Assembly (NCBI RefSeq): GCF_000711195.1
Contig: NZ_JOMR01000001.1
Coordinates: forward strand, 868,001 to 932,000
Reading direction: 5' to 3'
From: Thiomicrospira pelophila DSM 1534
GTDB lineage: Bacteria; Pseudomonadota; Gammaproteobacteria; Thiomicrospirales; Thiomicrospiraceae
DNA length: 64,000 nt
Part shown: piece after piece, positions 1 to 64,000 of the stretch
Position numbering within the stretch: the stretch's first letter is position 1
Layout of the letters: each line of letters begins with the position of its first letter
The notes under the pieces: model-generated
The model's database searches: none
What the model saw: only the letters and a program-made list of their open reading frames with translations
Told to the model about the DNA's origin: nothing
Program-made: the position numbers and the translations under genes

Positions 1-1
1 G

Positions 2-520
2 AGTTTTGAAACCTATGCTGGTATCCGTATTCGAGGCGCGATGCTGGATGAGATCCGAAAGGGTGATTGGACGCCTCGATCGGTGCATCGCAAGTCACGT
101 GAGGTGAGTGGAGCAATGGCGAGTGTCGAGGCCAGGCTGGGACGCGAAGCTCATGATGGGGAAGTAGCTGAAGAACTAGGGGTTACATTGTATGAATACC
201 ATCAAATTCTGATCGATACCTGTAGTGCACAGCTTCTGTCAATTGATGAGCCGGATCATGAAGACTTATCGGAAGATCAACTCGATAGTCATACAAAGTC
301 CCCCTTGGCGGATTTGGCGGACTCAGGATTTAAAGAAGGTTTAACTCAGGCGATCGAACAGTTACCAGAGAAAGAGCGCTTGGTTATGGCACTTTATTAT
401 GATGAAGAGCTTAATCTCAAAGAAATTGGTCAAGTATTAGATGTTAGTGAATCACGGGTAAGCCAAATTCACAGTCAAGCCATAAAACGATTACGATCTA
501 GGTTATCAGACTGGATTTAG
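2..520 (+). CDS. fliA: RNA polymerase sigma factor FliA (sigma-28), 5' truncated by window edge
   Basis: Flagellar sigma factor that directs RNA polymerase to late flagellar and chemotaxis promoters. The frame is open from base 2. Before the first internal Met (base 41) it reads FETYAGIRIRGAMLDE, the region 2 signature of sigma-28, so the real start lies left of the window. A region 3 segment follows, then a C-terminal sigma region 4 helix-turn-helix (LKEIGQVLDVSESRVSQ) ending in a short basic tail. The neighbours cheY, cheZ, cheA and cheW give the usual order of polar flagellates (flhF-flhG-fliA-cheYZA). Family assignment is firm; only the N-terminal third is missing. Confidence 0.95.
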   Translation, partial: SFETYAGIRIRGAMLDEIRKGDWTPRSVHRKSREVSGAMASVEARLGREAHDGEVAEELGVTLYEYHQILIDTCSAQLLSIDEPDHEDLSEDQLDSHTKSPLADLADSGFKEGLTQAIEQLPEKERLVMALYYDEELNLKEIGQVLDVSESRVSQIHSQAIKRLRSRLSDWI

Positions 521-556
521 CGTGCTAAAATAATAAAAAAATTCAGGAAATATGGA

Positions 557-967
557 ATGCAAATCAATCGAGATATGAAAATTTTAGTGGTAGATGATTT
601 TTCTACTATGCGTCGAATCGTTAAAAACCTGTTAAAAGAATTAGGATTTAGTCATTTCGATGAAGCCGATGATGGCTCAACGGCTTGGCCAATGGTGCAA
701 ACAGGCAAGTATGACTTTATTGTAAGTGATTGGAATATGCCTCAAATGACGGGGTTGCAGTTGTTAAAAAATGTACGTGCCGATGAAAAGTTAAAGGAAA
801 CACCATTTTTGTTAATCACAGCGGAAGCGAAACGCAGTCAAATTTTAGAAGCAGCGCAAGCCGGAGTTGATGGTTATATTGTTAAACCTTTTACCGCAGC
901 CACGCTCAATGCAAAGATTCAAAAAATCTTTGAAAACGTAGCAAAACGCGCTCAGGCCGCCGAGTGA
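557..967 (+). CDS. cheY: Chemotaxis response regulator CheY
   Basis: Single receiver domain of 136 residues. It accepts phosphate from CheA and, phosphorylated, binds the flagellar switch. Acidic pair D13-D14, phosphoacceptor D58 (in IVSDWNMP), T88 and K110 (in YIVKPF) are all in place. An ATG at 575 would give the usual MKILVVDD start, but the AGGAAA about 6 bases before ATG 557 favours the longer form. It lies 36 bp after fliA and is followed by a strong terminator-like hairpin, so cheZ may need its own promoter or read-through. Confidence 0.95.
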
Positions 968-972
968 TCAAT

Positions 973-1006
973 AAAAAAGAGCTTTGGAAACTAAGCTCTT
1001 TTTTTA
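973..1006 (+). terminator. Rho-independent terminator after cheY
   Basis: Hairpin with GAGCTT/AAGCTC stem, extended by A and T runs on either side (AAAAAAGAGCTT, loop, AAGCTCTTTTTTT), just after the cheY stop. The A-rich left side could also let it work from the opposite strand. Confidence 0.8.
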
Positions 1007-1106
1007 TATCTAATCCTTTCTTTCTATTAATCTACGCCATATTGATCAGCCTAATTTAGCTAGCTAATAATGGCCGAGCTTATTACTTTATATTTCGAGG
1101 TGTGAC

Positions 1107-1778
1107 GTGTCATTATTAACCCAAATTAGTATTTCTGACGTACAAACATTATTGTCTGATTTGGAGGCGGGTGATCTGATTGCCGCTGGTGCGCAGCTTG
1201 ATAAATTAACCCAGTTACGAGAGCATGAACTTTATCAAGAGTTAGGCCGAATGACGCGTAATTTGCATGACACATTAAAAGAGCTGGATGATACCGAACT
1301 GTTGCAGCAAGTTAAGCATGACTTGCCCGATGTATCTGAGCGTTTAGAATATGTTATGGCTTCCACCGAGGAAGCCAGTGCTAAAACTTTAAGTGCGGCT
1401 GAAGACTTGGCAGAGCGTCTTGATCAAGTAAACGAACTTATCGCTACGTTGCCATCTAACCAATCGCAGCCGATAAAGGCTTTGCTGGATGAGGCATCAA
1501 GTCAAGTAACGAATATTATGATGGCACAATCCTTTCAGGACTTAACGGGCCAAGTTTTGAATCGCGTTATGATCGTCATGGGGGCGTTTGAACGTAGTTT
1601 ATTAGAGTTAATTTCTCGATCCGGTCATGATTTATCAACTTTGCCAGAACGCAGCGCGTCTTCAAAACGAGAGGACGAGTTGAAAGGCATAGGCCCCAAT
1701 GTCACCAAATCCAGTCAACAAGATAACCTTTCCTCCCAAGACGATGTCGATGATTTACTGGGCCAGTTAGGTTTTTAG
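1107..1778 (+). CDS. cheZ: CheY-P phosphatase CheZ
   Basis: Dephosphorylates CheY-P to end the tumble signal. The start is GTG 1107 with a weak GAGG upstream. The protein (223 aa) is mainly helical. The catalytic segment is visible as MMAQSFQDLTGQVLNRV, with the essential Gln in the QDLTGQ core. The C-terminus DDVDDLLGQLGF is the CheY-docking peptide typical of CheZ. It lies between cheY and cheA. The docking peptide resembles the repeat inside the CheA of the same operon (see findings). Confidence 0.93.
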   Translation: MSLLTQISISDVQTLLSDLEAGDLIAAGAQLDKLTQLREHELYQELGRMTRNLHDTLKELDDTELLQQVKHDLPDVSERLEYVMASTEEASAKTLSAAEDLAERLDQVNELIATLPSNQSQPIKALLDEASSQVTNIMMAQSFQDLTGQVLNRVMIVMGAFERSLLELISRSGHDLSTLPERSASSKREDELKGIGPNVTKSSQQDNLSSQDDVDDLLGQLGF

Positions 1779-1890
1779 ACCTTAAGTTGCCTTGTTCTAA
1801 AACGGGATTTTTGAATTTAATGGCATAATCATTGCTTTAAAACGAGCAAGATAATTTTGAGCTAGTTTTAGCTTTTATGAGGAACCTGCC

Positions 1891-3996
1891 GTGGATGAAG
1901 AAATTTTACAAGACTTTTTAGTCGAAGCCACTGAACTCTTAGACCAACTGAATGAGCAGTTGGTTGACCTAGAAAATTCACCGGATGATTCGGATCTTCT
2001 AAATGCCATTTTTAGAGGGTTTCATACGATTAAAGGTGGCGCAGGTTTCTTGGGCGTGGTCCCATTAATTGAAATTTGTCATCGTGCTGAAAATGTCTTC
2101 GATAAAATTCGTAATCACGAAGTGGCTTATGATGCCGACGCGGCGGATGTCATTCTCAGAGCTTTCGATAAAGTCAGTCAAATTATTGGTTTGTTAAACG
2201 ATGGCGAACGCGAAATCGAAGAGACCGAACCCGAGTTGTTAGATGAGTTGGATGCGATTTACAAACCCGCTTCTGCCCCCGCGGCTTCTGAAGAAGCAAC
2301 GGAAGAGATGCCTGCAGAATCGGCTGCGCCAGTTGACGTTGAGCTGAGTCTACCTGAGGGTGTGGACCCTGACGGTGATATGACGGATGAAGAGTTTGAT
2401 GCCTTGTTAGCGCAGCGCGCTCAAATAACCGCCGAAGTTTCTAACCCTGACGTACCAGCCGAGCCTAACTTAACTTTGCCAGAAGGTGTGGATCCCGATG
2501 GTGATATGACGGATGAAGAGTTTGATGCTTTATTAGCTCAGCGTGAGCAACTTACGGCCGAAACTTCGGTACCAGCGCAGTCAAAATCCGTTCAGCAAGC
2601 CGAACCCAGTTTAACCTTGCCAGAAGGGGTTGACCCTGATGGCGATATGACGGACGAAGAATTCGATGCGTTATTGGCGCAGCGTGAACAAATCGTTACA
2701 TCTTCCCCTAAATCTGAGGCTAAGCCGGTTCCTAAAAAACCAGCTGAAGCTCCTAAGCCGAAAGCCAAACCTGCCACGCCTGCTAAACCTGCCGAAGCTA
2801 AAAAAGCTGAGTCAGCTGAAAAGCCTAAGTCGTCGGGTGATTCAACAGTGCGAGTGGATACACGTCGTCTTGATGAGATTATGAATTTGGTAGGTGAGCT
2901 GGTATTGGTGCGTAACCGCTTGCTAACCCTGCGATCGGCGGACGCCAGTATCGAAGAAATTTCGAATGCTGTAGCCAACTTGGACCACGTCACCACCGAT
3001 CTACAGTCATCAGTAATGAAGACACGTATGCAGCCGGTAAAAAAAGTATTTGGGCGCTTTCCGCGCGTGGTGCGTGACTTGGCTCGTAAGCTAGGTAAGG
3101 ATATTGAGCTTGAGTTAAAAGGTGAAGAAACCGACCTAGATAAAAACTTGGTGGAAGCCTTGGCTGATCCGCTGGTTCATTTGGTTCGTAACTCGGTGGA
3201 TCATGGTATTGAGATGCCAGAAGAACGCCTTGCGTCCGGTAAGACTAAGGTCGGAAAAATTGTATTAGGCGCCGAGCAGGAAGGTGACCATATTCTATTG
3301 TCTATTACGGATGATGGCAAAGGTATGGATGCTGACTTACTTCGTCGCAAAGCGGTTGAAAAAGGCGTGATGGACGAGGCTGCGGCCAGACAGTTGGACG
3401 ATAAACAAGCCTTTATGTTGATTATGGCGGCGGGTTTTTCGACGGCCGAGAAGGTAAGTGATATTTCTGGACGTGGTGTAGGCATGGATGTGGTCAAAAG
3501 CATGATCACAAAGCTTAATGGCAGTATTGATATCGATTCAGCGATGGGAGAAGGTACTCAAATTCGGATTCGCGTACCCTTAACCTTGGCTATTTTACCG
3601 ACTTTAATGGTGTCGTTCGGTGAGGATAGCTATGCTATTCCATTAACCAGTGTGCAAGAAATTTTTGATTACAATTCTGATAAGACCAATAACATTGATG
3701 GCCAAAAAATGGTGCGTTTGCGTGAACAAAGTATTCCATTATTTTTCTTATCTGATTGGTTAGCTCCTGGGATAGAAAAAGAAAATTATCAGGGTGATAA
3801 AGTGGTGATTGTTGCAATTGGTAATCAGCGAGTTGGTCTGGTAGTTGAGCAGGTGAATGGTCAAGAGGAAGTGGTCATTAAACCTCTAGGTTTAATGCTT
3901 CATAAGGTCAGCGGCTATGCGGGAGCGACCATTACAGGCAATGGCAGTATTGCGCTCATTTTAGATCTACCAGGCCTGGTGGAACGTTTTCAATAA
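1891..3996 (+). CDS. cheA: Chemotaxis histidine kinase CheA with triple acidic linker repeat
   Basis: Receptor-coupled kinase that phosphorylates CheY. GTG start at 1891 behind TGAGGAA. Hpt domain with phospho-His H45 (GFHTIKGGAGFLG). Next comes a long linker (about residues 130-320) instead of a clear P2 domain. It holds three copies of LPEGVDPDGDMTDEEFDALL at about 153, 195 and 242, then a Pro/Lys/Ala stretch. The dimerisation helices follow (RLDEIMNLVGELVLVRNRLL), then the ATPase (LVRNSVDHGIEMPE, DDGKGMD, GRGVGMDVV) and a CheW-like C-terminal domain. Catalytically complete at 701 aa. cheW follows after 14 bp. A CCAGGCCTGG palindrome encodes PGL near the C-terminus. Confidence 0.95.
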   Translation: MDEEILQDFLVEATELLDQLNEQLVDLENSPDDSDLLNAIFRGFHTIKGGAGFLGVVPLIEICHRAENVFDKIRNHEVAYDADAADVILRAFDKVSQIIGLLNDGEREIEETEPELLDELDAIYKPASAPAASEEATEEMPAESAAPVDVELSLPEGVDPDGDMTDEEFDALLAQRAQITAEVSNPDVPAEPNLTLPEGVDPDGDMTDEEFDALLAQREQLTAETSVPAQSKSVQQAEPSLTLPEGVDPDGDMTDEEFDALLAQREQIVTSSPKSEAKPVPKKPAEAPKPKAKPATPAKPAEAKKAESAEKPKSSGDSTVRVDTRRLDEIMNLVGELVLVRNRLLTLRSADASIEEISNAVANLDHVTTDLQSSVMKTRMQPVKKVFGRFPRVVRDLARKLGKDIELELKGEETDLDKNLVEALADPLVHLVRNSVDHGIEMPEERLASGKTKVGKIVLGAEQEGDHILLSITDDGKGMDADLLRRKAVEKGVMDEAAARQLDDKQAFMLIMAAGFSTAEKVSDISGRGVGMDVVKSMITKLNGSIDIDSAMGEGTQIRIRVPLTLAILPTLMVSFGEDSYAIPLTSVQEIFDYNSDKTNNIDGQKMVRLREQSIPLFFLSDWLAPGIEKENYQGDKVVIVAIGNQRVGLVVEQVNGQEEVVIKPLGLMLHKVSGYAGATITGNGSIALILDLPGLVERFQ
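3969..3980. repeat. CAGGCCTG-palindrome copy, in cheA
   Basis: ACCAGGCCTGGT in phase CCA-GGC-CTG, giving PGLV eight residues before the CheA C-terminus. The outer flanks do not extend the symmetry to 18 bp. Confidence 0.9.
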
Positions 3997-4010
3997 GAGG
4001 GGCATCATTT

Positions 4011-4520
4011 ATGGCTGTACAAGCAGGCGAGCGCCAATATCAAAATACCGGTTTGTTTTCGGATGGAGCTGATCTAGACGATGATGATTACATCAGCCCT
4101 ACAATACGTTGCGTGTTATTTAGATTGGACAATGAAAACTTCGGTATCAATGTAAAAAAAATCCGTGAAGTTTTGCGAGTGGGTGTTATTCGAAAAGTAC
4201 CGGGTTCGTCACCCAATGTGATTGGCGTGATCAACGTGCGTGGCGTAATTGTCACCGTGGTCGACACGCGCCGAGTTTATGGCTTGCCGTCAAAGGCGTC
4301 GGATGACCTGTCTCGTATTATTATTGTTGAACTGGACGAGGATCGTGCAGTCGGCTTAATGGTTGACAAGGTGCAGGAGGTTAAAGATATTCCTGAGTCG
4401 AGAGTCGATTTGATGGCGGCGACGCGTGAAGGCGCATCCGGTTATATTCAAGGGATTGCGCATTATCAGGATAACGTTATTATCCTAGTTGATACTGACA
4501 ACATGTTTGTTGAGCGCTAG
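4011..4520 (+). CDS. cheW: Chemotaxis coupling protein CheW
   Basis: Adaptor joining chemoreceptors to CheA. It is 169 aa: a poorly conserved acidic N-terminal tail of about 35 residues, then a CheW fold with FRLDNENFGINVKKIREVL, VIGVINVRGVIVTVVD and the final IIILVDTDNMF. The start ATG 4011 lies 14 bp after cheA and shares its operon. No cheB or cheR follows; the next gene is an EAL/HDOD protein after a 169-bp gap. Confidence 0.92.
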   Translation: MAVQAGERQYQNTGLFSDGADLDDDDYISPTIRCVLFRLDNENFGINVKKIREVLRVGVIRKVPGSSPNVIGVINVRGVIVTVVDTRRVYGLPSKASDDLSRIIIVELDEDRAVGLMVDKVQEVKDIPESRVDLMAATREGASGYIQGIAHYQDNVIILVDTDNMFVER

Positions 4521-4540
4521 TCAAAAGCGCCTCATATCTC

Positions 4541-4558
4541 AGCACCAGGCCTGGTGCT
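4541..4558. repeat. CAGGCCTG-palindrome copy, intergenic, 18-bp perfect
   Basis: AGC-ACCAGGCCTGGT-GCT, 20 bp after the cheW stop. A perfect 18-bp inverted repeat with no loop. It is not followed by a T run, so a classical terminator role is not supported. Confidence 0.92.
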
Positions 4559-4689
4559 TTACATCTTGCTGGTTTGTTAACTCATTAAAAAACCAGTTAC
4601 ATAAGATTATTTTTTAGTGTTAATGGCTTGCGTATTTTTACCAATTTGATAGAGTAGCAAGTCCTATCCTACTGCCGAGTCGCGCTCTA

Positions 4690-5907
4690 ATGACGGTTAT
4701 GAATCTACACGAACCTTCTTTTGTTGACGTTTTTGTTGGTCGTCAACCTATTCTAAATCCACAAAATCAAGTCTATGGTTATGAATTGTTATTCAGAAAT
4801 GGATATGAACATAATTATGCTGAATTTGAATCGGATGACCAAGCGACGGCGGCGGTGTTACACAACGCCTTAATGGGGTTTAACCTCGACGAGCTGGTTG
4901 GCAAAGCGAAAGCTTTTGTCAACTTTCCTGAGTCTTTTTTCAAATTACGTACGCCACCATTTTTTGATTGTAATGCGATTGTTTGTGAAGTATTGGAAAC
5001 CATTGAGCCGACCGATGAAGTGATCGGAGGGCTTAAATATCTAAAAGACTTGGGTTATCAAATTGCTTTGGATGACTTTGTATTTAAAGAAAAATTTATT
5101 CCATTTTTACGCTTGGCAGATTATATAAAGGTCGATATTTCAACTGTTAAACCTGAAAACCTTGGGCTTGTGTTTGAACGGATAAAAAAAGTAACATCGG
5201 CGCAATTATTAGCCGAGCGCGTGGAAACAAAAGATGAGTTTTCAATATGTTTAGACGCGGGTTGTGTGCTTTTTCAGGGGGCTTATTTTGCCAAGCCTCA
5301 GATTGTATCGGGCAAAAAGCTGTCGGTTAATCAACTTAATTTGCTTGAACTCTTGGCCAAAATTAGCGATGAATCGGTCTCTATTGACGGCTTGTTAGCT
5401 ATTGTTGAGAAAGACATGGGTTTATCCCATAAGTTGCTGAAGGTGGCGACTTATTATCGCACCCTGGGGATGCCGAAGTTTAATAGTTTAAAAGAAGCCA
5501 TGATGCTGTTTGGTTTGAAGCGGGTTCAATCTTGGGTGTCGATGATTGCGATGGATACCCAATCGGATGTGGCGGATGAAGTATTTAATATGGCAAGAAT
5601 TAGAGCCTTGTTTTTGCGTCATGCGGCTCAACAAGATGGCTTAAATCGTCCAGATAGCTTTTATCTGTCAGGGCTTTTTTCCATGTTAGATGTTGTTTTG
5701 GGTTGTTCATTGGAAGAGGCCTTAGCTAAACTGCCGCTGAGCGATGAGATGCTTGATGGCATGCTTTATCAACGCGGTGATGTTGGACGTCTATTAATGG
5801 TTGTAAAGTCGTTTGAAGCAAAAGATGATGCTGAAATTAGTCCGCACTACCGCCATTTGTATCTTCAAGCGGTACGCGATGTGAATGCGATTGATCAGAT
5901 CGCTTAA
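4690..5907 (+). CDS. EAL/HDOD domain signalling protein
   Basis: 405 aa. An N-terminal EAL-like domain (about 10-205) is followed by an HDOD domain (about 210-400) with LAKISDESVSIDGLLAIVEKD. EAL-type landmarks are altered: ELL in YGYELLFR, DDFVF instead of DDFGTG, IKVDIS, and AERVET instead of AEGVET. Proteins of this YuxH-like architecture are generally thought to bind c-di-GMP or act in protein contacts rather than to be strong phosphodiesterases; that is family knowledge, not shown here. Start ATG 4690, with a second Met at 4699. The 3' end overlaps the convergent queG by 71 bp. Its position after cheW suggests a motility-related role. Confidence 0.85.
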   Translation: MTVMNLHEPSFVDVFVGRQPILNPQNQVYGYELLFRNGYEHNYAEFESDDQATAAVLHNALMGFNLDELVGKAKAFVNFPESFFKLRTPPFFDCNAIVCEVLETIEPTDEVIGGLKYLKDLGYQIALDDFVFKEKFIPFLRLADYIKVDISTVKPENLGLVFERIKKVTSAQLLAERVETKDEFSICLDAGCVLFQGAYFAKPQIVSGKKLSVNQLNLLELLAKISDESVSIDGLLAIVEKDMGLSHKLLKVATYYRTLGMPKFNSLKEAMMLFGLKRVQSWVSMIAMDTQSDVADEVFNMARIRALFLRHAAQQDGLNRPDSFYLSGLFSMLDVVLGCSLEEALAKLPLSDEMLDGMLYQRGDVGRLLMVVKSFEAKDDAEISPHYRHLYLQAVRDVNAIDQIA

Positions 5908-7054
5908 ATCGGGGGAGATAGTATTTAGGCGCATACCAAGGTTTAGTGTTGATATTCGATACGTTGTGTAGGTTTTGCGTAGCTCTAGATTTTAGCTGCT
6001 GAAACGCCCATTCAATATGTTCATCCACCATCGAACTGACTTTTCCTTGTTTTTTCTTTAAGGCTAGTAGGGCGTTTGGAGTTGCCGAGCCATTCCCTAG
6101 CGCGACCGCAATATTTCGAATCCAGCGTTCATAGCCAATCCGCCGAATCGGCGAGCCGGCTAACTTGTCGTTAAAGTCTGATTCACTCCAATTAAACAGC
6201 TCTAGTAAAGAAACCTGGTCCAAATGATGTCTAGGTTCAAAATCAGGTTCGGTTTGGGTTTGAGTGAAGTGATTCCAAGGGCACACCAATTGACAGTCAT
6301 CACAACCATAAATACGATTGCCGATAGCTGGGCGAAGCTCTAATGGAATCGAGGCTGAATGTTCAATGGTTAAATAAGAAATACAACGCCGGGCATCCAC
6401 AATACCATCGGCTAAGATAGCTTGAGTCGGACACTCTTGGATGCAAGCTGTACAAGGTCCACAACCTTGCCTTTCAAAGGGTGGATCAGCTGGCAGCTTC
6501 AAGTCGGTATAAATTTCGGCCAAAAAAAACCATGATCCCGCCCGTGGATGAATGATTAAACTGTTTTTGCCAATAAACCCCAAGCCAGCCTGTTGCGCAA
6601 TCGGGCGTTCTAATACCGGTGCGCTGTCGACAAAAATTCGATGTGATGAATCAGGAAGTTTCTGCTGAATTTTGCTGACCAGTTGTTTAAGTCGTTGACG
6701 TATTACTTTGTGATAATCGCGTCCCAAAGCATAACGCGTAATATAAGCTTGATCGGGTGTGTGCAACTGCTCAGTTGCTTGAGCAGCACTCGTATCAAAA
6801 TAATTCATGCGTAAACTAATAATGCTAGCGGTGCCAGGGATCAGTTCAGTAGGTCGAGTGCGTTTAGTGCCATGGGTTTGCATATAATGCATTTCGCCAT
6901 GAAAGTTTTGCTCCAGCCAGTTAAAATACCCTGCCTCAAATTGAGCGAGGTCAGTGTGGGTGATGCCAGTGTCAGCAAAACCAAGCTCGTGAGCCCAGTT
7001 TTTAATGGCAGCAGCCAGTTGGCTTAAGTCTTGTGGAGAAGGTGTGTGATTCAT
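5837..7054 (-). CDS. queG: Epoxyqueuosine reductase QueG
   Basis: Cobalamin-dependent iron-sulfur enzyme for the last step of queuosine synthesis in tRNA. The start is taken as ATG 7054 (MNHTPSPQDLSQ); an upstream in-frame extension is not conserved-looking. The core is present: FVDSAPVLERPIAQQAGLG and GKNSLIIHPRAGS, followed by two 4Fe-4S cysteine sets (CGPCTACIQECP and CDDCQLVCPWN). 405 aa, slightly longer than usual because of a tail of about 30 residues. Divergent from tsaE with overlapping starts. It needs B12, so it is one consumer of the cobalamin made or salvaged by genes further along. Confidence 0.93.
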   Translation of the reverse strand: MNHTPSPQDLSQLAAAIKNWAHELGFADTGITHTDLAQFEAGYFNWLEQNFHGEMHYMQTHGTKRTRPTELIPGTASIISLRMNYFDTSAAQATEQLHTPDQAYITRYALGRDYHKVIRQRLKQLVSKIQQKLPDSSHRIFVDSAPVLERPIAQQAGLGFIGKNSLIIHPRAGSWFFLAEIYTDLKLPADPPFERQGCGPCTACIQECPTQAILADGIVDARRCISYLTIEHSASIPLELRPAIGNRIYGCDDCQLVCPWNHFTQTQTEPDFEPRHHLDQVSLLELFNWSESDFNDKLAGSPIRRIGYERWIRNIAVALGNGSATPNALLALKKKQGKVSSMVDEHIEWAFQQLKSRATQNLHNVSNINTKPWYAPKYYLPRFKRSDQSHSHRVPLEDTNGGSAD

Positions 7055-7540
7055 AAACAGTATTCTAGCAAAAAACGACATCTGACAGATGAATCTCAGA
7101 CGGTCATGTTTGCCCAAAGCTTAGCAAAACTATGCGACAAACTAGACGTGGCAACACCAGGCCTGGTGGTTTATCTTCAGGGTGAATTAGGTGCGGGTAA
7201 AACCTCGTTTTCTCGTGCTTTTATTCAAACTTTTTTGCCGGGACAGCGCGTAAAAAGCCCAACTTATACTTTAGTTGAAAGTTATGCGACAGCTAACATG
7301 ACGCTTTTCCATTTTGATTTGTATCGCCTTTGTGAACCAGAAGAACTTGAATATATAGGCATTCGTGATTTATTAGTGACGCCATTTATTGCATTAGTTG
7401 AATGGCCATCCAAAGGACAGGGTGTACTGCCTAAAGCTGACTTGGTATTGAATTTAAACCTAATAGATGAAGGGCGAGAGCTTATTTTGCAGGCGTGCTC
7501 GGTGCAAGGAGAGGCATTGCTCGCTAAATTAGAGAGTTGA
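7046..7540 (+). CDS. tsaE: tRNA t6A synthesis ATPase TsaE
   Basis: ATPase that powers turnover of the TsaB-TsaD complex making t6A37 in tRNA. P-loop GELGAGKTSFSRAF, then SPTYTLVESY and FDLYRL, as in the family. The start is most likely GTG 7046: GGAGAAGG lies just before it and the length (164 aa) then fits. An ATG at 7106 would remove the first strand. This start overlaps the divergent queG start (7054) by 9 bp, so both genes must share the same few bases for initiation. amiC follows, as in many gammaproteobacteria. Confidence 0.9.
   Translation: MIHKQYSSKKRHLTDESQTVMFAQSLAKLCDKLDVATPGLVVYLQGELGAGKTSFSRAFIQTFLPGQRVKSPTYTLVESYATANMTLFHFDLYRLCEPEELEYIGIRDLLVTPFIALVEWPSKGQGVLPKADLVLNLNLIDEGRELILQACSVQGEALLAKLES
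7156..7167. repeat. CAGGCCTG-palindrome copy, in tsaE
   Basis: ACCAGGCCTGGT encoding PGLV just before the first beta strand and P-loop. The symmetry extends one base on each side. Confidence 0.9.
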
Positions 7541-7695
7541 ATTTGTTCATTATTTGTTAATTTAGAACACTCAATGTTATATACTTAACGTGAAGTGTTT
7601 TTTAAAAAGTGCTCACAAGTTGTTGTGATTGCTTGAAAAATTGTAAAAAAATGTTCTACAATAGCCTTAAGGCAGTTCAACAATGGTTAATAATT

Positions 7696-9378
7696 ATGAA
7701 CAATGAGCGCAACCTCAGATACAACTCCCGCTTCTTTTTAGCGTTGATTTTAATGCTAACTAGTCAAGTGACTGTTGCAAAAGCGACCGAATTAAGCGGT
7801 ATTCGTTTGGGTCAAACCCCCGATCAGACACGTGTGGTGTTTGAAATTAGAAATAATCAGAGTTTTGATGTCATGCGCTTGAGTAATCCAGAACGTGTGG
7901 TGGTGGACTTCCATCATGCGCGTAATGCGGTATCTTTTAAAAACCAGCGATTCCAGGACCAGCGTGTGGCCTCTATGCGAATCTCTTCTAATGAAAAAAG
8001 AACTCGTGTGGTGTTGGATTTGCGTGATGCTTATCAATACAAGTATTTTACGCTGGGGAAAAATGGCGCTCGTCCTGAGCGATTAGTGATTGACTTAACG
8101 CAGCCTATGTTAGCAAAAACGGATTCTGCCACTCAGCTAGCTTCTACGCAAAAGCCAGAAAAGGAGCAGTCTAAGCCAAGCGTACAATCTGCGCCAGAAG
8201 AAGTTAAAAAAGTGGTTGCACGTAAACCAACGCCTAGTATTGTGGCGCGCACCAAACAGGCAACCAACGAACGTCTACAAGCCAACTCCGCTACCGAATC
8301 ATTGTTAAACAACAACCGTGACTTTGTGCAAACCAAACAATTTATAGTAGCGATTGACCCAGGTCATGGTGGGCACGATGTCGGCGCCATTGGTCCAGCC
8401 GGTACCTATGAAAAAGATGTGGTATTGGCTCAAGCGCGCGCTTTGCAGAAAGTAATTGATGCTCAACCTGGTATGAAAGCTATTTTAACGCGTGATAGTG
8501 ATGTGTATTTACAGTTACATGAGCGTGTGGATATTGCGAAGCAGAAAAATGCTGATATTTTCATTTCGGTGCATGCGGATGCCTATTCTTCGGCGGCGCC
8601 GAAGGGGGGCTCGGTGTACGTGTTATCCAATACCGGGGCCAGTAGTGTGATGGCGAGAACTTTGGCAAAACAAGAAAATGCAGCTTTAGGGGTTTTGCAG
8701 TTGGCGGGACGTGATAAAGATGTGGCGTTTGTGTTAAGTGATTTAACGCGTGAAGCCAATATTCGAGCAAGCCGAAAACTGGGTCAGTCGGTCTTGTCAG
8801 AAATGCAGCGCACGGTAAAAGTTCATAAGCATGCGATTCAATCGGCAGATTTTGCCGTTTTGAAATCAATCGATATGCCGTCAATGTTATTAGAAGTAGC
8901 GTTTATTTCGAACCCAATTGAAGAGAAAAAGCTGCAAGATCCGCGTTTTCATCAAACCTTTGCTCAAGCGGTAACGCGCGGCTTAAATAAGTTTATTGAT
9001 CAAACCGGTCATGCGCCACGTTGGGGTGAAACCCTATATGTTAATTATGAGGTTCAACGCGGTGATACTTTGTCTGATATTGCGCAGGCTTACGGCGTAG
9101 GTTCGCGTGATTTGATGAGTATCAACAATATCGGTAATGCCAACCAGCTTTATGTTGGTCGCAAGTTAAAAGTGCCGGTGACCGATAAATTAACCGTTCA
9201 ATATGATCTTAAATACACGGTAAAACGCGGGGATACCCTGTCGCAAATCGCACATGCTCATAAAGTGGATGTGAATGAATTGATGCGGGTGAATAAAATC
9301 AAAAATGCTAATCAACTCTACGTCGGCAAAGAGCTAACCGTACCGGTTAGAGAAAGTGTATTGGCCGCCGCTCATTAA
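7696..9378 (+). CDS. amiC: N-acetylmuramoyl-L-alanine amidase, AMIN and LysM type
   Basis: Periplasmic Zn amidase that splits septal peptidoglycan. Start ATG 7696 gives a signal peptide (FFLALILMLTSQVTVAKA); longer in-frame starts (TTG 7609, ATG 7654) exist but the ribosome site is weak for all. Then an AMIN domain (about 30-130), a linker, and an Amidase_3 domain with IDPGHGGHDVGAIG, ISVHADAYSS and LLEVAFISN zinc and catalytic elements. Two C-terminal LysM repeats follow (YEVQRGDTLSDIAQAYGV, YTVKRGDTLSQIAHAHKV). 560 aa. The two LysMs make it more like the AmiB/C of pseudomonads and vibrios than E. coli AmiC, so the exact symbol is tentative. Confidence 0.88.
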   Translation: MNNERNLRYNSRFFLALILMLTSQVTVAKATELSGIRLGQTPDQTRVVFEIRNNQSFDVMRLSNPERVVVDFHHARNAVSFKNQRFQDQRVASMRISSNEKRTRVVLDLRDAYQYKYFTLGKNGARPERLVIDLTQPMLAKTDSATQLASTQKPEKEQSKPSVQSAPEEVKKVVARKPTPSIVARTKQATNERLQANSATESLLNNNRDFVQTKQFIVAIDPGHGGHDVGAIGPAGTYEKDVVLAQARALQKVIDAQPGMKAILTRDSDVYLQLHERVDIAKQKNADIFISVHADAYSSAAPKGGSVYVLSNTGASSVMARTLAKQENAALGVLQLAGRDKDVAFVLSDLTREANIRASRKLGQSVLSEMQRTVKVHKHAIQSADFAVLKSIDMPSMLLEVAFISNPIEEKKLQDPRFHQTFAQAVTRGLNKFIDQTGHAPRWGETLYVNYEVQRGDTLSDIAQAYGVGSRDLMSINNIGNANQLYVGRKLKVPVTDKLTVQYDLKYTVKRGDTLSQIAHAHKVDVNELMRVNKIKNANQLYVGKELTVPVRESVLAAAH

Positions 9379-9401
9379 AATTGCAATACCTAGCCATATG
9401 C

Positions 9402-9426
9402 AACCCTGCTTGTCAGGGTTTTTTTA
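9402..9426 (+). terminator. Rho-independent terminator after amiC
   Basis: AACCCTG-cttgt-CAGGGTT hairpin followed by six T, 24 bp after the amiC stop. Confidence 0.85.
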
Positions 9427-9463
9427 CGTCTGATTTTCAGAGTATTTGGCATAAACTAATAGA

Positions 9464-9649
9464 TTATTGCAACCACTGACCCGATTGAGTTCGCTCATCC
9501 TGCGACGAATGTTTGTTAGAATAGCCTTCCATTTGATCCAGTTGTAGGTTGGACCAACAAATTTGGCCGTTAAACACAAAAGGTCGCGGAATCTGCAAAT
9601 AAATCGTTTGCTCTTCCTGGTTTTGCGGCGTGTGTTTTTGATACATCAT
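9464..9649 (-). CDS. Possible small protein, 61 aa, unrecognised
   Basis: An open frame in the 369-bp gap between amiC and mutL, transcribed against both. It starts MMYQKHTPQNQ and contains IYLQIPRPFVFNGQICWSNL; no membrane segment or known motif. An AAAGGTT lies about 13 bases before the ATG. The polar, aromatic composition looks plausible for a protein, but I cannot assign a family and it may be chance. Confidence 0.3.
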   Translation of the reverse strand: MMYQKHTPQNQEEQTIYLQIPRPFVFNGQICWSNLQLDQMEGYSNKHSSQDERTQSGQWLQ

Positions 9650-9747
9650 GGATTGATAACCTTTAAGTGTGTGAATTTAAAACGTCTAATTTTTCCTGAT
9701 CTATAGCAGGTTTTGTACCAGAACCTATTGAATTTTAAGGCAAGTGT

Positions 9748-11586
9748 GTGATTGATCCGACCCAGAGTGCACAGCGCTCACCCGCAAAAATACAAGCCTT
9801 ATCTGAGGCATTAGCCAACCAAATTGCAGCCGGTGAGGTGGTTGAGCGTCCGGTTTCGGTCGTTAAAGAGTTATTAGAAAACGCATTGGACTCAGGAGCC
9901 ACCGAGATTGAAATTTCGATTGAGGAAGGCGGTGAAAAATCTATCCAGGTGATTGATAACGGGAGTGGTATTGCAAAAGATGAGCTTCTTTTGGCAGTTA
10001 GTCGACATGCAACCAGTAAAATTTCCAGTTATGAAGACTTAACTCAAGTCGCCACTTTAGGCTTTAGAGGGGAGGCGTTAGCCAGTATTAGTTCGGTTTC
10101 GAGGTTTGAGATTATCAGCCGCCAAACAAGTGAACCGAATGCTTGGCGTTTAAAATCCGATGGTGGTGCTATTTGGCCCGAACCTGAACCTATCGCGGGT
10201 AAGTCCGGAACTCGCGTTAGAGTGGATGATTTGTTTTTTAACACGCCCGCTCGCAAAAAGTTTTTACGCGTAGCACGCACTGAATTTGGTCATATTGATG
10301 AGTTTGTTAAACGCGCGATGCTAAGTCGAATGGATATCAGCTTTAAGCTGATTCATAACCACAAAGTAGTGCGACATGTTGAGGCCGCGCAAACTCCGTC
10401 GGATCAGGCGCGCCGTTTAGCCAAGCTAATGGGTGAGGCCTTTGTTGACCAATCCATGCATGTTCATTATGACGCGCAAGACCTAACTTTACGTGGCTGG
10501 GTTGGGTTGCCGACATTTAATCGTGCGCAAACCGACATGCAATATGTATTTGTAAATGGTCGGATTGTACGGGATCGTTTGTTATTCCATGCGCTAAAAC
10601 AAGCTTATGCGGACGTACTTTATAACGGTCGTCACCCGGTGTATGTACTGTTTCTAGAAATTCCGGTTGATCAGGTGGATGTGAACGTGCATCCGGCAAA
10701 ATATGAGGTACGTTTTGCCAATGGACGCTGGGTCTACGATTTTATCCGTCGATCCGTTAAAGAAGCGGTGCGTCAGCCTTTGACTCAGGCCGATGCCTTG
10801 CAGTCTGATCAGCAAGCCCAGTTCGAAAGCACCAGGCCTGGTGCTTTTGCTGGCCAACAAGATTCGAGCTTATCCGCTTTAAATAGTCAGGCTTATTTTG
10901 ATTTTCAAAAGCCAGGGCCAGATCGAGTAGAAGATAGTTCAAATACTTATCAAACCCAACCGTCCAACCAAGTCGATCAGTTTGCTTCAAGTGATGGCGC
11001 GATGCCGCCGTTGGGGTTTGCCAAAATGCAATTGCATGGCGTGTTTATTTTGGCGGAGAATGCGCAAGGATTGATTTTGGTGGATATGCACGCCGCTCAC
11101 GAACGCATTGTGTATGAGCGTATGAAACAACAATGGCAAACGGAACGTTTAATTTCCCAACCTTTGTTGGTGCCGATGGTTATAGCCTTGGATGTGGCGC
11201 ATATGTTGGCTTGGGAGAACCACCAGGCCTGGTGGTCGCAGCTAGGGTTTGAATTTGAAGCCTTAGGGCCGCAACAACTCAAAGTCACGGCCGTCCCCTC
11301 GATTCTAGCGAAAGCCTCCATCGAGCAATTGGTGCAAGATGTGTTGGCTGATACCGCCGCCGAAGGCGACTCGCAGCGGATTGATGAGTATATAAACAGT
11401 TTATTATCCACCATGGCTTGTCATGGCTCGGTGAGGGCGAATCGTCCGTTAACGGTGGCCGAGATGAATCAGTTATTACGTGATATGGAAGCCACACCCG
11501 CTTCATCCCAATGTAATCATGGACGTCCTACTTGGGTACAATTATCGATGAAGCAATTGGATGCGTTATTTATGAGAGGGCAGTAA
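9748..11586 (+). CDS. mutL: DNA mismatch repair protein MutL
   Basis: Couples MutS recognition to strand removal. GTG start 9748 behind AAGG. GHKL ATPase motifs: NQIAAGEVVERP, ELLENALDSGA, DNGSGI, GFRGEALASIS. The C-terminal dimer domain carries DMHAAHERIVYE, ACHGS and CNHGRPT. Together these match the endonuclease-type MutL motifs DQHAx2Ex4E and CPHGRP (with M for Q and N for P), so this is probably a nicking MutL, unlike E. coli MutL. 612 aa. It contains two palindrome copies, one in the variable linker (TRPG) and one in the C-terminal domain (HQAWW). Overlaps miaA as TAATG. Confidence 0.95.
   Translation: MIDPTQSAQRSPAKIQALSEALANQIAAGEVVERPVSVVKELLENALDSGATEIEISIEEGGEKSIQVIDNGSGIAKDELLLAVSRHATSKISSYEDLTQVATLGFRGEALASISSVSRFEIISRQTSEPNAWRLKSDGGAIWPEPEPIAGKSGTRVRVDDLFFNTPARKKFLRVARTEFGHIDEFVKRAMLSRMDISFKLIHNHKVVRHVEAAQTPSDQARRLAKLMGEAFVDQSMHVHYDAQDLTLRGWVGLPTFNRAQTDMQYVFVNGRIVRDRLLFHALKQAYADVLYNGRHPVYVLFLEIPVDQVDVNVHPAKYEVRFANGRWVYDFIRRSVKEAVRQPLTQADALQSDQQAQFESTRPGAFAGQQDSSLSALNSQAYFDFQKPGPDRVEDSSNTYQTQPSNQVDQFASSDGAMPPLGFAKMQLHGVFILAENAQGLILVDMHAAHERIVYERMKQQWQTERLISQPLLVPMVIALDVAHMLAWENHQAWWSQLGFEFEALGPQQLKVTAVPSILAKASIEQLVQDVLADTAAEGDSQRIDEYINSLLSTMACHGSVRANRPLTVAEMNQLLRDMEATPASSQCNHGRPTWVQLSMKQLDALFMRGQ
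10828..10845. repeat. CAGGCCTG-palindrome copy, in mutL linker, 18-bp perfect
   Basis: AGC-ACCAGGCCTGGT-GCT in phase ACC-AGG-CCT-GGT, giving STRPGAF in the poorly conserved MutL linker, where an inserted sequence would be tolerated. Confidence 0.92.
11219..11236. repeat. CAGGCCTG-palindrome copy, in mutL C-domain, 18-bp perfect
   Basis: ACC-ACCAGGCCTGGT-GGT in phase CAG-GCC-TGG, giving NHQAWWSQLG. Confidence 0.92.
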
Positions 11587-12560
11587 TGACCGTCGCGGAT
11601 GCAACTATTGAAAAGCTTGTGCAAGCCAAAACCGTGCTGGCCATTATGGGACCGACTGCGAGCGGTAAAACAGCGTTGGCTTTAAGGTTGGCAAAGCAGT
11701 GGCCGATTGAAATTATCAGTGTCGATTCAGCGCTAATTTACAAGGGCATGGATATTGGCACTGCCAAACCCAGTCAAGCTGAGCGTCAACAAGTGCCGCA
11801 TCACTTAATTGATTTGATTGATCCGGCGCAAAGTTATTCCGCCGCCGACTTTGTGGCGGACGCCAAACGTTTAGTTGAGGAGATTTTACAGCGTGGTCGT
11901 TTGCCGGTTTTGGTGGGCGGTACGATGATGTATTTTCATGCCTTACAGCAAGGTATGGCCGATTTACCCAGCGCCGACTCGGCTATTCGTGCGCGCTTAC
12001 AAGCGCAATATGAGCAAGACCCTCAAGCAGTGCATCAACGCTTAAAATCTTGCGATCCAGTGGCTGCGGAGCGTATTCATTATAATGATCCGCAGCGCTT
12101 GATTCGTGCGCTTGAAGTCTATGAAATTACTGGGGAAGCCTTAACAAGCTTACAAGCACGCCAATCAAATGTGGATTGGGATGTAAACTTATTAAAAATC
12201 GGTTTGATTCCAAAGTCGCGCGAACGTTTACATCAGCAAATTCAGCGCCGCCTTGAAACCATGTATCAACAAGGGTTTTTAGATGAAGTCAGAAACTTAT
12301 TTGCACGCTCGGATTTACAGGCCGATTTGCCATCCATTCGAAGTGTAGGTTACCGCCAGGCCTGGTGCTATTTAAATGGTGAATATGACCAAAGCACTTT
12401 CGAGCAAAAAGCCCTTATTGCCACGCGTCAACTGGCTAAGCGTCAGCTAACTTGGTTGCGTAAAGAGCAGGATATGTTAATGCTTGATCCGTTTGAATTG
12501 TCAGGTGAACAACAGTGCGAATTGGTACGGGCGTATTTGCAGAAAAATACTAACCTATAA
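11586..12560 (+). CDS. miaA: tRNA dimethylallyltransferase MiaA
   Basis: Adds an isopentenyl group to A37 of tRNAs reading UNN codons. Start ATG 11586 overlaps the mutL stop by one base (TAATG), a translational coupling pattern. P-loop GPTASGKTALAL, then SVDSALIYKGMDIGTAKP, HHLIDL, GGTMMYFHAL and a basic C-terminal half. 324 aa, normal length. A palindrome copy encodes RQAWCYLNG; the R-x-A-W-x-Y-L-x-G pattern is native to the family (usually RQ.W.YL.G), so here the element coincides with a conserved site. Confidence 0.95.
   Translation: MTVADATIEKLVQAKTVLAIMGPTASGKTALALRLAKQWPIEIISVDSALIYKGMDIGTAKPSQAERQQVPHHLIDLIDPAQSYSAADFVADAKRLVEEILQRGRLPVLVGGTMMYFHALQQGMADLPSADSAIRARLQAQYEQDPQAVHQRLKSCDPVAAERIHYNDPQRLIRALEVYEITGEALTSLQARQSNVDWDVNLLKIGLIPKSRERLHQQIQRRLETMYQQGFLDEVRNLFARSDLQADLPSIRSVGYRQAWCYLNGEYDQSTFEQKALIATRQLAKRQLTWLRKEQDMLMLDPFELSGEQQCELVRAYLQKNTNL
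12355..12366. repeat. CAGGCCTG-palindrome copy, G-variant, in miaA
   Basis: GCCAGGCCTGGT: 10-bp core intact, first base G rather than A. Phase CAG-GCC-TGG (RQAWC). Confidence 0.88.
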
Positions 12561-12631
12561 GGTTTTGCCTATGTTATCCTTTGAAAATATTTTAGCCTAA
12601 AAATACCATTAAAAATAATAAGGAAATCAAA

Positions 12632-12907
12632 ATGGAAAAAGCAAAACCGACCAAGGCGCTACCGATACAAGATCCCTATTTAAATGCCTTAAGAAAAGAA
12701 CGCATTAGCGTGTCGATTTATTTGGTAAATGGCGTAAAGTTGCAGGGACGTGTCGATTCGTTTGATCAGTTTGTTGTGTTACTACGCAGTAATGTAACTC
12801 AAATGGTATATAAACATGCCATTTCAACTATTGTGCCAATGCGTGATCCTAAAGCCTATGAGTTTGCTAACGGAACCGACGCAGATAAAGCCGAAACAGA
12901 GGAGTAA
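12632..12907 (+). CDS. hfq: RNA chaperone Hfq
   Basis: Hexameric Sm-like protein that pairs small RNAs with mRNAs. Sm1 is visible ([33 protein letters not shown]) and Sm2 as [10 protein letters not shown]. 91 aa with a short acidic tail. It has its own 71-bp leader after miaA and AAGGA upstream, and is followed 11 bp later by hflX. Confidence 0.97.
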
Positions 12908-12918
12908 GCGCCACTTTC

Positions 12919-14217
12919 ATGGAAATCTTTGGTCGCTTAGAACGCAAAGAAATTGACCGTGCTGTCCTAGTGCACGTTGATTTTGAAGATGAAGTAAATC
13001 GAGAAGATTTAGACGAATTCTTTGAGTTGGTTGACTCAGCCGGCGCAGAAATCACACAAGTCTTAACCACCAAACGCTCATCGCCAGATTCAAAGTATTT
13101 TGTTGGATCAGGCAAAGCACAAGAAATTGCCGATGCGGTCAAACTTCATGAGGCCGACGTGGTTATTTTTAACCACGCCTTAACACCTGCCCAAGAACGT
13201 AACTTAGAGAGATTGGTTGAATGTAGAGTGTTAGACCGTGTGGGTTTGATTCTAGATATTTTTGCCCAGCGCGCTCGATCTCATGAGGGTAAGCTGCAGG
13301 TCGAACTTGCACAACTTCGCCATATGTCAACCCGGCTTGTACGTGGCTGGTCTCACCTTGAACGTCAAAAAGGCGGGATCGGTTTGAGAGGGCCAGGTGA
13401 AACTCAGCTAGAATCCGATCGCCGTTTACTGCAAGAACGCATAAAGTTCCTTTTAAAACGAATTGATAAAGTACGTCAGCAACGTGCCTTGGGTCGACGC
13501 ACACGCAAAAAATCCGAAGTGCCTACGATTACAATTGTGGGTTACACTAATGCCGGAAAATCCACCTTGTTTAATCAAATGACGACAGCGGATGTTTATG
13601 CTGAAGATCGATTGTTTGCGACTTTGGATGCAACCTTACGTAAGGTTCACCTTCCAGGAGCGGGTGGCGTGATTCTGGCAGATACGGTTGGTTTTATTCG
13701 GCATATTCCACATGACTTGGTTGTCGCTTTTCGTTCTACATTAGAAGAAACCAGTGAAGCCAGTTTGTTAATTCATTTGGTGGATGCGAATGATGCTTTA
13801 CGTGAAGAGAAAATTCACGAGGTCAATAAAGTCGTGGCCGAAGTGGGAGCTGAAGATGTACCAAATTTACTGGTGTTTAATAAAATTGATCTTCTGGAAC
13901 CTGCGGTTGAGCCGCATATTGATTTTAATGATGAGGGCTTGCCGGAACGTGTTTGGTTGTCGGCCAAAAATAATAAAGGGATTGATTTATTAAACGATGC
14001 GTTAGCGGCCTTTTTTAAAGGTGAATTTGTTAAGGCACAAGTTGTGTTGCCGCCACATGCTGGACAGCGCCGTGCGCAGTTGCATCAGCTTGGAAAGGTC
14101 GATGCAGAAGAGTTTAATGAGCATGGTGATGCGTTGATCACCATGAACTTAACCAAGCAGCAATGGCAGAAGGTACAAAACTGGCCAGAATTATTGGATG
14201 CCAATCTACTGGATTAG
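12919..14217 (+). CDS. hflX: Ribosome-associated GTPase HflX
   Basis: GTPase that splits stalled or stressed ribosomes. N-terminal HflX domain with the nucleotide-binding loop KYFVGSGKAQEIADAV, a coiled segment with GRRTRKKSE, then the G domain: GYTNAGKSTLFN (G1), DTVGFIRHIPHDLV (G3) and NKIDLL (G4). 432 aa. Part of the hfq-hflX-hflK-hflC superoperon, 11 bp after hfq. Confidence 0.96.
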   Translation: MEIFGRLERKEIDRAVLVHVDFEDEVNREDLDEFFELVDSAGAEITQVLTTKRSSPDSKYFVGSGKAQEIADAVKLHEADVVIFNHALTPAQERNLERLVECRVLDRVGLILDIFAQRARSHEGKLQVELAQLRHMSTRLVRGWSHLERQKGGIGLRGPGETQLESDRRLLQERIKFLLKRIDKVRQQRALGRRTRKKSEVPTITIVGYTNAGKSTLFNQMTTADVYAEDRLFATLDATLRKVHLPGAGGVILADTVGFIRHIPHDLVVAFRSTLEETSEASLLIHLVDANDALREEKIHEVNKVVAEVGAEDVPNLLVFNKIDLLEPAVEPHIDFNDEGLPERVWLSAKNNKGIDLLNDALAAFFKGEFVKAQVVLPPHAGQRRAQLHQLGKVDAEEFNEHGDALITMNLTKQQWQKVQNWPELLDANLLD

Positions 14218-14316
14218 GATCAATAATTCATAAACAGCTATAAAGTTAATTAATAGGGATGACAATTCGTAATCAACACCCTAAAATAGCACAACCTTAA
14301 AATTTTGGAGAAGGAT

Positions 14317-15567
14317 ATGGCTTGGAATGAACCAGGAAAACCAGGGCAAGACCCCTGGGGCAACTCTGGCGGTAGCTCTGGCAAGAAAGATGAGCCAAAA
14401 GAGCCAAAGAAACGCTCAGATCAAGATATCGATGAGTTGTTAAAGAAAGCTCAGCAGATGTTTGGCGGAGCGGGTAGTAAGTTTAATGGTGGCATCGGCG
14501 GAATCGGCGGTGGTGCAATTTTCTTAATAGTTCTCGTTGTCTGGTTGTTGTCTGGTATCTATATCGTCGATACAGCTGAGCGTGGCGTGGTTACACGGTT
14601 TGGTGCGCTAGTGACTGAAACCGGACCAGGGCCGCACTGGCATATTCCTTATCCAATTGAATCGGTTACCAAGGTTAATGTAGACCGCATTCGTACCACT
14701 GAAATTGGTTACCGTTCTGATGCACAGAACCGTTCTGGCAGTGTATTAGCTGAATCTTTGATGCTTACGCGAGACGAAAATATTGTCGATGTTCGAATTG
14801 CTGTGCAGTATCGCGTGCAATCGGCCGGAGACTACCTATTTAATGTTAAAGACCCTGATGAATCGCTTCGTGCTTCGTCTGAAAGTGCGATTCGTGAAAT
14901 CGTGGGTAAAAATAGTATGGATTTCGTATTAACCCAAGGTCGTAACGAAGTTGTGGCATTGGTGCGAGAATTGACGCAGAAAAATCTTGATGATTATGAG
15001 GCCGGGTTATTTATTACAAGTGTTAATTTGCAAGATGCTCAGCCACCAGAGCAAGTCCAATCGGCCTTTGCAGACGTTGTTAAGGCACGAGAAGACCGCG
15101 AACGTTTAATCAACGAAGCGGAAGCTTATGCCAACCGAATTTTACCTCAGGCTCGTGGTCAAGCGGCACGTATTGTTGAAGAAGCGCGCGCTTATAGAGA
15201 TCAAGTCGTGTCACGAGCAGAAGGTCAAGCGGACCGTTTTACCAGTGTCGTGACCGAATACAAAAAATCCCCGGAGATTATGCGTGAACGTTTGTATTTA
15301 GATACGATGTCTACAGTACTCTCCAACACCAGTAAAGTGTTGATGGGAGCTGAAGGTTCAAACAATATTATGTATTTGCCTTTGGATAAAATGATGGGGT
15401 CAGGAACTGGTTCAAACCAGTCAACTTTACCTTTATCTCCTATTACAGGTACAGGGCAAAATTCGAGTAACAACTCGAATAACTCACAAACTACTAGCAC
15501 TCCTGCGAATCAAGCGAAGTCGGAAACGAATATTCGCGACTACCTAAGACAAAGGGAGTTACGTTAA
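14317..15567 (+). CDS. hflK: FtsH modulator HflK (SPFH membrane protein)
   Basis: With HflC forms a large periplasmic cage around the FtsH protease. Start ATG 14317 after GGAGAAGGA; an upstream in-frame TTG is within the ribosome site itself. N-terminal Gly/Lys-rich cytoplasmic tail, one membrane helix (about 66-86, GGGAIFLIVLVVWLLSGIYI), then the SPFH/band 7 domain and a helical Ala/Arg/Glu-rich stretch. The C-terminus is Asn/Ser/Thr-rich and variable. 416 aa. hflC starts one base after its stop. Confidence 0.95.
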   Translation: MAWNEPGKPGQDPWGNSGGSSGKKDEPKEPKKRSDQDIDELLKKAQQMFGGAGSKFNGGIGGIGGGAIFLIVLVVWLLSGIYIVDTAERGVVTRFGALVTETGPGPHWHIPYPIESVTKVNVDRIRTTEIGYRSDAQNRSGSVLAESLMLTRDENIVDVRIAVQYRVQSAGDYLFNVKDPDESLRASSESAIREIVGKNSMDFVLTQGRNEVVALVRELTQKNLDDYEAGLFITSVNLQDAQPPEQVQSAFADVVKAREDRERLINEAEAYANRILPQARGQAARIVEEARAYRDQVVSRAEGQADRFTSVVTEYKKSPEIMRERLYLDTMSTVLSNTSKVLMGAEGSNNIMYLPLDKMMGSGTGSNQSTLPLSPITGTGQNSSNNSNNSQTTSTPANQAKSETNIRDYLRQRELR

Positions 15568-15568
15568 T

Positions 15569-16426
15569 ATGAAAGCGGTTATAGGTTTATTCATCGCTGC
15601 GGTATTATTTATTGGCAGCAACTCGTTATTTGTTGTTAACGAATGGGAAACGGGCGTGGTGTTTCGTTTAGGTGAGATTGTTAAATCTGACCTAGAACCA
15701 GGTTTGCACCTGAAAACACCGTTTATCAACAACGCACGCACATTTGATAGACGTATTCAAACGATGGACTCTCAGCCAGAACGTTATTTAACAGGTGAAT
15801 TAAAAAACTTGGAAGTAGATTCTTACGTTAAATGGCGTGTTTCGAATGTAGAGCGTTTTTATACCGCGATGGGTGGTGATTTTGCTTTAGCAGATCAGCG
15901 TTTGTCACAAATCGTCAAGGATGGTTTAAGAGCTCAGTTTGGTAACCGTACTGTTAAGCAGGTCGTATCAGGTGATCGCGTTGAGGTGGCCGAAAATATC
16001 ACGCGTTTAGCCAATGTCGAGGCAACTCAATTTGGTATTGAGATTGTGGATGTTCGAATTAAACGTATCGACTTACCACGTGATATCAGTGATTCAGTCT
16101 ACCGTCGAATGGAAGCTGAACGTAATCGTGTCGCGGCTGACTTAAGGTCCTTAGGGGCGGAAGCTGCTGAGCGTTTACGAGCGGATGCTGATAGACAGCG
16201 TACTGTCACCATTGCAGAGGCTTATCGTGAAGCCGAGCAAACCCGAGGTGAAGGCGACGGGCAAGCTGCACAGATTTATTCAAAAGCCTACGGTGCTGAT
16301 AAAGAGTTCTTCTCGTTTTATCAAAGCTTAAATGCTTATCAAGAGTCGTTTTCGAACAAGTCGGATATGATTATCTTAGACCCTAGCACGGACTTCTTTA
16401 AGCACTTTAACCGGTCATCCAATTAG
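15569..16426 (+). CDS. hflC: FtsH modulator HflC (SPFH membrane protein)
   Basis: Partner of HflK. N-terminal signal anchor (VIGLFIAAVLFIGSNSLFVV), then VNEWETGVVFRLGEI, the SPFH fold and a helical region with EAYREAEQTRGEGDG. 285 aa. Directly follows hflK and ends at a strong terminator. Confidence 0.96.
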   Translation: MKAVIGLFIAAVLFIGSNSLFVVNEWETGVVFRLGEIVKSDLEPGLHLKTPFINNARTFDRRIQTMDSQPERYLTGELKNLEVDSYVKWRVSNVERFYTAMGGDFALADQRLSQIVKDGLRAQFGNRTVKQVVSGDRVEVAENITRLANVEATQFGIEIVDVRIKRIDLPRDISDSVYRRMEAERNRVAADLRSLGAEAAERLRADADRQRTVTIAEAYREAEQTRGEGDGQAAQIYSKAYGADKEFFSFYQSLNAYQESFSNKSDMIILDPSTDFFKHFNRSSN

Positions 16427-16439
16427 ACAGTCACACACT

Positions 16440-16463
16440 AAGGTGGGGTAACCCACCTTTTTT
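16440..16463 (+). terminator. Rho-independent terminator after hflC
   Basis: AAGGTGGG-gtaa-CCCACCTT stem followed by T residues; separates the hfq-hflC block from yjeT-hisZ-purA. Confidence 0.88.
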
Positions 16464-16476
16464 ATGGAAGCAACTT

Positions 16477-16665
16477 ATGTTTGAAACAGTTTTAATAAGC
16501 GCGATTGCTCTAGTATTTATATTCGAGGGTTTATTGCCATTTCTGTTTCCAAACTTTTGGCGTCGCGTCATGACTCAAGCCACACAGATGCCCGAAAACC
16601 AACTTAGGCTAACCGGATTGATTAGTATTTCAATCGGGCTAGTTTTATTATGGGTTTGGGGTTAA
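16477..16665 (+). CDS. yjeT: DUF2065 (YjeT-like) small membrane protein
   Basis: 62 aa with two hydrophobic helices (LISAIALVFIFEGLLPFLF and LTGLISISIGLVLLWVWG) around a short loop FWRRVMTQATQMPENQLR. This matches the DUF2065 family by pattern and by location after hflC in many gammaproteobacteria. Function unknown. Its stop overlaps possible starts of hisZ. Confidence 0.88.
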   Translation: MFETVLISAIALVFIFEGLLPFLFPNFWRRVMTQATQMPENQLRLTGLISISIGLVLLWVWG

Positions 16666-16673
16666 AAATAAAG

Positions 16674-19195
<2,522 letters not shown>

Positions 19196-19216
19196 TTCAC
19201 CGATGTTATCGGCATT

Positions 19217-19243
19217 AAAAAGGCTCAAATTGAGCCTTTTTTA
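19217..19243 (+). terminator. Terminator between purA and convergent regulator gene
   Basis: AAAAAGGCTCAA-att-TTGAGCC-TTTTTT type hairpin, flanked by A and T runs, so it can serve both converging genes. Confidence 0.85.
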
Positions 19244-19263
19244 TCGTTTCTGAAAAGAGTTGC

Positions 19264-19623
19264 TTAACCAAGTACTCGTTCAATCACTTTGAGTATTTTA
19301 TCTGGATCAAAAGGTTTAATAATCCAACCAGTAGCGCCAGATTGTTTCCCCCGCTCTTTCATTTCTGCGCTAGCTTCGGTGGTTAACATCAGAATAGGGG
19401 TGAATTTATATTCCTCTAGCTGACGAAGCGAGCTAAGCATTTCAAAACCGTTCATGACCGGCATATTAATATCCGATATCACTAGATCGAAATTTGATTT
19501 TTGCGCCATGTCTAGTCCGACTGCGCCATTTTCCGCCAAACTTATTTGGTAATGCTTGGATAGCACCATATCTATTAATTGCCGTAATGAATGGGCGTCA
19601 TCAACGTAAAGTATTTTTTTCAT
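19264..19623 (-). CDS. CheY-like single-domain response regulator
   Basis: 119-aa receiver domain beginning MKKILYVDDAHSLRQLIDM, with phosphoacceptor Asp in LVISDINMPVMNG, Thr in LMLTTEA and Lys in WIIKPFDP. ATG 19623 is preferred over ATG 19632. No kinase or output domain is adjacent, so the partner is unknown. Pattern and length suggest a chemotaxis-type CheY paralogue used by a separate pathway. Confidence 0.88.
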   Translation of the reverse strand: MKKILYVDDAHSLRQLIDMVLSKHYQISLAENGAVGLDMAQKSNFDLVISDINMPVMNGFEMLSSLRQLEEYKFTPILMLTTEASAEMKERGKQSGATGWIIKPFDPDKILKVIERVLG

Positions 19624-19765
19624 GTTTACCATTTGGTTATAAATTTTGTTGTCATTCTATGTGAAACCTATAAAAGCCTGCAACTAATTCAATTTTTTAT
19701 GCAAAGTCATATTTGGGCTTGGTATGATATGGCGATTGAAAAATAAGCTGATTAAAGGAATTTGG

Positions 19766-21661
19766 ATGTTATTAGCGATTCGTGAAAAAGTTCAGGGCTG
19801 GATAGCTTGGGCCATTGTTTTGGTGTTGATTGTTCCTTTTGCATTATGGGGGATTGATCAGTACTCAACGGGTGAACGACAACAGGTCGTTGCAGAGGTG
19901 AACGGCGAATCGATTACGGGCACCGAATTTTTACGTTTCTATAATCGCCAGCGTATGCGTTTGCAAGAGCAGTTTGGCGATATGTATGATCAAGTAGTTG
20001 AAGATCAGCAGTTGCGTGACCAGGTTTTAGATTCACTAATTGAAAGTCGCTTGATTAAACAATGGGCTGAAAAACAAGGGTTATTGATCAGCGACGAACA
20101 ACTTGCATCGGTGATCCAGGCGGCGGAAGTTTTCCATGAAAATGGCCAGTTTTCTGAGCAGGTTTATCAAGATTTATTGATGCGTAATGGATTAACGGTG
20201 TCGAGTTTTGAGTATGAGCAACGTCAGTTTCTGATTGAAACCCAGTTTAGAGGGTTAACTGAAAGCTCAGTGTTTGCCACACCTTCAGAATTAGAAACAC
20301 TTTTTCAGTTACAAAATCAGCGTCGTGACATTGATTATATCCGTTTAGATCAGCGCGTTTATCGTGATCAAATTAAAATCAATGAAGACGATATGCAAGC
20401 TTATTATGAATCCAATAAAGATTCTTTTGTAACGCCTGAGCAAGTCGTAGTGGAATATGTCAGTTTATCCATGGATAAAATTGCAGACAGCTTGCAGATT
20501 AGTGACCAAGACGTGCGAGAATTTTACGAAACCAATATTTCGATGTTTACACAGCCTGAAATGCGTCGTGCACGTCATATTTTAATTCGTGCTGAAGATG
20601 AAGAGGTGGCCTTAGCTGAAATTAAAGATATTCAAGCTAAGTTAGACTCAGGTGAAGATTTTTCTGAACTTGCAAAGGAGCACTCTCAAGACCCAGGATC
20701 TGCAATGAATGGTGGCGACTTAGACTTCTTTGAAGCCGGTATGATGGTGCCGGAGTTTGATGAAGTAGTATTTAATATGCAAGTCGGCGATATTAGCGAT
20801 GTCGTTAAAACTGATTTTGGTTGGCATTTAATCCAATTAACCGATATTAATGAACAGCGAGCATTAGATTTTAAAGACGTAAAACAAGATGTTGAGGAAC
20901 AGCTTAAGCTCGAAATGGCTGAGCGCCTTTATTTCGAACAGCTTGAAACTTTAAATACGGTCGCATACGAGCAACCAGATAGTTTAGAGCCTTTGTTGTC
21001 AATTGTAGATGGTGATATTCAGATCTCTGAAGCTTTCCCTCGTGAAGGTGCCTCGGAAGGTTGGATGGCCTTACCAAAAGTATTGGAAGCGACATTCTCA
21101 GATGATGTGTTTAAATCACGTTTAAACTCAGCGGCGATTGAAGTAGAACCGAATACCTCGATTGTATTGCGTATTAAAGATTATACGCCTGAGTATCAGC
21201 AAACTTTTGCGGAAGTAAAAGATCAGATCAATGCGCGTTTAGTTCGCCAAGCTTCAATTGAAAAGGCTTCTAAGTTAGCGGATGAAGTGATGGTTCAACT
21301 TGAAGAAGGCAAAGATCCAGAGTCGTTGGTGCGTTCAGGCGTTGAGTGGCATGTAGTTGGTTTTATTGAACGCCAAAACCAGCAGGTCTTGCCACAGATT
21401 TCTCAAGCCGCTTTCAAAGCCAAAAAACCGGTTGACGATCAACCGACCTGGACACGTACTCAGCTAACGACAGGTGATACTGTGTTGATTCGTATCAATA
21501 AGGTAGATGTAGTTGAAAACGAAGAGACCCGCTCGAAAATGGGGCAAATAGAGCAAGCGTTAGTTTCAATTTATGGTGCTTCAGAAGTTGAGGCTCGTAT
21601 TGATTCTATTAAAGCCGAAGCAAAGGTTAAAAAGCTGAGCATTTACCAAACTATAAAATAG
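19766..21661 (+). CDS. ppiD: Periplasmic folding chaperone PpiD (SurA_N plus rotamase)
   Basis: Inner-membrane anchored chaperone at the Sec exit. Start ATG 19766 after AAAGGA. One N-terminal membrane helix (WIAWAIVLVLIVPFALWGI), a SurA_N-like domain (EVNGESITGTEFLRFY), then a parvulin domain (about 265-355: RRARHILIRAE, GEDFSELAKEHSQDPGS, GGDLDFFEAGMMVPEF, GWHLIQL) and a C-terminal helical part. 631 aa. The parvulin residues look more complete than in E. coli PpiD, which is inactive as an isomerase; activity is untested here. Confidence 0.93.
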   Translation: MLLAIREKVQGWIAWAIVLVLIVPFALWGIDQYSTGERQQVVAEVNGESITGTEFLRFYNRQRMRLQEQFGDMYDQVVEDQQLRDQVLDSLIESRLIKQWAEKQGLLISDEQLASVIQAAEVFHENGQFSEQVYQDLLMRNGLTVSSFEYEQRQFLIETQFRGLTESSVFATPSELETLFQLQNQRRDIDYIRLDQRVYRDQIKINEDDMQAYYESNKDSFVTPEQVVVEYVSLSMDKIADSLQISDQDVREFYETNISMFTQPEMRRARHILIRAEDEEVALAEIKDIQAKLDSGEDFSELAKEHSQDPGSAMNGGDLDFFEAGMMVPEFDEVVFNMQVGDISDVVKTDFGWHLIQLTDINEQRALDFKDVKQDVEEQLKLEMAERLYFEQLETLNTVAYEQPDSLEPLLSIVDGDIQISEAFPREGASEGWMALPKVLEATFSDDVFKSRLNSAAIEVEPNTSIVLRIKDYTPEYQQTFAEVKDQINARLVRQASIEKASKLADEVMVQLEEGKDPESLVRSGVEWHVVGFIERQNQQVLPQISQAAFKAKKPVDDQPTWTRTQLTTGDTVLIRINKVDVVENEETRSKMGQIEQALVSIYGASEVEARIDSIKAEAKVKKLSIYQTIK

Positions 21662-21684
21662 CAAGAGTTGTGCTGCGAGCTAAT

Positions 21685-21712
21685 AAAAAAGCGCCCTAGT
21701 GGCGCTTTTTTA
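21685..21712. terminator. Bidirectional terminator between ppiD and hflD
   Basis: AAAAAAGCGCC-ctagt-GGCGCTTTTTT, symmetrical A and T tracts, between converging genes. Confidence 0.9.
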
Positions 21713-21727
21713 TTAGCTTAGTTAAAC

Positions 21728-22396
21728 TTAATTTGGTTTAAAACGATTCTGGTTTGAGTCGTTGCTAGCTCGATATAAAGCTTGTGCATTTTGTAAATAT
21801 TTCTTACGATTCCACAGTAGTCCCCAGCGAGATCCACCTACTTGACGCCATAGCATAGCTGAGCGAATGCCAGCTAATAATAGGGCACGTATTTTGTTGG
21901 CATTCTGAGGCTTTTGTAAGTGACCATGTTGCCCCTTAACCATAATGCGTGGGCTTAATTGACTGACGTTTTCTGTATAAGCGCGCGCAATGGATGCAAT
22001 CACGTTTTCGTGCCAATCATCAAAGTGCGCACGCTGGTTTTTCGCGGTATCAAGTGTTTTGGCTACCTTTGAAAGAGCATCACTATCTTTAGCTAAACTG
22101 CGTTCTAATAAAATAAGGTTTAGGGCATAGCGGGTCACTTCTAAGTTACGAATTTCTTCTGCATCACTCGCACCCATTTGTGACAATAAGGTTTTGACCC
22201 CGGCTTGTATATTCTCCGCTTCATTACCATAGACATCTAATGTCGAACTAGGGTTGTCGACAAACAAAGAGTTGATGGATGTCTGGTAAGCTTTTTCATC
22301 CAACTTGCCAGTGGTCGCCAAATCAAAAACCAACTTGGCGGCCTGGTAAACTCCTATTAAAGCGAGCGCGCGATCTTGATCTGTGTAGTTCGACAT
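21728..22396 (-). CDS. hflD: HflD homologue (YcfC family)
   Basis: Membrane-associated helical protein known from phage lambda lysogeny control; cellular role unclear. 222 aa starting MSNYTDQDRALALIGVYQAAKLV, with NALFVDNP-like INSLFVDNPSSTLDVYG and the C-terminal IRALLLAGIRSAMLWRQVGG and RWGLLWNRKKYL typical of the family. Nine bases after mnmA, the usual mnmA-hflD operon. Confidence 0.93.
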   Translation of the reverse strand: MSNYTDQDRALALIGVYQAAKLVFDLATTGKLDEKAYQTSINSLFVDNPSSTLDVYGNEAENIQAGVKTLLSQMGASDAEEIRNLEVTRYALNLILLERSLAKDSDALSKVAKTLDTAKNQRAHFDDWHENVIASIARAYTENVSQLSPRIMVKGQHGHLQKPQNANKIRALLLAGIRSAMLWRQVGGSRWGLLWNRKKYLQNAQALYRASNDSNQNRFKPN

Positions 22397-22405
22397 AAGA
22401 TTCCT

Positions 22406-23533
22406 TTAATTAACTGAGTTTGCCATAAGCGCATCGACAGAATTAGCACGCTGTTCAATCACACCGCCACCCAAGCATACCTGACCGTCATAAAATACGA
22501 TTGACTGACCTGGTGTAATTGCTTTTTGAACGGATTCAAATTCGACCAGAATTTGGCCATTATTTAATTGCTTGATCTGGCAAGGCTGCTCGGTTTGACG
22601 ATAGCGGATTTTAGCTTTGAGTGGGGTATTAAGAGCCGGGCATTCACCTTTTACCCAATCTAGCTGTGACGCGCTTAATGCTTTATGGTGTAGCAGAGGG
22701 TGATTTTCACCTTGTACAGCAATTAACTGGTTGGTGTCCAAATTTTTATCGGCGACAAACCAAGGGCTGTCTAGCTCGCCGTGGCCGCCGCCAATTCCTA
22801 AGCCTTTACGTTGCCCTAAAGTGTAATACATTAAGCCTTCATGACGGCCAATGATATCGCCGTGTTCATTAATAATATCGCCGGGTTGAGCCGGCAAATA
22901 GCGTTGCAGAAAATCTTTGAATTTCCGCTCGCCGATAAAACAAATGCCGGTGCTGTCTTTTTTATTATGCACAATCAAATCGGCTTGTTCTGCCAGCTTT
23001 CTGACTTCGGGTTTTTGCAATTCGCCGACCGGAAATAAAGTTTTGCTGAGTGCCTTCTGTTGCAAGGTATATAAGAAATAGCTTTGATCTTTATTATTAT
23101 CTAGCCCTTTTAATAGCTGAAAATCGCCATTATCTGCTTGACCAACACGTGCATAATGTCCGGTTGCAATCTTGTCAGCCCCCAAAGCCAAGGCATGATC
23201 TAAAAAAGCTTTAAATTTAATTTCTTTATTGCACAAAATGTCTGGGTTAGGGGTCCGTCCAGCTTTATATTCGGCTAAGAAGTGTTCAAAAACGCGATCC
23301 CAATATTCATTCGAAAAGTTTTCAACATGCAATGGGATGTCGAGCTGTTCGCAAATACTAAAGACGTCCTGTAAATCTTCTGCAGCCGGGCAATAGTCTT
23401 CGGTGTCATCGCCTTCCCAGTTTTTCATAAACAAGCCTTCGACTTGGTAGCCTTGCTGTTTTAGTAATAGAGCTGTGACAGATGAGTCTACGCCGCCGGA
23501 TAAACCGACAATGACTTTGGTATTTGAGTTCAT
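22406..23533 (-). CDS. mnmA: tRNA 2-thiouridylase MnmA
   Basis: Thiolates U34 of Lys, Glu and Gln tRNAs. PP-loop [22 protein letters not shown], catalytic Cys in [12 protein letters not shown] and second Cys in [13 protein letters not shown]. 375 aa, standard length. Followed by hflD. Confidence 0.97.
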
Positions 23534-23561
23534 AGTTAATTCAATTTAATAAATGTGGCGG

Positions 23562-24119
23562 TTATTTTAACAGATTGGTTTGCTTAATTAATTGACTTTG
23601 CCCGAGTGCTAATCCGTCTAGCTTAAACGGCCCAACCTGCGTTCGAATAAGACGCAAAGTCGGAAAACCTACCGCGGCGGTCATCCGTCTAACTTGGCGG
23701 TTTCGGCCTTCAGTAATGGTGAGTTTAAGCCAGCTAGTAGGAATAGATTGCCGTTCACGAATTGGGGGATTACGTGGCCATAGCCAGTCCGGTTCACTAG
23801 TGGCTTGGGCTTGTGCGGGTTTGGTTAGGCCATCTTTTAGAACCACACCTTTGCACAGCTTATCTATGGCTGTCGAATCTATTTGACCTTCCACTTGTAC
23901 CCAGTAAGTTTTGGGCAATTTATGTTTGGGGTCACTGATTTGGTGCTGTAATTGACCATCATTGGTTAGAACCAAGAGGCCTTCACTGTCCCGATCTAAT
24001 CGTCCAGCGGCATAAAAACCGGGGTTTTTAATGAAGTCAGCCAAGGTCTCACGACCCAGGTCATCGGTGAACTGGCATAATACGTTAAAAGGTTTATTAA
24101 ATAAAAGTACGCTAGACAT
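23562..24119 (-). CDS. rluE: 23S rRNA pseudouridine synthase RluE
   Basis: Modifies U2457 in E. coli 23S rRNA. Family B/E/F pattern: [13 protein letters not shown], catalytic Asp in [30 protein letters not shown], and the final [15 protein letters not shown]. 185 aa without an S4 domain, as in RluE. Lies 28 bp upstream of mnmA and probably co-transcribed. Confidence 0.92.
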
Positions 24120-24381
24120 ATTTTTGGCTTGGTTTGAAATGCTAAAATTTAGACTATTTTAACTCGAACCGCTGTGCAATAGTTTTAAACTCAATTTGGT
24201 TTACTGGATTGGATCTCAGGCAATTCCGCTTTAGATCATTAAATTAAAAGTTAATGAGATGCTGTTGTGTGTTGAAGTGGCATTAACTTTGCTAGTTGTG
24301 CTTGGGCTAAAAGCCGCATTTCGGGGAACTCAACTGAGTTGGGTTTCAAATTTTGGTTATTAATTGGGACTTTCTCAAAGC

Positions 24382-25167
24382 ATGTTATCGCAACACTTTG
24401 ATGTCACTAAAGATTACTTTGCTGTGCTAGGGTTGCATGACCAGGCCTGCGAAAAAACTGTTAAGCTAGCCTATCGGCGTATGGCGAGACGGTATCACCC
24501 CGATGTGTCCAAAATGCCCGATGCCACCACAAAATTTCAGGAGATATCAGAAGCTTATGAGGTTTTGAGTAAGCACCGTGATGCTTATTGTCGTGAACAT
24601 CGACGTCGTCAAAATCGTTCGAGCCATGCCGGCTTTAATCAACATCAATCTTCCTGGCAGTCCCAACAAAGCAAAACAAACTATCAAAATCACCGTCAAT
24701 GGCAACGTTCGCCAGTGAATGGCAAAGATCGAGTGATTGCTTACCCGTTAACGCTTCGCTATGCGATTCGTTTATTGCATCAAGGTTTCTTTTACATTCC
24801 GGGTTTGAAAGTCAAAATGAAGTTTACTCGGCAAGCGTTTGAAGGCAAAACCTTCCGTTTAAAGGGAAAAGGGTATCAGGGTTTGTTTGGTGGTCGTCCG
24901 GGTGACTATTTAGTTAGTTTCAAAATTAGTCAAGACAGTTTAAGCTGGAAGCTAAAAGGGGCGGACTTGTATGGCGAAGTTAAAGTGCCGAAAAGTTTGC
25001 TCGTACCAGGTTCTAAGGTACAATTTGAGTCTCCGGTCGGTGCGTTAACCGTGGTTATACCCATTAATTATAGTCAAAATGATTTTATCAAAGTTCATAA
25101 TAAAGGCTTACCTTCCGATGAACGTGGCCTGGCTGGTCACCTCTACGCGCGTTTAATTGCCGCTTAA
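24382..25167 (+). CDS. J-domain protein, CbpA/DnaJ class
   Basis: 261 aa. N-terminal J domain (about 8-75) with DYFAVLGL, the essential HPD in RRYHPDVSK, and FQEISEAYEVLS. A Gln/Ser/Asn-rich spacer follows, then C-terminal substrate-binding segments (FEGKTFRLKGKGYQGLFG, GDYLVSFKI). No zinc-finger cysteines, so it is a type II co-chaperone like CbpA. ATG 24382 is used; an in-frame TTG at 24364 exists. It has no CbpM partner here. clpS follows 30 bp later, suggesting a protein quality-control unit. Confidence 0.85.
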   Translation: MLSQHFDVTKDYFAVLGLHDQACEKTVKLAYRRMARRYHPDVSKMPDATTKFQEISEAYEVLSKHRDAYCREHRRRQNRSSHAGFNQHQSSWQSQQSKTNYQNHRQWQRSPVNGKDRVIAYPLTLRYAIRLLHQGFFYIPGLKVKMKFTRQAFEGKTFRLKGKGYQGLFGGRPGDYLVSFKISQDSLSWKLKGADLYGEVKVPKSLLVPGSKVQFESPVGALTVVIPINYSQNDFIKVHNKGLPSDERGLAGHLYARLIAA

Positions 25168-25197
25168 TTTGTCAAATAATTTGAAAGCTAAAACTTT

Positions 25198-25512
25198 ATG
25201 TCTCATTTCGATGAAACCAGTGATAATCTGTTGTTAGATAAGGCAACACAAAAAGCCAAACCACCTAAACGTTATAAAGTTGTATTATTAAATGATGACT
25301 TTACGCCGATGGATTTTGTGGTGGAGGTTTTAATGCGATTTTTTGCAATGGATGAAGCCAAGGCCATGCAAGTCATGCTCGCTGTTCATCAGCAAGGTAA
25401 AGGAATTTGTGGTGTGTATAGTCGAGATGTGGCTGAAACCAAGGCCTATCAAGTGAATCAATTTTCACGTCAAAACCAGCACCCATTAATGTGCCAAATC
25501 GAAGCCGAATAA
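25198..25512 (+). CDS. clpS: ClpA adaptor ClpS
   Basis: Delivers N-degron substrates to ClpAP. 104 aa with [20 protein letters not shown] and the substrate-pocket region, [23 protein letters not shown]. Immediately precedes clpA. Confidence 0.96.
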
Positions 25513-25531
25513 AGCGATTGAGAACCAGAAT

Positions 25532-27778
25532 ATGTTAAGTAAACCAGTGCAAATGTCACTCAGCAATGCCTTTGGTATGGCGCATGAATACGAACATGAG
25601 TTCGTTACCTTAGAGCATTTGCTATTAGAACTACTGAGCTTGCCGGATGTGCAAGAGGTGGTGATGGCCTGCGGCGGTCAATTAGAACAGATTGAAGCGG
25701 CACTTGAAGAATACCTAGAATCCGAACCGGTTGTAGCCAACCCGGAGCGTCAAGAAATCCACCCATCGATGGGTTTTCAGCGTGTGATTGAACGTGCAAT
25801 TTATATGGTGCAATCAAATGGTTACAATGAGGTCATGGGGGTGCATTTATTAGCCGCTATGTATGCTGAACCCGATTCGCACGCCGCCTACATCCTAGAA
25901 TTAAATGGCATTCAGCGTGTCGATGTACTCAGTTATTTGTCGCATGGCATGGTGTCGTCAGAAGAGCATGAATACTATCAACAAGAAGATGATGAAGCGG
26001 CAGAACAAGTGTCTGAATCGACTAGTGATGATGCGCTCAAGAATTTTACGCTTAATTTAAATAAGCAAGCGTTGGAGGGGCGAATTGACCCCATGATAGG
26101 CCGCGGCTGGGAGTTAAACCGAACTTTAGAGATTTTGAGCAGGCGTCGCAAAAATAATCCTTTATTAGTAGGAGAGCCAGGTGTGGGCAAAACCTCAATT
26201 GCGGAAGGTTTAGCTCATAAGATTGTGCATGGTGAAGTGCCAGAAAGTTTAGGCGATGCCGTCGTCTACAGCTTAGATATGGGCGCGTTACTGGCTGGCA
26301 CACGTTACCGTGGGGATTTTGAAAAACGGTTTAAATCCTTGCTTAACAGTCTTGAAAAACAACCACATGCGATTTTATTTATTGATGAGATTCATACCAT
26401 CATTGGTGCCGGTGCGGTGCAGGGTGGGGCAATGGATGCCTCTAACTTAATGAAACCGGCGTTAGCTAATGGCAAATTGCGTTGCATTGGCGCGACCACC
26501 TATGAAGAATATCGCGGTATTTTTGAAAAGGATCGCGCCTTAGCCCGACGTTTTCAGAAAGTTGAAGTACGTGAACCTTCGGTGGTGGAAACCATTCAAA
26601 TTTTGAAAGGCTTAAAAGAGCAATTCGAATCTCATCACGATGTTAAATACACCCAGCCTGCACTAAAAGCGGCCGCTGAGTTGGCGGAGCGTTATATCAC
26701 CGATCGCCATCTTCCGGATAAAGCCATTGATGTAATTGATGAAGCCGGTGCTAAACAGCGTTTAATGGTAGCGAGCAAACGCCGCAAACAAATTGGCGTG
26801 CCAGAAATTCAACAGGTGGTCGCCAATATTGCACGTATTCCAATTGCCAATATTACCCAAAAAGAAAAAGACAAACTATTTGATTTGGAAGACAGTCTCA
26901 AGCGGGTGGTGTTTGGCCAAGACCACGCGATTAAACAGCTGGTTTCGGCGATTAAACTGGCTCGTTCAGGTTTAGCCAGTCCAGATAAACCTACCGGCAG
27001 CTTTCTGTTTTCGGGTCCAACCGGGGTGGGTAAAACTGAATTAACCCAGCAAATGGCCAAACACATGGGTGTCGAGTTAATTCGGTTTGATATGTCGGAA
27101 TATATGGAGCGCCACACGGTATCGCGTTTAATTGGCGCACCGCCGGGCTATGTGGGCTATGACCAGGGTGGTTTATTGACTGAGGCGGTCAATCGTCAGC
27201 CGCATTCAGTGGTGTTGTTGGATGAAATTGAAAAAGCCCATCCCGATGTATACAACCTGTTGTTACAGGTGATGGATCACGGTACGCTAACCGACAACAA
27301 CGGTCGTAAAGTCGATTTTCGTAATGTCGTGCTGATCATGACCTCAAACGTGGGGGCGGAAAACATGAGCCGCGCCAGCATCGGATTCACCGAGCAAGAT
27401 CATACGCACGATTTTGACGCCGAGCTGAAGAAAGTGTTTAAACCCGAATTCCGCAATCGCTTAGATGCGGTGATTCAGTTTAATAAACTGTCCGAACCGT
27501 CTATGGAATCGGTGGTGAATAAGTTTATCTATGCGCTGGAGCAAAGTTTGGCGGATAAAAAGGTAACCTTGGTCTTAACCACCAAAGCGCGTGCTTGGTT
27601 GGCGAAAAAAGGCTATGATCCACAAATGGGCGCACGTCCGATGAATCGCTTGATTCAAGATAAAATTAAACAACCTTTGGCCGAAAAGCTCTTGTTTGGT
27701 GAACTGCAAAATGGTGGGCAAGTAACGATTGACTTAAAAGCTGATGACCTAGTGTTTAAAGTTAAGTCTGACAGCTAA
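25532..27778 (+). CDS. clpA: ClpAP protease ATPase subunit ClpA
   Basis: AAA+ unfoldase feeding ClpP. N-domain (MLSKPVQMSLSNAFGMAHEY), first AAA with GEPGVGKTS and FIDEIHTIIGAG, second AAA with GPTGVGKTE, RFDMSEYMERHTVSRLIGAP and LLDEIEKAHPDV. The C-terminal small domain has RPMNRLIQDKIKQPLAEKLLFG. 748 aa. clpP is not in the window. Confidence 0.97.
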   Translation: MLSKPVQMSLSNAFGMAHEYEHEFVTLEHLLLELLSLPDVQEVVMACGGQLEQIEAALEEYLESEPVVANPERQEIHPSMGFQRVIERAIYMVQSNGYNEVMGVHLLAAMYAEPDSHAAYILELNGIQRVDVLSYLSHGMVSSEEHEYYQQEDDEAAEQVSESTSDDALKNFTLNLNKQALEGRIDPMIGRGWELNRTLEILSRRRKNNPLLVGEPGVGKTSIAEGLAHKIVHGEVPESLGDAVVYSLDMGALLAGTRYRGDFEKRFKSLLNSLEKQPHAILFIDEIHTIIGAGAVQGGAMDASNLMKPALANGKLRCIGATTYEEYRGIFEKDRALARRFQKVEVREPSVVETIQILKGLKEQFESHHDVKYTQPALKAAAELAERYITDRHLPDKAIDVIDEAGAKQRLMVASKRRKQIGVPEIQQVVANIARIPIANITQKEKDKLFDLEDSLKRVVFGQDHAIKQLVSAIKLARSGLASPDKPTGSFLFSGPTGVGKTELTQQMAKHMGVELIRFDMSEYMERHTVSRLIGAPPGYVGYDQGGLLTEAVNRQPHSVVLLDEIEKAHPDVYNLLLQVMDHGTLTDNNGRKVDFRNVVLIMTSNVGAENMSRASIGFTEQDHTHDFDAELKKVFKPEFRNRLDAVIQFNKLSEPSMESVVNKFIYALEQSLADKKVTLVLTTKARAWLAKKGYDPQMGARPMNRLIQDKIKQPLAEKLLFGELQNGGQVTIDLKADDLVFKVKSDS

Positions 27779-27797
27779 CTTTTAGTCAATTTTATCA

Positions 27798-27837
27798 ATA
27801 AAAAAAGCGCCTTCAATAGCATTGAGGCGCTTTTTTT
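27798..27837. terminator. Terminator between clpA and convergent secreted-protein gene
   Basis: AAAAAAGCGCC-t-TCAAT-agc-ATTGA-GGCGCTTTTTTT: long stem with a one-base bulge and T/A tracts on both sides. Confidence 0.88.
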
Positions 27838-27854
27838 GTGGTTAAAACGAGGGT

Positions 27855-28235
27855 TTAAGGAATGATTTTTCTAGACTCGTCTAAATACTCTCGCCCTGCT
27901 TTAAGGGCTTTATCATAATGAGCTTTTTCACTTGCTTTATGCAGGTCTTCTAGGTTGTCTTCAATATTGTCTATTGCGTCTTCAATGACATCTAAGGCGT
28001 TTTCAAGCGTATAAGTAAGTTGATGAATTTCTGCCATATCCACTGGCTTAAGTTCATCCTTGAGCATAATCACGGATAGCTTTTTATTGTATTCAGAAAA
28101 ATTCTTAACCGCTTCCGCCAGTGTATGTGATGGAACACCTTTAAAATGTTGTGGCATATCATCGCTGGCAACAACGGAACCCTGTAAAGCAAGCGTGGAT
28201 ACAAACGCAACGGCTAATGTGGTTTTGTTTATCAT
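27855..28235 (-). CDS. Small exported helical protein (DUF6746-like)
   Basis: 126 aa with a signal peptide (TTLAVAFVSTLALQGSVVASD), then a helical, acidic mature part: HFKGVPSHTLAEAVKNFSEY, HQLTYTLENALDVIEDAI and LEDLHKASEKAHYDKALKAG. The HQLTYTLE...ASE pattern resembles a small proteobacterial family annotated DUF6746; that assignment is from memory. Function unknown, probably periplasmic. Confidence 0.75.
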   Translation of the reverse strand: MINKTTLAVAFVSTLALQGSVVASDDMPQHFKGVPSHTLAEAVKNFSEYNKKLSVIMLKDELKPVDMAEIHQLTYTLENALDVIEDAIDNIEDNLEDLHKASEKAHYDKALKAGREYLDESRKIIP

Positions 28236-28427
28236 GGTCTATCCTCATTGTTAAGAACCTATATTAATTATTTTAGCAAAAACACTTAGAGATTATGAGC
28301 GGTATTGACTAACATTACATTTGTTTAATATTTATCGCGTTCAAAGTTTTGCGTTTGATGAGAGCCAGTCTGAAAAAGTCTTAAGCCGATGCTATCATTA
28401 TGCGTTCATTTAGAAAGGGGTAGGATT

Positions 28428-28934
28428 TTGTCAATCCATTTTATTTTAGGCGGTGCACGCTCTGGTAAAAGCGCTTATGCCGAGCAGTTAGCTAAAATAC
28501 AAACCCAGCCCGTCACCTACATTGCCACGGCGCGTGCGGATGATGTTGAAATGCAAGCTCGAATCCAACATCACCAAGCACAGCGACCAGAAAATTGGGC
28601 GACGCTGGAAGTGTCGGAAAATTTAGGCCTAGTTTTGAATAAACTTAAAGCGGATGCGTGCGTGATTGTCGATTGTTTGACCTTGTGGATGATGAATTGT
28701 TTTGCCCAGCATCCTAAGCTGAATACTCAAGCGATTGATGCGTTTGTCGAGGCTTTAAACTCGTTTGAAGGCGATTTGATATTGGTTTCTAACGAAATTT
28801 CGATGGGTGTCGTGCCGATGGGGGCTTTGTCTCGTGACTATGTGGATGCGCTGGGTCGTTTGCATCAACAGATTGCGGCTCGCGCAGATCGGGTCACGTT
28901 GATGGTGGCCGGTCTGCCTATGACGGTTAAGTAA
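28428..28934 (+). CDS. cobU: Adenosylcobinamide kinase / guanylyltransferase CobU
   Basis: Phosphorylates adenosylcobinamide, then makes GDP-cobinamide. P-loop ILGGARSGKSAYAEQ, IATARADDVEMQARIQHHQ, IVDCLTLWMMN and VSNEISMGVVPMGALSRDY are all family motifs. The start is most likely TTG 28428: the strong AAAGGGGTAGGA sits just before it and the protein begins directly at SIHFILGG. ATG 28389 would add an unconserved 13 residues. 168 aa. First gene of the + strand cobUTCS unit, 32 bp before cobT. Confidence 0.93.
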   Translation: MSIHFILGGARSGKSAYAEQLAKIQTQPVTYIATARADDVEMQARIQHHQAQRPENWATLEVSENLGLVLNKLKADACVIVDCLTLWMMNCFAQHPKLNTQAIDAFVEALNSFEGDLILVSNEISMGVVPMGALSRDYVDALGRLHQQIAARADRVTLMVAGLPMTVK

Positions 28935-28965
28935 AGGCATTTGCCCAATTTTAAAAGGACATGTT

Positions 28966-30015
28966 ATGTGGCTAAATGAGCCAATTAAACCATTGGATGA
29001 GTCGGCGCAAGCACAGGCTCAATCACGCCAAGATCAATTAACCAAACCACCGGGCTCGTTAGGGGCATTAGAAGGTTTAGCGATTCGCTTGGCCGCAATG
29101 CAAGGCACGCATAAGCCCAGCATGCACCAGGCCTGGATTAGTGTATTTGCAGCCGACCACGGTTTGGCTGAGGCAGGCGTGTCGGCGTTTCCACAACAGG
29201 TGACGGCTCAAATGGTGCAAAACTTTATCGCGGGTGGGGCGGCGATTACGGTGCTCGCCCGTCAACATCAAGCCCAGTTTGAAGTGGTGGATGTCGGCGT
29301 TAAAGCTGATTTTACTGACCAACCAGGCCTGGTGGTGGATAAAGTAGGCTATGGCACCGCCAATGCCTTAACCCAAGCCGCGATGACTCAGGCTGAATGC
29401 CAGCAGGCGTTGGCGGTCGGCAAACGCGCCGCCGAACGGGCTTATCAAGCAGGTGCTTCGTGTTTTATTGCGGGTGAAATGGGCATTGCCAACACCGCTT
29501 CATCCAGCTTATTGCTTGCTTGTATGATGCAAACCGAGATCGCGCCTTTAGTGGGCGCTGGTACCGGTTTAGATTCGGCGGGTGTAGAGCATAAGATTGA
29601 GATTTTAAAACAGGTTTTAGATGTTCACGCATCGAGTTTAAAGCAAGCCGACCCCTTAGACATACTCGCCTGTGTGGGCGGTTTTGAAATCGCGGCGTTG
29701 GCGGGCGCTTATTTACGCTGTGCGCAATTGGGTCTGCCGGTTTTGGTAGACGGGGTGATTACGACTTCGGCCGCTCTGGTGGCGAATGCGATCGCACCGC
29801 AAGCCAAAGATTGGTGGATTTTTAGTCATTTATCGGTCGAACCCGCGCATCAAATCGCGTTGAATTTTTTAGGCGTAAAGCCTTTATTGCAACTCGATTT
29901 ACGTTTAGGTGAAGGCTCGGGCGCGGCGCTGGCTTGGCCGTTATTGCAACAGGCCTGCGATTTGCATAACCAAATGGCCACTTTTGCCGAAGCGTCGGTG
30001 AGTAGCAGCGCATGA
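28966..30015 (+). CDS. cobT: Nicotinate-nucleotide-dimethylbenzimidazole phosphoribosyltransferase CobT
   Basis: Makes alpha-ribazole phosphate, the lower ligand precursor. KPPGSLGALEGLAIRLAAMQ, FAADHGLAEAGVSAFPQ, GEMGIANTASSSLLL and the catalytic Glu in LRLGEGSGAALAWPL are present. 349 aa. It contains one full palindrome copy (QPGLVVD), one single-mismatch copy near 29126 and a CAGGCCTG core near 29949. Overlaps cobC by 4 bp. Confidence 0.95.
   Translation: MWLNEPIKPLDESAQAQAQSRQDQLTKPPGSLGALEGLAIRLAAMQGTHKPSMHQAWISVFAADHGLAEAGVSAFPQQVTAQMVQNFIAGGAAITVLARQHQAQFEVVDVGVKADFTDQPGLVVDKVGYGTANALTQAAMTQAECQQALAVGKRAAERAYQAGASCFIAGEMGIANTASSSLLLACMMQTEIAPLVGAGTGLDSAGVEHKIEILKQVLDVHASSLKQADPLDILACVGGFEIAALAGAYLRCAQLGLPVLVDGVITTSAALVANAIAPQAKDWWIFSHLSVEPAHQIALNFLGVKPLLQLDLRLGEGSGAALAWPLLQQACDLHNQMATFAEASVSSSA
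29322..29333. repeat. CAGGCCTG-palindrome copy, in cobT
   Basis: ACCAGGCCTGGT encoding PGLV; flanks not symmetric. Confidence 0.9.
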
Positions 30016-30617
30016 AATCGCTGCAACCTAAGCGAATACAACTGGTTCGCCACGCAAAGCTGGCAGTTGATCCTAGCGGATTATTTGTTGGGCGTACTGA
30101 ACTCAAGGCCTGTCCGACATCCACTCAGCAGTTAGCGACATCCTTTCAGAACACTGAGTTTGATGCGCTCGTGAGTTCCCCTCTGCAACGCTGTCAAACT
30201 CTAGCCGAACAAGTTGCCGCATATAAAGGCCTCAAGGTCGAAACCCTAGATTCTCTGCAAGAGCGGGACTGGGGGAGCTGGGATGGTTTAAACACGGCTG
30301 AGATTAACCCGCAGGATTTACAGGCCTACTACGATGATCCATTTAATTATTCGATACCGCAAGCTGAGAGCTGGAACGAAATGCGTGAACGCTTAAACCA
30401 GGCCTGGTGCTCGCTATTAAACCATCCGGCACAAAATCTTTTGTGTGTCACGCATGGTGGCGTTTTACGCTTGCTGATGCAGCAAATATTGGGTTTATCC
30501 GATCATGCTTTATTTCAATTCAAACTCGATTATGGTGTGCAGCTTGTGTTGGAAGTTACGCCCACCCCAACCCAACCATTTGTGCAACTGATTGAGATTA
30601 GGCCCGCTAATTTATGA
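30012..30617 (+). CDS. cobC: Alpha-ribazole phosphatase CobC (histidine phosphatase family)
   Basis: Removes the 5' phosphate from alpha-ribazole (phosphate) in the nucleotide-loop pathway. 201 aa with the catalytic QLVRHAKL, SSPLQRCQTLAEQ, QERDWGSWDG and the second His in VTHGGVLRLLM. Other phosphoglycerate-mutase relatives look alike, but the position between cobT and cobS, with 4-bp overlaps on both sides, fixes the role. One palindrome copy encodes NQAWCSLL. Confidence 0.9.
   Translation: MKSLQPKRIQLVRHAKLAVDPSGLFVGRTELKACPTSTQQLATSFQNTEFDALVSSPLQRCQTLAEQVAAYKGLKVETLDSLQERDWGSWDGLNTAEINPQDLQAYYDDPFNYSIPQAESWNEMRERLNQAWCSLLNHPAQNLLCVTHGGVLRLLMQQILGLSDHALFQFKLDYGVQLVLEVTPTPTQPFVQLIEIRPANL
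30397..30408. repeat. CAGGCCTG-palindrome copy, in cobC
   Basis: ACCAGGCCTGGT in phase CAG-GCC-TGG (NQAWC). Confidence 0.9.
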
Positions 30618-31363
30618 CCCATTCCTTGAACTCTTTTTTTAAATCCTTTTGGTTGGCCGTGCAGTTTTTTACACGTTGGCCTACGCCGCAATATGCCTCG
30701 GTGAACGAACAAGAAATGGGGCGGTCCTTAGCTTGGTTTCCGCTGATTGGTTTATTAATTGGTTTGGTTTTATGGGCGTTATCAGGCTTACAGGCCTGGT
30801 TGCCAACACCGGTGGTGGCGTTGGTTTTATTGCTCGCCTGGGTTTGGATCACGGGGGCGTTGCATATTGATGGCGCGGCGGATTTTGCCGATGCTTGGCT
30901 AGGCAGCTGTGGCCATAAGCAACGTGCATTAGACATTATGAAAGACAGCCGAATCGGCACCGGGGGCGGGGTGGCGATTGGTTTGATTTTATTGGCTAAG
31001 TGGGTGTTGTTAACCGAGTTGTTGCAAACCGATGGGCTGGTTTTATTAGTGTTGATTCCATTCTGGGCGCGTATCGGCTCGCTGGTGTTAATGATGACAA
31101 CGCCTTATGCCTCACAAAATGGCATGGCTGAAACCATGTTTCGCCATCTCAATCGTAAAATTGGTTGGCTGTGGCTCGTTTTCGCCCTTGGCTTAATGCT
31201 GGTGCTAGCACCAGGCCTGGTGTTGATGGTACTGGCTTGGTTTTGGGTGCGTTGGCTGTTGATGCGTCACCTGGGGGGTATGAACGGAGATGGCGCCGGT
31301 ATGATGACCGAGGTGTTAGAAATCAGCGCTTTATTAATTTTGAGCGCGAGCTTGATCCATTAA
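30614..31363 (+). CDS. cobS: Adenosylcobinamide-GDP ribazoletransferase CobS
   Basis: Integral membrane enzyme that joins alpha-ribazole to GDP-cobinamide. FFTRWPTPQY near the start, the metal-binding HIDGAADFADAWLG, KDSRIGTGGGVAIGL and at least five hydrophobic helices; ends GGMNGDGAGMMTEVLE. 249 aa. Overlaps cobC by 4 bp and converges on btuF with a 30-bp overlap. A palindrome copy sits in a membrane helix (APGLVLM); a near copy (CAGGCCTGGT) is at about 30791. Confidence 0.95.
   Translation: MTHSLNSFFKSFWLAVQFFTRWPTPQYASVNEQEMGRSLAWFPLIGLLIGLVLWALSGLQAWLPTPVVALVLLLAWVWITGALHIDGAADFADAWLGSCGHKQRALDIMKDSRIGTGGGVAIGLILLAKWVLLTELLQTDGLVLLVLIPFWARIGSLVLMMTTPYASQNGMAETMFRHLNRKIGWLWLVFALGLMLVLAPGLVLMVLAWFWVRWLLMRHLGGMNGDGAGMMTEVLEISALLILSASLIH
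31210..31221. repeat. CAGGCCTG-palindrome copy, in cobS
   Basis: ACCAGGCCTGGT encoding PGLV within a predicted membrane helix. Confidence 0.9.
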
Positions 31364-32194
31364 CCGACATAAATTGTCGAGCGCATCAATCAAACGAGCG
31401 GTGGGGCGCTGAAAATGATCGGCGTTTAATGCATAAATCTGTGCATTTTTGACCGCGTTGAGTTGTGGAATTTTCTGCCAGTCTTTTAGCCACTTCTGCT
31501 GAACATGGTCTAACCCACCTAACAATATGATGTCGGGATTTTTCTGAATCACGGCTTCGCGGTTCACATGAGGCGCGAGCGCACTGAGATCAGCAAACAC
31601 GTTTGTACCACCGCAGACTTCAATGGCTTGACTAATAAACTGTTCACCATTAATCGTAATGGTCGGTTGGTGCCAAACTTGATAAAATACCCGCACTTTT
31701 GGTGCATCCTGGTAGCGTTGGCGTAATTGATCAAGTTGCTGGCGTAGTCGTTTCGCTTCGGTGCTGGCGGTCTGGGTTTGCTGGCTAAAACCGCCAATTT
31801 CTTCGATTAAATTGGGAATATCATCTAAGCGCTGGGTGTCGCGAATTAATAAATTTAAGCCCAGGCGTTTTAAACGATCCAAATCTTGTGGGCGATTACC
31901 GGATTGCCAAGCGAGCACTAAATCCGGTTTGAGTTGCATAATCACTTCAAAATTGAGTGCATTATAACTGCCCACAATGGGCACGGATAAGGCGGCTGGC
32001 GGGTAATCCGAATAGTTAACCACGCCCACCAATTGGTCGCCTGCGCCGGCTGAATAAACCAACTCGGTTAAGCTGGGGGCAAGTGAAATTATGCGCTTCG
32101 CGGGTTCGGCCATGACGGCCCAGCCGGCCAGCATTAAGCCCATTGCAACACTATAGATTATGGAAATTTTCAAGTTCGCGGCTTTAAACCACAT
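31334..32194 (-). CDS. btuF: Periplasmic cobalamin-binding protein BtuF
   Basis: Substrate-binding protein for vitamin B12 import. 286 aa with an N-terminal signal segment (YSVAMGLMLAGWAVMAEP), RIISLAPSLTELVYSAGAG, VGVVNYSDYPPAA, LKPDLVLAW and QKNPDIILLGG. This is the class III binding-protein fold, and the YSDYPPAA pattern is typical of BtuF. No btuCD permease or ATPase is in the window, so the partner must lie elsewhere. Overlaps cbiB by 11 bp at its 5' end and the convergent cobS by 30 bp at its 3' end. Confidence 0.88.
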   Translation of the reverse strand: MWFKAANLKISIIYSVAMGLMLAGWAVMAEPAKRIISLAPSLTELVYSAGAGDQLVGVVNYSDYPPAALSVPIVGSYNALNFEVIMQLKPDLVLAWQSGNRPQDLDRLKRLGLNLLIRDTQRLDDIPNLIEEIGGFSQQTQTASTEAKRLRQQLDQLRQRYQDAPKVRVFYQVWHQPTITINGEQFISQAIEVCGGTNVFADLSALAPHVNREAVIQKNPDIILLGGLDHVQQKWLKDWQKIPQLNAVKNAQIYALNADHFQRPTARLIDALDNLCRLMDQARAQN

Positions 32195-33110
32195 AGTAAA
32201 GCAACCCGAGCAATATCAATAACATCATACTTAAGTCCAGCGGCAAACTTAAAGCTAACGCCCGTTTTAGATGATCGGCTTCCAATTCGCGAGGAGATTG
32301 TGGATCGCCAAAATAAGGTTTCGATGTCATCTCACCAAAATAGCGCGTTGGGCCGCCCAATTGCACACCCATTCGCCAAGCCATGGCCGCAATCGGATAA
32401 CCCGCGTTGAGACTGGCATGGCCACGTGCTTGACGCCACCAGCTCAACAGGTTGATTTTGCAGCTCAATAAGCCAATCCATAACGCCGTGATGCGAGCTG
32501 GTAGCCAATTAGCGACGTCGTCTAAACGAGCCGCAACCTTGCCAAAGCGCTCGTATCGAGCGTTACGATAGCCAACCATTGAATCCATTGTATTGATAGC
32601 CTTGTAAACCACCAGGCCTGGTAGACCGAATAATAAAAAGTAAAACAAGGGCGCGATCACACCATCGCTTAAATTTTCGGCATAGGTTTCAGCGCCAGCT
32701 TTGAAACATTCGCTTTGACTCAGTTCTTCCGTATCTCGACTGACCAGCATCGCGAGCGCTTGCTGCGGAGCCGGATGAGTGAGCAGTTCACTTACTTTTT
32801 GGTAAAGCATATGATGTGCGATTAAAGTTGAAGCCAATAGCCCGTTAATCAATAGATGCAACCATAACGGCAAAGTAAAAAGCAGCAAACTGATCACGCT
32901 GGCGATAACAAAACTGATGATTAGCAAGCCGACCACCAGGCCTGCTCCGCGCAAAATCGTATCCGCATAATATCGTGTTTCAAACCAGCTAATCAGTTTT
33001 CCCAAGCCAATCACCGGGTGCGCTCGCCCCATAAATTCACCTAAAAAACGATCGAAAAGAATCGCTAATAAAGCACTGATTAAAATCCAGGTTGGGTCAA
33101 ATAATAGCAT
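32184..33110 (-). CDS. cbiB: Adenosylcobinamide-phosphate synthase CbiB
   Basis: Membrane enzyme attaching aminopropanol phosphate to adenosylcobyric acid. 308 aa with the N-terminal FDRFLGEFMGRAHPVIGLGKLI, ETYAENLSDGVIAPLFYFLL, AINTMDSMVGYRN and several hydrophobic helices. Called CobD in aerobic-pathway nomenclature. Overlaps the decarboxylase gene by 14 bp. One full palindrome copy (LPGLVVY) and one incomplete copy near 32936. Confidence 0.94.
   Translation of the reverse strand: MLLFDPTWILISALLAILFDRFLGEFMGRAHPVIGLGKLISWFETRYYADTILRGAGLVVGLLIISFVIASVISLLLFTLPLWLHLLINGLLASTLIAHHMLYQKVSELLTHPAPQQALAMLVSRDTEELSQSECFKAGAETYAENLSDGVIAPLFYFLLFGLPGLVVYKAINTMDSMVGYRNARYERFGKVAARLDDVANWLPARITALWIGLLSCKINLLSWWRQARGHASLNAGYPIAAMAWRMGVQLGGPTRYFGEMTSKPYFGDPQSPRELEADHLKRALALSLPLDLSMMLLILLGLLYYVV
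32611..32622. repeat. CAGGCCTG-palindrome copy, in cbiB
   Basis: ACCAGGCCTGGT; on the coding strand CCA-GGC-CTG-GTG (PGLV). Confidence 0.9.
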
Positions 33111-34179
33111 GCTGAATGTCCTGATAAAGTGTGTTGAGCGCCTGTATTAAGCGCTGGTGTTGTGGCGGCTTCTTGACCGCTATGCGCAGATGATGCGTGT
33201 TTAAGCCAGCTTCAAAGCTGTCACAAGGTCTGACCAAAATCTGATGATCCTCCAACGCTTGGGCGATCTGCTTGGCAGGTGCGTGAGTTTGCACCAAGAC
33301 AAAGTTGGCCGAGCTTGGGTAAACCTGTTTTATCAACGCGCAGGTTTGTAATTGTGCCACTAAATCGGCTTTGGCGTTGAACAACCAGGCCTGGTTGTGG
33401 GAGTCAAACTCGGGATCTTGCAAAGCTTGTTGTAGTAACAGACTATCGAGATGAGAAATCGGCCAAGCAGGTTGCGGCCAAGCGCCTAAAAACCCAGGCT
33501 GGGCAAAAACCGCGCCAACCCGCAAACCCGGGCAGGCATAATATTTGGTTAAGGATTGCAAAATAATGAGTTTGGGCCAGTCATGAAGCCATTGTCTGAA
33601 ACTTAGCGATTCGTCAAAGCCAATAAAAGGTAAAAAAGATTCGTCGATAAGCACCCAGCAGTCCTGTTGTTGCCAGTAACGAATTAAATCAGCGCATTTT
33701 TCGGGCGCATGATAATGCCCGTCCGGTGTGCTTGGGTTGACAAACACGACTAAGCTATTGGGTGGCAAATCAGGATAGCACCAGGCCTGGTGGTCGGGCT
33801 GCTGAAGCGCACGATTCAGTTCAATCGTGTTTTGACTATAGAGCTGGGCCGCACGCTGATATTCGCCATATAACGGCGTGTAAAGCAGGGTGGTGTGGGG
33901 GCGCAAGTGCGCAAATAAATTTAAAATCGCACTCGATATGCCATTGGTTAATTGAATATGATCAGCCGGTAATTGAAATTTATCGGCCAGCAAGCGGGTC
34001 AAGTTTTGAGCTTGTTGCGGCGGATAGTGCGCCCATAAAGCCGGCTCCAGATTTAAAGAGACGACCGGTTGGTTTGGGTTAATGCTGGCTGAAAAATCCA
34101 AAACTTGGCTCAAGGCTTGCGTGTGACTCAAGCCTTGACGTTGAGCAAACTCAAAAAATTGGCCACCGTGTTGAGTCAT
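33097..34179 (-). CDS. cobD: Threonine-phosphate decarboxylase CobD (PLP fold type I)
   Basis: Makes aminopropanol phosphate for CbiB. 360 aa, aminotransferase fold: LDFSASINPNQPV near the start (family pattern DFSANINPLG), NPSTPDGHYH, LIDESFLPF, and the PLP lysine in LQSLTKYYACPGLRVG. The start ATG 34179 shares its base with the cobO stop region. Two palindrome copies give NQAWLF and HQAWCYP. Named cobC in the Pseudomonas scheme. Confidence 0.92.
   Translation of the reverse strand: MTQHGGQFFEFAQRQGLSHTQALSQVLDFSASINPNQPVVSLNLEPALWAHYPPQQAQNLTRLLADKFQLPADHIQLTNGISSAILNLFAHLRPHTTLLYTPLYGEYQRAAQLYSQNTIELNRALQQPDHQAWCYPDLPPNSLVVFVNPSTPDGHYHAPEKCADLIRYWQQQDCWVLIDESFLPFIGFDESLSFRQWLHDWPKLIILQSLTKYYACPGLRVGAVFAQPGFLGAWPQPAWPISHLDSLLLQQALQDPEFDSHNQAWLFNAKADLVAQLQTCALIKQVYPSSANFVLVQTHAPAKQIAQALEDHQILVRPCDSFEAGLNTHHLRIAVKKPPQHQRLIQALNTLYQDIQHAII
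33381..33398. repeat. CAGGCCTG-palindrome copy, in cobD, 18-bp perfect
   Basis: ACA-ACCAGGCCTGGT-TGT: complementary outer triplets differ from the AGC/GCT and ACC/GGT types. Confidence 0.92.
33780..33791. repeat. CAGGCCTG-palindrome copy, in cobD
   Basis: ACCAGGCCTGGT giving HQAWCYP on the coding strand; 396 bp from the previous copy in the same gene. Confidence 0.9.
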
Positions 34180-34787
34180 TAAAAATCAATACCCGGCTGG
34201 GCTTGAATGCCACTTTTGTAAGCATGTTTTTCGTCTTGAATTTCAGAGACGGTATCCGCCAGCTCACGTAATTCGGCAATCGCCGAGCGACCGGTAACAA
34301 CGACATGCTGGCCCTCAGGGCGCTCCATGATGGTGTTCAGTACGGTGTCTTTATCCAAATAATCATAGCTGAGTAAATAGGTTAATTCGTCCAGTACCAC
34401 CAAATCGTAACTTGGGTCTTGTAGCATTTGGCGGGCGACTTGCCAACCGCGTTCTGAGGTGGCGATATCTTGTTCACGATTTTGCGTGTCCCAGGTAAAA
34501 CCATCGCCCAAAACATGCCATTCGCATTTGGGTTGGGCCTTAAAAAAAGCTTCTTCGCCGGTGTCGGTACGGCTTTTAATAAACTGGCAAACGCCAACTT
34601 TCAAACCATGACCTAATGCGCGCGCGATTGTGCCAAAGGCCGAGGTGGATTTACCTTTGCCGTGGCCGGTGATCACGATCAAGAGACCTTTTTTCTGGTC
34701 GGCTCGGGCAATCGCCGCATCAATTTGGGCTTTTTTACGTTCCATGCGGATTTTGTGATATTGGGATTTTTTATCGTCTGAACTCAT
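34179..34787 (-). CDS. cobO: Cob(I)yrinic acid a,c-diamide adenosyltransferase
   Basis: Adds the adenosyl ligand to Co(I) corrinoids (CobO/BtuR/CobA family). 202 aa. P-loop IVITGHGKGKSTSAFGTIAR, GVCQFIKSRTDTGEE, LVVLDELTYLLSYDYL and VTGRSAIAELRELADTVSEI are diagnostic. ATG 34787 fits the family's N-terminus; a GTG four codons upstream (34799) is possible and neither has a clear ribosome site. First gene of the - strand cobO-cobD-cbiB-btuF unit. Confidence 0.94.
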   Translation of the reverse strand: MSSDDKKSQYHKIRMERKKAQIDAAIARADQKKGLLIVITGHGKGKSTSAFGTIARALGHGLKVGVCQFIKSRTDTGEEAFFKAQPKCEWHVLGDGFTWDTQNREQDIATSERGWQVARQMLQDPSYDLVVLDELTYLLSYDYLDKDTVLNTIMERPEGQHVVVTGRSAIAELRELADTVSEIQDEKHAYKSGIQAQPGIDF

Positions 34788-34945
34788 GCTAATGGTCACT
34801 GTTTAAAATAAAGTGAACAGTTTACAAAACTTGGATCGATTGTTTCCTAATAAATCCGCTTTCTTTGCATTAAATATCAACCCAGTTTACAAAAGTCTCT
34901 ATAATTTACAGACTTGTCACTTATTTCAGATCTATCGAGAATCCC

Positions 34946-35236
34946 ATGAAAAAAACCTTTAGCTTAACCCATGAAAAAATTGCGCCAGCCAGATTAATTG
35001 AATCAGTTAAAAGCGATGTGCGTAAATACCTAAAGCGCGAACGCGCCAAAGCCTTACCAAAAGGCGCGGATTTTTGGGATTTCGATTGCCGTTTTGGTGC
35101 GGATGCCGCTAATAGTAAAGTCGTTCACGTTGCTGAAATAGATGCGGCTTTAAACCAAGCGGAAGAAAAAAAACTAGAGTCCTGCTATATCGAAATTATC
35201 GCCAAGCCCGGCTATCGCACGCCAAAAAGCGTCTAA
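34946..35236 (+). CDS. DUF6172 family protein
   Basis: 96-aa basic protein: MKKTFSLTHEKIAPARLIES, VRKYLKRERAKALPKGADFW, DFDCRFG and a C-terminal YIEIIAKPGYR. The pattern matches a small conserved proteobacterial family that I recall as DUF6172; function unknown. No close partner: the upstream cobO is divergent and the downstream patatin convergent. Confidence 0.78.
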   Translation: MKKTFSLTHEKIAPARLIESVKSDVRKYLKRERAKALPKGADFWDFDCRFGADAANSKVVHVAEIDAALNQAEEKKLESCYIEIIAKPGYRTPKSV

Positions 35237-35258
35237 CGCCTGGTTAAATAAACCGATC

Positions 35259-36200
35259 TTAATCACCAGGCCTGGTGGTTAAAGCTTGTTGGGCTTTTTT
35301 ATAACCCAACTTCACCATGCGATCTACTTGATTAAATTCCAACATGCCGCAGGCATTACGCGGAATGTTGATAGTTATATCCGGCGGATAGCTCGCTAAC
35401 TTTTGGCGTGCGATGGTATTTTGCATACTGTCGAAGGCGCGATTGCTGATATCCAGCGCATCCCAGTCCAGTCCCACAGACTTGTCTTTTTGTGGCCCAA
35501 ATTTTTCGATAAAAAAATCTTTAATCGTCTCCGTTATCCCATTTAAATGGCCTAACCAATCTGGTGATTCAGACGATTCTTTGTGGTCAGATTCAGATGT
35601 GTTGCTGAGGTTTTCTTGAGGTTTACCACCTAAATTTACGGCAATAATTAAATCATTGTTTTCACTAAAGGTGGGGGCGATGGGCACCGGATTGAGTACG
35701 CCGCCGTCAATTAATGTCATATCGTGATGTTTAAACGGCGTAAAAATCATCGGCAAAGATATCGAAGCGCGAATTGCTTTATGCAACAACCCGCTTTGCA
35801 GCCAGACTTCTTTTTCGTGGAAAATGTCGGTCGCGACAGCGGTATAAGTGATGTCTAACTCTTCGATTTGAACATCCCCTAAAAAATCGGCCAGCTTGCT
35901 AAACAGTTTTTCGCCTTTGATCAGTCCGCTGCTGTTCCAAGATACATCGATTAAGCCCAATAACTCAGTTTTGCTTAGCTGCTTTAACCATTCTTCATAG
36001 TCATTCAGTTTGCCGGTGGCGTATAAGCCGCCAATTAACGCACCCATTGAGCAGCCAGAGATCGAACGAATTTTGTAACCGTTTTCTTCCAACCAACGAA
36101 TCACCCCAATATGCGCCAAACCTCGCGCACCACCGCTACCTAATACCAACGAAACGGTTTTTTCTTCGAGTTGATTATCATCTTTAATAGGATGGTTCAT
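35259..36200 (-). CDS. Patatin-like phospholipase, RssA type
   Basis: 313 aa. Patatin signatures: oxyanion loop LGSGGARGLAHIGVI, nucleophile Ser in SGCSMGALIGGLYATG, catalytic Asp in LIDGGVLNPVP. RssA-type proteins are predicted acyl hydrolases with unknown physiological substrates. Ser/Glu-rich insertion around residues 200-220. The last residues (TTRPGD) are written by a palindrome copy that ends 4 bases before the stop. Confidence 0.88.
   Translation of the reverse strand: MNHPIKDDNQLEEKTVSLVLGSGGARGLAHIGVIRWLEENGYKIRSISGCSMGALIGGLYATGKLNDYEEWLKQLSKTELLGLIDVSWNSSGLIKGEKLFSKLADFLGDVQIEELDITYTAVATDIFHEKEVWLQSGLLHKAIRASISLPMIFTPFKHHDMTLIDGGVLNPVPIAPTFSENNDLIIAVNLGGKPQENLSNTSESDHKESSESPDWLGHLNGITETIKDFFIEKFGPQKDKSVGLDWDALDISNRAFDSMQNTIARQKLASYPPDITINIPRNACGMLEFNQVDRMVKLGYKKAQQALTTRPGD
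35265..35276. repeat. CAGGCCTG-palindrome copy, at 3' end of patatin gene
   Basis: ACCAGGCCTGGT in phase ACC-AGG-CCT-GGT, encoding the terminal TRPG. It looks like an element that extended or replaced the original C-terminus. Confidence 0.9.
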
Positions 36201-36529
36201 GCTATACGCTAACCTAATGTGTTATCTATTAGATTTTAAGTTTATTATAAAAGTTTACTAAACGCGAAATCCTTGGCTCATTTTGGAGGGGTTTAGTTCA
36301 AAATGAATTTTCATTGGCCTTCTTTTAACAGAAAAAAATAAACGTAATTAACTTCACCTTTAATGCTTATTGGTTTTTTGTGCTTTCAACTATCTGTTAC
36401 AGTTGGTTAAGATGAGATTGTAACGATGTCGGCTACAAGCTCTGATAAGGTTATATTTTTCTACAATACAAATGCCATTCGTCTTTTAGTGAATTTGTAT
36501 CTGTACATTAAAAGTTTTAGGAGCAAATT
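36201..36529. other. AT-rich gap between patatin gene and glsB-like gene
   Basis: 329 bp between divergent genes, so it must hold the promoters for both. I see no RNA gene, palindrome copy or terminator. A 41-codon frame from ATG 36426 runs into the next gene but looks accidental. Confidence 0.5.
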
Positions 36530-36781
36530 ATGGATATGCAAAGTTTAATCCTACTGTTGGTGGTTGGTGGTCTCGCTGGTTGGCTGGCCGGGAACTTAAT
36601 GAAAGGGCGCGGCTTTGGGCTGATTGGGAATATTGTTGTTGGTATCGTTGGCGCTGTACTGGGCGGTTTTGTATTAAATTTTTTGGGTATCGTTGCAACT
36701 GGGCTGATTGGCCTCATTCTCACGGCCACGATCGGCGCGATTATTTTAGTGTTTGTAATTGGCCTTATTAGAAGAGCTTAG
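36530..36781 (+). CDS. GlsB/YeaQ/YmgE family membrane protein
   Basis: 83 aa, nearly all hydrophobic: LLLVVGGLAGWLAGNLMKGR, then GLIGNIVVGIVGAVLGGFVL and a third helix. The GLAGWLAG and GNIVVGIVGAVLGG glycine-zipper patterns define the transglycosylase-associated (GlsB/YeaQ) family, often linked to stress responses. Start ATG 36530 behind TAGGAG. Followed by mtfA. Confidence 0.9.
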   Translation: MDMQSLILLLVVGGLAGWLAGNLMKGRGFGLIGNIVVGIVGAVLGGFVLNFLGIVATGLIGLILTATIGAIILVFVIGLIRRA

Positions 36782-36834
36782 GTTAAAAACCAGTTTAGCT
36801 AAGGCTTCAATGACCAAAGTAATTGAGCTTACAG

Positions 36835-37614
36835 ATGATCATTCGTTGGATTAAACATTGGCAAGTTAAACGTGTTCTGAAACGTTATCCGATCCCCCAT
36901 AGTTTTTGGCATAAGTTGATGATACAGGATCAACTTTTTGCCGGCTTAAGTGCGGTGGAAAAAGCCCGATTGCGTGAGCTGACTACTTTATTTGTGCATC
37001 AAAAAAACTTCCGCGCCAGCGATGACTTTAATTTGACTAAACCTATGGTGCTGACGATTTCTGCGCATGCTTGTTTATTGATTTTAGAGTTGGGCCTGGA
37101 TTACTACCAAGGTTGGCAAGATATTATTGTTTATCCAACCGCATTTATCGTCGAGCGCGATGAAGCTGATGAATTAGGTATTGTGTCGCATCAGCAGGCG
37201 GTTTTGGGAGGTGAGGCTTGGCTAACCGGCCCGGTGGTGTTGGAATGGCAAAGTTTTAAAGCCGAATCCGACGAACTCAAACCCGGTCGCAATCTAGTGC
37301 TACATGAGTTTGCACATAAGTTGGATATGCTTAATGGGCGCGCCAATGGCATGCCGCCACTGCATAAAACTATGAATCGTATGCATTGGACGCAGGCGTT
37401 TAGCGAGGCATTTGAGCAATTACAATACCAAGTTGAACACGGGCATCATCCCGCCATTAATCCTTATGCGGCTACTGAACCAGCTGAGTTTTTTGCTGTC
37501 AGTACTGAATACTTTTTTACCGCGCCTAACTTACTGATTCATCACTTTCCAGCGGTTTACGAACAGTTAAGCTTGTTTTACCAGCAAGACCCTAATGCTC
37601 GGCAAAGCCTTTGA
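36835..37614 (+). CDS. mtfA: Zinc-dependent peptidase MtfA
   Basis: Cytosolic metallopeptidase which in E. coli binds the Mlc repressor of the glucose PTS. Zinc motif HEFAHKLDMLNGRANG, a downstream Glu in NPYAATEPAEFFAVSTEYFF, and N-terminal basic RWIKHWQVKRVLKRYPIP. 259 aa from ATG 36835; a TTG 12 bases earlier is less likely. No PTS genes are nearby. Confidence 0.9.
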   Translation: MIIRWIKHWQVKRVLKRYPIPHSFWHKLMIQDQLFAGLSAVEKARLRELTTLFVHQKNFRASDDFNLTKPMVLTISAHACLLILELGLDYYQGWQDIIVYPTAFIVERDEADELGIVSHQQAVLGGEAWLTGPVVLEWQSFKAESDELKPGRNLVLHEFAHKLDMLNGRANGMPPLHKTMNRMHWTQAFSEAFEQLQYQVEHGHHPAINPYAATEPAEFFAVSTEYFFTAPNLLIHHFPAVYEQLSLFYQQDPNARQSL

Positions 37615-37687
37615 CTTTATCTTGAATTTTGAGTTAAGAGGCGTAAAGTGAATAACAGGATATTTGTCTGAGTAAGGAGCTGATTTT

Positions 37688-39121
37688 ATGAAGCGAATTA
37701 CAAGTTGGCTTGCAGTCTGGTTATGCTTTTTAGCCGCCGTTATGGGCTTGAATACAGTATTAGCAAACGATACACAACCACCACCAGGCCTGGTGGTTCA
37801 GTTAAATATCGAGGGTGGAATCGGTCCAGCTACGCAAGATTATATTGAACGTGGTATCCAAAAAGCCGAAGCTCAACAAGCTGAATTGATTATTCTGAAA
37901 ATGGATACGCCGGGCGGCTTAGATAGCGCCATGCGCGCGATTATCAAAAACATTGCCAATGCCAATACGCCGATTGCCACTTACGTATCACCCAGCGGTG
38001 CGCGTGCGGCCAGTGCGGGCACTTATATTCTTTACGCCAGTCATATTGCAGCAATGGCACCCGGTACCAACTTAGGGGCCGCCACGCCGGTGCAAATTGG
38101 GGGTATTTCGCCACCGGATCGACAACCGGATTCTAAATCAGGTTCTAATTCGGATTCCAAGCAAAAATCTAAGCCGAACGATACTAATCAAAACGAGCAA
38201 GCTGAAATGGTCTTAGAACAAGCCATGCCAGACCCATCCAAAAGTAAGGCTATAAATGATGCGGTTGCTTATATTCAAGGTCTAGCGCAATTACGTGGGC
38301 GTAATGCCGAATGGGCCGAAAAGGCCGTGAGAGAAGCGGCGAGCTTGTCGGCCACTGAAGCCTTAGAAAACAATGTGATTGATTTGATCGCGCTCAGTCG
38401 AGCGGATTTGTTGGATCAACTTGATGGCCGAAGCGTCACCATCCATCAACAAACCTACCCACTAAATATCGCCAATGCTCAAGTGACCGAAATAGCGCCA
38501 GATTGGCGCAGTCGCTTTTTAAGCGTGATAACCAATCCCAATATTGCTTATATCTTACTGTTGGTTGGCATCTACGGGCTCATCCTGGAGTTCTTTAACC
38601 CAGGTGCCATCTTACCCGGAACCGTGGGAGCGATTTCATTGCTGGTGGCTCTCTACGCTTTACAACTACTGCCAGTCAATTATGTCGGTTTGGCGCTGAT
38701 TTTCTTGGGGGTAGCGCTCATTATCGCTGAGGCATTTGAACCCAGCTTTGGTGTATTGGGTCTTGGTGGTATTGCCTCGTTTGTCATCGGCTCGGTGATT
38801 TTGATGGACACCGATGCCCCTGGTTATGGCATTGATTTATCCGTGATCATTACCTTTACCCTACTGAGTGTCTTGATCTTAGCGAGTGTGGTGTTATTGG
38901 CGTTAAAGTCGAGTCAACGCAAGGTCGTCAGTGGCTTAGAAGCGCTAATCGGTAGTGAAGCAATAGTGGTGGATGACTTTGAACATAAAGGTTCGGTCGT
39001 GATGCACGGCGAACATTGGCAAGCGACCACCAGTGTGCCTTTGAAAAAAGAACAAGTCGTGCAGGTCACCGGGCTTAAAAACTTAACGCTCAGCGTGGAG
39101 CCGTTAAGCTCAGAAAACTAA
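37688..39121 (+). CDS. NfeD-type membrane serine protease (ClpP class)
   Basis: 477 aa. Signal peptide ending near VLANDT, then a ClpP/SppA-like protease domain: [19 protein letters not shown], catalytic Ser in [28 protein letters not shown]. Then a Ser/Asp/Lys-rich insert, several membrane helices (about 285-410) and a C-terminal OB-like NfeD domain. Long NfeD proteins with a following slipin cleave that slipin in archaea; here the slipin gene follows by 17 bp, so the same pairing is likely. A palindrome encodes PPPGLVV right after the signal cleavage region. Confidence 0.9.
37780..37797. repeat. CAGGCCTG-palindrome copy, in nfeD-like gene, 18-bp perfect
   Basis: ACC-ACCAGGCCTGGT-GGT encoding PPPGLVV at the start of the mature protein. 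Confidence 0.92.
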
Positions 39122-39138
39122 AAGGCAGGAGAATAGAC

Positions 39139-39891
39139 ATGAGTATGTATGCCATTTATATCATCATCGGTTTGGTGGTATTGTTTTTTGTCAGCGCAAT
39201 TCGCATTCTGCGCGAGTACGAACGCGGTGTGATTTTCTTGCTGGGTCGTTTTTGGAAAGTAAAAGGTCCCGGCATTATCATTGTGATTCCACTGATCCAA
39301 CAAATGGAAAGGGTGGACTTGCGTACCGTGGTAATGGATGTGCCCAGTCAAGATGTGATCTCGCGCGACAACGTCTCGGTACACGTTAACGCAGTCGTCT
39401 ATTTTCGAGTAATTGAGCCCGACAAAGCGATTATCCAAGTCGAAAACTTCCACGAAGCGATTAGCCAGCTATCGCAAACCACTTTGCGATCGGTGTTAGG
39501 ACAGCATGAGTTGGATGAAATGCTGGCCGAGCGAGATCGTTTAAATATTGATATCCAAAAATCACTCGACGAACAAACTGACGCTTGGGGTGTCAAAGTG
39601 AGTAATGTCGAAATCAAGCATGTCGACTTGGACGAAAGTATGATTCGCGCCATCGCCAAACAAGCCGAAGCTGAACGTAGCCGACGCGCCAAAGTGATTC
39701 ATGCGGAAGGGGAGATGCAAGCCTCTCAAAAGCTATTAGAAGCCGCGCAAATCCTATCGCAACAACCGCAAGCTTTGCAATTGCGCTATCTGCAAACCCT
39801 AACTGAAATTGCTAACGACCGCTCCAACACCATCGTCTTTCCTCTGCCGATGGACTTAGCGGATGTGATATTTAACAAAATAAAGTCGTGA
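39139..39891 (+). CDS. Slipin (stomatin/SPFH) membrane protein
   Basis: 250 aa. N-terminal membrane helix ([19 protein letters not shown]), then [20 protein letters not shown] and the stomatin core [20 protein letters not shown], coiled helical [20 protein letters not shown]. The C-terminus [12 protein letters not shown] resembles the protease-sensitive tail of slipins. Forms membrane microdomain scaffolds; paired with the upstream NfeD protease. Confidence 0.92.
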
Positions 39892-39900
39892 TTTAACTCG

Positions 39901-39918
39901 ACCACCAGGCCTGGTGGT
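39901..39918. repeat. CAGGCCTG-palindrome copy, intergenic, 18-bp perfect
   Basis: ACC-ACCAGGCCTGGT-GGT, 10 bp after the slipin stop. No T tract follows. Confidence 0.92.
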
Positions 39919-40033
39919 TAGGGCGGAGAGTTTCCTAAGTTAATTAGGGTGTTTTGGCTTTTCTTGTGATATGAGCAAAGTGTTCAGTTAGAATAGGCGG
40001 CATTGTTTTTATCGCTTTTTAAGGAAAGTTATT

Positions 40034-40582
40034 ATGGCCGGATCGTTATTTGATCAGTTGAAGAAGTCGGGCTTGGTAAATGAACATAAGGCCAAGCAGA
40101 TTAAAAAAGAGAAGTACCAGCAATCTAAAAAGCAAAAGGGTCAGCAGGCTGAGCCGGTAGAAAATGAAGCGGCAAAACTGGCGGCTGAAGCGGCACGCTT
40201 AAAGGCTGAAAAAGACCGACATTTGAACTTAGAACGCCAGCAACAGCAAGCTGAAAAAGCTAAGCAAGCTGAGTTAAAACAGATTCTTCAGTCGAATCAG
40301 TTAAAAGGTTTTGAGGGTGAATTGACGTTTAATTTTGCTGACGACAAGCAGGTTAAAACCTTGCAAGTCAACACCAAAACCCAGAAGGGTTTAATCAACG
40401 GCCGAATTCGCATCGCTCGTTTAGGCGAGGGTTATGTTTTGGTACCGGATACCGTGGTTGAAAAAATCGAACAACGTGATGCAAGTGTGTTGATTGCCTT
40501 TTCGAATGAGGACGAATCCATTCCTGAAGAAGATCGTGATTACTACGCCAAATTTGAAATCCCGGATGATTTGGTTTGGTAA
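40034..40582 (+). CDS. DUF2058 protein (YaiL-like)
   Basis: 182 aa. Starts MAGSLFDQLKKSGLVNEHKA, then a Lys/Gln/Glu/Ala-rich charged helix and a small C-terminal domain (IRIARLGEGYVLVPDTVVEK, DDYYAKF-like RDYYAKFEIPDDLVW). This is the DUF2058/YaiL pattern, reported as a nucleoprotein of unknown role. Own promoter region; convergent with the next gene. Confidence 0.88.
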   Translation: MAGSLFDQLKKSGLVNEHKAKQIKKEKYQQSKKQKGQQAEPVENEAAKLAAEAARLKAEKDRHLNLERQQQQAEKAKQAELKQILQSNQLKGFEGELTFNFADDKQVKTLQVNTKTQKGLINGRIRIARLGEGYVLVPDTVVEKIEQRDASVLIAFSNEDESIPEEDRDYYAKFEIPDDLVW

Positions 40583-40615
40583 TTAAGCTGTTAGTGAGTG
40601 GGGTTTAAATCCAGC

Positions 40616-43381
40616 TTATTTCCAGCGTTCGAGCCAGTGATCCGCTTCATCCGGTTTACCATAATAATAACCTTGATAAATCAGTTCACCTAGCTTTTGT
40701 AGCTGTTGTACTTGGTGTTCGGTTTCGACACCTTCAGCTACTACGCGCAAATGCATTTTATTGGCCACGGTATAAATAGTTTCGACTAAGCTATCAGTGA
40801 CGGCTGTTTTTTCTAAGGTTTCAATAAATGAGCGGTCAATCTTTAACTCGTCAATTTCAAGTTGTTGTAGATAACTGAGTGACGAATAGCCGGTTCCAAA
40901 GTCGTCGATCGAAAATTCTAAGCCTAGTTTTTTTAACGGGTTTATTTTGCTAGACACTTCTTCAATATTTTCGATAAATAAGCCTTCAGTTATTTCTAAA
41001 ACAAGACGGCAGCTGGTTAAGGGATGACGATTTAACAGAGTTTTTATTTCATCCACAAAGTTGGCTTGGCGGAAATGGCGTGGACTGATATTGACGGAAA
41101 TCGAAATACTTAAACCTTGCTGTTGAGCTTTGTCAATTTCGAGGCAGGCCTGATTAAGTACCCAGTGGCCCAGTTCAATGATCAAATCGGTGCGTTCAGC
41201 AATGGCAATAAATTCCCCTGGGCTTAACAGTCCTTTTTCTGGGTGTTGCCACCGGACGAGAGCTTCAGCGCCGATGAACTCGCCTCGACTGTTTACTTGA
41301 GGTTGCAGGAAGAGTTTTAGTTGGTTTCGTTCTATAGCTAAACGCAGTTCAGATTCAATTTGGTGTTGGTGTCTTGCTATTTCAGACATGTTTTTATGAA
41401 ACAGTTTCCAGCCGTGCCCACCGGATTCCTTAACCTGTTTTAAGGCGGTGTTAGCGTGACTAATCGTAAGGGTTAAAATATCTTCAGATACTTGTTCGGC
41501 TTCTTCACGGCCTAAAAAAGAGGCACCAATACTGCAAGTAATGGCAAAACGCTCGCCACCAATAATGTAGGGCTTTTCAATTTCCTCTAATAAGGTTTGC
41601 TCAAGTCCTATAATGCAACTTTCACAGTCAACAATATGTTCAGCTCGGTAGGATAGAACGGCAAATTCATCCCCGCCTGAGCGCGCAACAAATCCACTAT
41701 CCTTAACAAAGTCAGAAAGACGTTCGGCCATGGCTTTTAATAAAGCATCACCGCTATAAGAACCATGTATTTCGTTTATCAGTTTAAAGTGGTCGACATT
41801 AATCAAAATTAACCCTGCCACTGCACCTAAAGAAGATTTTTGATTGAGCAGTTTGTCCATGGTTTCGATTAGTTGAGTGCGGTTGGGTAAGCCCGTTACT
41901 TGATCAAAATAAAGTAGGCTTTGAATGCGTTGTTGATGATTTTTGATAGTAGATGTATCTTTGTGGATAGCTAGGAAGTGACTAGTTTGGCCTTTTGAGT
42001 TTTTTACTGGCGAAATGATATTGTCACTCGGGTAGATTTCACCGGATTTGCGTTTATTAATGATTTCACCACGCCAATGTTTTCCTTGTGAAAGATTATC
42101 CCACATTTGTTTGAAAATAATTTTTGGCGTATCAAGTGACCGCAGCACGCTCGGATTCTTACCAGATAACTCATTTAGGGTATAACCAGTAATGGTTTCA
42201 TAAGCTGGGTTCATATACTCAATACGTCCTTGCGTATCGGTAATCATAATGCCTTCGGGGCTTTGCTCAACGACCAAGCTTAACTGGCGAATTTTTTGCA
42301 TGGACTGCTCTATCGTATGTTTAGCCTGTTTAATTGTACGATTTCGTATTAGCAATAAAACTATAAAAAACAATAAGATGGAGATAGTAAGACTGCTAAC
42401 GAGCCCCAGTTCAAACCACCAACGTTGCATGACGTCACGCAAATCGAAGTATTGAGTCTGCGCAAAAGGTTTCATACGTAATTGGCGCATCATTTCATCA
42501 AATATTCGATAATCACCCGGTATGGTAAATCCTGATATTTGCATAGATTGTGCTAAATCACTGCCAGATTCTATCGCTAACAAGGTAGCCGCAACGCGAC
42601 GAGTCACATCTTTATTTACATGTGGCATAGCGGCAAATGGCCACTCAGGGTATAGACGAGTACTGGTAACAAATGGAAAATTACTTGGGTGGGTTGCATT
42701 AATGATTTTGATTTGTTGCATATCAAAATAGCCTGAATCAGATAAAGATTCTAATACACCCGTACGCACAAAGCCGACATCAGCTTGTTGATTTAATACG
42801 GCATTAACGGCTAGGCTTTGAGGTTGCCCCATTTCAATGACGTTTGCATCATCTGGCAATCGAATACCTCGTTGAAGAAGCTCAAATGCTTGCATTTGAT
42901 ACGCGCCTGTTGAAGTGGTTGCGATGGCCGCTATGGTTTTATTTTTTAGATCTTTCCATTGGTTGATATCGTTTCGATTAGCTAGGGCAAAAGCCACCCC
43001 ACCGAATTGATCCGTAGGCGTGGCACCTTCTTGATTAATTAAAGATGCTAGTGGAGAAGACAAACCATTACGATGGGTTAACAAAACATAATGTGATGGG
43101 TGAGTTAAAACAAAATCAACCTGTTGTTTTTCAACGGCTTTTTCGAGTTCTAAGTGGTAGTAAATGTTAAGTGAGAAGGTGTGGGTCGGTATTTCGTTTT
43201 GTAAGTAACTTAATAAAGGTTGCCAACGTTGTGCCGTAGATAGTTTGTCTCGATAAGCTAAAATCGCAATCTGTAGTTTTGGCTTCTCAATTTGGCTGTG
43301 TGTCGATATTTCAACAGCTTGGGTGGTAAAGCTGGCTAGTACCAATAAAAAATACGGTAGGATGAGTAAGCGTTTAAACAT
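40616..43381 (-). CDS. PhnD-like sensor / PAS / GGDEF / EAL receptor
   Basis: 921 aa c-di-GMP enzyme. Start ATG 43381 has AAGGA at good spacing. Signal peptide, then a periplasmic PhnD-type binding domain (about 35-300: LQIAILAYRDKLSTAQRWQP, FVLTHPSHYVLLTHR), a membrane helix (about 330-350), a PAS domain (MITDTQGRIEYMNPAYETIT), GGDEF with intact SGGDEFAVLSYR, and EAL with intact GAEALVRWQHP, LEITEGLF, DDFGTGYSSLSYLQ and VVAEGVETE. Both catalytic sites look functional, so direction may depend on ligand. PhnD-fold sensors bind phosphonate-like or other small ligands; the ligand here is unknown. Confidence 0.92.
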   Translation of the reverse strand: MFKRLLILPYFLLVLASFTTQAVEISTHSQIEKPKLQIAILAYRDKLSTAQRWQPLLSYLQNEIPTHTFSLNIYYHLELEKAVEKQQVDFVLTHPSHYVLLTHRNGLSSPLASLINQEGATPTDQFGGVAFALANRNDINQWKDLKNKTIAAIATTSTGAYQMQAFELLQRGIRLPDDANVIEMGQPQSLAVNAVLNQQADVGFVRTGVLESLSDSGYFDMQQIKIINATHPSNFPFVTSTRLYPEWPFAAMPHVNKDVTRRVAATLLAIESGSDLAQSMQISGFTIPGDYRIFDEMMRQLRMKPFAQTQYFDLRDVMQRWWFELGLVSSLTISILLFFIVLLLIRNRTIKQAKHTIEQSMQKIRQLSLVVEQSPEGIMITDTQGRIEYMNPAYETITGYTLNELSGKNPSVLRSLDTPKIIFKQMWDNLSQGKHWRGEIINKRKSGEIYPSDNIISPVKNSKGQTSHFLAIHKDTSTIKNHQQRIQSLLYFDQVTGLPNRTQLIETMDKLLNQKSSLGAVAGLILINVDHFKLINEIHGSYSGDALLKAMAERLSDFVKDSGFVARSGGDEFAVLSYRAEHIVDCESCIIGLEQTLLEEIEKPYIIGGERFAITCSIGASFLGREEAEQVSEDILTLTISHANTALKQVKESGGHGWKLFHKNMSEIARHQHQIESELRLAIERNQLKLFLQPQVNSRGEFIGAEALVRWQHPEKGLLSPGEFIAIAERTDLIIELGHWVLNQACLEIDKAQQQGLSISISVNISPRHFRQANFVDEIKTLLNRHPLTSCRLVLEITEGLFIENIEEVSSKINPLKKLGLEFSIDDFGTGYSSLSYLQQLEIDELKIDRSFIETLEKTAVTDSLVETIYTVANKMHLRVVAEGVETEHQVQQLQKLGELIYQGYYYGKPDEADHWLERWK

Positions 43382-43807
43382 CATTTTCCTTGTCGGCAAA
43401 GCGTGTAATCACTTTAAAGCTTAAAGTAAGTTTTTACCGTTAATAACTCAATAAGTAGGCATGGATTCTATCTAAACTAGCTGAAAAAATACCATACTTA
43501 TAATGTGGTTTATCTGTATCTACATAAGTCTATAGCAAATGAGCGGTTTTGAAAAGGCTTAAAAAGAGTGAATAGTTCGATTGAGCTCATTTTATTTTTA
43601 TCATTTATTTGCGAGCTAGTGAGTAAGTTTTATTGCTAGCTCACCCACTCATTTAATTATAACTGGGTGGGCCGTAACGAATGGTGGCTATCTAGTGTGA
43701 TAATTCGAGGGTTGGTTGGTAGGGTAATTGGCACTCTGTGAAACACGATGGTGCTAAAACTGAATAGGCAAATGGTCAGCCAAAGTTGGGTGATTAAGCG
43801 TGTGTTT
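43382..43807. other. Gap between cobQ and the GGDEF/EAL gene
   Basis: About 425 bp. It contains the interrupted small frame described next (- strand, 43657-43810) and a GAGCTAG/CTAGCTC inverted repeat at 43613-43642 with no T tract. The right part, next to 43381, is AT-rich and should hold the promoter of the GGDEF/EAL gene. Confidence 0.5.
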
Positions 43808-43810
43808 TCA
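43657..43810 (-). pseudogene. Small membrane-protein frame broken by an AC-repeat, after cobQ
   Basis: The ATG overlapping the cobQ stop (ATGA, 43810) opens a frame that ends after five codons (MKTHA). Two bases out of phase, an open frame of 46 codons from 43797 runs to TAA at 43657: LITQLWLTICLFSFSTIVF (a membrane helix) followed by RVPITLPTNPRIITLDS. Removing one AC from the ACACAC at the start would join them as MKTRLITQLWLTICLF. So this is either a frameshifted small membrane protein, a contingency repeat, or chance. I do not recognise the peptide. Confidence 0.35.
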
Positions 43811-45289
43811 TGAGTGAAATAAATCTAGTATTTTATCCATCGCCAAATGGATTTCTAAGCTGTCGGCTAAACGATCAAGCTGTTGTTCGCGTTGTTGGTT
43901 TAGGTCAAAGGGTTCCGCATCCACCAGGCCTGACCAGTTGAGCAGGGCTTGCAGAGCTTCAGGTTGGTCAAATAATCCATGACAATAGCTGACAAAAATT
44001 TGGTTATCGTCGGATACTGTGCCATCAGCGTCACCGTTTTGCCATTCGATTGCGTGGGCGTATTGGCTGAAATCGGTTACGCCTTGGTGAATTTCATAAC
44101 CCGTTATTTTGGCCGCTGTGACCAGGCCTGGTAGTTGTAATAAACCAGTGCGGTTAATTAGTTGTTTGTCTGGGGAAAAACGGGTGGTGTAATCCAACAG
44201 CGCCAGGCCTGGTATGTTGGCTTGATCGGATTCAATGCCGAGCGGATCGAAAATTGTTTGCCCTAGCATTTGCAGGCCACCGCAAATGCCGATCAGCTTG
44301 CCGCCATAGCGCAGGTGTTTATGTAGATAAGGCAGCCAGGCCTGGTGCTTGAGCCAATCTAAATCAAACGCGACACTTTTAGAACCAGGCAAAATCACCA
44401 AATCCGCCGGTGGAATCGGCTTGTTATGTTTCACCCATTGAAAATCGACTTGTGGATGCTGAGTCAATGGATCAAGATCGGTGTGATTAGAAATATGCGG
44501 TAATAACGGACACACCACTTTCAAAACTTTGTGATCTTCATGTGCTTTGTGCTGAGCGTCATTCACGCTTACCGCATCTTCCGCATCCAAATGTAGACCA
44601 TGTAAGTAGGGCAGCACACCCAACACGGGCTTGCCGGTTTCGCGCTCCAACCAATCCAAGCCGTCTTGCAATAATGCAATATCACCGCGAAAACGGTTAA
44701 TCACAAAGCCTTTAATACGATTCCTTTCAGATTCTGACAAACACGCCAGCGTGCCGACAATATGCGCAAACACACCGCCTTTGTCGATGTCGGCAACCAA
44801 AATCACCGGACAATCCACCACTTCGGCAAACCCCATATTGGCGATGTCGCCTTCGCGTAAATTGATTTCGGCGGGTGAGCCCGCGCCTTCGACCAGAATA
44901 ATCGGGTATTGATTTGACAGAATTTGAAAAGAATCGAACACCGCTTGCGCGGCTTTCGGTTTATATTGATGGTAGTCGAACGCATTCAAATTGCCGATCG
45001 ACTGACCTTGTAGAATCACCTGAGCGCCGGTATCGCTATTGGGTTTGAGCAACACCGGGTTCATGTGAACCGTGGGGGCGATGTTGGCGGCTTGGGCTTG
45101 TAACGCCTGTGCACGACCAATCTCGCCACCATCGGCGGTCACGGCGCTATTGAGCGCCATATTTTGCGGTTTAAACGGCGCCACTGTAAAACCGCGCCGC
45201 ACCAACACCCGACACAAACCCGCCACCAGCGTGCTTTTGCCCGCATCGGATGTGCAGCCTTGTATCATCAACGTGGCGGATTGGGTCAT
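43808..45289 (-). CDS. cobQ: Cobyric acid synthase CobQ
   Basis: Glutamine-dependent amidation of four side chains of adenosylcobyrinate diamide. N-terminal [19 protein letters not shown] (DTB-synthase type P-loop), [36 protein letters not shown]. The glutaminase half has the nucleophile Cys in [11 protein letters not shown] and the His in VSYCHGLFD. 493 aa. It lies downstream of btuB (12-bp gap), so it is probably under the same riboswitch. It carries three palindrome copies (PGLV, PGLA, HQAW), the most of any gene here, plus a partial near 43923. Confidence 0.95.
44121..44132. repeat. CAGGCCTG-palindrome copy 1 in cobQ
   Basis: ACCAGGCCTGGT; coding strand CCA-GGC-CTG-GTC (LPGLVTAA). Confidence 0.9.
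44202..44213. repeat. CAGGCCTG-palindrome copy 2 in cobQ, variant end
   Basis: GCCAGGCCTGGT; core intact, one outer base changed. Encodes IPGLAL. Confidence 0.88.
44335..44346. repeat. CAGGCCTG-palindrome copy 3 in cobQ, variant end
   Basis: GCCAGGCCTGGT; coding strand gives HQAWLPYL. Three copies within 226 bp. Confidence 0.88.
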
Positions 45290-45300
45290 GGGTTATTCAC

Positions 45301-47106
45301 CTAAAATGTGGCTTTTAAACCAAGGTAAGCACTACGTTCGGCGGTGGCATAGCCTTCAATATTTTGATAATACACGTTGGTGAGGTTATTTACCTTTAAA
45401 TAAGCACTGATTGACGGCTCAAATTGATAGTTAATCACCGTGTTCCAAACGCTGTAGTTTTCGGTTGCGCTATGCATATCGCCACCGCGCGTAGCGATAT
45501 ATTGGCCGTTCACATTCCAATCCAGTTTATCGCTGGCATACCAGTTAAGTTCCATGCCAAGTTGATTGTCTGGACGACGAGCCAAAGCCTCACCATTTGC
45601 GTCTTCGGTGTTAAGGTGCGTGTAGTTAAAGGCATAGCTGCCGCGAGTAAATGACCGACGGTATTCGGCTTCTAGTCCTTTAATACGAGTGGTGCCTTCG
45701 ATATTTTGATATTGACTGGTGCCCAAATCCCAGTCGATCAAATCGGTTATTTCTTTATCAAAATAGGTCAATCTTAAGCCTTGTAGACGGTAAGTTAAAC
45801 TGGCTTCGGTTGATTTTTCGGGTGTTAAATCCAAATTTTGCGACCCCCATGGATTGAGCATTTGGATAATATTGGGCGCGTTATAAGCCGTGCCATAATT
45901 AAAGGCTAAAGATTGCTGTTCGGTGATATTAAGTTTTAGTCCAATCTTACCTGTTAGCTCTGAACCAAACGTGCTGTAGTCGTCATAACGCAAGGCTTCG
46001 TTAAAATTGAGATATTTCCAGCGGTGAGTGTTTGTCGCAAAAACCGATTGAGTCTGGGTTTGTTTTTCCAAAAATACATTGTCGGATGCCGCCCAAGAAT
46101 ATTTGTCTGAACTCGCCATGTTTTCGCTGTAGTTTGCGCCAATGAGTAAGCCATTTATTTGCTGGCTAAGCTGAACGGATCGTGTTTGACCTTTCACAAT
46201 GTCCGGCGTGCCTTCATCCAGTTGTTCGCTTCTAAATAACGACTGTTCGATGGTTAATTGAGTATCGGCTGCTTGGTAAGTTAACTGGCTTAAGTGGCTT
46301 TGATTGTCACTGCGTTTAAGTGCATCGGCATCACCAAAACTATCATAATTTGATAATGCATCGGTGTAGTTATACGACAAGCTAAGTTGCTGATTATGGC
46401 CAATCGGCATCACCGCTTTGGTCGCTATATTGGTGTTTTCATAGCCATCTTTTTCATACTGGTTTGGGTTTTCATTTACCGGTGCTTGGGCACTGAAGCC
46501 CTCAGATTTTAAGCGTTGAGCGCTAATAAACAACTTGGCTTTACCCAGTTTAAAGCCAGTAGCAACCGAAGATTTGGCCGTGTTATAAGCCCCGTTTTCG
46601 ATTGTGAAATGGGTTTCAGTGGATTGTTTAGTAATAATATTGACTACGCCTGCGGCCGCATCCGATCCCCATACCCCAGACTGAGCACCTTTGATAATTT
46701 CAATGCGTTCAATATTGGCGACCATGAGATCAGATAAGTTAGCACCACTGGTATTACCTGGGTTTTGTGCGCGCACACCATCTACAAGAATCAAGGTACG
46801 GCTGTTATCCGAGCCGCGAGTATAAAGACTGGTGGCCGCGCCTAAAGGGCCACTTTGCGTGACACTTAACCCCACGACCTGATTCAGTGCCTCACTTACG
46901 CTGACGAAACGTTTGGCACGTAACTCAGCGGCCGTGATGATGTTGACATCGGCAACCACACTGTCGAGCGGTTGCTCTACTTGGTTTGCAGTCACTACAA
47001 TCTTATTAAGATCGGTTTCAGCGGCTTGTGCGACCAGGCCTGGTGCTAGGGTAAATAGGGCGACAATGAGGGGGTTGGGTTTAAAACGAACAGCATAGGT
47101 TTTCAT
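45301..47106 (-). CDS. btuB: TonB-dependent vitamin B12 receptor BtuB
   Basis: Outer-membrane cobalamin importer. ATG 47106 with AAGGAAAT upstream gives a signal peptide (NPLIVALFTLAPGLVAQAAE). TonB-box-like KIVVTAN, plug domain (ELRAKRFVSVSEALNQVVGL, GSDNSRTLILVDGVRAQNPG, IEIIKGAQSGVWGSDAAAGV), then a 22-strand type barrel ending in the aromatic residue of LGLKATF. 601 aa. Preceded by a cobalamin riboswitch, which together with cobQ behind it supports B12 rather than iron as ligand. A palindrome copy encodes APGLV inside the signal peptide. Confidence 0.94.
   Translation of the reverse strand: MKTYAVRFKPNPLIVALFTLAPGLVAQAAETDLNKIVVTANQVEQPLDSVVADVNIITAAELRAKRFVSVSEALNQVVGLSVTQSGPLGAATSLYTRGSDNSRTLILVDGVRAQNPGNTSGANLSDLMVANIERIEIIKGAQSGVWGSDAAAGVVNIITKQSTETHFTIENGAYNTAKSSVATGFKLGKAKLFISAQRLKSEGFSAQAPVNENPNQYEKDGYENTNIATKAVMPIGHNQQLSLSYNYTDALSNYDSFGDADALKRSDNQSHLSQLTYQAADTQLTIEQSLFRSEQLDEGTPDIVKGQTRSVQLSQQINGLLIGANYSENMASSDKYSWAASDNVFLEKQTQTQSVFATNTHRWKYLNFNEALRYDDYSTFGSELTGKIGLKLNITEQQSLAFNYGTAYNAPNIIQMLNPWGSQNLDLTPEKSTEASLTYRLQGLRLTYFDKEITDLIDWDLGTSQYQNIEGTTRIKGLEAEYRRSFTRGSYAFNYTHLNTEDANGEALARRPDNQLGMELNWYASDKLDWNVNGQYIATRGGDMHSATENYSVWNTVINYQFEPSISAYLKVNNLTNVYYQNIEGYATAERSAYLGLKATF
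47033..47044. repeat. CAGGCCTG-palindrome copy, in btuB signal peptide
   Basis: ACCAGGCCTGGT encoding APGLVA at the signal-peptide c-region. Confidence 0.9.
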
Positions 47107-47164
47107 GGAAATTTCCTTCAATTCATAGATTTTAATATCTGTTATGAACGAAGGCAAAACGGAC

Positions 47165-47192
47165 TTAACCCGCGCATTAATCAGCGGGTTTT
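47165..47192 (-). promoter_or_regulatory. Hairpin between riboswitch and btuB start, possible expression platform
   Basis: On the - strand ACCCGC-tgattaatgc-GCGGGT forms a solid stem after the riboswitch and before the btuB ribosome site. It has no clean T tract, so it may be an anti-terminator partner or control translation rather than a plain terminator. Confidence 0.45.
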
Positions 47193-47269
47193 CGTGTTCA
47201 CAAGGAGGACGAAAATTTTACAAGCACTCCGTATTGCCCACCGCAATAGGTTGTTGACCAAACTTAATT

Positions 47270-47462
47270 AGCCAGTTCACTAGGCCGGTATCCGGGCTGA
47301 GGAGCGATTTCAGATTACCTTCTCAGAAGCAAGCTTCCAATGGTGTATTAATCTGTCTTCTCCATCACCGTTGCGGGGGCAGCGTTCGATTTGAACCCGA
47401 TTTAATCGAGGTTCGTACGACTCTTCCCGTTTAACGCGGTATTGAAACCGCGCACCTAACGA
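47270..47462 (-). ncRNA. Cobalamin (AdoCbl) riboswitch upstream of btuB
   Basis: Reading the - strand, the conserved blocks occur in order: TTAGGTGCGCGG, AAACGGGAAG, the B12 box GCTGCCCCCGCAACGGTG, and CTCAGCCCGGATACCGGCC. These define the class I cobalamin riboswitch. It lies about 165 bases before the btuB start. Binding of adenosylcobalamin normally switches off btuB. No second copy was found before cobU or cobO. Confidence 0.95.
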
Positions 47463-47470
47463 AGCCGTAT

Positions 47471-47498
47471 ATTGTAGTGGCATAAAGAATTATTGCAA
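47471..47498 (-). promoter_or_regulatory. Sigma-70 type promoter for the riboswitch-btuB transcript
   Basis: On the - strand TTGCAA (47498-47493), 16 bases, TACAAT (47476-47471), ending about 10 bases before the riboswitch begins. A palindrome copy abuts and overlaps the -35 by one base. Confidence 0.6.
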
Positions 47499-47515
47499 GC
47501 ACCAGGCCTGGTGCT
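47498..47515. repeat. CAGGCCTG-palindrome copy, next to btuB promoter, 18-bp perfect
   Basis: AGC-ACCAGGCCTGGT-GCT, 6 bp after the stop of the small gene at 47522 and touching the -35 of the btuB promoter. Confidence 0.92.
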
Positions 47516-47521
47516 CAGGCG

Positions 47522-47731
47522 TTATTGATCAGACTGGTCGCGGTTTTTAGCGGCGAGATGATTCGCCCATTTATAAGACAACCAAAAGGCCGGCGTGATA
47601 ATCGCAAACGTAAACGCAAAGCTGCTCAGAGCGGTTAACCAACCTTCACCTTGCCAAAGTACCACCGCACCCACGGCCAAACTTAACAGCAGGCCATTAC
47701 GTAATGCACGTTTGTTTGGGTTAAATAACAT
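47522..47731 (-). CDS. Small two-helix membrane protein, unrecognised
   Basis: 69 aa from ATG 47731 (MLFNPNKRALRNGLLLSL) with AAGGA upstream; an upstream in-frame start at 47773 would overlap the preceding gene. Two hydrophobic segments (LLLSLAVGAVVLW and SFAFTFAIITPAFWLSY) separated by QGEGWLTAL, then a polar tail. No family recognised. Lies 11 bp after the DUF1841 gene and may be co-transcribed with it. Confidence 0.65.
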   Translation of the reverse strand: MLFNPNKRALRNGLLLSLAVGAVVLWQGEGWLTALSSFAFTFAIITPAFWLSYKWANHLAAKNRDQSDQ

Positions 47732-47742
47732 GAGGTCGTTCC

Positions 47743-48174
47743 TTATTTTTGTTGAATTAATTGTTTTAAACAATCACCGTAAGCCTGCTCGTCAGGCGCT
47801 TGCTGATTCTTTTGGCTTTGCCATAACGCCTCTGCTAAACATTCCATCATCTCATGTTCGGCTTCTAACACGTTACCGTGCTTAAGTGTGAGCACGCGAT
47901 GCACCTGCGCAATGCCAGCCGGGCGATCCGTGGCAACTTGTTCACGAATACCCAAATGCATACCCATGTGCAAAAACGGATTGGTTTCGCCCATTTCCGG
48001 CAGGTATTCGTTTTTTAAATGTTGTTTGTTTTCGAGCATTTGATGATACTCGGGATGCTGATCAATCACCTGGGCAATTTGCTGTTCCAGCGCATCCAAG
48101 GGTTGATTGGCGCGCGCTTTTTGCCAAATATCCGCATAATGTTGGCGCAGTTTGTCGCGTTCGGATGTGAACAT
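47743..48174 (-). CDS. DUF1841 family protein
   Basis: 143 aa starting MFTSERDKLRQHYADIWQKA, with HPEYHQMLENK, NPFLHMGMHLGIREQVATDR and HEMMECLAEALW. The pattern and the location near nth both fit DUF1841, which accompanies nth in pseudomonads. Function unknown; the conserved His/Glu positions hint at metal binding, but that is a guess. Confidence 0.88.
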   Translation of the reverse strand: MFTSERDKLRQHYADIWQKARANQPLDALEQQIAQVIDQHPEYHQMLENKQHLKNEYLPEMGETNPFLHMGMHLGIREQVATDRPAGIAQVHRVLTLKHGNVLEAEHEMMECLAEALWQSQKNQQAPDEQAYGDCLKQLIQQK

Positions 48175-48206
48175 AAATAGCGTTTCCTTAGACTAAATTC
48201 AAAAGC

Positions 48207-48218
48207 ACCAGGCCTGGT
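48207..48218. repeat. CAGGCCTG-palindrome copy, intergenic
   Basis: ACCAGGCCTGGT in the 71-bp gap between the LysE-type gene and the DUF1841 gene; outer arms AGC/GAC only partly complementary. Confidence 0.9.
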
Positions 48219-48245
48219 GACCTTTGGCGATCGGGATGGGTCATT

Positions 48246-48860
48246 TTAAAAGGCAGACCAGGCAATGAGCAAGCCGAAAAAGATAAATATGCTGCCGCTG
48301 ACTCGGCCTAAACGCAAACGCCCAACATCAGAATGCAACCAGCGTTGTGCCCGATTCGCCAACAGCGCATAACCTAGGTGAACTAAAATCAACAAGCCGC
48401 CGTAACTTAACACAAACAGGTGCAAACTGAGGCCTAACTGTTGCGATTGCAACATAAACGGCGGAAAAACCGCCAGAAAAAACAAGATCAGTTTTGGGTT
48501 GGTAAATTGAATCAGCACGCCTTCTATAAAGCGTTGCAAGGGTTTGCCGCGGTGAGCTTGGTCAGTCTGAATATCCGCAATACCGCGTCGCCAAAGCTTC
48601 ATCCCAAGATAAATTAAATAAGCCGCGCCCAGCGCTTGCACCAACAGAAATGCCGTTTCTGACCCCGCGAGTAGCAAACCTAAACTGGTGACGGACAAAT
48701 AACCGACAATAATCGTGCCGATACTAATGCCTAAAATACCGTAAAACGCAGGACGAAAACCAAAACGCAACGCATTCGAAAGTGTCATTACCACACCCGG
48801 GCCGGGGCTGATAATCGCGGCAGCGGAAGCGGCTAGATATATTAGGTACAACGTTAACAT
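48246..48860 (-). CDS. LysE/RhtB family amino-acid exporter
   Basis: 204 aa with five or six hydrophobic helices. It has the family's N-terminal ISPGPGVVMTLSNALRFGFR (P-G-P motif), then ALGAAYLIYLGMKLWRRG and FTNPKLILFFLAVFPPFM. Substrate not predictable. Between nth and the DUF1841 gene. Confidence 0.88.
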   Translation of the reverse strand: MLTLYLIYLAASAAAIISPGPGVVMTLSNALRFGFRPAFYGILGISIGTIIVGYLSVTSLGLLLAGSETAFLLVQALGAAYLIYLGMKLWRRGIADIQTDQAHRGKPLQRFIEGVLIQFTNPKLILFFLAVFPPFMLQSQQLGLSLHLFVLSYGGLLILVHLGYALLANRAQRWLHSDVGRLRLGRVSGSIFIFFGLLIAWSAF

Positions 48861-48868
48861 AACGCACG

Positions 48869-48880
48869 ACCAGGCCTGGT
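48869..48880. repeat. CAGGCCTG-palindrome copy, intergenic
   Basis: ACCAGGCCTGGT in the 39-bp gap between nth and the LysE-type gene. Confidence 0.9.
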
Positions 48881-48899
48881 GGTTAACAAGGTTCGGGCG

Positions 48900-49541
48900 T
48901 TAATCAACATACTTGTCTTTGTCTTTAAACTCGCACAGATCAAAAATCACACAACTGCCGCAACGTGGTTTACGCGCCATGCAAGTGTAGCGACCATGCA
49001 AAATAAGCAAGTGATGGGCGTCCATTAAATGTTCTTTGGGTGTGAACTTGAGTAACTTCTGTTCAACTTCCAGCACGTTTTTACCGGGCGCGATTTTGGT
49101 GCGATTCGACACCCGAAAAATATGCGTATCCACCGCCATCGCAATTTGACCAAACGCGGTATTCAACACCACATTTGCGGTTTTGCGCCCCACGCCGGGC
49201 AGAGCTTCCAGCTCCTCACGCGTTTGCGGCACTTCACTGTTATGCAATTCAACTAACATCTTGCAGGCTTTAATCACGTTTTCCGCTTTAGAATTAAACA
49301 GCCCGATGGTTTTAATATAGTGTTTAAGCCCATCCACCCCCAACGCATAAATCGCCTCCGGCGTATTCGCCACCGGAAACAACTTCGCCGTCGCAATATT
49401 CACACCCTTATCCGTCGCCTGCGCCGACAAAATCACCGCAATCAGCAACTCAAACGGCGTCGAATAATTCAACTCCGTTTCCGGCTCCGGAATCGCTTCG
49501 GCTAAGCGGTCAAAAATCTGTTGGCGTTTGAGTTTATTCAT
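48900..49541 (-). CDS. nth: Endonuclease III Nth
   Basis: Base-excision DNA glycosylase/AP lyase for oxidised pyrimidines. Helix-hairpin-helix with the catalytic Lys (LPGVGRKTANVVLN), catalytic Asp in AMAVDTHIFRVSNR, and the C-terminal 4Fe-4S cluster CMARKPRCGSCVIFDLC. 213 aa. In many gammaproteobacteria nth directly follows rsxE; here an unrelated gene on the opposite strand lies between them. Confidence 0.97.
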   Translation of the reverse strand: MNKLKRQQIFDRLAEAIPEPETELNYSTPFELLIAVILSAQATDKGVNIATAKLFPVANTPEAIYALGVDGLKHYIKTIGLFNSKAENVIKACKMLVELHNSEVPQTREELEALPGVGRKTANVVLNTAFGQIAMAVDTHIFRVSNRTKIAPGKNVLEVEQKLLKFTPKEHLMDAHHLLILHGRYTCMARKPRCGSCVIFDLCEFKDKDKYVD

Positions 49542-49666
49542 TAGATGAGTCTTGAGGTCATGATTTAGGGTTAGTTATAAAACAGTCTTTGCTTGGTTTA
49601 TGTTACTTAGCTAGCAGCAAGGCCATACCACGCATAAACCGGCTGAAATAATAGCACAAACAAATG

Positions 49667-49684
49667 ACAACCAGGCCTGGTTGT
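49667..49684. repeat. CAGGCCTG-palindrome copy, intergenic, 18-bp perfect
   Basis: ACA-ACCAGGCCTGGT-TGT between nth and the orphan gene at 49770, close to the left boundary of the apparent insertion. Confidence 0.92.
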
Positions 49685-49769
49685 TTACTCTGGGATTTAA
49701 TACGCTGGTGTATAGCAAAGGATAGCGGGTTAAAGTAATATGCCAAAATGTTAACTCATTGACTGACAC

Positions 49770-50744
49770 ATGAGTGCTCATTTGAATGTGAAAAGCTACC
49801 AAAAGAAACAGGAAATGAATAGGAATACATACTCTATGGATAACTTTAAAAACACAATTATTCAGGAATGGTCTAAGTATGGATTTTCTGAATTTAAAGA
49901 AACTATATGGAGTTCGTCTTTACAACAAGCGGATTTGTCTAGAATTAGACGTTTTTTAAGCCAAAATCATATTAAGAATGTAGATGTTTCGATAGTAATT
50001 CCTCATAACAATGATACGCCCCGTATGAGGTGGACAAAATACTATGAGAGGTCAGGGCAATGTATATCGAAAATAAGGGAAGAGTTTATTCCTGAAAATA
50101 GTAATAATTTGAAACTAACTTTTTGTTACTGCAGCAAGGAGGAGGAGCAAAATAATGAAACTCAGTCAATTTACGTGGTGAATATACTTAGGCTTGTGTT
50201 TGGTGTTCCTGTTGCACGTGAACTTATTCTTATTAGACGTTTCTCTAATGATAGCAATGATCCTTCTTGTGAATCTGATAAAGATTTTGCATCAATGTTT
50301 GATACTCAATCATTGAATATGTTTAATGAACCTGCCATTGAAAAAGCTAAGATTATAGAAGTACCTGTGGAGTCAACGATTCTTCTCGATAAAGCATTTT
50401 CGCAAACTTATCCTGTTGAACGTTTTGTTCTAATGTGGCTGGCTTTTGAGGCTATAATCAGCGCCTTCCCCGGTGATGAAAGCAATGGCGATAAACGTAA
50501 AAAATTTTTTAGAGATGATTTAGGGTCTGATGCTATAAATAAGGAAGTTTATCGATTATTTAAGCTAAGGTGCGATCTTTTTAAAGAAGGAAAGGTTTCT
50601 GAATCTGCTATAGAAAAAGATTGCTGGTCTCTTTACGCCGTGATACAGCTTGCGATTATGAAAAACTGCGAACAGCGACAAGAATTGAAATCTGGATATG
50701 AAAAAGTTTTATCGTTAAATGCTTTAAATGTAGCGTTAAAGTGA
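49770..50744 (+). CDS. AT-rich orphan protein, possible degenerate HEPN-like C-terminus
   Basis: 324 aa at most. ATG 49770, 49815 and 49836 are all possible; only 49836 has AGGAA at normal spacing. The protein is hydrophilic, with no signal or membrane helix. The C-terminal third reads ERFVLMWLAFEAIIS, KKFFRDDLG, then RLFKLRCDLFKEGKV. That helical arrangement recalls Apea/HEPN-type domains, but the usual His of the R-x4-H motif is Lys, so the resemblance is weak. Base composition is clearly more AT-rich than its neighbours, and it breaks the rsxE-nth neighbourhood on the opposite strand. Probably horizontally acquired; function unknown. Confidence 0.75.
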   Translation: MSAHLNVKSYQKKQEMNRNTYSMDNFKNTIIQEWSKYGFSEFKETIWSSSLQQADLSRIRRFLSQNHIKNVDVSIVIPHNNDTPRMRWTKYYERSGQCISKIREEFIPENSNNLKLTFCYCSKEEEQNNETQSIYVVNILRLVFGVPVARELILIRRFSNDSNDPSCESDKDFASMFDTQSLNMFNEPAIEKAKIIEVPVESTILLDKAFSQTYPVERFVLMWLAFEAIISAFPGDESNGDKRKKFFRDDLGSDAINKEVYRLFKLRCDLFKEGKVSESAIEKDCWSLYAVIQLAIMKNCEQRQELKSGYEKVLSLNALNVALK

Positions 50745-50780
50745 AGTTTGCTTCCTAAATGAGTCTTACCCAAAACTATA

Positions 50781-51488
50781 TTAACTCGCACTTTGCACTT
50801 CAACCGGAATATTCACCAGGCCTGGTTTTTTGAGTTTTTGGTCGGCGTAATTTTTCAGCGCGATCAATAAGCCTAAGCCAATAAACGCACCTGGCGGTAA
50901 AATCGCGAGCAACACAGGGGTATAATCGCTACTTAAATGCAATGTCCAGTTGCGGGCGGTTTCGCCGAATAGCAACCAGGCCTGGTCGAATAGCGTGCCG
51001 TTGCCAATCAGCTCTCGCAGACTGCCCAAAATGACCAGTACAATCGTAAACCCAATCCCAATAAACAAAGCATCGACAATCGACTTATCCAACGAGTTTT
51101 TGGAGGCAAAGGATTCAGCGCGCGCTAAGATCGCGCAGTTGGTGACGATCAATGGAATAAAGATGCCCAAAATGCCGTGTAAGGTATAAAAGTAGGCGTG
51201 CATGAGCATGTCGATAATGGTGACCGCCGCTGCAATAATGGCAATAAAGACCGGGATGCGAATTTCAGACGGTACCCAGTGACGAATCAGCGAAACCAAA
51301 ATGTTCGAGGTCAGCAAAACGGCCATGGTCGCTAAACCTAAGCCTAAGCCATTCACACTGTTATTTGTCACCGCGAGTAATGGGCATAAGCCGAGTAGGG
51401 CGACCAAGGCCTGGTTGTTGTTCCAAAGACCTTTTTGCGCAATCTCTTGGTAGTCGCGCCAAGTTTGGTTAAAGGATGCTTTAGTCAT
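50781..51488 (-). CDS. rsxE: Electron transport complex subunit RsxE
   Basis: Membrane subunit of the Rsx/Rnf complex. Start ATG 51488 with GAGGAA upstream, inside the last codons of rsxG (8-bp overlap). Six hydrophobic helices with [37 protein letters not shown] and [17 protein letters not shown]. 235 aa. Two palindrome copies: one at the C-terminus (KKPGLVNI), one in a loop (DQAWLLFG). Confidence 0.94.
50815..50826. repeat. CAGGCCTG-palindrome copy 1 in rsxE
   Basis: ACCAGGCCTGGT near the rsxE 3' end, encoding KPGLV; close to the right boundary of the orphan-gene insertion. Confidence 0.9.
50975..50986. repeat. CAGGCCTG-palindrome copy 2 in rsxE
   Basis: ACCAGGCCTGGT encoding DQAWLL; 160 bp from copy 1. 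A near copy (one extra A) lies around 51409. Confidence 0.9.
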
Positions 51489-52101
51489 ACAGTTCCTCTT
51501 GGTGTCGATTGACATAGTCGAGTGTTAATTTGACCGCGCCCACGACTGCGCGTGGAGTGATGGTTGCGCCGGTAAATTGATCAAATTCGCCTCGGTCTCG
51601 TTTGACCGCCCAGCGATTCACATTGTCTTCAGTCAGTTCCTTGCCATTAAAACTTAAAATCCAATCGTCTTTGCGCAGTTCTATTTTATCGCCTAAGCCC
51701 GGCGTTTCTCGGTGGCTTACAACCCGGACACCGGCCACACGGCCATCTGCAAATACGCCGACAATAAGACGGATATTGCCGTTATAGCCATTGGGGGCGA
51801 CGGTTTCAACCACCAGGCCTGCTGGTTCACCATTTAGGCGCGCGCGATAAATCGTCATGGGTTCGGTTGAGCCCAGGTAGTCGGGTTCGGTCACGGTCTT
51901 GGTGTCTTCTAATAGATTGTTATCATACCGAGACGCCGGCATGACCTGATTAAGCAGTTGAATTAAAGAGGCTTGTTCGGCTTGTTCTATTTTAGGTTGA
52001 GTAAATGCATTGATAGCGATTAATAAGGCGACGCTAATCACCACAAATAGGCTAAGTAAGCCTGCGGCACGAAACATGGCTAGTTTAAGTTCTGGTTTCA
52101 T
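51481..52101 (-). CDS. rsxG: Electron transport complex subunit RsxG (FMN protein)
   Basis: 206 aa with one N-terminal membrane helix ([19 protein letters not shown]) and a periplasmic FMN-binding domain. The Thr that links FMN covalently is in [12 protein letters not shown]. Other conserved patterns: [16 protein letters not shown]. Overlaps rsxD by 4 bp. An incomplete palindrome (ACCAGGCCTGCT) lies near 51812. Confidence 0.95.
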
Positions 52102-53129
52102 CGAATATGCCCTACCACGCGAGGTTGAGTGTAGCGATCAATCATCGGCACGGCGATGTTCATTAATAAAATCGCAAACGCAATACCGTCGGGGAACGCA
52201 CCCCAGTTACGAATAACATACACCAAAATACCAATGCCTGCGGCATAAATTAAGCGCCCCATTGGGGTGGTGCTGGAGCTGACCGGATCGGTGATGATAA
52301 AGAACGCCGCCAACATGGTGCCACCAAATAAAAGGTGAAAGCTGATCGGTGCGTAAAGTGCGGGATTAATCATATGGAATAGCCAAGCCATGAAGGCTAA
52401 GGTGCCCAAAAACCCGACCGGAAATTGCCAGCGAATGGTGCGCGTGTAGAGTAACCATAAGCCGCCGATTAAAAAGGCGACATTAATCCAACCCCAAGCG
52501 GTGAGGTTTAACCAGCTGGATTCAAAGTAGGCCGCTTGTAGCATGTCTTGGCTGGACAGACCTTGCTGCAAACCAGTTTGTAAGGTACTGAGTGGGGTCG
52601 CGCCAGTAAAGCTGTCGATGGGCATATTGGGCATCACGCCAAACAGGATATGATTGAAGGAGTCCCAAAAGCTTAAGGTGTAACCCGCTAAATCTTTGGG
52701 CAAGGTCCATTGTGTCATTTCGGCTGGAAAGGAGATGAGCAAAAAGGCATAACCTAACATGGCCGGATTAAAAGGGTTGTAACCTAAACCACCGTATAAA
52801 TGTTTGCCGAAAACCAGTGCAAATGTGCAGCCGGTCACAATCACCCACCAAGGCGATTCGGGTGGAATACAGAACACCAGGCCTGTTACGGTAATGAGTG
52901 CGCTGAAATCAGTCATATTGGGCATAACCGGGCGGTCGCGCAGCTTGAGCATCACAAACTCGACCAATAGGGCAGTCGCTACCGCCAAAAACCATTGAAT
53001 AACGATGCCATAGCCAAACAGCAAAATATGCGCTAGCAACGCCGGAAAAGCGGCCAGCTGAACCTGTAACATGATTTTTTGCACCGAGCTGTTGTTGTGT
53101 GCAAATGGGGAACTGCTAAAGGTCGACAT
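52098..53129 (-). CDS. rsxD: Electron transport complex subunit RsxD (FMN protein)
   Basis: 343-aa integral membrane subunit. Covalent FMN Thr in SFTGATPLSTLQ; GLGYNPFNPAMLGYAFLLIS and SSTTPMGRLIYAAGIGILVYV are typical. ATG overlaps the rsxC stop by one base. A partial palindrome copy lies near 52875. Confidence 0.95.
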   Translation of the reverse strand: MSTFSSSPFAHNNSSVQKIMLQVQLAAFPALLAHILLFGYGIVIQWFLAVATALLVEFVMLKLRDRPVMPNMTDFSALITVTGLVFCIPPESPWWVIVTGCTFALVFGKHLYGGLGYNPFNPAMLGYAFLLISFPAEMTQWTLPKDLAGYTLSFWDSFNHILFGVMPNMPIDSFTGATPLSTLQTGLQQGLSSQDMLQAAYFESSWLNLTAWGWINVAFLIGGLWLLYTRTIRWQFPVGFLGTLAFMAWLFHMINPALYAPISFHLLFGGTMLAAFFIITDPVSSSTTPMGRLIYAAGIGILVYVIRNWGAFPDGIAFAILLMNIAVPMIDRYTQPRVVGHIR

Positions 53130-55126
53130 TATTGGCTTGTCTCCTGTTGGGCTTTACGCGCGGCGGCTTTTGCTTTGGCGGCTTCCATCGCGGCCTTGCG
53201 TTTGTCTGCCGCCGACATTTCTGACTTAGGGGATTCTGTGCCAGAGTCTTTGGTGTTGTTCGGTTCTTTTGGACTCGTCTTTTTAGCGGCGGCGCGGGCT
53301 TTAGCCGCTTCCATTGCGGCTTTGCGTTTGTCTTCCGCCGACATTTCTGGCTTAGGGGAGTTTGTGTCAGAGTCTTTGGTGTTGTTCGGTTCTTTTGGGC
53401 TCGTCTTTTTAGCGGCGGCGCGGGCTTTAGCCGCTTCCATCGCGGCTTTGCGTTTGTCTTCCGCCGACATTTCTGACTTAGAGGATTCTGTACTAGAATT
53501 TTTCGTGCTCTTCGAGTCTTCTGGGCTCGTCTTTTTAGCGGCGGTTTGGCGAGCTTTGGCCGCTTGAATGGCTTTTTCGCGCGCGCTCAATTTGGGCGCA
53601 TCGGCGGCTGGTTTTTCAGTTTTTGGGGCTTCATCGGCTTGTTTTTTTACCGCCGCTTTTTTGGCGGCAAGCTTGGCTTCGCGCTCTTTTTTGTCACGTT
53701 CTAAACGTGCTTCACGGGCATCAAATCGTTGTTTTGCAATTTCGGTTAATTTCGCTTGCTGCTTGATTTCTCTCACTTCAGCTTTGGCGTGACGATAATA
53801 TTGCACCAGCGGAATATGACTGGGGCAAACAAATGAGCAGCAACCGCATTCAATGCAGTCGAATAGGTTGAGCTGTTCGGTTTTATCGTATTCATGCGCA
53901 CGTGCATGCCAGTAAAGTTGTTGGGGTAGTAAGTTCACCGGACAGGCTTCGGCACATTCGCCACAACGAATACAGGCCATGGGTTCATCCGAAGTTTCGG
54001 GAGGGTTCGCTAGAATGCAGTTGGTGGTTTTGATCACAGGTACATCATTGTGCGCCACCGCAAAGCCCATCATTGGTCCACCCATTAAGAGCGGGTAATC
54101 TAGTTTCGGTTCGGGTTGGGCGAGTTCAACGAGTTCATTAAATGGCGTGCCAAGCAGAGCGTCGATATTAAACGGTTGTTTTAAACCCATGCCAGAGACG
54201 GTGACAAAGCGTGAAACTAACGGTTGACCGAGTTCGAGCGCTTGAGTAATCGCACGTAAGGTGGCGACGTTCATCATAACGACACCAATATCAATACTAT
54301 GAAGTTGGCTGGGAATTTCTAGCCCGACGAGTTCTTGGGTCAGTTGTTTTTGTCCACCCATCGGGTAAACCGTGGCGACTTCTTCCACTCGAATTCGAGT
54401 AGCTTCACTGGCTTGACGCATGGCCGAAATCGCTTGGGGTTTGTTGGTTTCAATGCCACAAATGACGTTTTCAACCTCAAATAGATCGGCCATAAATAGC
54501 GCGGCTCGTACGATTTCTGGCGCGTGCGTTTGCATTAACAAGTCATCACAGGTAATAAAAGGTTCGCACTCGGCACCATTGATAATTAAATGTTTAATTT
54601 TACCGGGTTGATCGGGAAGTTTGGCAAAGGTCGGAAAGCCCGCGCCGCCCATGCCGACAATACCGGCATTAAGCAGAAGTTGTTTAAACTCGGCAATATT
54701 TTTAGGTTTTTCAACGATGCCTAGCGCATTTTCTACAGCGTCTTGTTTCGCGTCTGGTTCAATCACAATACAGGGTTCGGCTAAACCGGAGGCATGCGGC
54801 AAAATGCGCTGTTCAATCGCGATAATTTTACCGGAAGCGGGGGCGTGAACCGGTGCACTCAAACCTTTGGCGGCTTGTGCAATCATTTGGAACTTTTTGA
54901 CCTGTTCACCGATCTCAACGCAGGGTAACGCGGCGCCGCCCATATGCTGTTGCAGAGGCAAAATGAGTTGTTTGGGCACATAGCCGCTTCGCAATGGTTG
55001 GCGTAAGGATAGGCTTTTGTTGTATTTAGGAAAGACACCGCCGTGAAAGTGATACAGCCAGCGTTTCGCCATAGGGTAAATCGGCGCAATTAAGTTTATG
55101 ATTTTTTGGCGTAAGCTCGGTTTCAT
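53129..55126 (-). CDS. rsxC: Electron transport complex subunit RsxC with C-terminal 42-residue repeats
   Basis: 665 aa. N-terminal RnfC barrel ([12 protein letters not shown]), a flavin/NAD-binding Complex I 51-kDa-like core ([43 protein letters not shown]), and two 4Fe-4S motifs ([29 protein letters not shown]). The tail (about 490-665) is Ala/Lys-rich and holds three near-identical 42-residue repeats ([20 protein letters not shown]...). Such tails vary in length across RsxC proteins. Overlaps rsxB by 4 bp. Confidence 0.95.
53160..53545. repeat. 126-bp tandem repeat in the rsxC 3' end
   Basis: Three direct copies with a 126-bp period (equivalent positions 53181, 53307, 53433) encoding the 42-residue Ala/Lys units. 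Copies two and three are almost identical, which implies recent duplication or gene conversion. Confidence 0.88.
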
Positions 55127-55680
55127 TCGGTGCGCTCCGCCGCTACTTTAGGTTCTGGCCACTTCCAGTTTGTTAAGCTGGGTTTTTCCATCACCATATC
55201 AATGCAATCCACCGGGCAAACTGGCACACAAAGCTCGCAACCAGTGCATTCTTTTTCGATCACGGTGTGCATCATTTTGGTGGTGCCGACAATCGCATCC
55301 ACCGGGCAGGCTTTAATACAGAGCACGCAACCTATGCAAATGTCTTCATCAATCACGGCCACCATTTTAGGTTTGGGTTCGGTGGCTTCGGCTTCCATTG
55401 GTTTTGGTTCAACTTTTAAAATCTCGGCGATTTCGATCATAGTAGGTTCGCCACCCGGAATGCATAAGTTGACTTCGGCTTCGCCTTTGGCGAGGGCTTC
55501 GGCGTAAGGTCGGCAACCCGGATAGCCACATTGGCCGCACTGAGTTTGCGGCAGTTTTTGGTCAATGATATCGGCGAGTGGATCACCTTCGACCTTAAAG
55601 CGCACCGCGGCATAGCCGAGTAGTAAGCCAAAAACGAGGGCTAAGCCTAAAAAGATGAGAATTCCGGCGAGCATACTCAT
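55123..55680 (-). CDS. rsxB: Electron transport complex subunit RsxB (ferredoxin)
   Basis: 185 aa. Membrane helix ([20 protein letters not shown]), a 4Fe-4S domain ([18 protein letters not shown]... LCIPGG), then two ferredoxin clusters ([36 protein letters not shown]). Starts directly after the rsxA stop. Confidence 0.96.
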
Positions 55681-56256
55681 TTATACCAGCCCACCAAAGC
55701 CCATAAAGGCTAACGACATAAGTCCTGCCGTGATTAAGGCGATGGGCGCACCTTTAAATGGGGTCGGCACATCACCGGCATCGACCCGTTCACGAATCGA
55801 GGCAAATAAAACCATGACGAGCGTAAAGCCAACGGCCGCACCAAATCCATAAAAGGCGGATTCGATAAAGTTGTGATCTTCACCAATATTAAGTAAGGCT
55901 ACACCCAGTACGGCGCAGTTGGTGGTGATTAGGGGAAGGTAAATACCCAGTACTTGATAGAGTGCGGGGCTGGTTTTGTGAATGGCCATTTCAGTAAAAC
56001 CGACCACAGCGGCGATCGACAGAATAAAGCCGATGGTTTTAAGGTATTCCAATTCAAACGGGGCGAGCAGGTAGGTGTAAAGCAGATAACTCATGACCGA
56101 GGATAGCGTGAGCACAAACGTGGTGGCTAAGCCCATGCCAAGTGCGGCATCAAGTTTTTTGGACACACCCATGAATGGGCACAGGCCTAAAAATTTGACC
56201 AGCACAAAATTATTCACCAAAACGGTGCTAATTAAAATAATGACATAATCGGTCAT
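55681..56256 (-). CDS. rsxA: Electron transport complex subunit RsxA
   Basis: 191-aa membrane subunit, homologous to RsxE and Nqr[56 protein letters not shown]. First gene of rsxABCDGE. The operon is tightly packed throughout, with no gaps. Confidence 0.96.
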
Positions 56257-56277
56257 AACGGCTCTTTTGAATTTGTT

Positions 56278-56371
56278 TTACCACCGAGCCGCGAAGCCAC
56301 AAAAGAGTGTAATCTTGTGTTTAACAACATTTACTAAAACTCTGTGTGTTTGTGCCTCAGTGGTTAATTAA
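56278..56371. repeat. Imperfect inverted repeat between metG and rsxA
   Basis: Left arm TTACCACCGAGCCGCGAAGC with CACAAAAGAGTG; right arm ACTCTGTGTGTTTGTGCCTC with AGTGGTTAA. The arms pair imperfectly around a 25-bp centre. The ACCAC-GAG...CACAGAG wording resembles a dispersed repeat type seen in many bacterial genomes (from memory). It could fold into a long hairpin between metG and rsxA. Confidence 0.6.
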
Positions 56372-56374
56372 AAA

Positions 56375-58435
56375 CTATTTTACGCGCATGCCGGGTTGAG
56401 CACCCTCGTCTGGTGACAAGATAAACAAGTCTTTGCCACCCGGACCGGCGGCTAACACCATGCCTTCGGATAAACCAAAACGCATTTTACGCGGTGCTAG
56501 GTTGGCGACCATCACGGTTAGCTTACCAATTAGCTGTTCTGGTTCATAGGCCGATTTGATGCCAGCAAATACTTGGCGTTCGCCTAAACCGATATCTAGG
56601 GTTAATTTTAATAACTTATTGGCTTCCGGCACGGCTTCGGCGTTAACGATTTTAGCAATGCGTAAATCAATTTTAGCAAAGTCGTCAATCGTGATTTCTG
56701 GCGCAATTGGATCAAACTGGCTGGTTTCGGCCGATGCGGCTGGCTCGGCTTTCGCTGGTTGATTTGCTTGTAAGGTTTGTTTTGAATCTTCTAACATTTT
56801 TTCTACCTGTGCCATATCTAAGCGAGTTAATAGAGCTTTATAAGCTTGAATTTCATGGTTCATTAACGGGGTTTTAGCCTGGTTCCAGCTCCAGTCGGTT
56901 TCATTAAAGAATTCACGAGCTTTAATACTGGTTTTCGGTAAAACCGGCGCTAAGTAAATCATTAAGCTACGGAATAGATTTAAACCGACACTGACTGATT
57001 CATGCAGTTCGGCGTCTTTGCCTTCTTGTTTGGCTAATACCCAAGGTGCGGTTTCGGCAATGTATTCGTTGGCTTTGTCTGCCAGCGCCATAATGTCACG
57101 CATCGCTTGAGCATATTCGCGTTTTTCGTAAAGCTCGGCTATCGGCTCGGCTTTGTCAGCAAACTGTTGAAACAAGGCTTGCGCTTCTGATGACCAGGCC
57201 TGGTTGAGTTTGCCATCAAAACGCTTGGTAACAAACCCAGCACAACGACTCGCGATATTAACCACTTTGCCGATTAAGTCTGAGTTAACACGTTGCACAA
57301 AGTCGTCAAGGTTTAGGTCCAAATCATCAATGCGGCTATTGAGTTTGGTTGCGAAGTAATAACGTAAATACTCAGGCTCAAGGTGTTTTAGGTAGGTGCT
57401 GGCCATAATAAAGGTGCCGCGAGACTTCGACATTTTCGCGCCATCCACTGTTAAGAAACCGTGGGCAAAGATGGCATTAGGTTTTCTAAAGCCTGCGCCG
57501 GTTAACATCGCTGGGAAGAATAGGGCGTGGAAATAGACGATGTCTTTACCGATGAAATGATAGAGCTCAGTTTGGCTGTCTTCACGCCAGTATTCGTCAA
57601 AGTCCAGACCATTTTCATCGCAGTATTTTTTGAAAGACGCAAGGTAACCTATGGGTGCGTCTAACCAGACATAGAAAAACTTATTGTCTTCGCCGGGGAT
57701 TTCAAAACCAAAATAGGGCGCGTCACGGCTGATATCCCAGTTTTGCAAGCCGGATTCAAACCATTCATTTAACTTATTAGAAATTTGGCTTTGTAAATGG
57801 CCGCCTTGTGTCCATTCTTTAAGCATGGGTTCAAAGTGACTCAATTCAAAAAATAAATGCTCAGAATCTTTTTGAATTGGTGTAGCACCTGAAATTACAG
57901 ATTTAGGATCGACCAGTTCGGTGGGTGCGTAGGTAGCCCCGCAAGCTTCACAGTTGTCGCCGTATTGGTCGTGAGCGCCACACTTGGGACAAGTGCCTTT
58001 AATAAAGCGATCCGGCAAAAACATGTTTTTTTCAGGGTCGTAAAATTGTTTGATGGTTTTGCGACTGATGTGATTATTGGCTTTTAGTTGATTGTATATA
58101 TAGCTCGAATAATGGCGGTTTTCTTCTGAGTGTGTGCTGTGATACTGATCAAATGCAATATTGAACCCGGCAAAATCCTGTTGGTGTTCTTGCGATACAC
58201 GTGCGATCAAGGCTTCGGGTGTAATGCCTTCCGATTGTGCGCGGAGCATGATCGGTGTGCCGTGCGCATCATCCGCGCAAACGTATAGGCAGTTGTGACC
58301 ACGTTGCTTTTGGAATCGTGACCAGATATCTGTTTGAATGTATTCAACAAGGTGTCCAAGGTGAATTGGACCGTTGGCATAGGGGAGCGCGCTGGTGATT
58401 AAAATTTTTCTGACCGAGGTCATAGAGGCATCCAT
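56375..58435 (-). CDS. metG: Methionyl-tRNA synthetase MetG
   Basis: 686 aa. Class I synthetase: HIGH-type [14 protein letters not shown], zinc knuckle [23 protein letters not shown] in [12 protein letters not shown], and a C-terminal tRNA-binding EMAP-II-like domain ([18 protein letters not shown]). Two close ATGs (58435, 58423). A palindrome copy gives NQAWSSE in the anticodon-domain region. Confidence 0.97.
57193..57204. repeat. CAGGCCTG-palindrome copy, in metG
   Basis: ACCAGGCCTGGT; coding strand gives NQAWSS. Confidence 0.9.
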
Positions 58436-58676
58436 CTTATTGCGGGTTGAAAGCCTGATATTATAACGGCTTTAGCCTCATCTGACTAAGGATAATTGAT
58501 GTTTAAAGCCCAGTAGGTTAGCTGATTAACAACTAAGTATAAAACCCATGATATGTGTAGGGATAAAGTGTTGGATATGAGTCGTTGAATAGTTTATGAT
58601 TGGGTAAAATTTACTTTCGCTAGGACGTTATTGGTCAGTTTTGGCGTTAGGGTAAGATGAATCGGAGATTTTGAAA

Positions 58677-58973
58677 ATGTCAGTTGAAGGTCAGTTGGTA
58701 GGGAATACTGCGGTTCTGTTTGTTAAAGGTCGCTTTGATATAGCCTGTTATGAGGAATTTAATCGAGCTTATTCCAGTTTATTAGGGCGTGCAGAACAGT
58801 TTAAAGTTGACTTGTCGACCACTAGTTTCATGGATAGTTCTGCGTTAGGGATGCTTTTATTGTTACGAGAAAAGGCCGGAGATTCAACACACATTGAATT
58901 AATTAACGCCGATGATGAAGTGGCCAAGATTTTACAAATTGCACAATTTCACCAGTTGTTTACAATCCGATGA
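58677..58973 (+). CDS. STAS-domain anti-sigma factor antagonist (HsbA-like)
   Basis: 98 aa from ATG 58677. Whole-length STAS domain with LFVKGRFDIACYEEFNRAY and the phosphorylation site DSSALGMLLLLRE (Ser-54 or Ser-55). It should be phosphorylated by an RsbW-type kinase and freed by a PP2C phosphatase. The next gene, overlapping by 4 bp, encodes both activities. Resembles HsbA of Pseudomonas aeruginosa. Confidence 0.88.
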   Translation: MSVEGQLVGNTAVLFVKGRFDIACYEEFNRAYSSLLGRAEQFKVDLSTTSFMDSSALGMLLLLREKAGDSTHIELINADDEVAKILQIAQFHQLFTIR

Positions 58974-60709
58974 CCCCCCTTTTTTCTAGCCTAGAGTTGT
59001 TAACGAATCGTATTTTAATCGCTGACCCAAGTGATGAAGCTTATGCGTTTTATGAGCGTGTTTTATCTCAACAAGGCTTTGAAGTTTTGCACGTCGATCG
59101 AAATGATAAAATTTTAGAGACGGTTCAACAGACGCAACCCAGCTTAGTAATTGTTGATCTAGCGATTTGTTCTGAAGATCGAAATGACCTAATTGAAGGT
59201 ATTAAAAATTCTTGTGATGCTCATTGTCCTTTTCTTCCGGTTGTATTGGCAAGCAACCAAGATGAAAATACACTTTTGCAACATGCCGTCGCCAAAAAAG
59301 CGGATGGTTTTTTGCAGTTCCCCTTTTCAGACAAAGTATTGTTGGCGAAAGTCCAGTCTCTGTTACGTATCCGAAGCTTATATGTTGCTTTGAAATCAAC
59401 CAGTGATCAAATTTATCAATTGCATCATACACTTGAGCAAGAGCATAAAGACGCAGAGCGTATTTATGAGAAGTTTTTGCGCCCTTCATCACAAAAAATT
59501 GCCGGTTTTGACAGTTATATCTCGTCAGCTTCGATTTTTAACGGTGATTTGTTAATAGCTAAGGTGCAACCATCTGGAGATGTTCTCGTTTTATTGGGGG
59601 ACTTTACTGGGCATGGATTAAGGGCCGCGATTGGCGTAATTCCTGTGGCGGAAATGTTTAATGGGATGGTGGTGAAAGCTCGCAGTGTTCCAGAAATTAT
59701 TAGTGAGATTAATACTAAGTTGCATAACATTTTACCAGCGCATCTGTTTTTTGGCTGTGCTGTTTTACAGGTGTCACCCGTACAAAAAAAAGCGCGTATT
59801 TATAATTTTGGTATGCCAGATGTTTTGATGGTTAAGTCTGATAAGTTAACTCGCTTTAGTTCGCGTAATTTGCCATTAGGGGTAGTAAGTAGTCAGCGAT
59901 TGGATTTGTATCCACAGGCTATTGACTTGTGTGGAGATGAAGTGTTTTACATGCTGACAGATGGTTTCACCGAATCACGAAATTCAGAAGGAGAAATGTT
60001 CGGTGATGAGCGGGTTGAACAAACTTTGTTAAAGGCTGGCAAGCAGGGTATTAAAGCTTTGATTAAGGAAGTTGATACCTTCTGTGCGAATTGTTTTACA
60101 GAAGATGACGCGAGCATTGCTGAGCTGAAAACTGGCCCGATTTTGAATTTTAATTATATTGATTCCCTTGGTCAGCTTACTAAAGCTTCAAGTTGGAACT
60201 TGAATTTCCGGTTTGATTTTGTCGCACTTAAACAGATGGCTAACCCTATGGAAGGTTTAGTTGACATGATTATGCATGTTCAGCCTATCCCCAGTCATAA
60301 AGAGCGCCTTTTTATTATTTTGGATGAGTTGTATACCAATTCTTTAGAGCATGGCTTATTAAGACTGGATTCTTCCTTAAAGCAGGAGGAGGAAGGGTTT
60401 TTAAAATTTTTGGATGCACGTGAAGAGGCAATAGATCAGTTAAATGATGGGTTTATTGATGTTCAGGTGACGCACAAGCCATTAGGTGATTTTCAGGGTG
60501 AGATGACCATTCGGATTGAGGACAGCGGTGAAGGGTTTGATTATGCGGCGCTGGATAAGGATCCTTCCCCGAGCCAGTCTATGTTTTCTGGGCGCGGGGT
60601 TTTATTAACGCGTTCTTTATGTTCAAGCCTTACCTATGAGGGACGCGGTAATATTGTTACCGCTATTTATCGCTGGCATTTGACACCAATGTTGAATCAA
60701 CAAGACTAG
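58970..60709 (+). CDS. Receiver / PP2C phosphatase / HATPase regulator (HsbR-like)
   Basis: 579 aa, three domains. N-terminal receiver (about 14-130) with D63 in LVIVDLAI. SpoIIE/PP2C domain (about 170-400) with GDFTGHGLRAAIGVIP, FFGCAVLQV and YMLTDGFTESRNSEGEMFGD. C-terminal HATPase (about 430-575) with N-box ILDELYTNSLEHG and IEDSGEGFDYAAL. So one protein joins an input, a phosphatase and an RsbW-like kinase, as in HsbR of Pseudomonas, which acts with HsbA on flagellar or sessile output. Target sigma or anti-sigma factor not visible here. Converges on apbC with a 4-bp overlap. Confidence 0.9.
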   Translation: MTPLFSSLELLTNRILIADPSDEAYAFYERVLSQQGFEVLHVDRNDKILETVQQTQPSLVIVDLAICSEDRNDLIEGIKNSCDAHCPFLPVVLASNQDENTLLQHAVAKKADGFLQFPFSDKVLLAKVQSLLRIRSLYVALKSTSDQIYQLHHTLEQEHKDAERIYEKFLRPSSQKIAGFDSYISSASIFNGDLLIAKVQPSGDVLVLLGDFTGHGLRAAIGVIPVAEMFNGMVVKARSVPEIISEINTKLHNILPAHLFFGCAVLQVSPVQKKARIYNFGMPDVLMVKSDKLTRFSSRNLPLGVVSSQRLDLYPQAIDLCGDEVFYMLTDGFTESRNSEGEMFGDERVEQTLLKAGKQGIKALIKEVDTFCANCFTEDDASIAELKTGPILNFNYIDSLGQLTKASSWNLNFRFDFVALKQMANPMEGLVDMIMHVQPIPSHKERLFIILDELYTNSLEHGLLRLDSSLKQEEEGFLKFLDAREEAIDQLNDGFIDVQVTHKPLGDFQGEMTIRIEDSGEGFDYAALDKDPSPSQSMFSGRGVLLTRSLCSSLTYEGRGNIVTAIYRWHLTPMLNQQD

Positions 60710-61830
60710 TTGTTTTCAATCACAATTTTGGGGAAAGCGGATGCATAGTTGCGTTTGGATTCAGCAATGCCGGATCCAATTCTGTGTGCCATAGTACGAT
60801 ATTTTTCGGCTAATACGCCATTAGGTTCCGCCGCAACAGTTGGTTTACCAGCGTCGGCTTGTTCTCGAATACTCATACTTAACGGCATCGCGCCTAAAAA
60901 TGGAATCTCATAGTTGTGAGCTAAGGTTTCGCCACCGTGTTCGCCAAATATCGCCTCTTCATGACCGCATTGGCTGCATATATGCGTGCTCATGTTTTCA
61001 ATTACGCCCAATATCGGGATGTTAACCTTTTCAAACATTTTGACGGCTTTTTTGGCATCCAATAAAGCCAAGTCCTGCGGTGTGGTGACAATGACTGCAC
61101 CAGTGACGGGGATTTGTTGGGCTAAGGTTAGTTGCACGTCGCCAGTTCCTGGTGGCAAGTCAATGATTAAAAAGTCCAAGTTTTGCCAGTCGGTTTCTTT
61201 TAAGAGTTGAGTGAGGGTCTGGGTGACAATTGGGCCACGCCAAATCATGGGCGTATCTTCTTCGATTAAACAACCAATTGACATGGCTTGTAAGTCATAA
61301 GCGCGCATGGGCTGCATGCTTTTGCCATCTAATGTGCTGGGTTTGCCAGATAAGTTGAGTAGCGTCGGAATGCTCGGCCCGTAAATATCGGCATCCAAGA
61401 TGCCCACTTTTGCGCCTTCTTGTTGCAGCGCTAAAGCAAGGTTCACGCTGGTAGTCGATTTGCCGACCCCGCCTTTGCCTGATGCGACAGCAATAATGTT
61501 CTTGATGTTCGCTAGCGCGGTTACATTGGGCTGGGTTTGATGGGCTTTGATTTGAGTGGTGTGTTGAACCTTGACTTGATCAATGCCGTCCAGTGCGGTT
61601 AATTTTTGCGTTAGATCGGTTTCAACTTGCTTGTGCAAGCTTTCCGCTGCAAATGGCCAGTTAATTGTAAAGCTTAATAGCTTATTTTTATAACTAAGCT
61701 CGGACACCAGATTAGTATTGGATAGATTTTGCTGCGTTAAGGGCAGTGTGGTTTGCTCGAAAATCGAGTGGATTTGGCTTTTCAGTTGATCATTTAAGCC
61801 GTCACCGAACAGTTGATTGAATAAACCCAT
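60706..61830 (-). CDS. apbC: Iron-sulfur cluster carrier ATPase ApbC (Mrp)
   Basis: 374 aa from ATG 61830 (MGLFNQLFG). Short N-terminal DUF59-like region, then a MinD-type ATPase: IAVASGKGGVGKSTTSVNLA, ILDADIYGPSIP, IIDLPPGTGDVQL, and the cluster-binding pair CSQCG near residue 290. Moves Fe-S clusters to target proteins. Downstream of dcd on the same strand, as in pseudomonads. Confidence 0.94.
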   Translation of the reverse strand: MGLFNQLFGDGLNDQLKSQIHSIFEQTTLPLTQQNLSNTNLVSELSYKNKLLSFTINWPFAAESLHKQVETDLTQKLTALDGIDQVKVQHTTQIKAHQTQPNVTALANIKNIIAVASGKGGVGKSTTSVNLALALQQEGAKVGILDADIYGPSIPTLLNLSGKPSTLDGKSMQPMRAYDLQAMSIGCLIEEDTPMIWRGPIVTQTLTQLLKETDWQNLDFLIIDLPPGTGDVQLTLAQQIPVTGAVIVTTPQDLALLDAKKAVKMFEKVNIPILGVIENMSTHICSQCGHEEAIFGEHGGETLAHNYEIPFLGAMPLSMSIREQADAGKPTVAAEPNGVLAEKYRTMAHRIGSGIAESKRNYASAFPKIVIENN

Positions 61831-61895
61831 GTTTGTTGTTGATCCTGTTTTTTTAAATACTTGACTAATCTTATCAGGAATTGATGCGTGAACCA

Positions 61896-61913
61896 AGCAC
61901 CAGGCCAGGTGCT
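61896..61913. repeat. Variant palindrome copy between dcd and apbC
   Basis: AGCACCAGGCCAGGTGCT: identical to the 18-bp AGC/GCT form except for one central T to A change. The outer arms stay complementary (extending to CAAGC/GCTTG), leaving a hairpin rather than a perfect palindrome. Confidence 0.75.
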
Positions 61914-61944
61914 TGCTCGTTAACAGCGCGTGTTGTTTAACTTT

Positions 61945-62559
61945 TTAATCTAATAGCGCTAGCTGACGTTCGTCGGTTTGATCTTGGTTGATGCGGCTGG
62001 ATGTTGGACCAGATTGATTGCGGTATTTGGCATCTTTGCGTTTGTTGTATGGTTTTTCAGCCGGACTGGATAGGGTTTCAAAGTTGATGGCGCAAATATC
62101 CATGCCTGGACGCAAGGCCAGCGGTAATTTGCCACTATTGAAAATTTCTAACACAATTTGACCTTGCCAGCCTGGATCAATGCGGTGTGCGGTGACGTGC
62201 ACCATTAAACCTAGGCGCGCTAAGCTTGAACGGCCATCTAGCCAGCCAACTAAGTCATCCGGTACCGTAATGGATTCAAGCGTCGAAGCTAAAGCCAGCT
62301 CACCTGGATGCAAGAAGAAGGCTTGGTTTTCTTCGATTACGATTTCATTGCCCATTACCTTGTCGAGCAGGGTTTGGACTTCTTCGCTTGGTCCACTTAG
62401 ATCTATAAATGGTGCTGTATGGTCGTTAAAAACACGAAAGCGGTTATCGAGTCTTAAGTCGACGCTGATCCCTTTAATTTTGCTGGCATTTGGTTCAGGT
62501 TCGATCACAATGCGGCCAGATCTTAATGCGGCGGAAATATCTTTATCACTGAGTTTCAT
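61945..62559 (-). CDS. dcd: dCTP deaminase Dcd
   Basis: Makes dUTP for thymidylate synthesis. 204 aa with [27 protein letters not shown], catalytic region [20 protein letters not shown] and [16 protein letters not shown], then [21 protein letters not shown] few residues longer than E. coli Dcd at the C-terminus. Confidence 0.96.
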
Positions 62560-62582
62560 AGCTTCGATTCTTAAGTTGAGTT

Positions 62583-63311
62583 CTATGGGAAATGGGGCGG
62601 CTTATCAAGTGCTAATACAACACGGCGCTTGTGTTTGGTGTTATTTACTTCAATACGGCCAGGGAAAAAGTTTAAGTCTTCAATCAGCCAGATTTTAATT
62701 TCTTGCGTGTCAGTTGTCCACTCATAGTAGCGCGCCTTAAGGTTGCTTTTGTAATTAAGATGGGCTTTTGTAGCTTGGTTGGCTACATTAAATTTTACGA
62801 GTGTTTGTTGTTTTTCTTCTTGCAGCACAAGCGGCGGTATCGCGTTCCCGTTTAATGTGTAGAACTGCAGGGCATAAGCAATCGACATAATGTCATATGC
62901 GTAGGGCGAACCAGGCCAGCTGCGGTCTTTCTGTGGGAACGTAATAATATTGTTTTCCAAGTTTGCGATCAAATCCACCTTAATGTGCTTGGTGTAATCG
63001 TCATGCCGCTGCGTCAAGTCTTTGTGGTAGCTTAACCAAAGGAACTGATTGTTCTTAGTCAGTATTTTAGTGGTTTCGTAGGTGGATTCATTTATAAACC
63101 GCTTCGCCCACCAAGGTGGCTCGGCTTCACTGGTTAATGTACAGGTATCAGTTTGACAGCGCATTTTTTGTTGTACGGTACCAACATTAAAACCCATTAA
63201 GCGTACTGCAAATTCAGCATCAAAATTTTGGCTAGGGTTAGCCTGTGCTTGACTCGTTATGATGAGTCCCACAAAAGCTAAGAGGGTGATGGTTTGACGA
63301 AAGGTTTGCAT
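62583..63311 (-). CDS. Exported DUF3108 protein
   Basis: 242 aa with a signal peptide ([15 protein letters not shown]), then a beta-rich body: [36 protein letters not shown]-like [17 protein letters not shown], and the C-terminal [18 protein letters not shown]. The pattern fits DUF3108, which often lies next to purN in gammaproteobacteria. Function unknown; periplasmic. It starts one base after the purN stop. Confidence 0.88.
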
Positions 63312-63312
63312 G

Positions 63313-63966
63313 CTACAAATCTTCGATTTGTAGCGGAGTGGTCAAAGCTTGTCCTGACCACCAGGCCTGGTGGTTTTGATAGTTGAGCTTACCTTGTGCA
63401 AATAGATTAACCACCAAAGGATAAGCTTGATGTTCTAATTCATGGACTTTAGCTTTTAGGGTTTCGACGGAATCATTCGCTTGAATATTGGTGGTAGCTT
63501 GTAAAACCACGGGTCCGCCATCGAGCTCATCGGTGACAAAGTGAATGCTTAGGCCATGTTGTTTATCGCCAGCGTCGAGTGCGCGTTGGTGGGTTTGTAA
63601 ACCTGGGTATTTGGGTAGTAAAGAAGGGTGGATATTGAGCATGCGCCCAACGTAATGCTGGGTAAATAAAGGGGTTAGAATACGCATAAAGCCAGCCAAG
63701 ACCACCAGGCCTGGTTGGGCTTGATCAATGGAGTGGATTAAAGCCTGCTCGAACGTTTCGCGGTCATCAAAGCTTTGGTGGGGAACCGTGTCGACTTCAA
63801 TCAGATGTTGTTTGGCGCGTTCTAAACCAAAGGCGTCCGCCTTGTTTGAAATGACCTTGACGATTTGATAAGCGCAATCAGCTTGGTTTTGTCGGTCAAT
63901 CAGGGCTTGTAGGTTCGAACCGTTACCTGATATTAAAACCACAACGCGAAGCGGACTTTGTTGCAT
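63313..63966 (-). CDS. purN: Phosphoribosylglycinamide formyltransferase PurN
   Basis: Uses 10-formyl-THF to formylate GAR in purine synthesis. 217 aa: VVLISGNGSNLQALIDR near the start, LAGFMRILTPLF, catalytic NIHPSLLPKYPGLQTH and VTDELDGGPVVLQ. Two palindrome copies: QPGLVVLAG and NHQAWWSGQ. purM is usual upstream and would lie beyond the window. Confidence 0.96.
   Translation of the reverse strand: MQQSPLRVVVLISGNGSNLQALIDRQNQADCAYQIVKVISNKADAFGLERAKQHLIEVDTVPHQSFDDRETFEQALIHSIDQAQPGLVVLAGFMRILTPLFTQHYVGRMLNIHPSLLPKYPGLQTHQRALDAGDKQHGLSIHFVTDELDGGPVVLQATTNIQANDSVETLKAKVHELEHQAYPLVVNLFAQGKLNYQNHQAWWSGQALTTPLQIEDL
63357..63374. repeat. CAGGCCTG-palindrome copy 1 in purN, 18-bp perfect
   Basis: ACC-ACCAGGCCTGGT-GGT near the purN 3' end, giving NHQAWWSGQ in the C-terminal extension. 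Confidence 0.9.
63704..63715. repeat. CAGGCCTG-palindrome copy 2 in purN
   Basis: ACCAGGCCTGGT encoding QPGLVVLAG, in a conserved strand. Confidence 0.9.
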
Positions 63967-63978
63967 GCTTAACCTTAG

Positions 63979-64000
63979 CGCCGAGTGGGGAAGCTCGGCG
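63979..64000 (-). other. Inverted repeat upstream of purN
   Basis: On the - strand CGCCGAG-cttcccca-CTCGGCG, a perfect 7-bp stem at the window edge. It may sit in the end of purM or in a purM-purN gap; too little sequence to decide. Confidence 0.4.

Follow-up and report, generated by a model that had tools for sequence, protein, structure and literature searches.

HEPN domains are the effectors of many toxin-antitoxin (TA) and abortive-infection (Abi) systems, and the families share little sequence apart from their motifs (PMC3710099, in the part of its text available). The same part of that paper places an R-x4-6-H motif in the C-terminal portion of helix 3 and an acidic residue, often within E-x3-[KR], in helix 2. 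It also describes AbiV/AF0298-type proteins in which the motif histidine is missing and the segment inserted between helices 2 and 3 holds an alternative histidine. For some of the HEPN domains that lack the motif it proposes RNA binding, and it notes that proteins without the motif can still be toxic. Tha is a single protein of 301 amino acids with a C-terminal HEPN domain (residues 184 to 296) that acts as a phage-triggered RNase, the trigger being, directly or indirectly, phage tail proteins (PMC11087260, in the excerpts available).

The gene presented here lies in a window of 64,000 nucleotides (the whole stretch of DNA analyzed; bases 868,001 to 932,000 of the contig) from Thiomicrospira pelophila DSM 1534. 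It forms an islet that is real, derived, and laterally acquired, and its product has a HEPN effector domain by prediction. The islet is of an ordinary kind, while the family is new within the libraries searched and has an unusual motif. With about even confidence, we read it as a laterally acquired single-gene islet in the normally closed rsxE-nth junction, encoding a self-contained sensor-plus-HEPN effector of the abortive-infection type. Tha is the closest analogue in presumed action and is not a relative by profile comparison.

An AT-rich gene between nth and rsxE

The first-pass annotation had singled out positions 49542 to 50780, essentially the whole space between nth and rsxE, as holding an AT-richer gene on the opposite strand with no clear family. 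The ORF list contains a frame of 324 codons there (324 amino acids, positions 49770 to 50744, + strand). Since the alignment with three relatives begins at the ATG at 49836, the protein is likely 302 amino acids long; the frame is intact. The features are as follows.

48900 to 49541, - strand: nth, conserved left neighbor
49542 to 49553, + strand: left direct repeat copy TAGATGAGTCTT, right after nth, with the exact core ATGAGTCTT at 49545 to 49553
49554 to 50758, strand not assigned: putative inserted segment between the repeats
49770, + strand: alternative upstream ATG of the orphan gene, adding 22 amino acids
49836 to 50744, + strand: orphan gene, 302 amino acids, two domains with a predicted C-terminal HEPN fold (from the ORF and the alignment of relatives)
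49887 to 50228, + strand: N-terminal alpha/beta domain, residues about 18 to 131 (model of modest confidence)
50328 to 50741, + strand: C-terminal domain, residues 165 to 302, predicted HEPN fold (pLDDT 87)
50448 to 50462, + strand: E205-x3-S209 at the end of helix 2 (alignment and model)
50568 to 50585, + strand: R245-x4-K250, closing the long helix (alignment, model, and the available part of PMC3710099)
50756 to 50767, + strand: right direct repeat copy TAAATGAGTCTT, just before the end of rsxE, with the exact core at 50759 to 50767
50781 to 51515, - strand: rsxE, conserved right neighbor

Within a set of 50 window ORFs (≥150 amino acids, chosen mechanically), the orphan gene was the most AT-rich, with a GC content of 0.343 (mean, 0.458; standard deviation, 0.031), and its GC3 was low too (0.289 versus a mean of 0.451). 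Pfam, PADLOC, and NCBIfam gave no family for the window protein at E values up to 10, and these observations bear out the initial description of the gene. Rfam yielded no match over positions 49000 to 51500.

The gene occurred once in its own genome (one contig of 2,108,215 bases) and, among 62 searched genomes of the order, only there. It was absent from all 61 others, so it is not a gene found throughout the family with normal composition; this order-wide absence and the lowest GC content rule out an ordinary family gene. A profile built from four sequences had a single match among 369 genomes of the class and a single match among 398 of the phylum, each time in the source genome itself (the two sets overlap). 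Scanning one genome per species across 84,980 species with peptide patterns gave 18 pattern matches, of which 3 were relatives: proteins from Methylotenera oryzisoli (L002), a Methylotenera metagenome-assembled genome (MAG; L003), and a Parvibaculum MAG (L004), whose respective identities to the window protein in the alignment were 56%, 58%, and 50%. Profile searches of 187 Methylotenera family genomes (2 positive) and 40 Parvibaculum order genomes (1 positive) returned only copies already found. The four family members are a lower bound, because pattern scans miss distant relatives. Phages, plasmids, and viral contigs gave no match to the protein, and a phage, plasmid, or prophage origin was set aside on this ground; the viral scans used short exact peptide patterns, which may miss distant relatives. 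PHROGs returned only three weak partial matches (best E value, 0.045), which were not used.

Predicted fold and active-site motif

Modeled at full length, the protein had a mean pLDDT of 68, with values below 50 at residues 1 to 21 and 129 to 162 and of about 50 to 80 at residues 21 to 130. The N-terminal part (residues about 18 to 131) matched small alpha/beta domains of many unrelated proteins (top Z, 8.0), which we take to be ferredoxin-like, and no sensor domain was identified in it. The C-terminal 138 residues modeled alone reached a pLDDT of 87 and formed helices at residues 178 to 188, 193 to 209, 217 to 228 (insert helix), 232 to 251, 256 to 274, and 279 to 301. The predicted domain has the HEPN topology, in which the four core helices pair into two hairpins and an insert separates helix 2 from helix 3; the last, extra helix (279 to 301) falls outside most alignments to HEPN structures.

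Structure alignment of the C-terminal model placed HEPN structures, identified by title, by paper, or as known members of the superfamily, at 25 of ranks 1 to 26. Rank 1 was 3mfn, of unknown function, and the first clearly unrelated chain stood at rank 27 (Z, 5.3). The matches included 2hsb (Z of 8.2 over 104 residues), 2q00 (7.9), 7bxo (7.7), and sacsin (7.3); Z values below about 13 can mean little in helical bundles, and the argument is that one superfamily fills the list. HEPN rows for the same C-terminal part also appeared when the full-length model was aligned (2hsb, 7.2; 2q00, 6.9; 7ae8, 5.8; 3brj, 5.1). Assignment to HEPN was by title for 2hsb, 8xdj, 8xeh, 8yuf, 3o10, 7ae2, 7ae6, 7ae8, and 7ae9, and 1wty, 5yep, 7bxo, 6m6u, 6m6w, 6of2, 6of3, and 9oij were counted as known HEPN structures. 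The available part of PMC3710099 supplied 1wwp, 2q00 (2jpu being the same target), 1ylm, 3c8g, and 3brj, as well as the MtlR and Csm6 families, which cover 6kcr and 6tug. A HEPN fold of the C-terminal domain is thus supported by the predicted model, and the faint HEPN-like look that had been remarked on in the C terminus holds as a predicted fold.

That the C-terminal bundle belongs to an unrelated helical protein and only resembles HEPN is very improbable. Foldseek would speak for such a protein: the full-length model gave no match at an E value of ≤0.001 in the PDB or viral structures, and the C-terminal model gave no significant one (best E value, 0.52), with 2q00 and a HEPN toxin at ranks 1 and 2 and an unrelated chain at rank 3. 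So would the sequence searches, since at E values up to 10 neither the family libraries (Pfam, NCBIfam, and PADLOC) nor the sequences of the PDB gave a match, to HEPN or to anything else, for any of the four members, except that one of them matched TIGR02866 (CoxB; E value, 0.16), which was taken as chance. Against an unrelated bundle stand the several HEPN families that fill 25 of the top 26 ranks and the R-x4-K sequence at the helix end where HEPN domains carry their motif (by the model and the available part of PMC3710099).

R245 and K250 were invariant in the alignment of all four members. R245-x4-K250 ends the modeled helix at residues 232 to 251, where HEPN RNases carry R-x4-H, and E205, likewise invariant in the four, lies in the modeled helix at residues 193 to 209 and provides the acidic helix 2 residue of HEPN domains. 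The peptide RCDLFKEG, which the first-pass annotation had offered as a HEPN sign, does stand at the place of R-x4-H; the catalytic histidine it would need is a lysine in all four proteins. The canonical R-x4-6-H motif is therefore absent, and RNase activity is not to be assumed. Because the helix positions fit, K250 is present in all four, and the alignment holds no invariant histidine anywhere in the family, the claim of a HEPN fold stands and that of a canonical RNase fails. At position 209, the three relatives have histidine and the window copy has serine. Catalysis by this alternative histidine is possible in the relatives, judging from the aligned residues, and less likely in the window copy, which may be catalytically weakened or purely RNA-binding.

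These residues also admit a bolder version, which we consider unlikely: a family of HEPN effectors whose active site has been rearranged. The catalytic histidine would have moved from R-x4-H (now R-x4-K) to the end of helix 2, giving E-x3-H in the three relatives, whereas E-x3-[KR] is found there in many HEPN families (PMC3710099, in the part available). The basic residue and the histidine would then have been swapped between the motifs of a self-contained single-gene defense protein carried as a lone islet, and the window copy, with S209, would be naturally disarmed.

Among the closest known systems are AF0298 and AbiV, which typify the HEPN-T family. The AF0298 match (2hsb) had 20% identity over its 104 residues, and AbiV (9bj7) had a Z of 5.0. 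In all four proteins here, as in AF0298 and AbiV according to the available part of PMC3710099, the arginine of R-x4-6-H is kept and the histidine is lost. The described proteins have a strongly conserved histidine in the insert, whereas here a histidine stands at the end of helix 2 and in only three of the four members; a lysine in the motif, an extra N-terminal domain, and the lack of a sequence match further distinguish the family from them. The likeness to Tha lies in a single protein of nearly the same size (301 versus 302 amino acids; PMC11087260, in the excerpts available) with a C-terminal HEPN domain and extends to a short stretch of sequence (RNSIMH in Tha versus RNSIFK in the Parvibaculum relative), but the canonical histidine is present in Tha and absent here. 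Homology to Tha was rejected, with hhalign probabilities of 0.1 and 0.2 percent (E values, 0.41 and 0.28) and alignments that lay off the motif. HepT of HepT-MntA matched in fold (7bxo, Z of 7.7; 8xeh, 7.4) and differs in having R-x4-H rather than R-x4-K, and no MNT gene was seen by reading beside any of the four copies (at nth/rsxE, FKBP/groL, glmM, and glnA; the downstream side of L003 is cut). ApeA (HEPN_Apea, PF18739) had no profile match in the four proteins; a genome search with PF18739 found it in 0 of 143 genomes and also in 0 of 14 controls and was uninformative.

The last of these comparisons, with MtlR, bears on the main rival explanation, that of a noncatalytic HEPN protein that resembles MtlR or sacsin and works as a regulator by binding RNA or a ligand, rather than as a defense effector. 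MtlR is a HEPN family in part of which the motif is lost, and it was matched at Z values of 5.8 (3brj) and 5.6 (6kcr); both it and sacsin are among the fold matches. R-x4-K in all four members, the lack of an invariant histidine, and the proposal that motif-less HEPN domains bind RNA (PMC3710099, in the part available) would all suit a regulator. The family differs from MtlR in its extra N-terminal domain and in having no mannitol genes nearby (by reading). The lone, patchy, laterally moved copies beside unrelated genes are unlike a regulator of a neighboring operon, and motif-less HEPN proteins can be toxic (according to the same part of PMC3710099). We regard a regulator as rather unlikely, though more probable than a rearranged active site.

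The rsxE-nth junction and the proposed mode of action

Of the 60 family genomes, 58 yielded a match to rsxE and 58 a match to nth. The junction was measurable in 54 of the 58 rsxE genomes, where both genes lie on one contig and strand; the other four were set aside (different contigs in G055 and G035, no nth at the cutoff in G034, and opposite strands in G003). Gaps were estimated as if rsxE ended as it does in the window. By this estimate the junction was closed (≤136 bp) in 44 of 54 genomes, as had been expected from the conserved gene order, and was at least 325 bp in 10. The insertion is derived, since the junction is closed in 44 of the 54. A literature search on insertions or TA genes at rsxE-nth found nothing on the site among the papers listed, which is not proof that it is undescribed.

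Four of the nine genomes of the genus, the source genome included, carry inserted genes at a resolved junction, and the three others among these four (G057, G058, and G060) carry TA genes. G058, the closest relative by rsxE (96%), and G060 have a FitA-like RHH gene and a PIN gene. G057 has a FitA-like/PIN pair, an Unstab_antitox protein, a RelE/HTH pair, two genes without a Pfam match, and a truncated second 3' end of rsxE. The junction is closed in G053, G054, and G056 and has a gap of 325 bp with no ORF of ≥60 amino acids wholly inside in G059. In G055, rsxE is followed by a Gp49/HI1420-like pair and a gene of 176 amino acids (transposase-like by reading; no Pfam match at an E value of 0.01); nth lies on another contig, and this genome was kept out of the resolved junctions. 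Cargo outside the genus is not TA-like and comprises BNR-repeat genes in G043 (by Pfam) and, by reading, in G052 and G031. G051 has a BOF protein at the junction, and G049 has no ORF of >63 amino acids there. rsxE-nth is a small junction at which close relatives carry different TA or accessory genes, few at once, and no large island.

Some further arrangements were seen in the same region. The truncated rsxE copy of G057 (L053, positions 2853 to 3110) lies beside RelE/HTH, as if an insertion had duplicated the end of rsxE. G059 has a BrnT/BrnA TA pair between rsxD and rsxG (L013, positions 357 to 870; by Pfam), and at the same place G055 has a lone antitoxin-like gene that by reading is nearly identical to the G059 BrnA (L015, positions 2806 to 3078).

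The four family copies, from three genera, each stand alone beside unrelated housekeeping genes. The M. oryzisoli copy lies between genes read as FKBP and groL, and the L003 and L004 copies follow genes read as glmM and glnA, respectively; on the downstream side of the L003 copy, the locus ends inside the next gene. Reading of all ORFs of ≥30 amino acids around the four copies revealed no shared small partner ORF.

The groL-FKBP junction is itself variable in Methylotenera. A close match to FKBP was present in 12 further genomes; seven of these were looked at, and six of the seven (all except L032) were interpreted. The two genes are adjacent, the junction being closed, in L031, L033, and L037. 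In L029, L030, and L034, other genes lie beside FKBP, and groL was not within the 1.5 kb fetched; these are unknown genes or, by reading, a transposase-like and an ATP-binding-like gene. The four genes of L029 and L030 gave nothing above the Pfam cutoff and nothing in PADLOC.

The cargo raises the question of a solitary toxin, left from a TA pair whose antitoxin was lost, with the window copy decaying. TA pairs at the same junction in relatives, the lone G055 gene resembling the G059 BrnA (a sign that TA remnants persist in the rsx operon), and the position of the window copy as the only one of four without H209 would agree with this history. It would also presuppose four independent losses, which seems implausible, as no convincing partner ORF stands by any of the four copies from three genera (by reading, with L003 cut downstream), and the frame is intact. 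We rate a decaying solitary toxin as decidedly improbable, above an unrelated bundle and below both a regulator and a rearranged active site.

For the islet as a self-contained effector, a defense role is suggested by the fold, the isolation of the copies, and what relatives carry at this junction. A lone spreading gene without an antitoxin needs a built-in switch or must be nontoxic. The gene would have entered rsxE-nth, a repeated landing site in the genus for TA and other accessory genes. Its N-terminal alpha/beta domain would probably sense a trigger, and its C-terminal HEPN domain would act on RNA. With no partner antitoxin, the protein would probably be kept inactive by its N-terminal portion before the trigger appears, presumably an invader such as an infecting phage, after which cutting or binding of RNA would stop translation, following the logic of abortive infection. 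Several results count against such an effector: the catalytic histidine is absent in four of four members and the H209 of the relatives is missing from the window copy, the best Foldseek E value is 0.52 and Z values near 8 are within chance for helical bundles, profile comparison shows no homology to Tha, the N-terminal model is modest with no sensor domain identified, no phage, plasmid, or viral contig matched, and the cargo in other genera (BNR-repeat and BOF proteins) is not defense-like. If the reading is right, the single-gene effectors would gain a very rare HEPN family that the searched copies of Pfam, NCBIfam, and PADLOC do not contain, and with it one could test directly whether HEPN domains work without the canonical histidine.

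Direct repeats and palindromes

The copies TAGATGAGTCTT and TAAATGAGTCTT lie 1,214 bp apart and share an exact core of 9 bp. An exact 9-mer between the outer flanks arose in 4 of 5,000 shuffles with flanks of 30 bp, in 21 with 40 bp, and in 93 with 60 bp. At the closed G053 site, the spacer of 15 bp resembles the joined flanks (TAGA-GTGTCTT versus TAGATGAGTCTT; 94 of 5,000 shuffles as good). The corresponding counts were 166 of 5,000 for the left copy alone and 835 of 5,000 for the right flank alone. The flanking repeat suggests an insertion with a short target duplication. It is suggestive and not proof, because the five direct-repeat families shown out of 8 in the 1.26-kb region include four others that are internal, with 11 to 18 bases, and because the significance drops with longer flanks. 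At the window copy, we saw neither a transposase gene nor a terminal inverted repeat.

Palindrome copies had also been pointed out near both sides of the gene. Copies of CCAGGCCTGG do lie near both (at 49671 and 50816), and a role in insertion does not follow, as the copy at 50816 is inside rsxE and independent of the insertion: it is also present in the closest relative, which does not have the gene. The window holds 30 copies (another is at 50976) versus 0.04 expected from shuffles, and 23 of the 30 lie inside ORFs of ≥150 amino acids, which cover 86% of the window. These window-wide copies and the rsxE copy in the gene-less relative rule out the palindromes as insertion ends, although only 2.8% of random intervals of the same length have CCAGGCCTGG within 150 bp of both ends. 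The 9-bp direct repeat is the better insertion mark. CCAGGCCTGG is reminiscent of genome-wide palindromes of the HIP1 kind. Promoter and terminator scans were not above chance, and the sole terminator-like site was the palindrome.

Other repeats were seen at the relatives' copies and in the window. The Parvibaculum copy is bracketed by an exact 10-base direct repeat, CATCCCTTTC (L004, positions 7920 to 7929 and 8928 to 8937), for which the estimated chance expectation for both flanks is about 0.01. None of the five repeat families shown for L002 and L003 (8 and 6 in all, respectively) brackets the gene. An exact 12-bp direct repeat, ATGATTTAGGGT, occurs in the window at 49560 to 49571, upstream of the gene, and at 50515 to 50526, inside it, probably by chance. 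The C terminus of RsxC (53129 to 55126, - strand) contains near-identical Ala/Lys-rich repeats.
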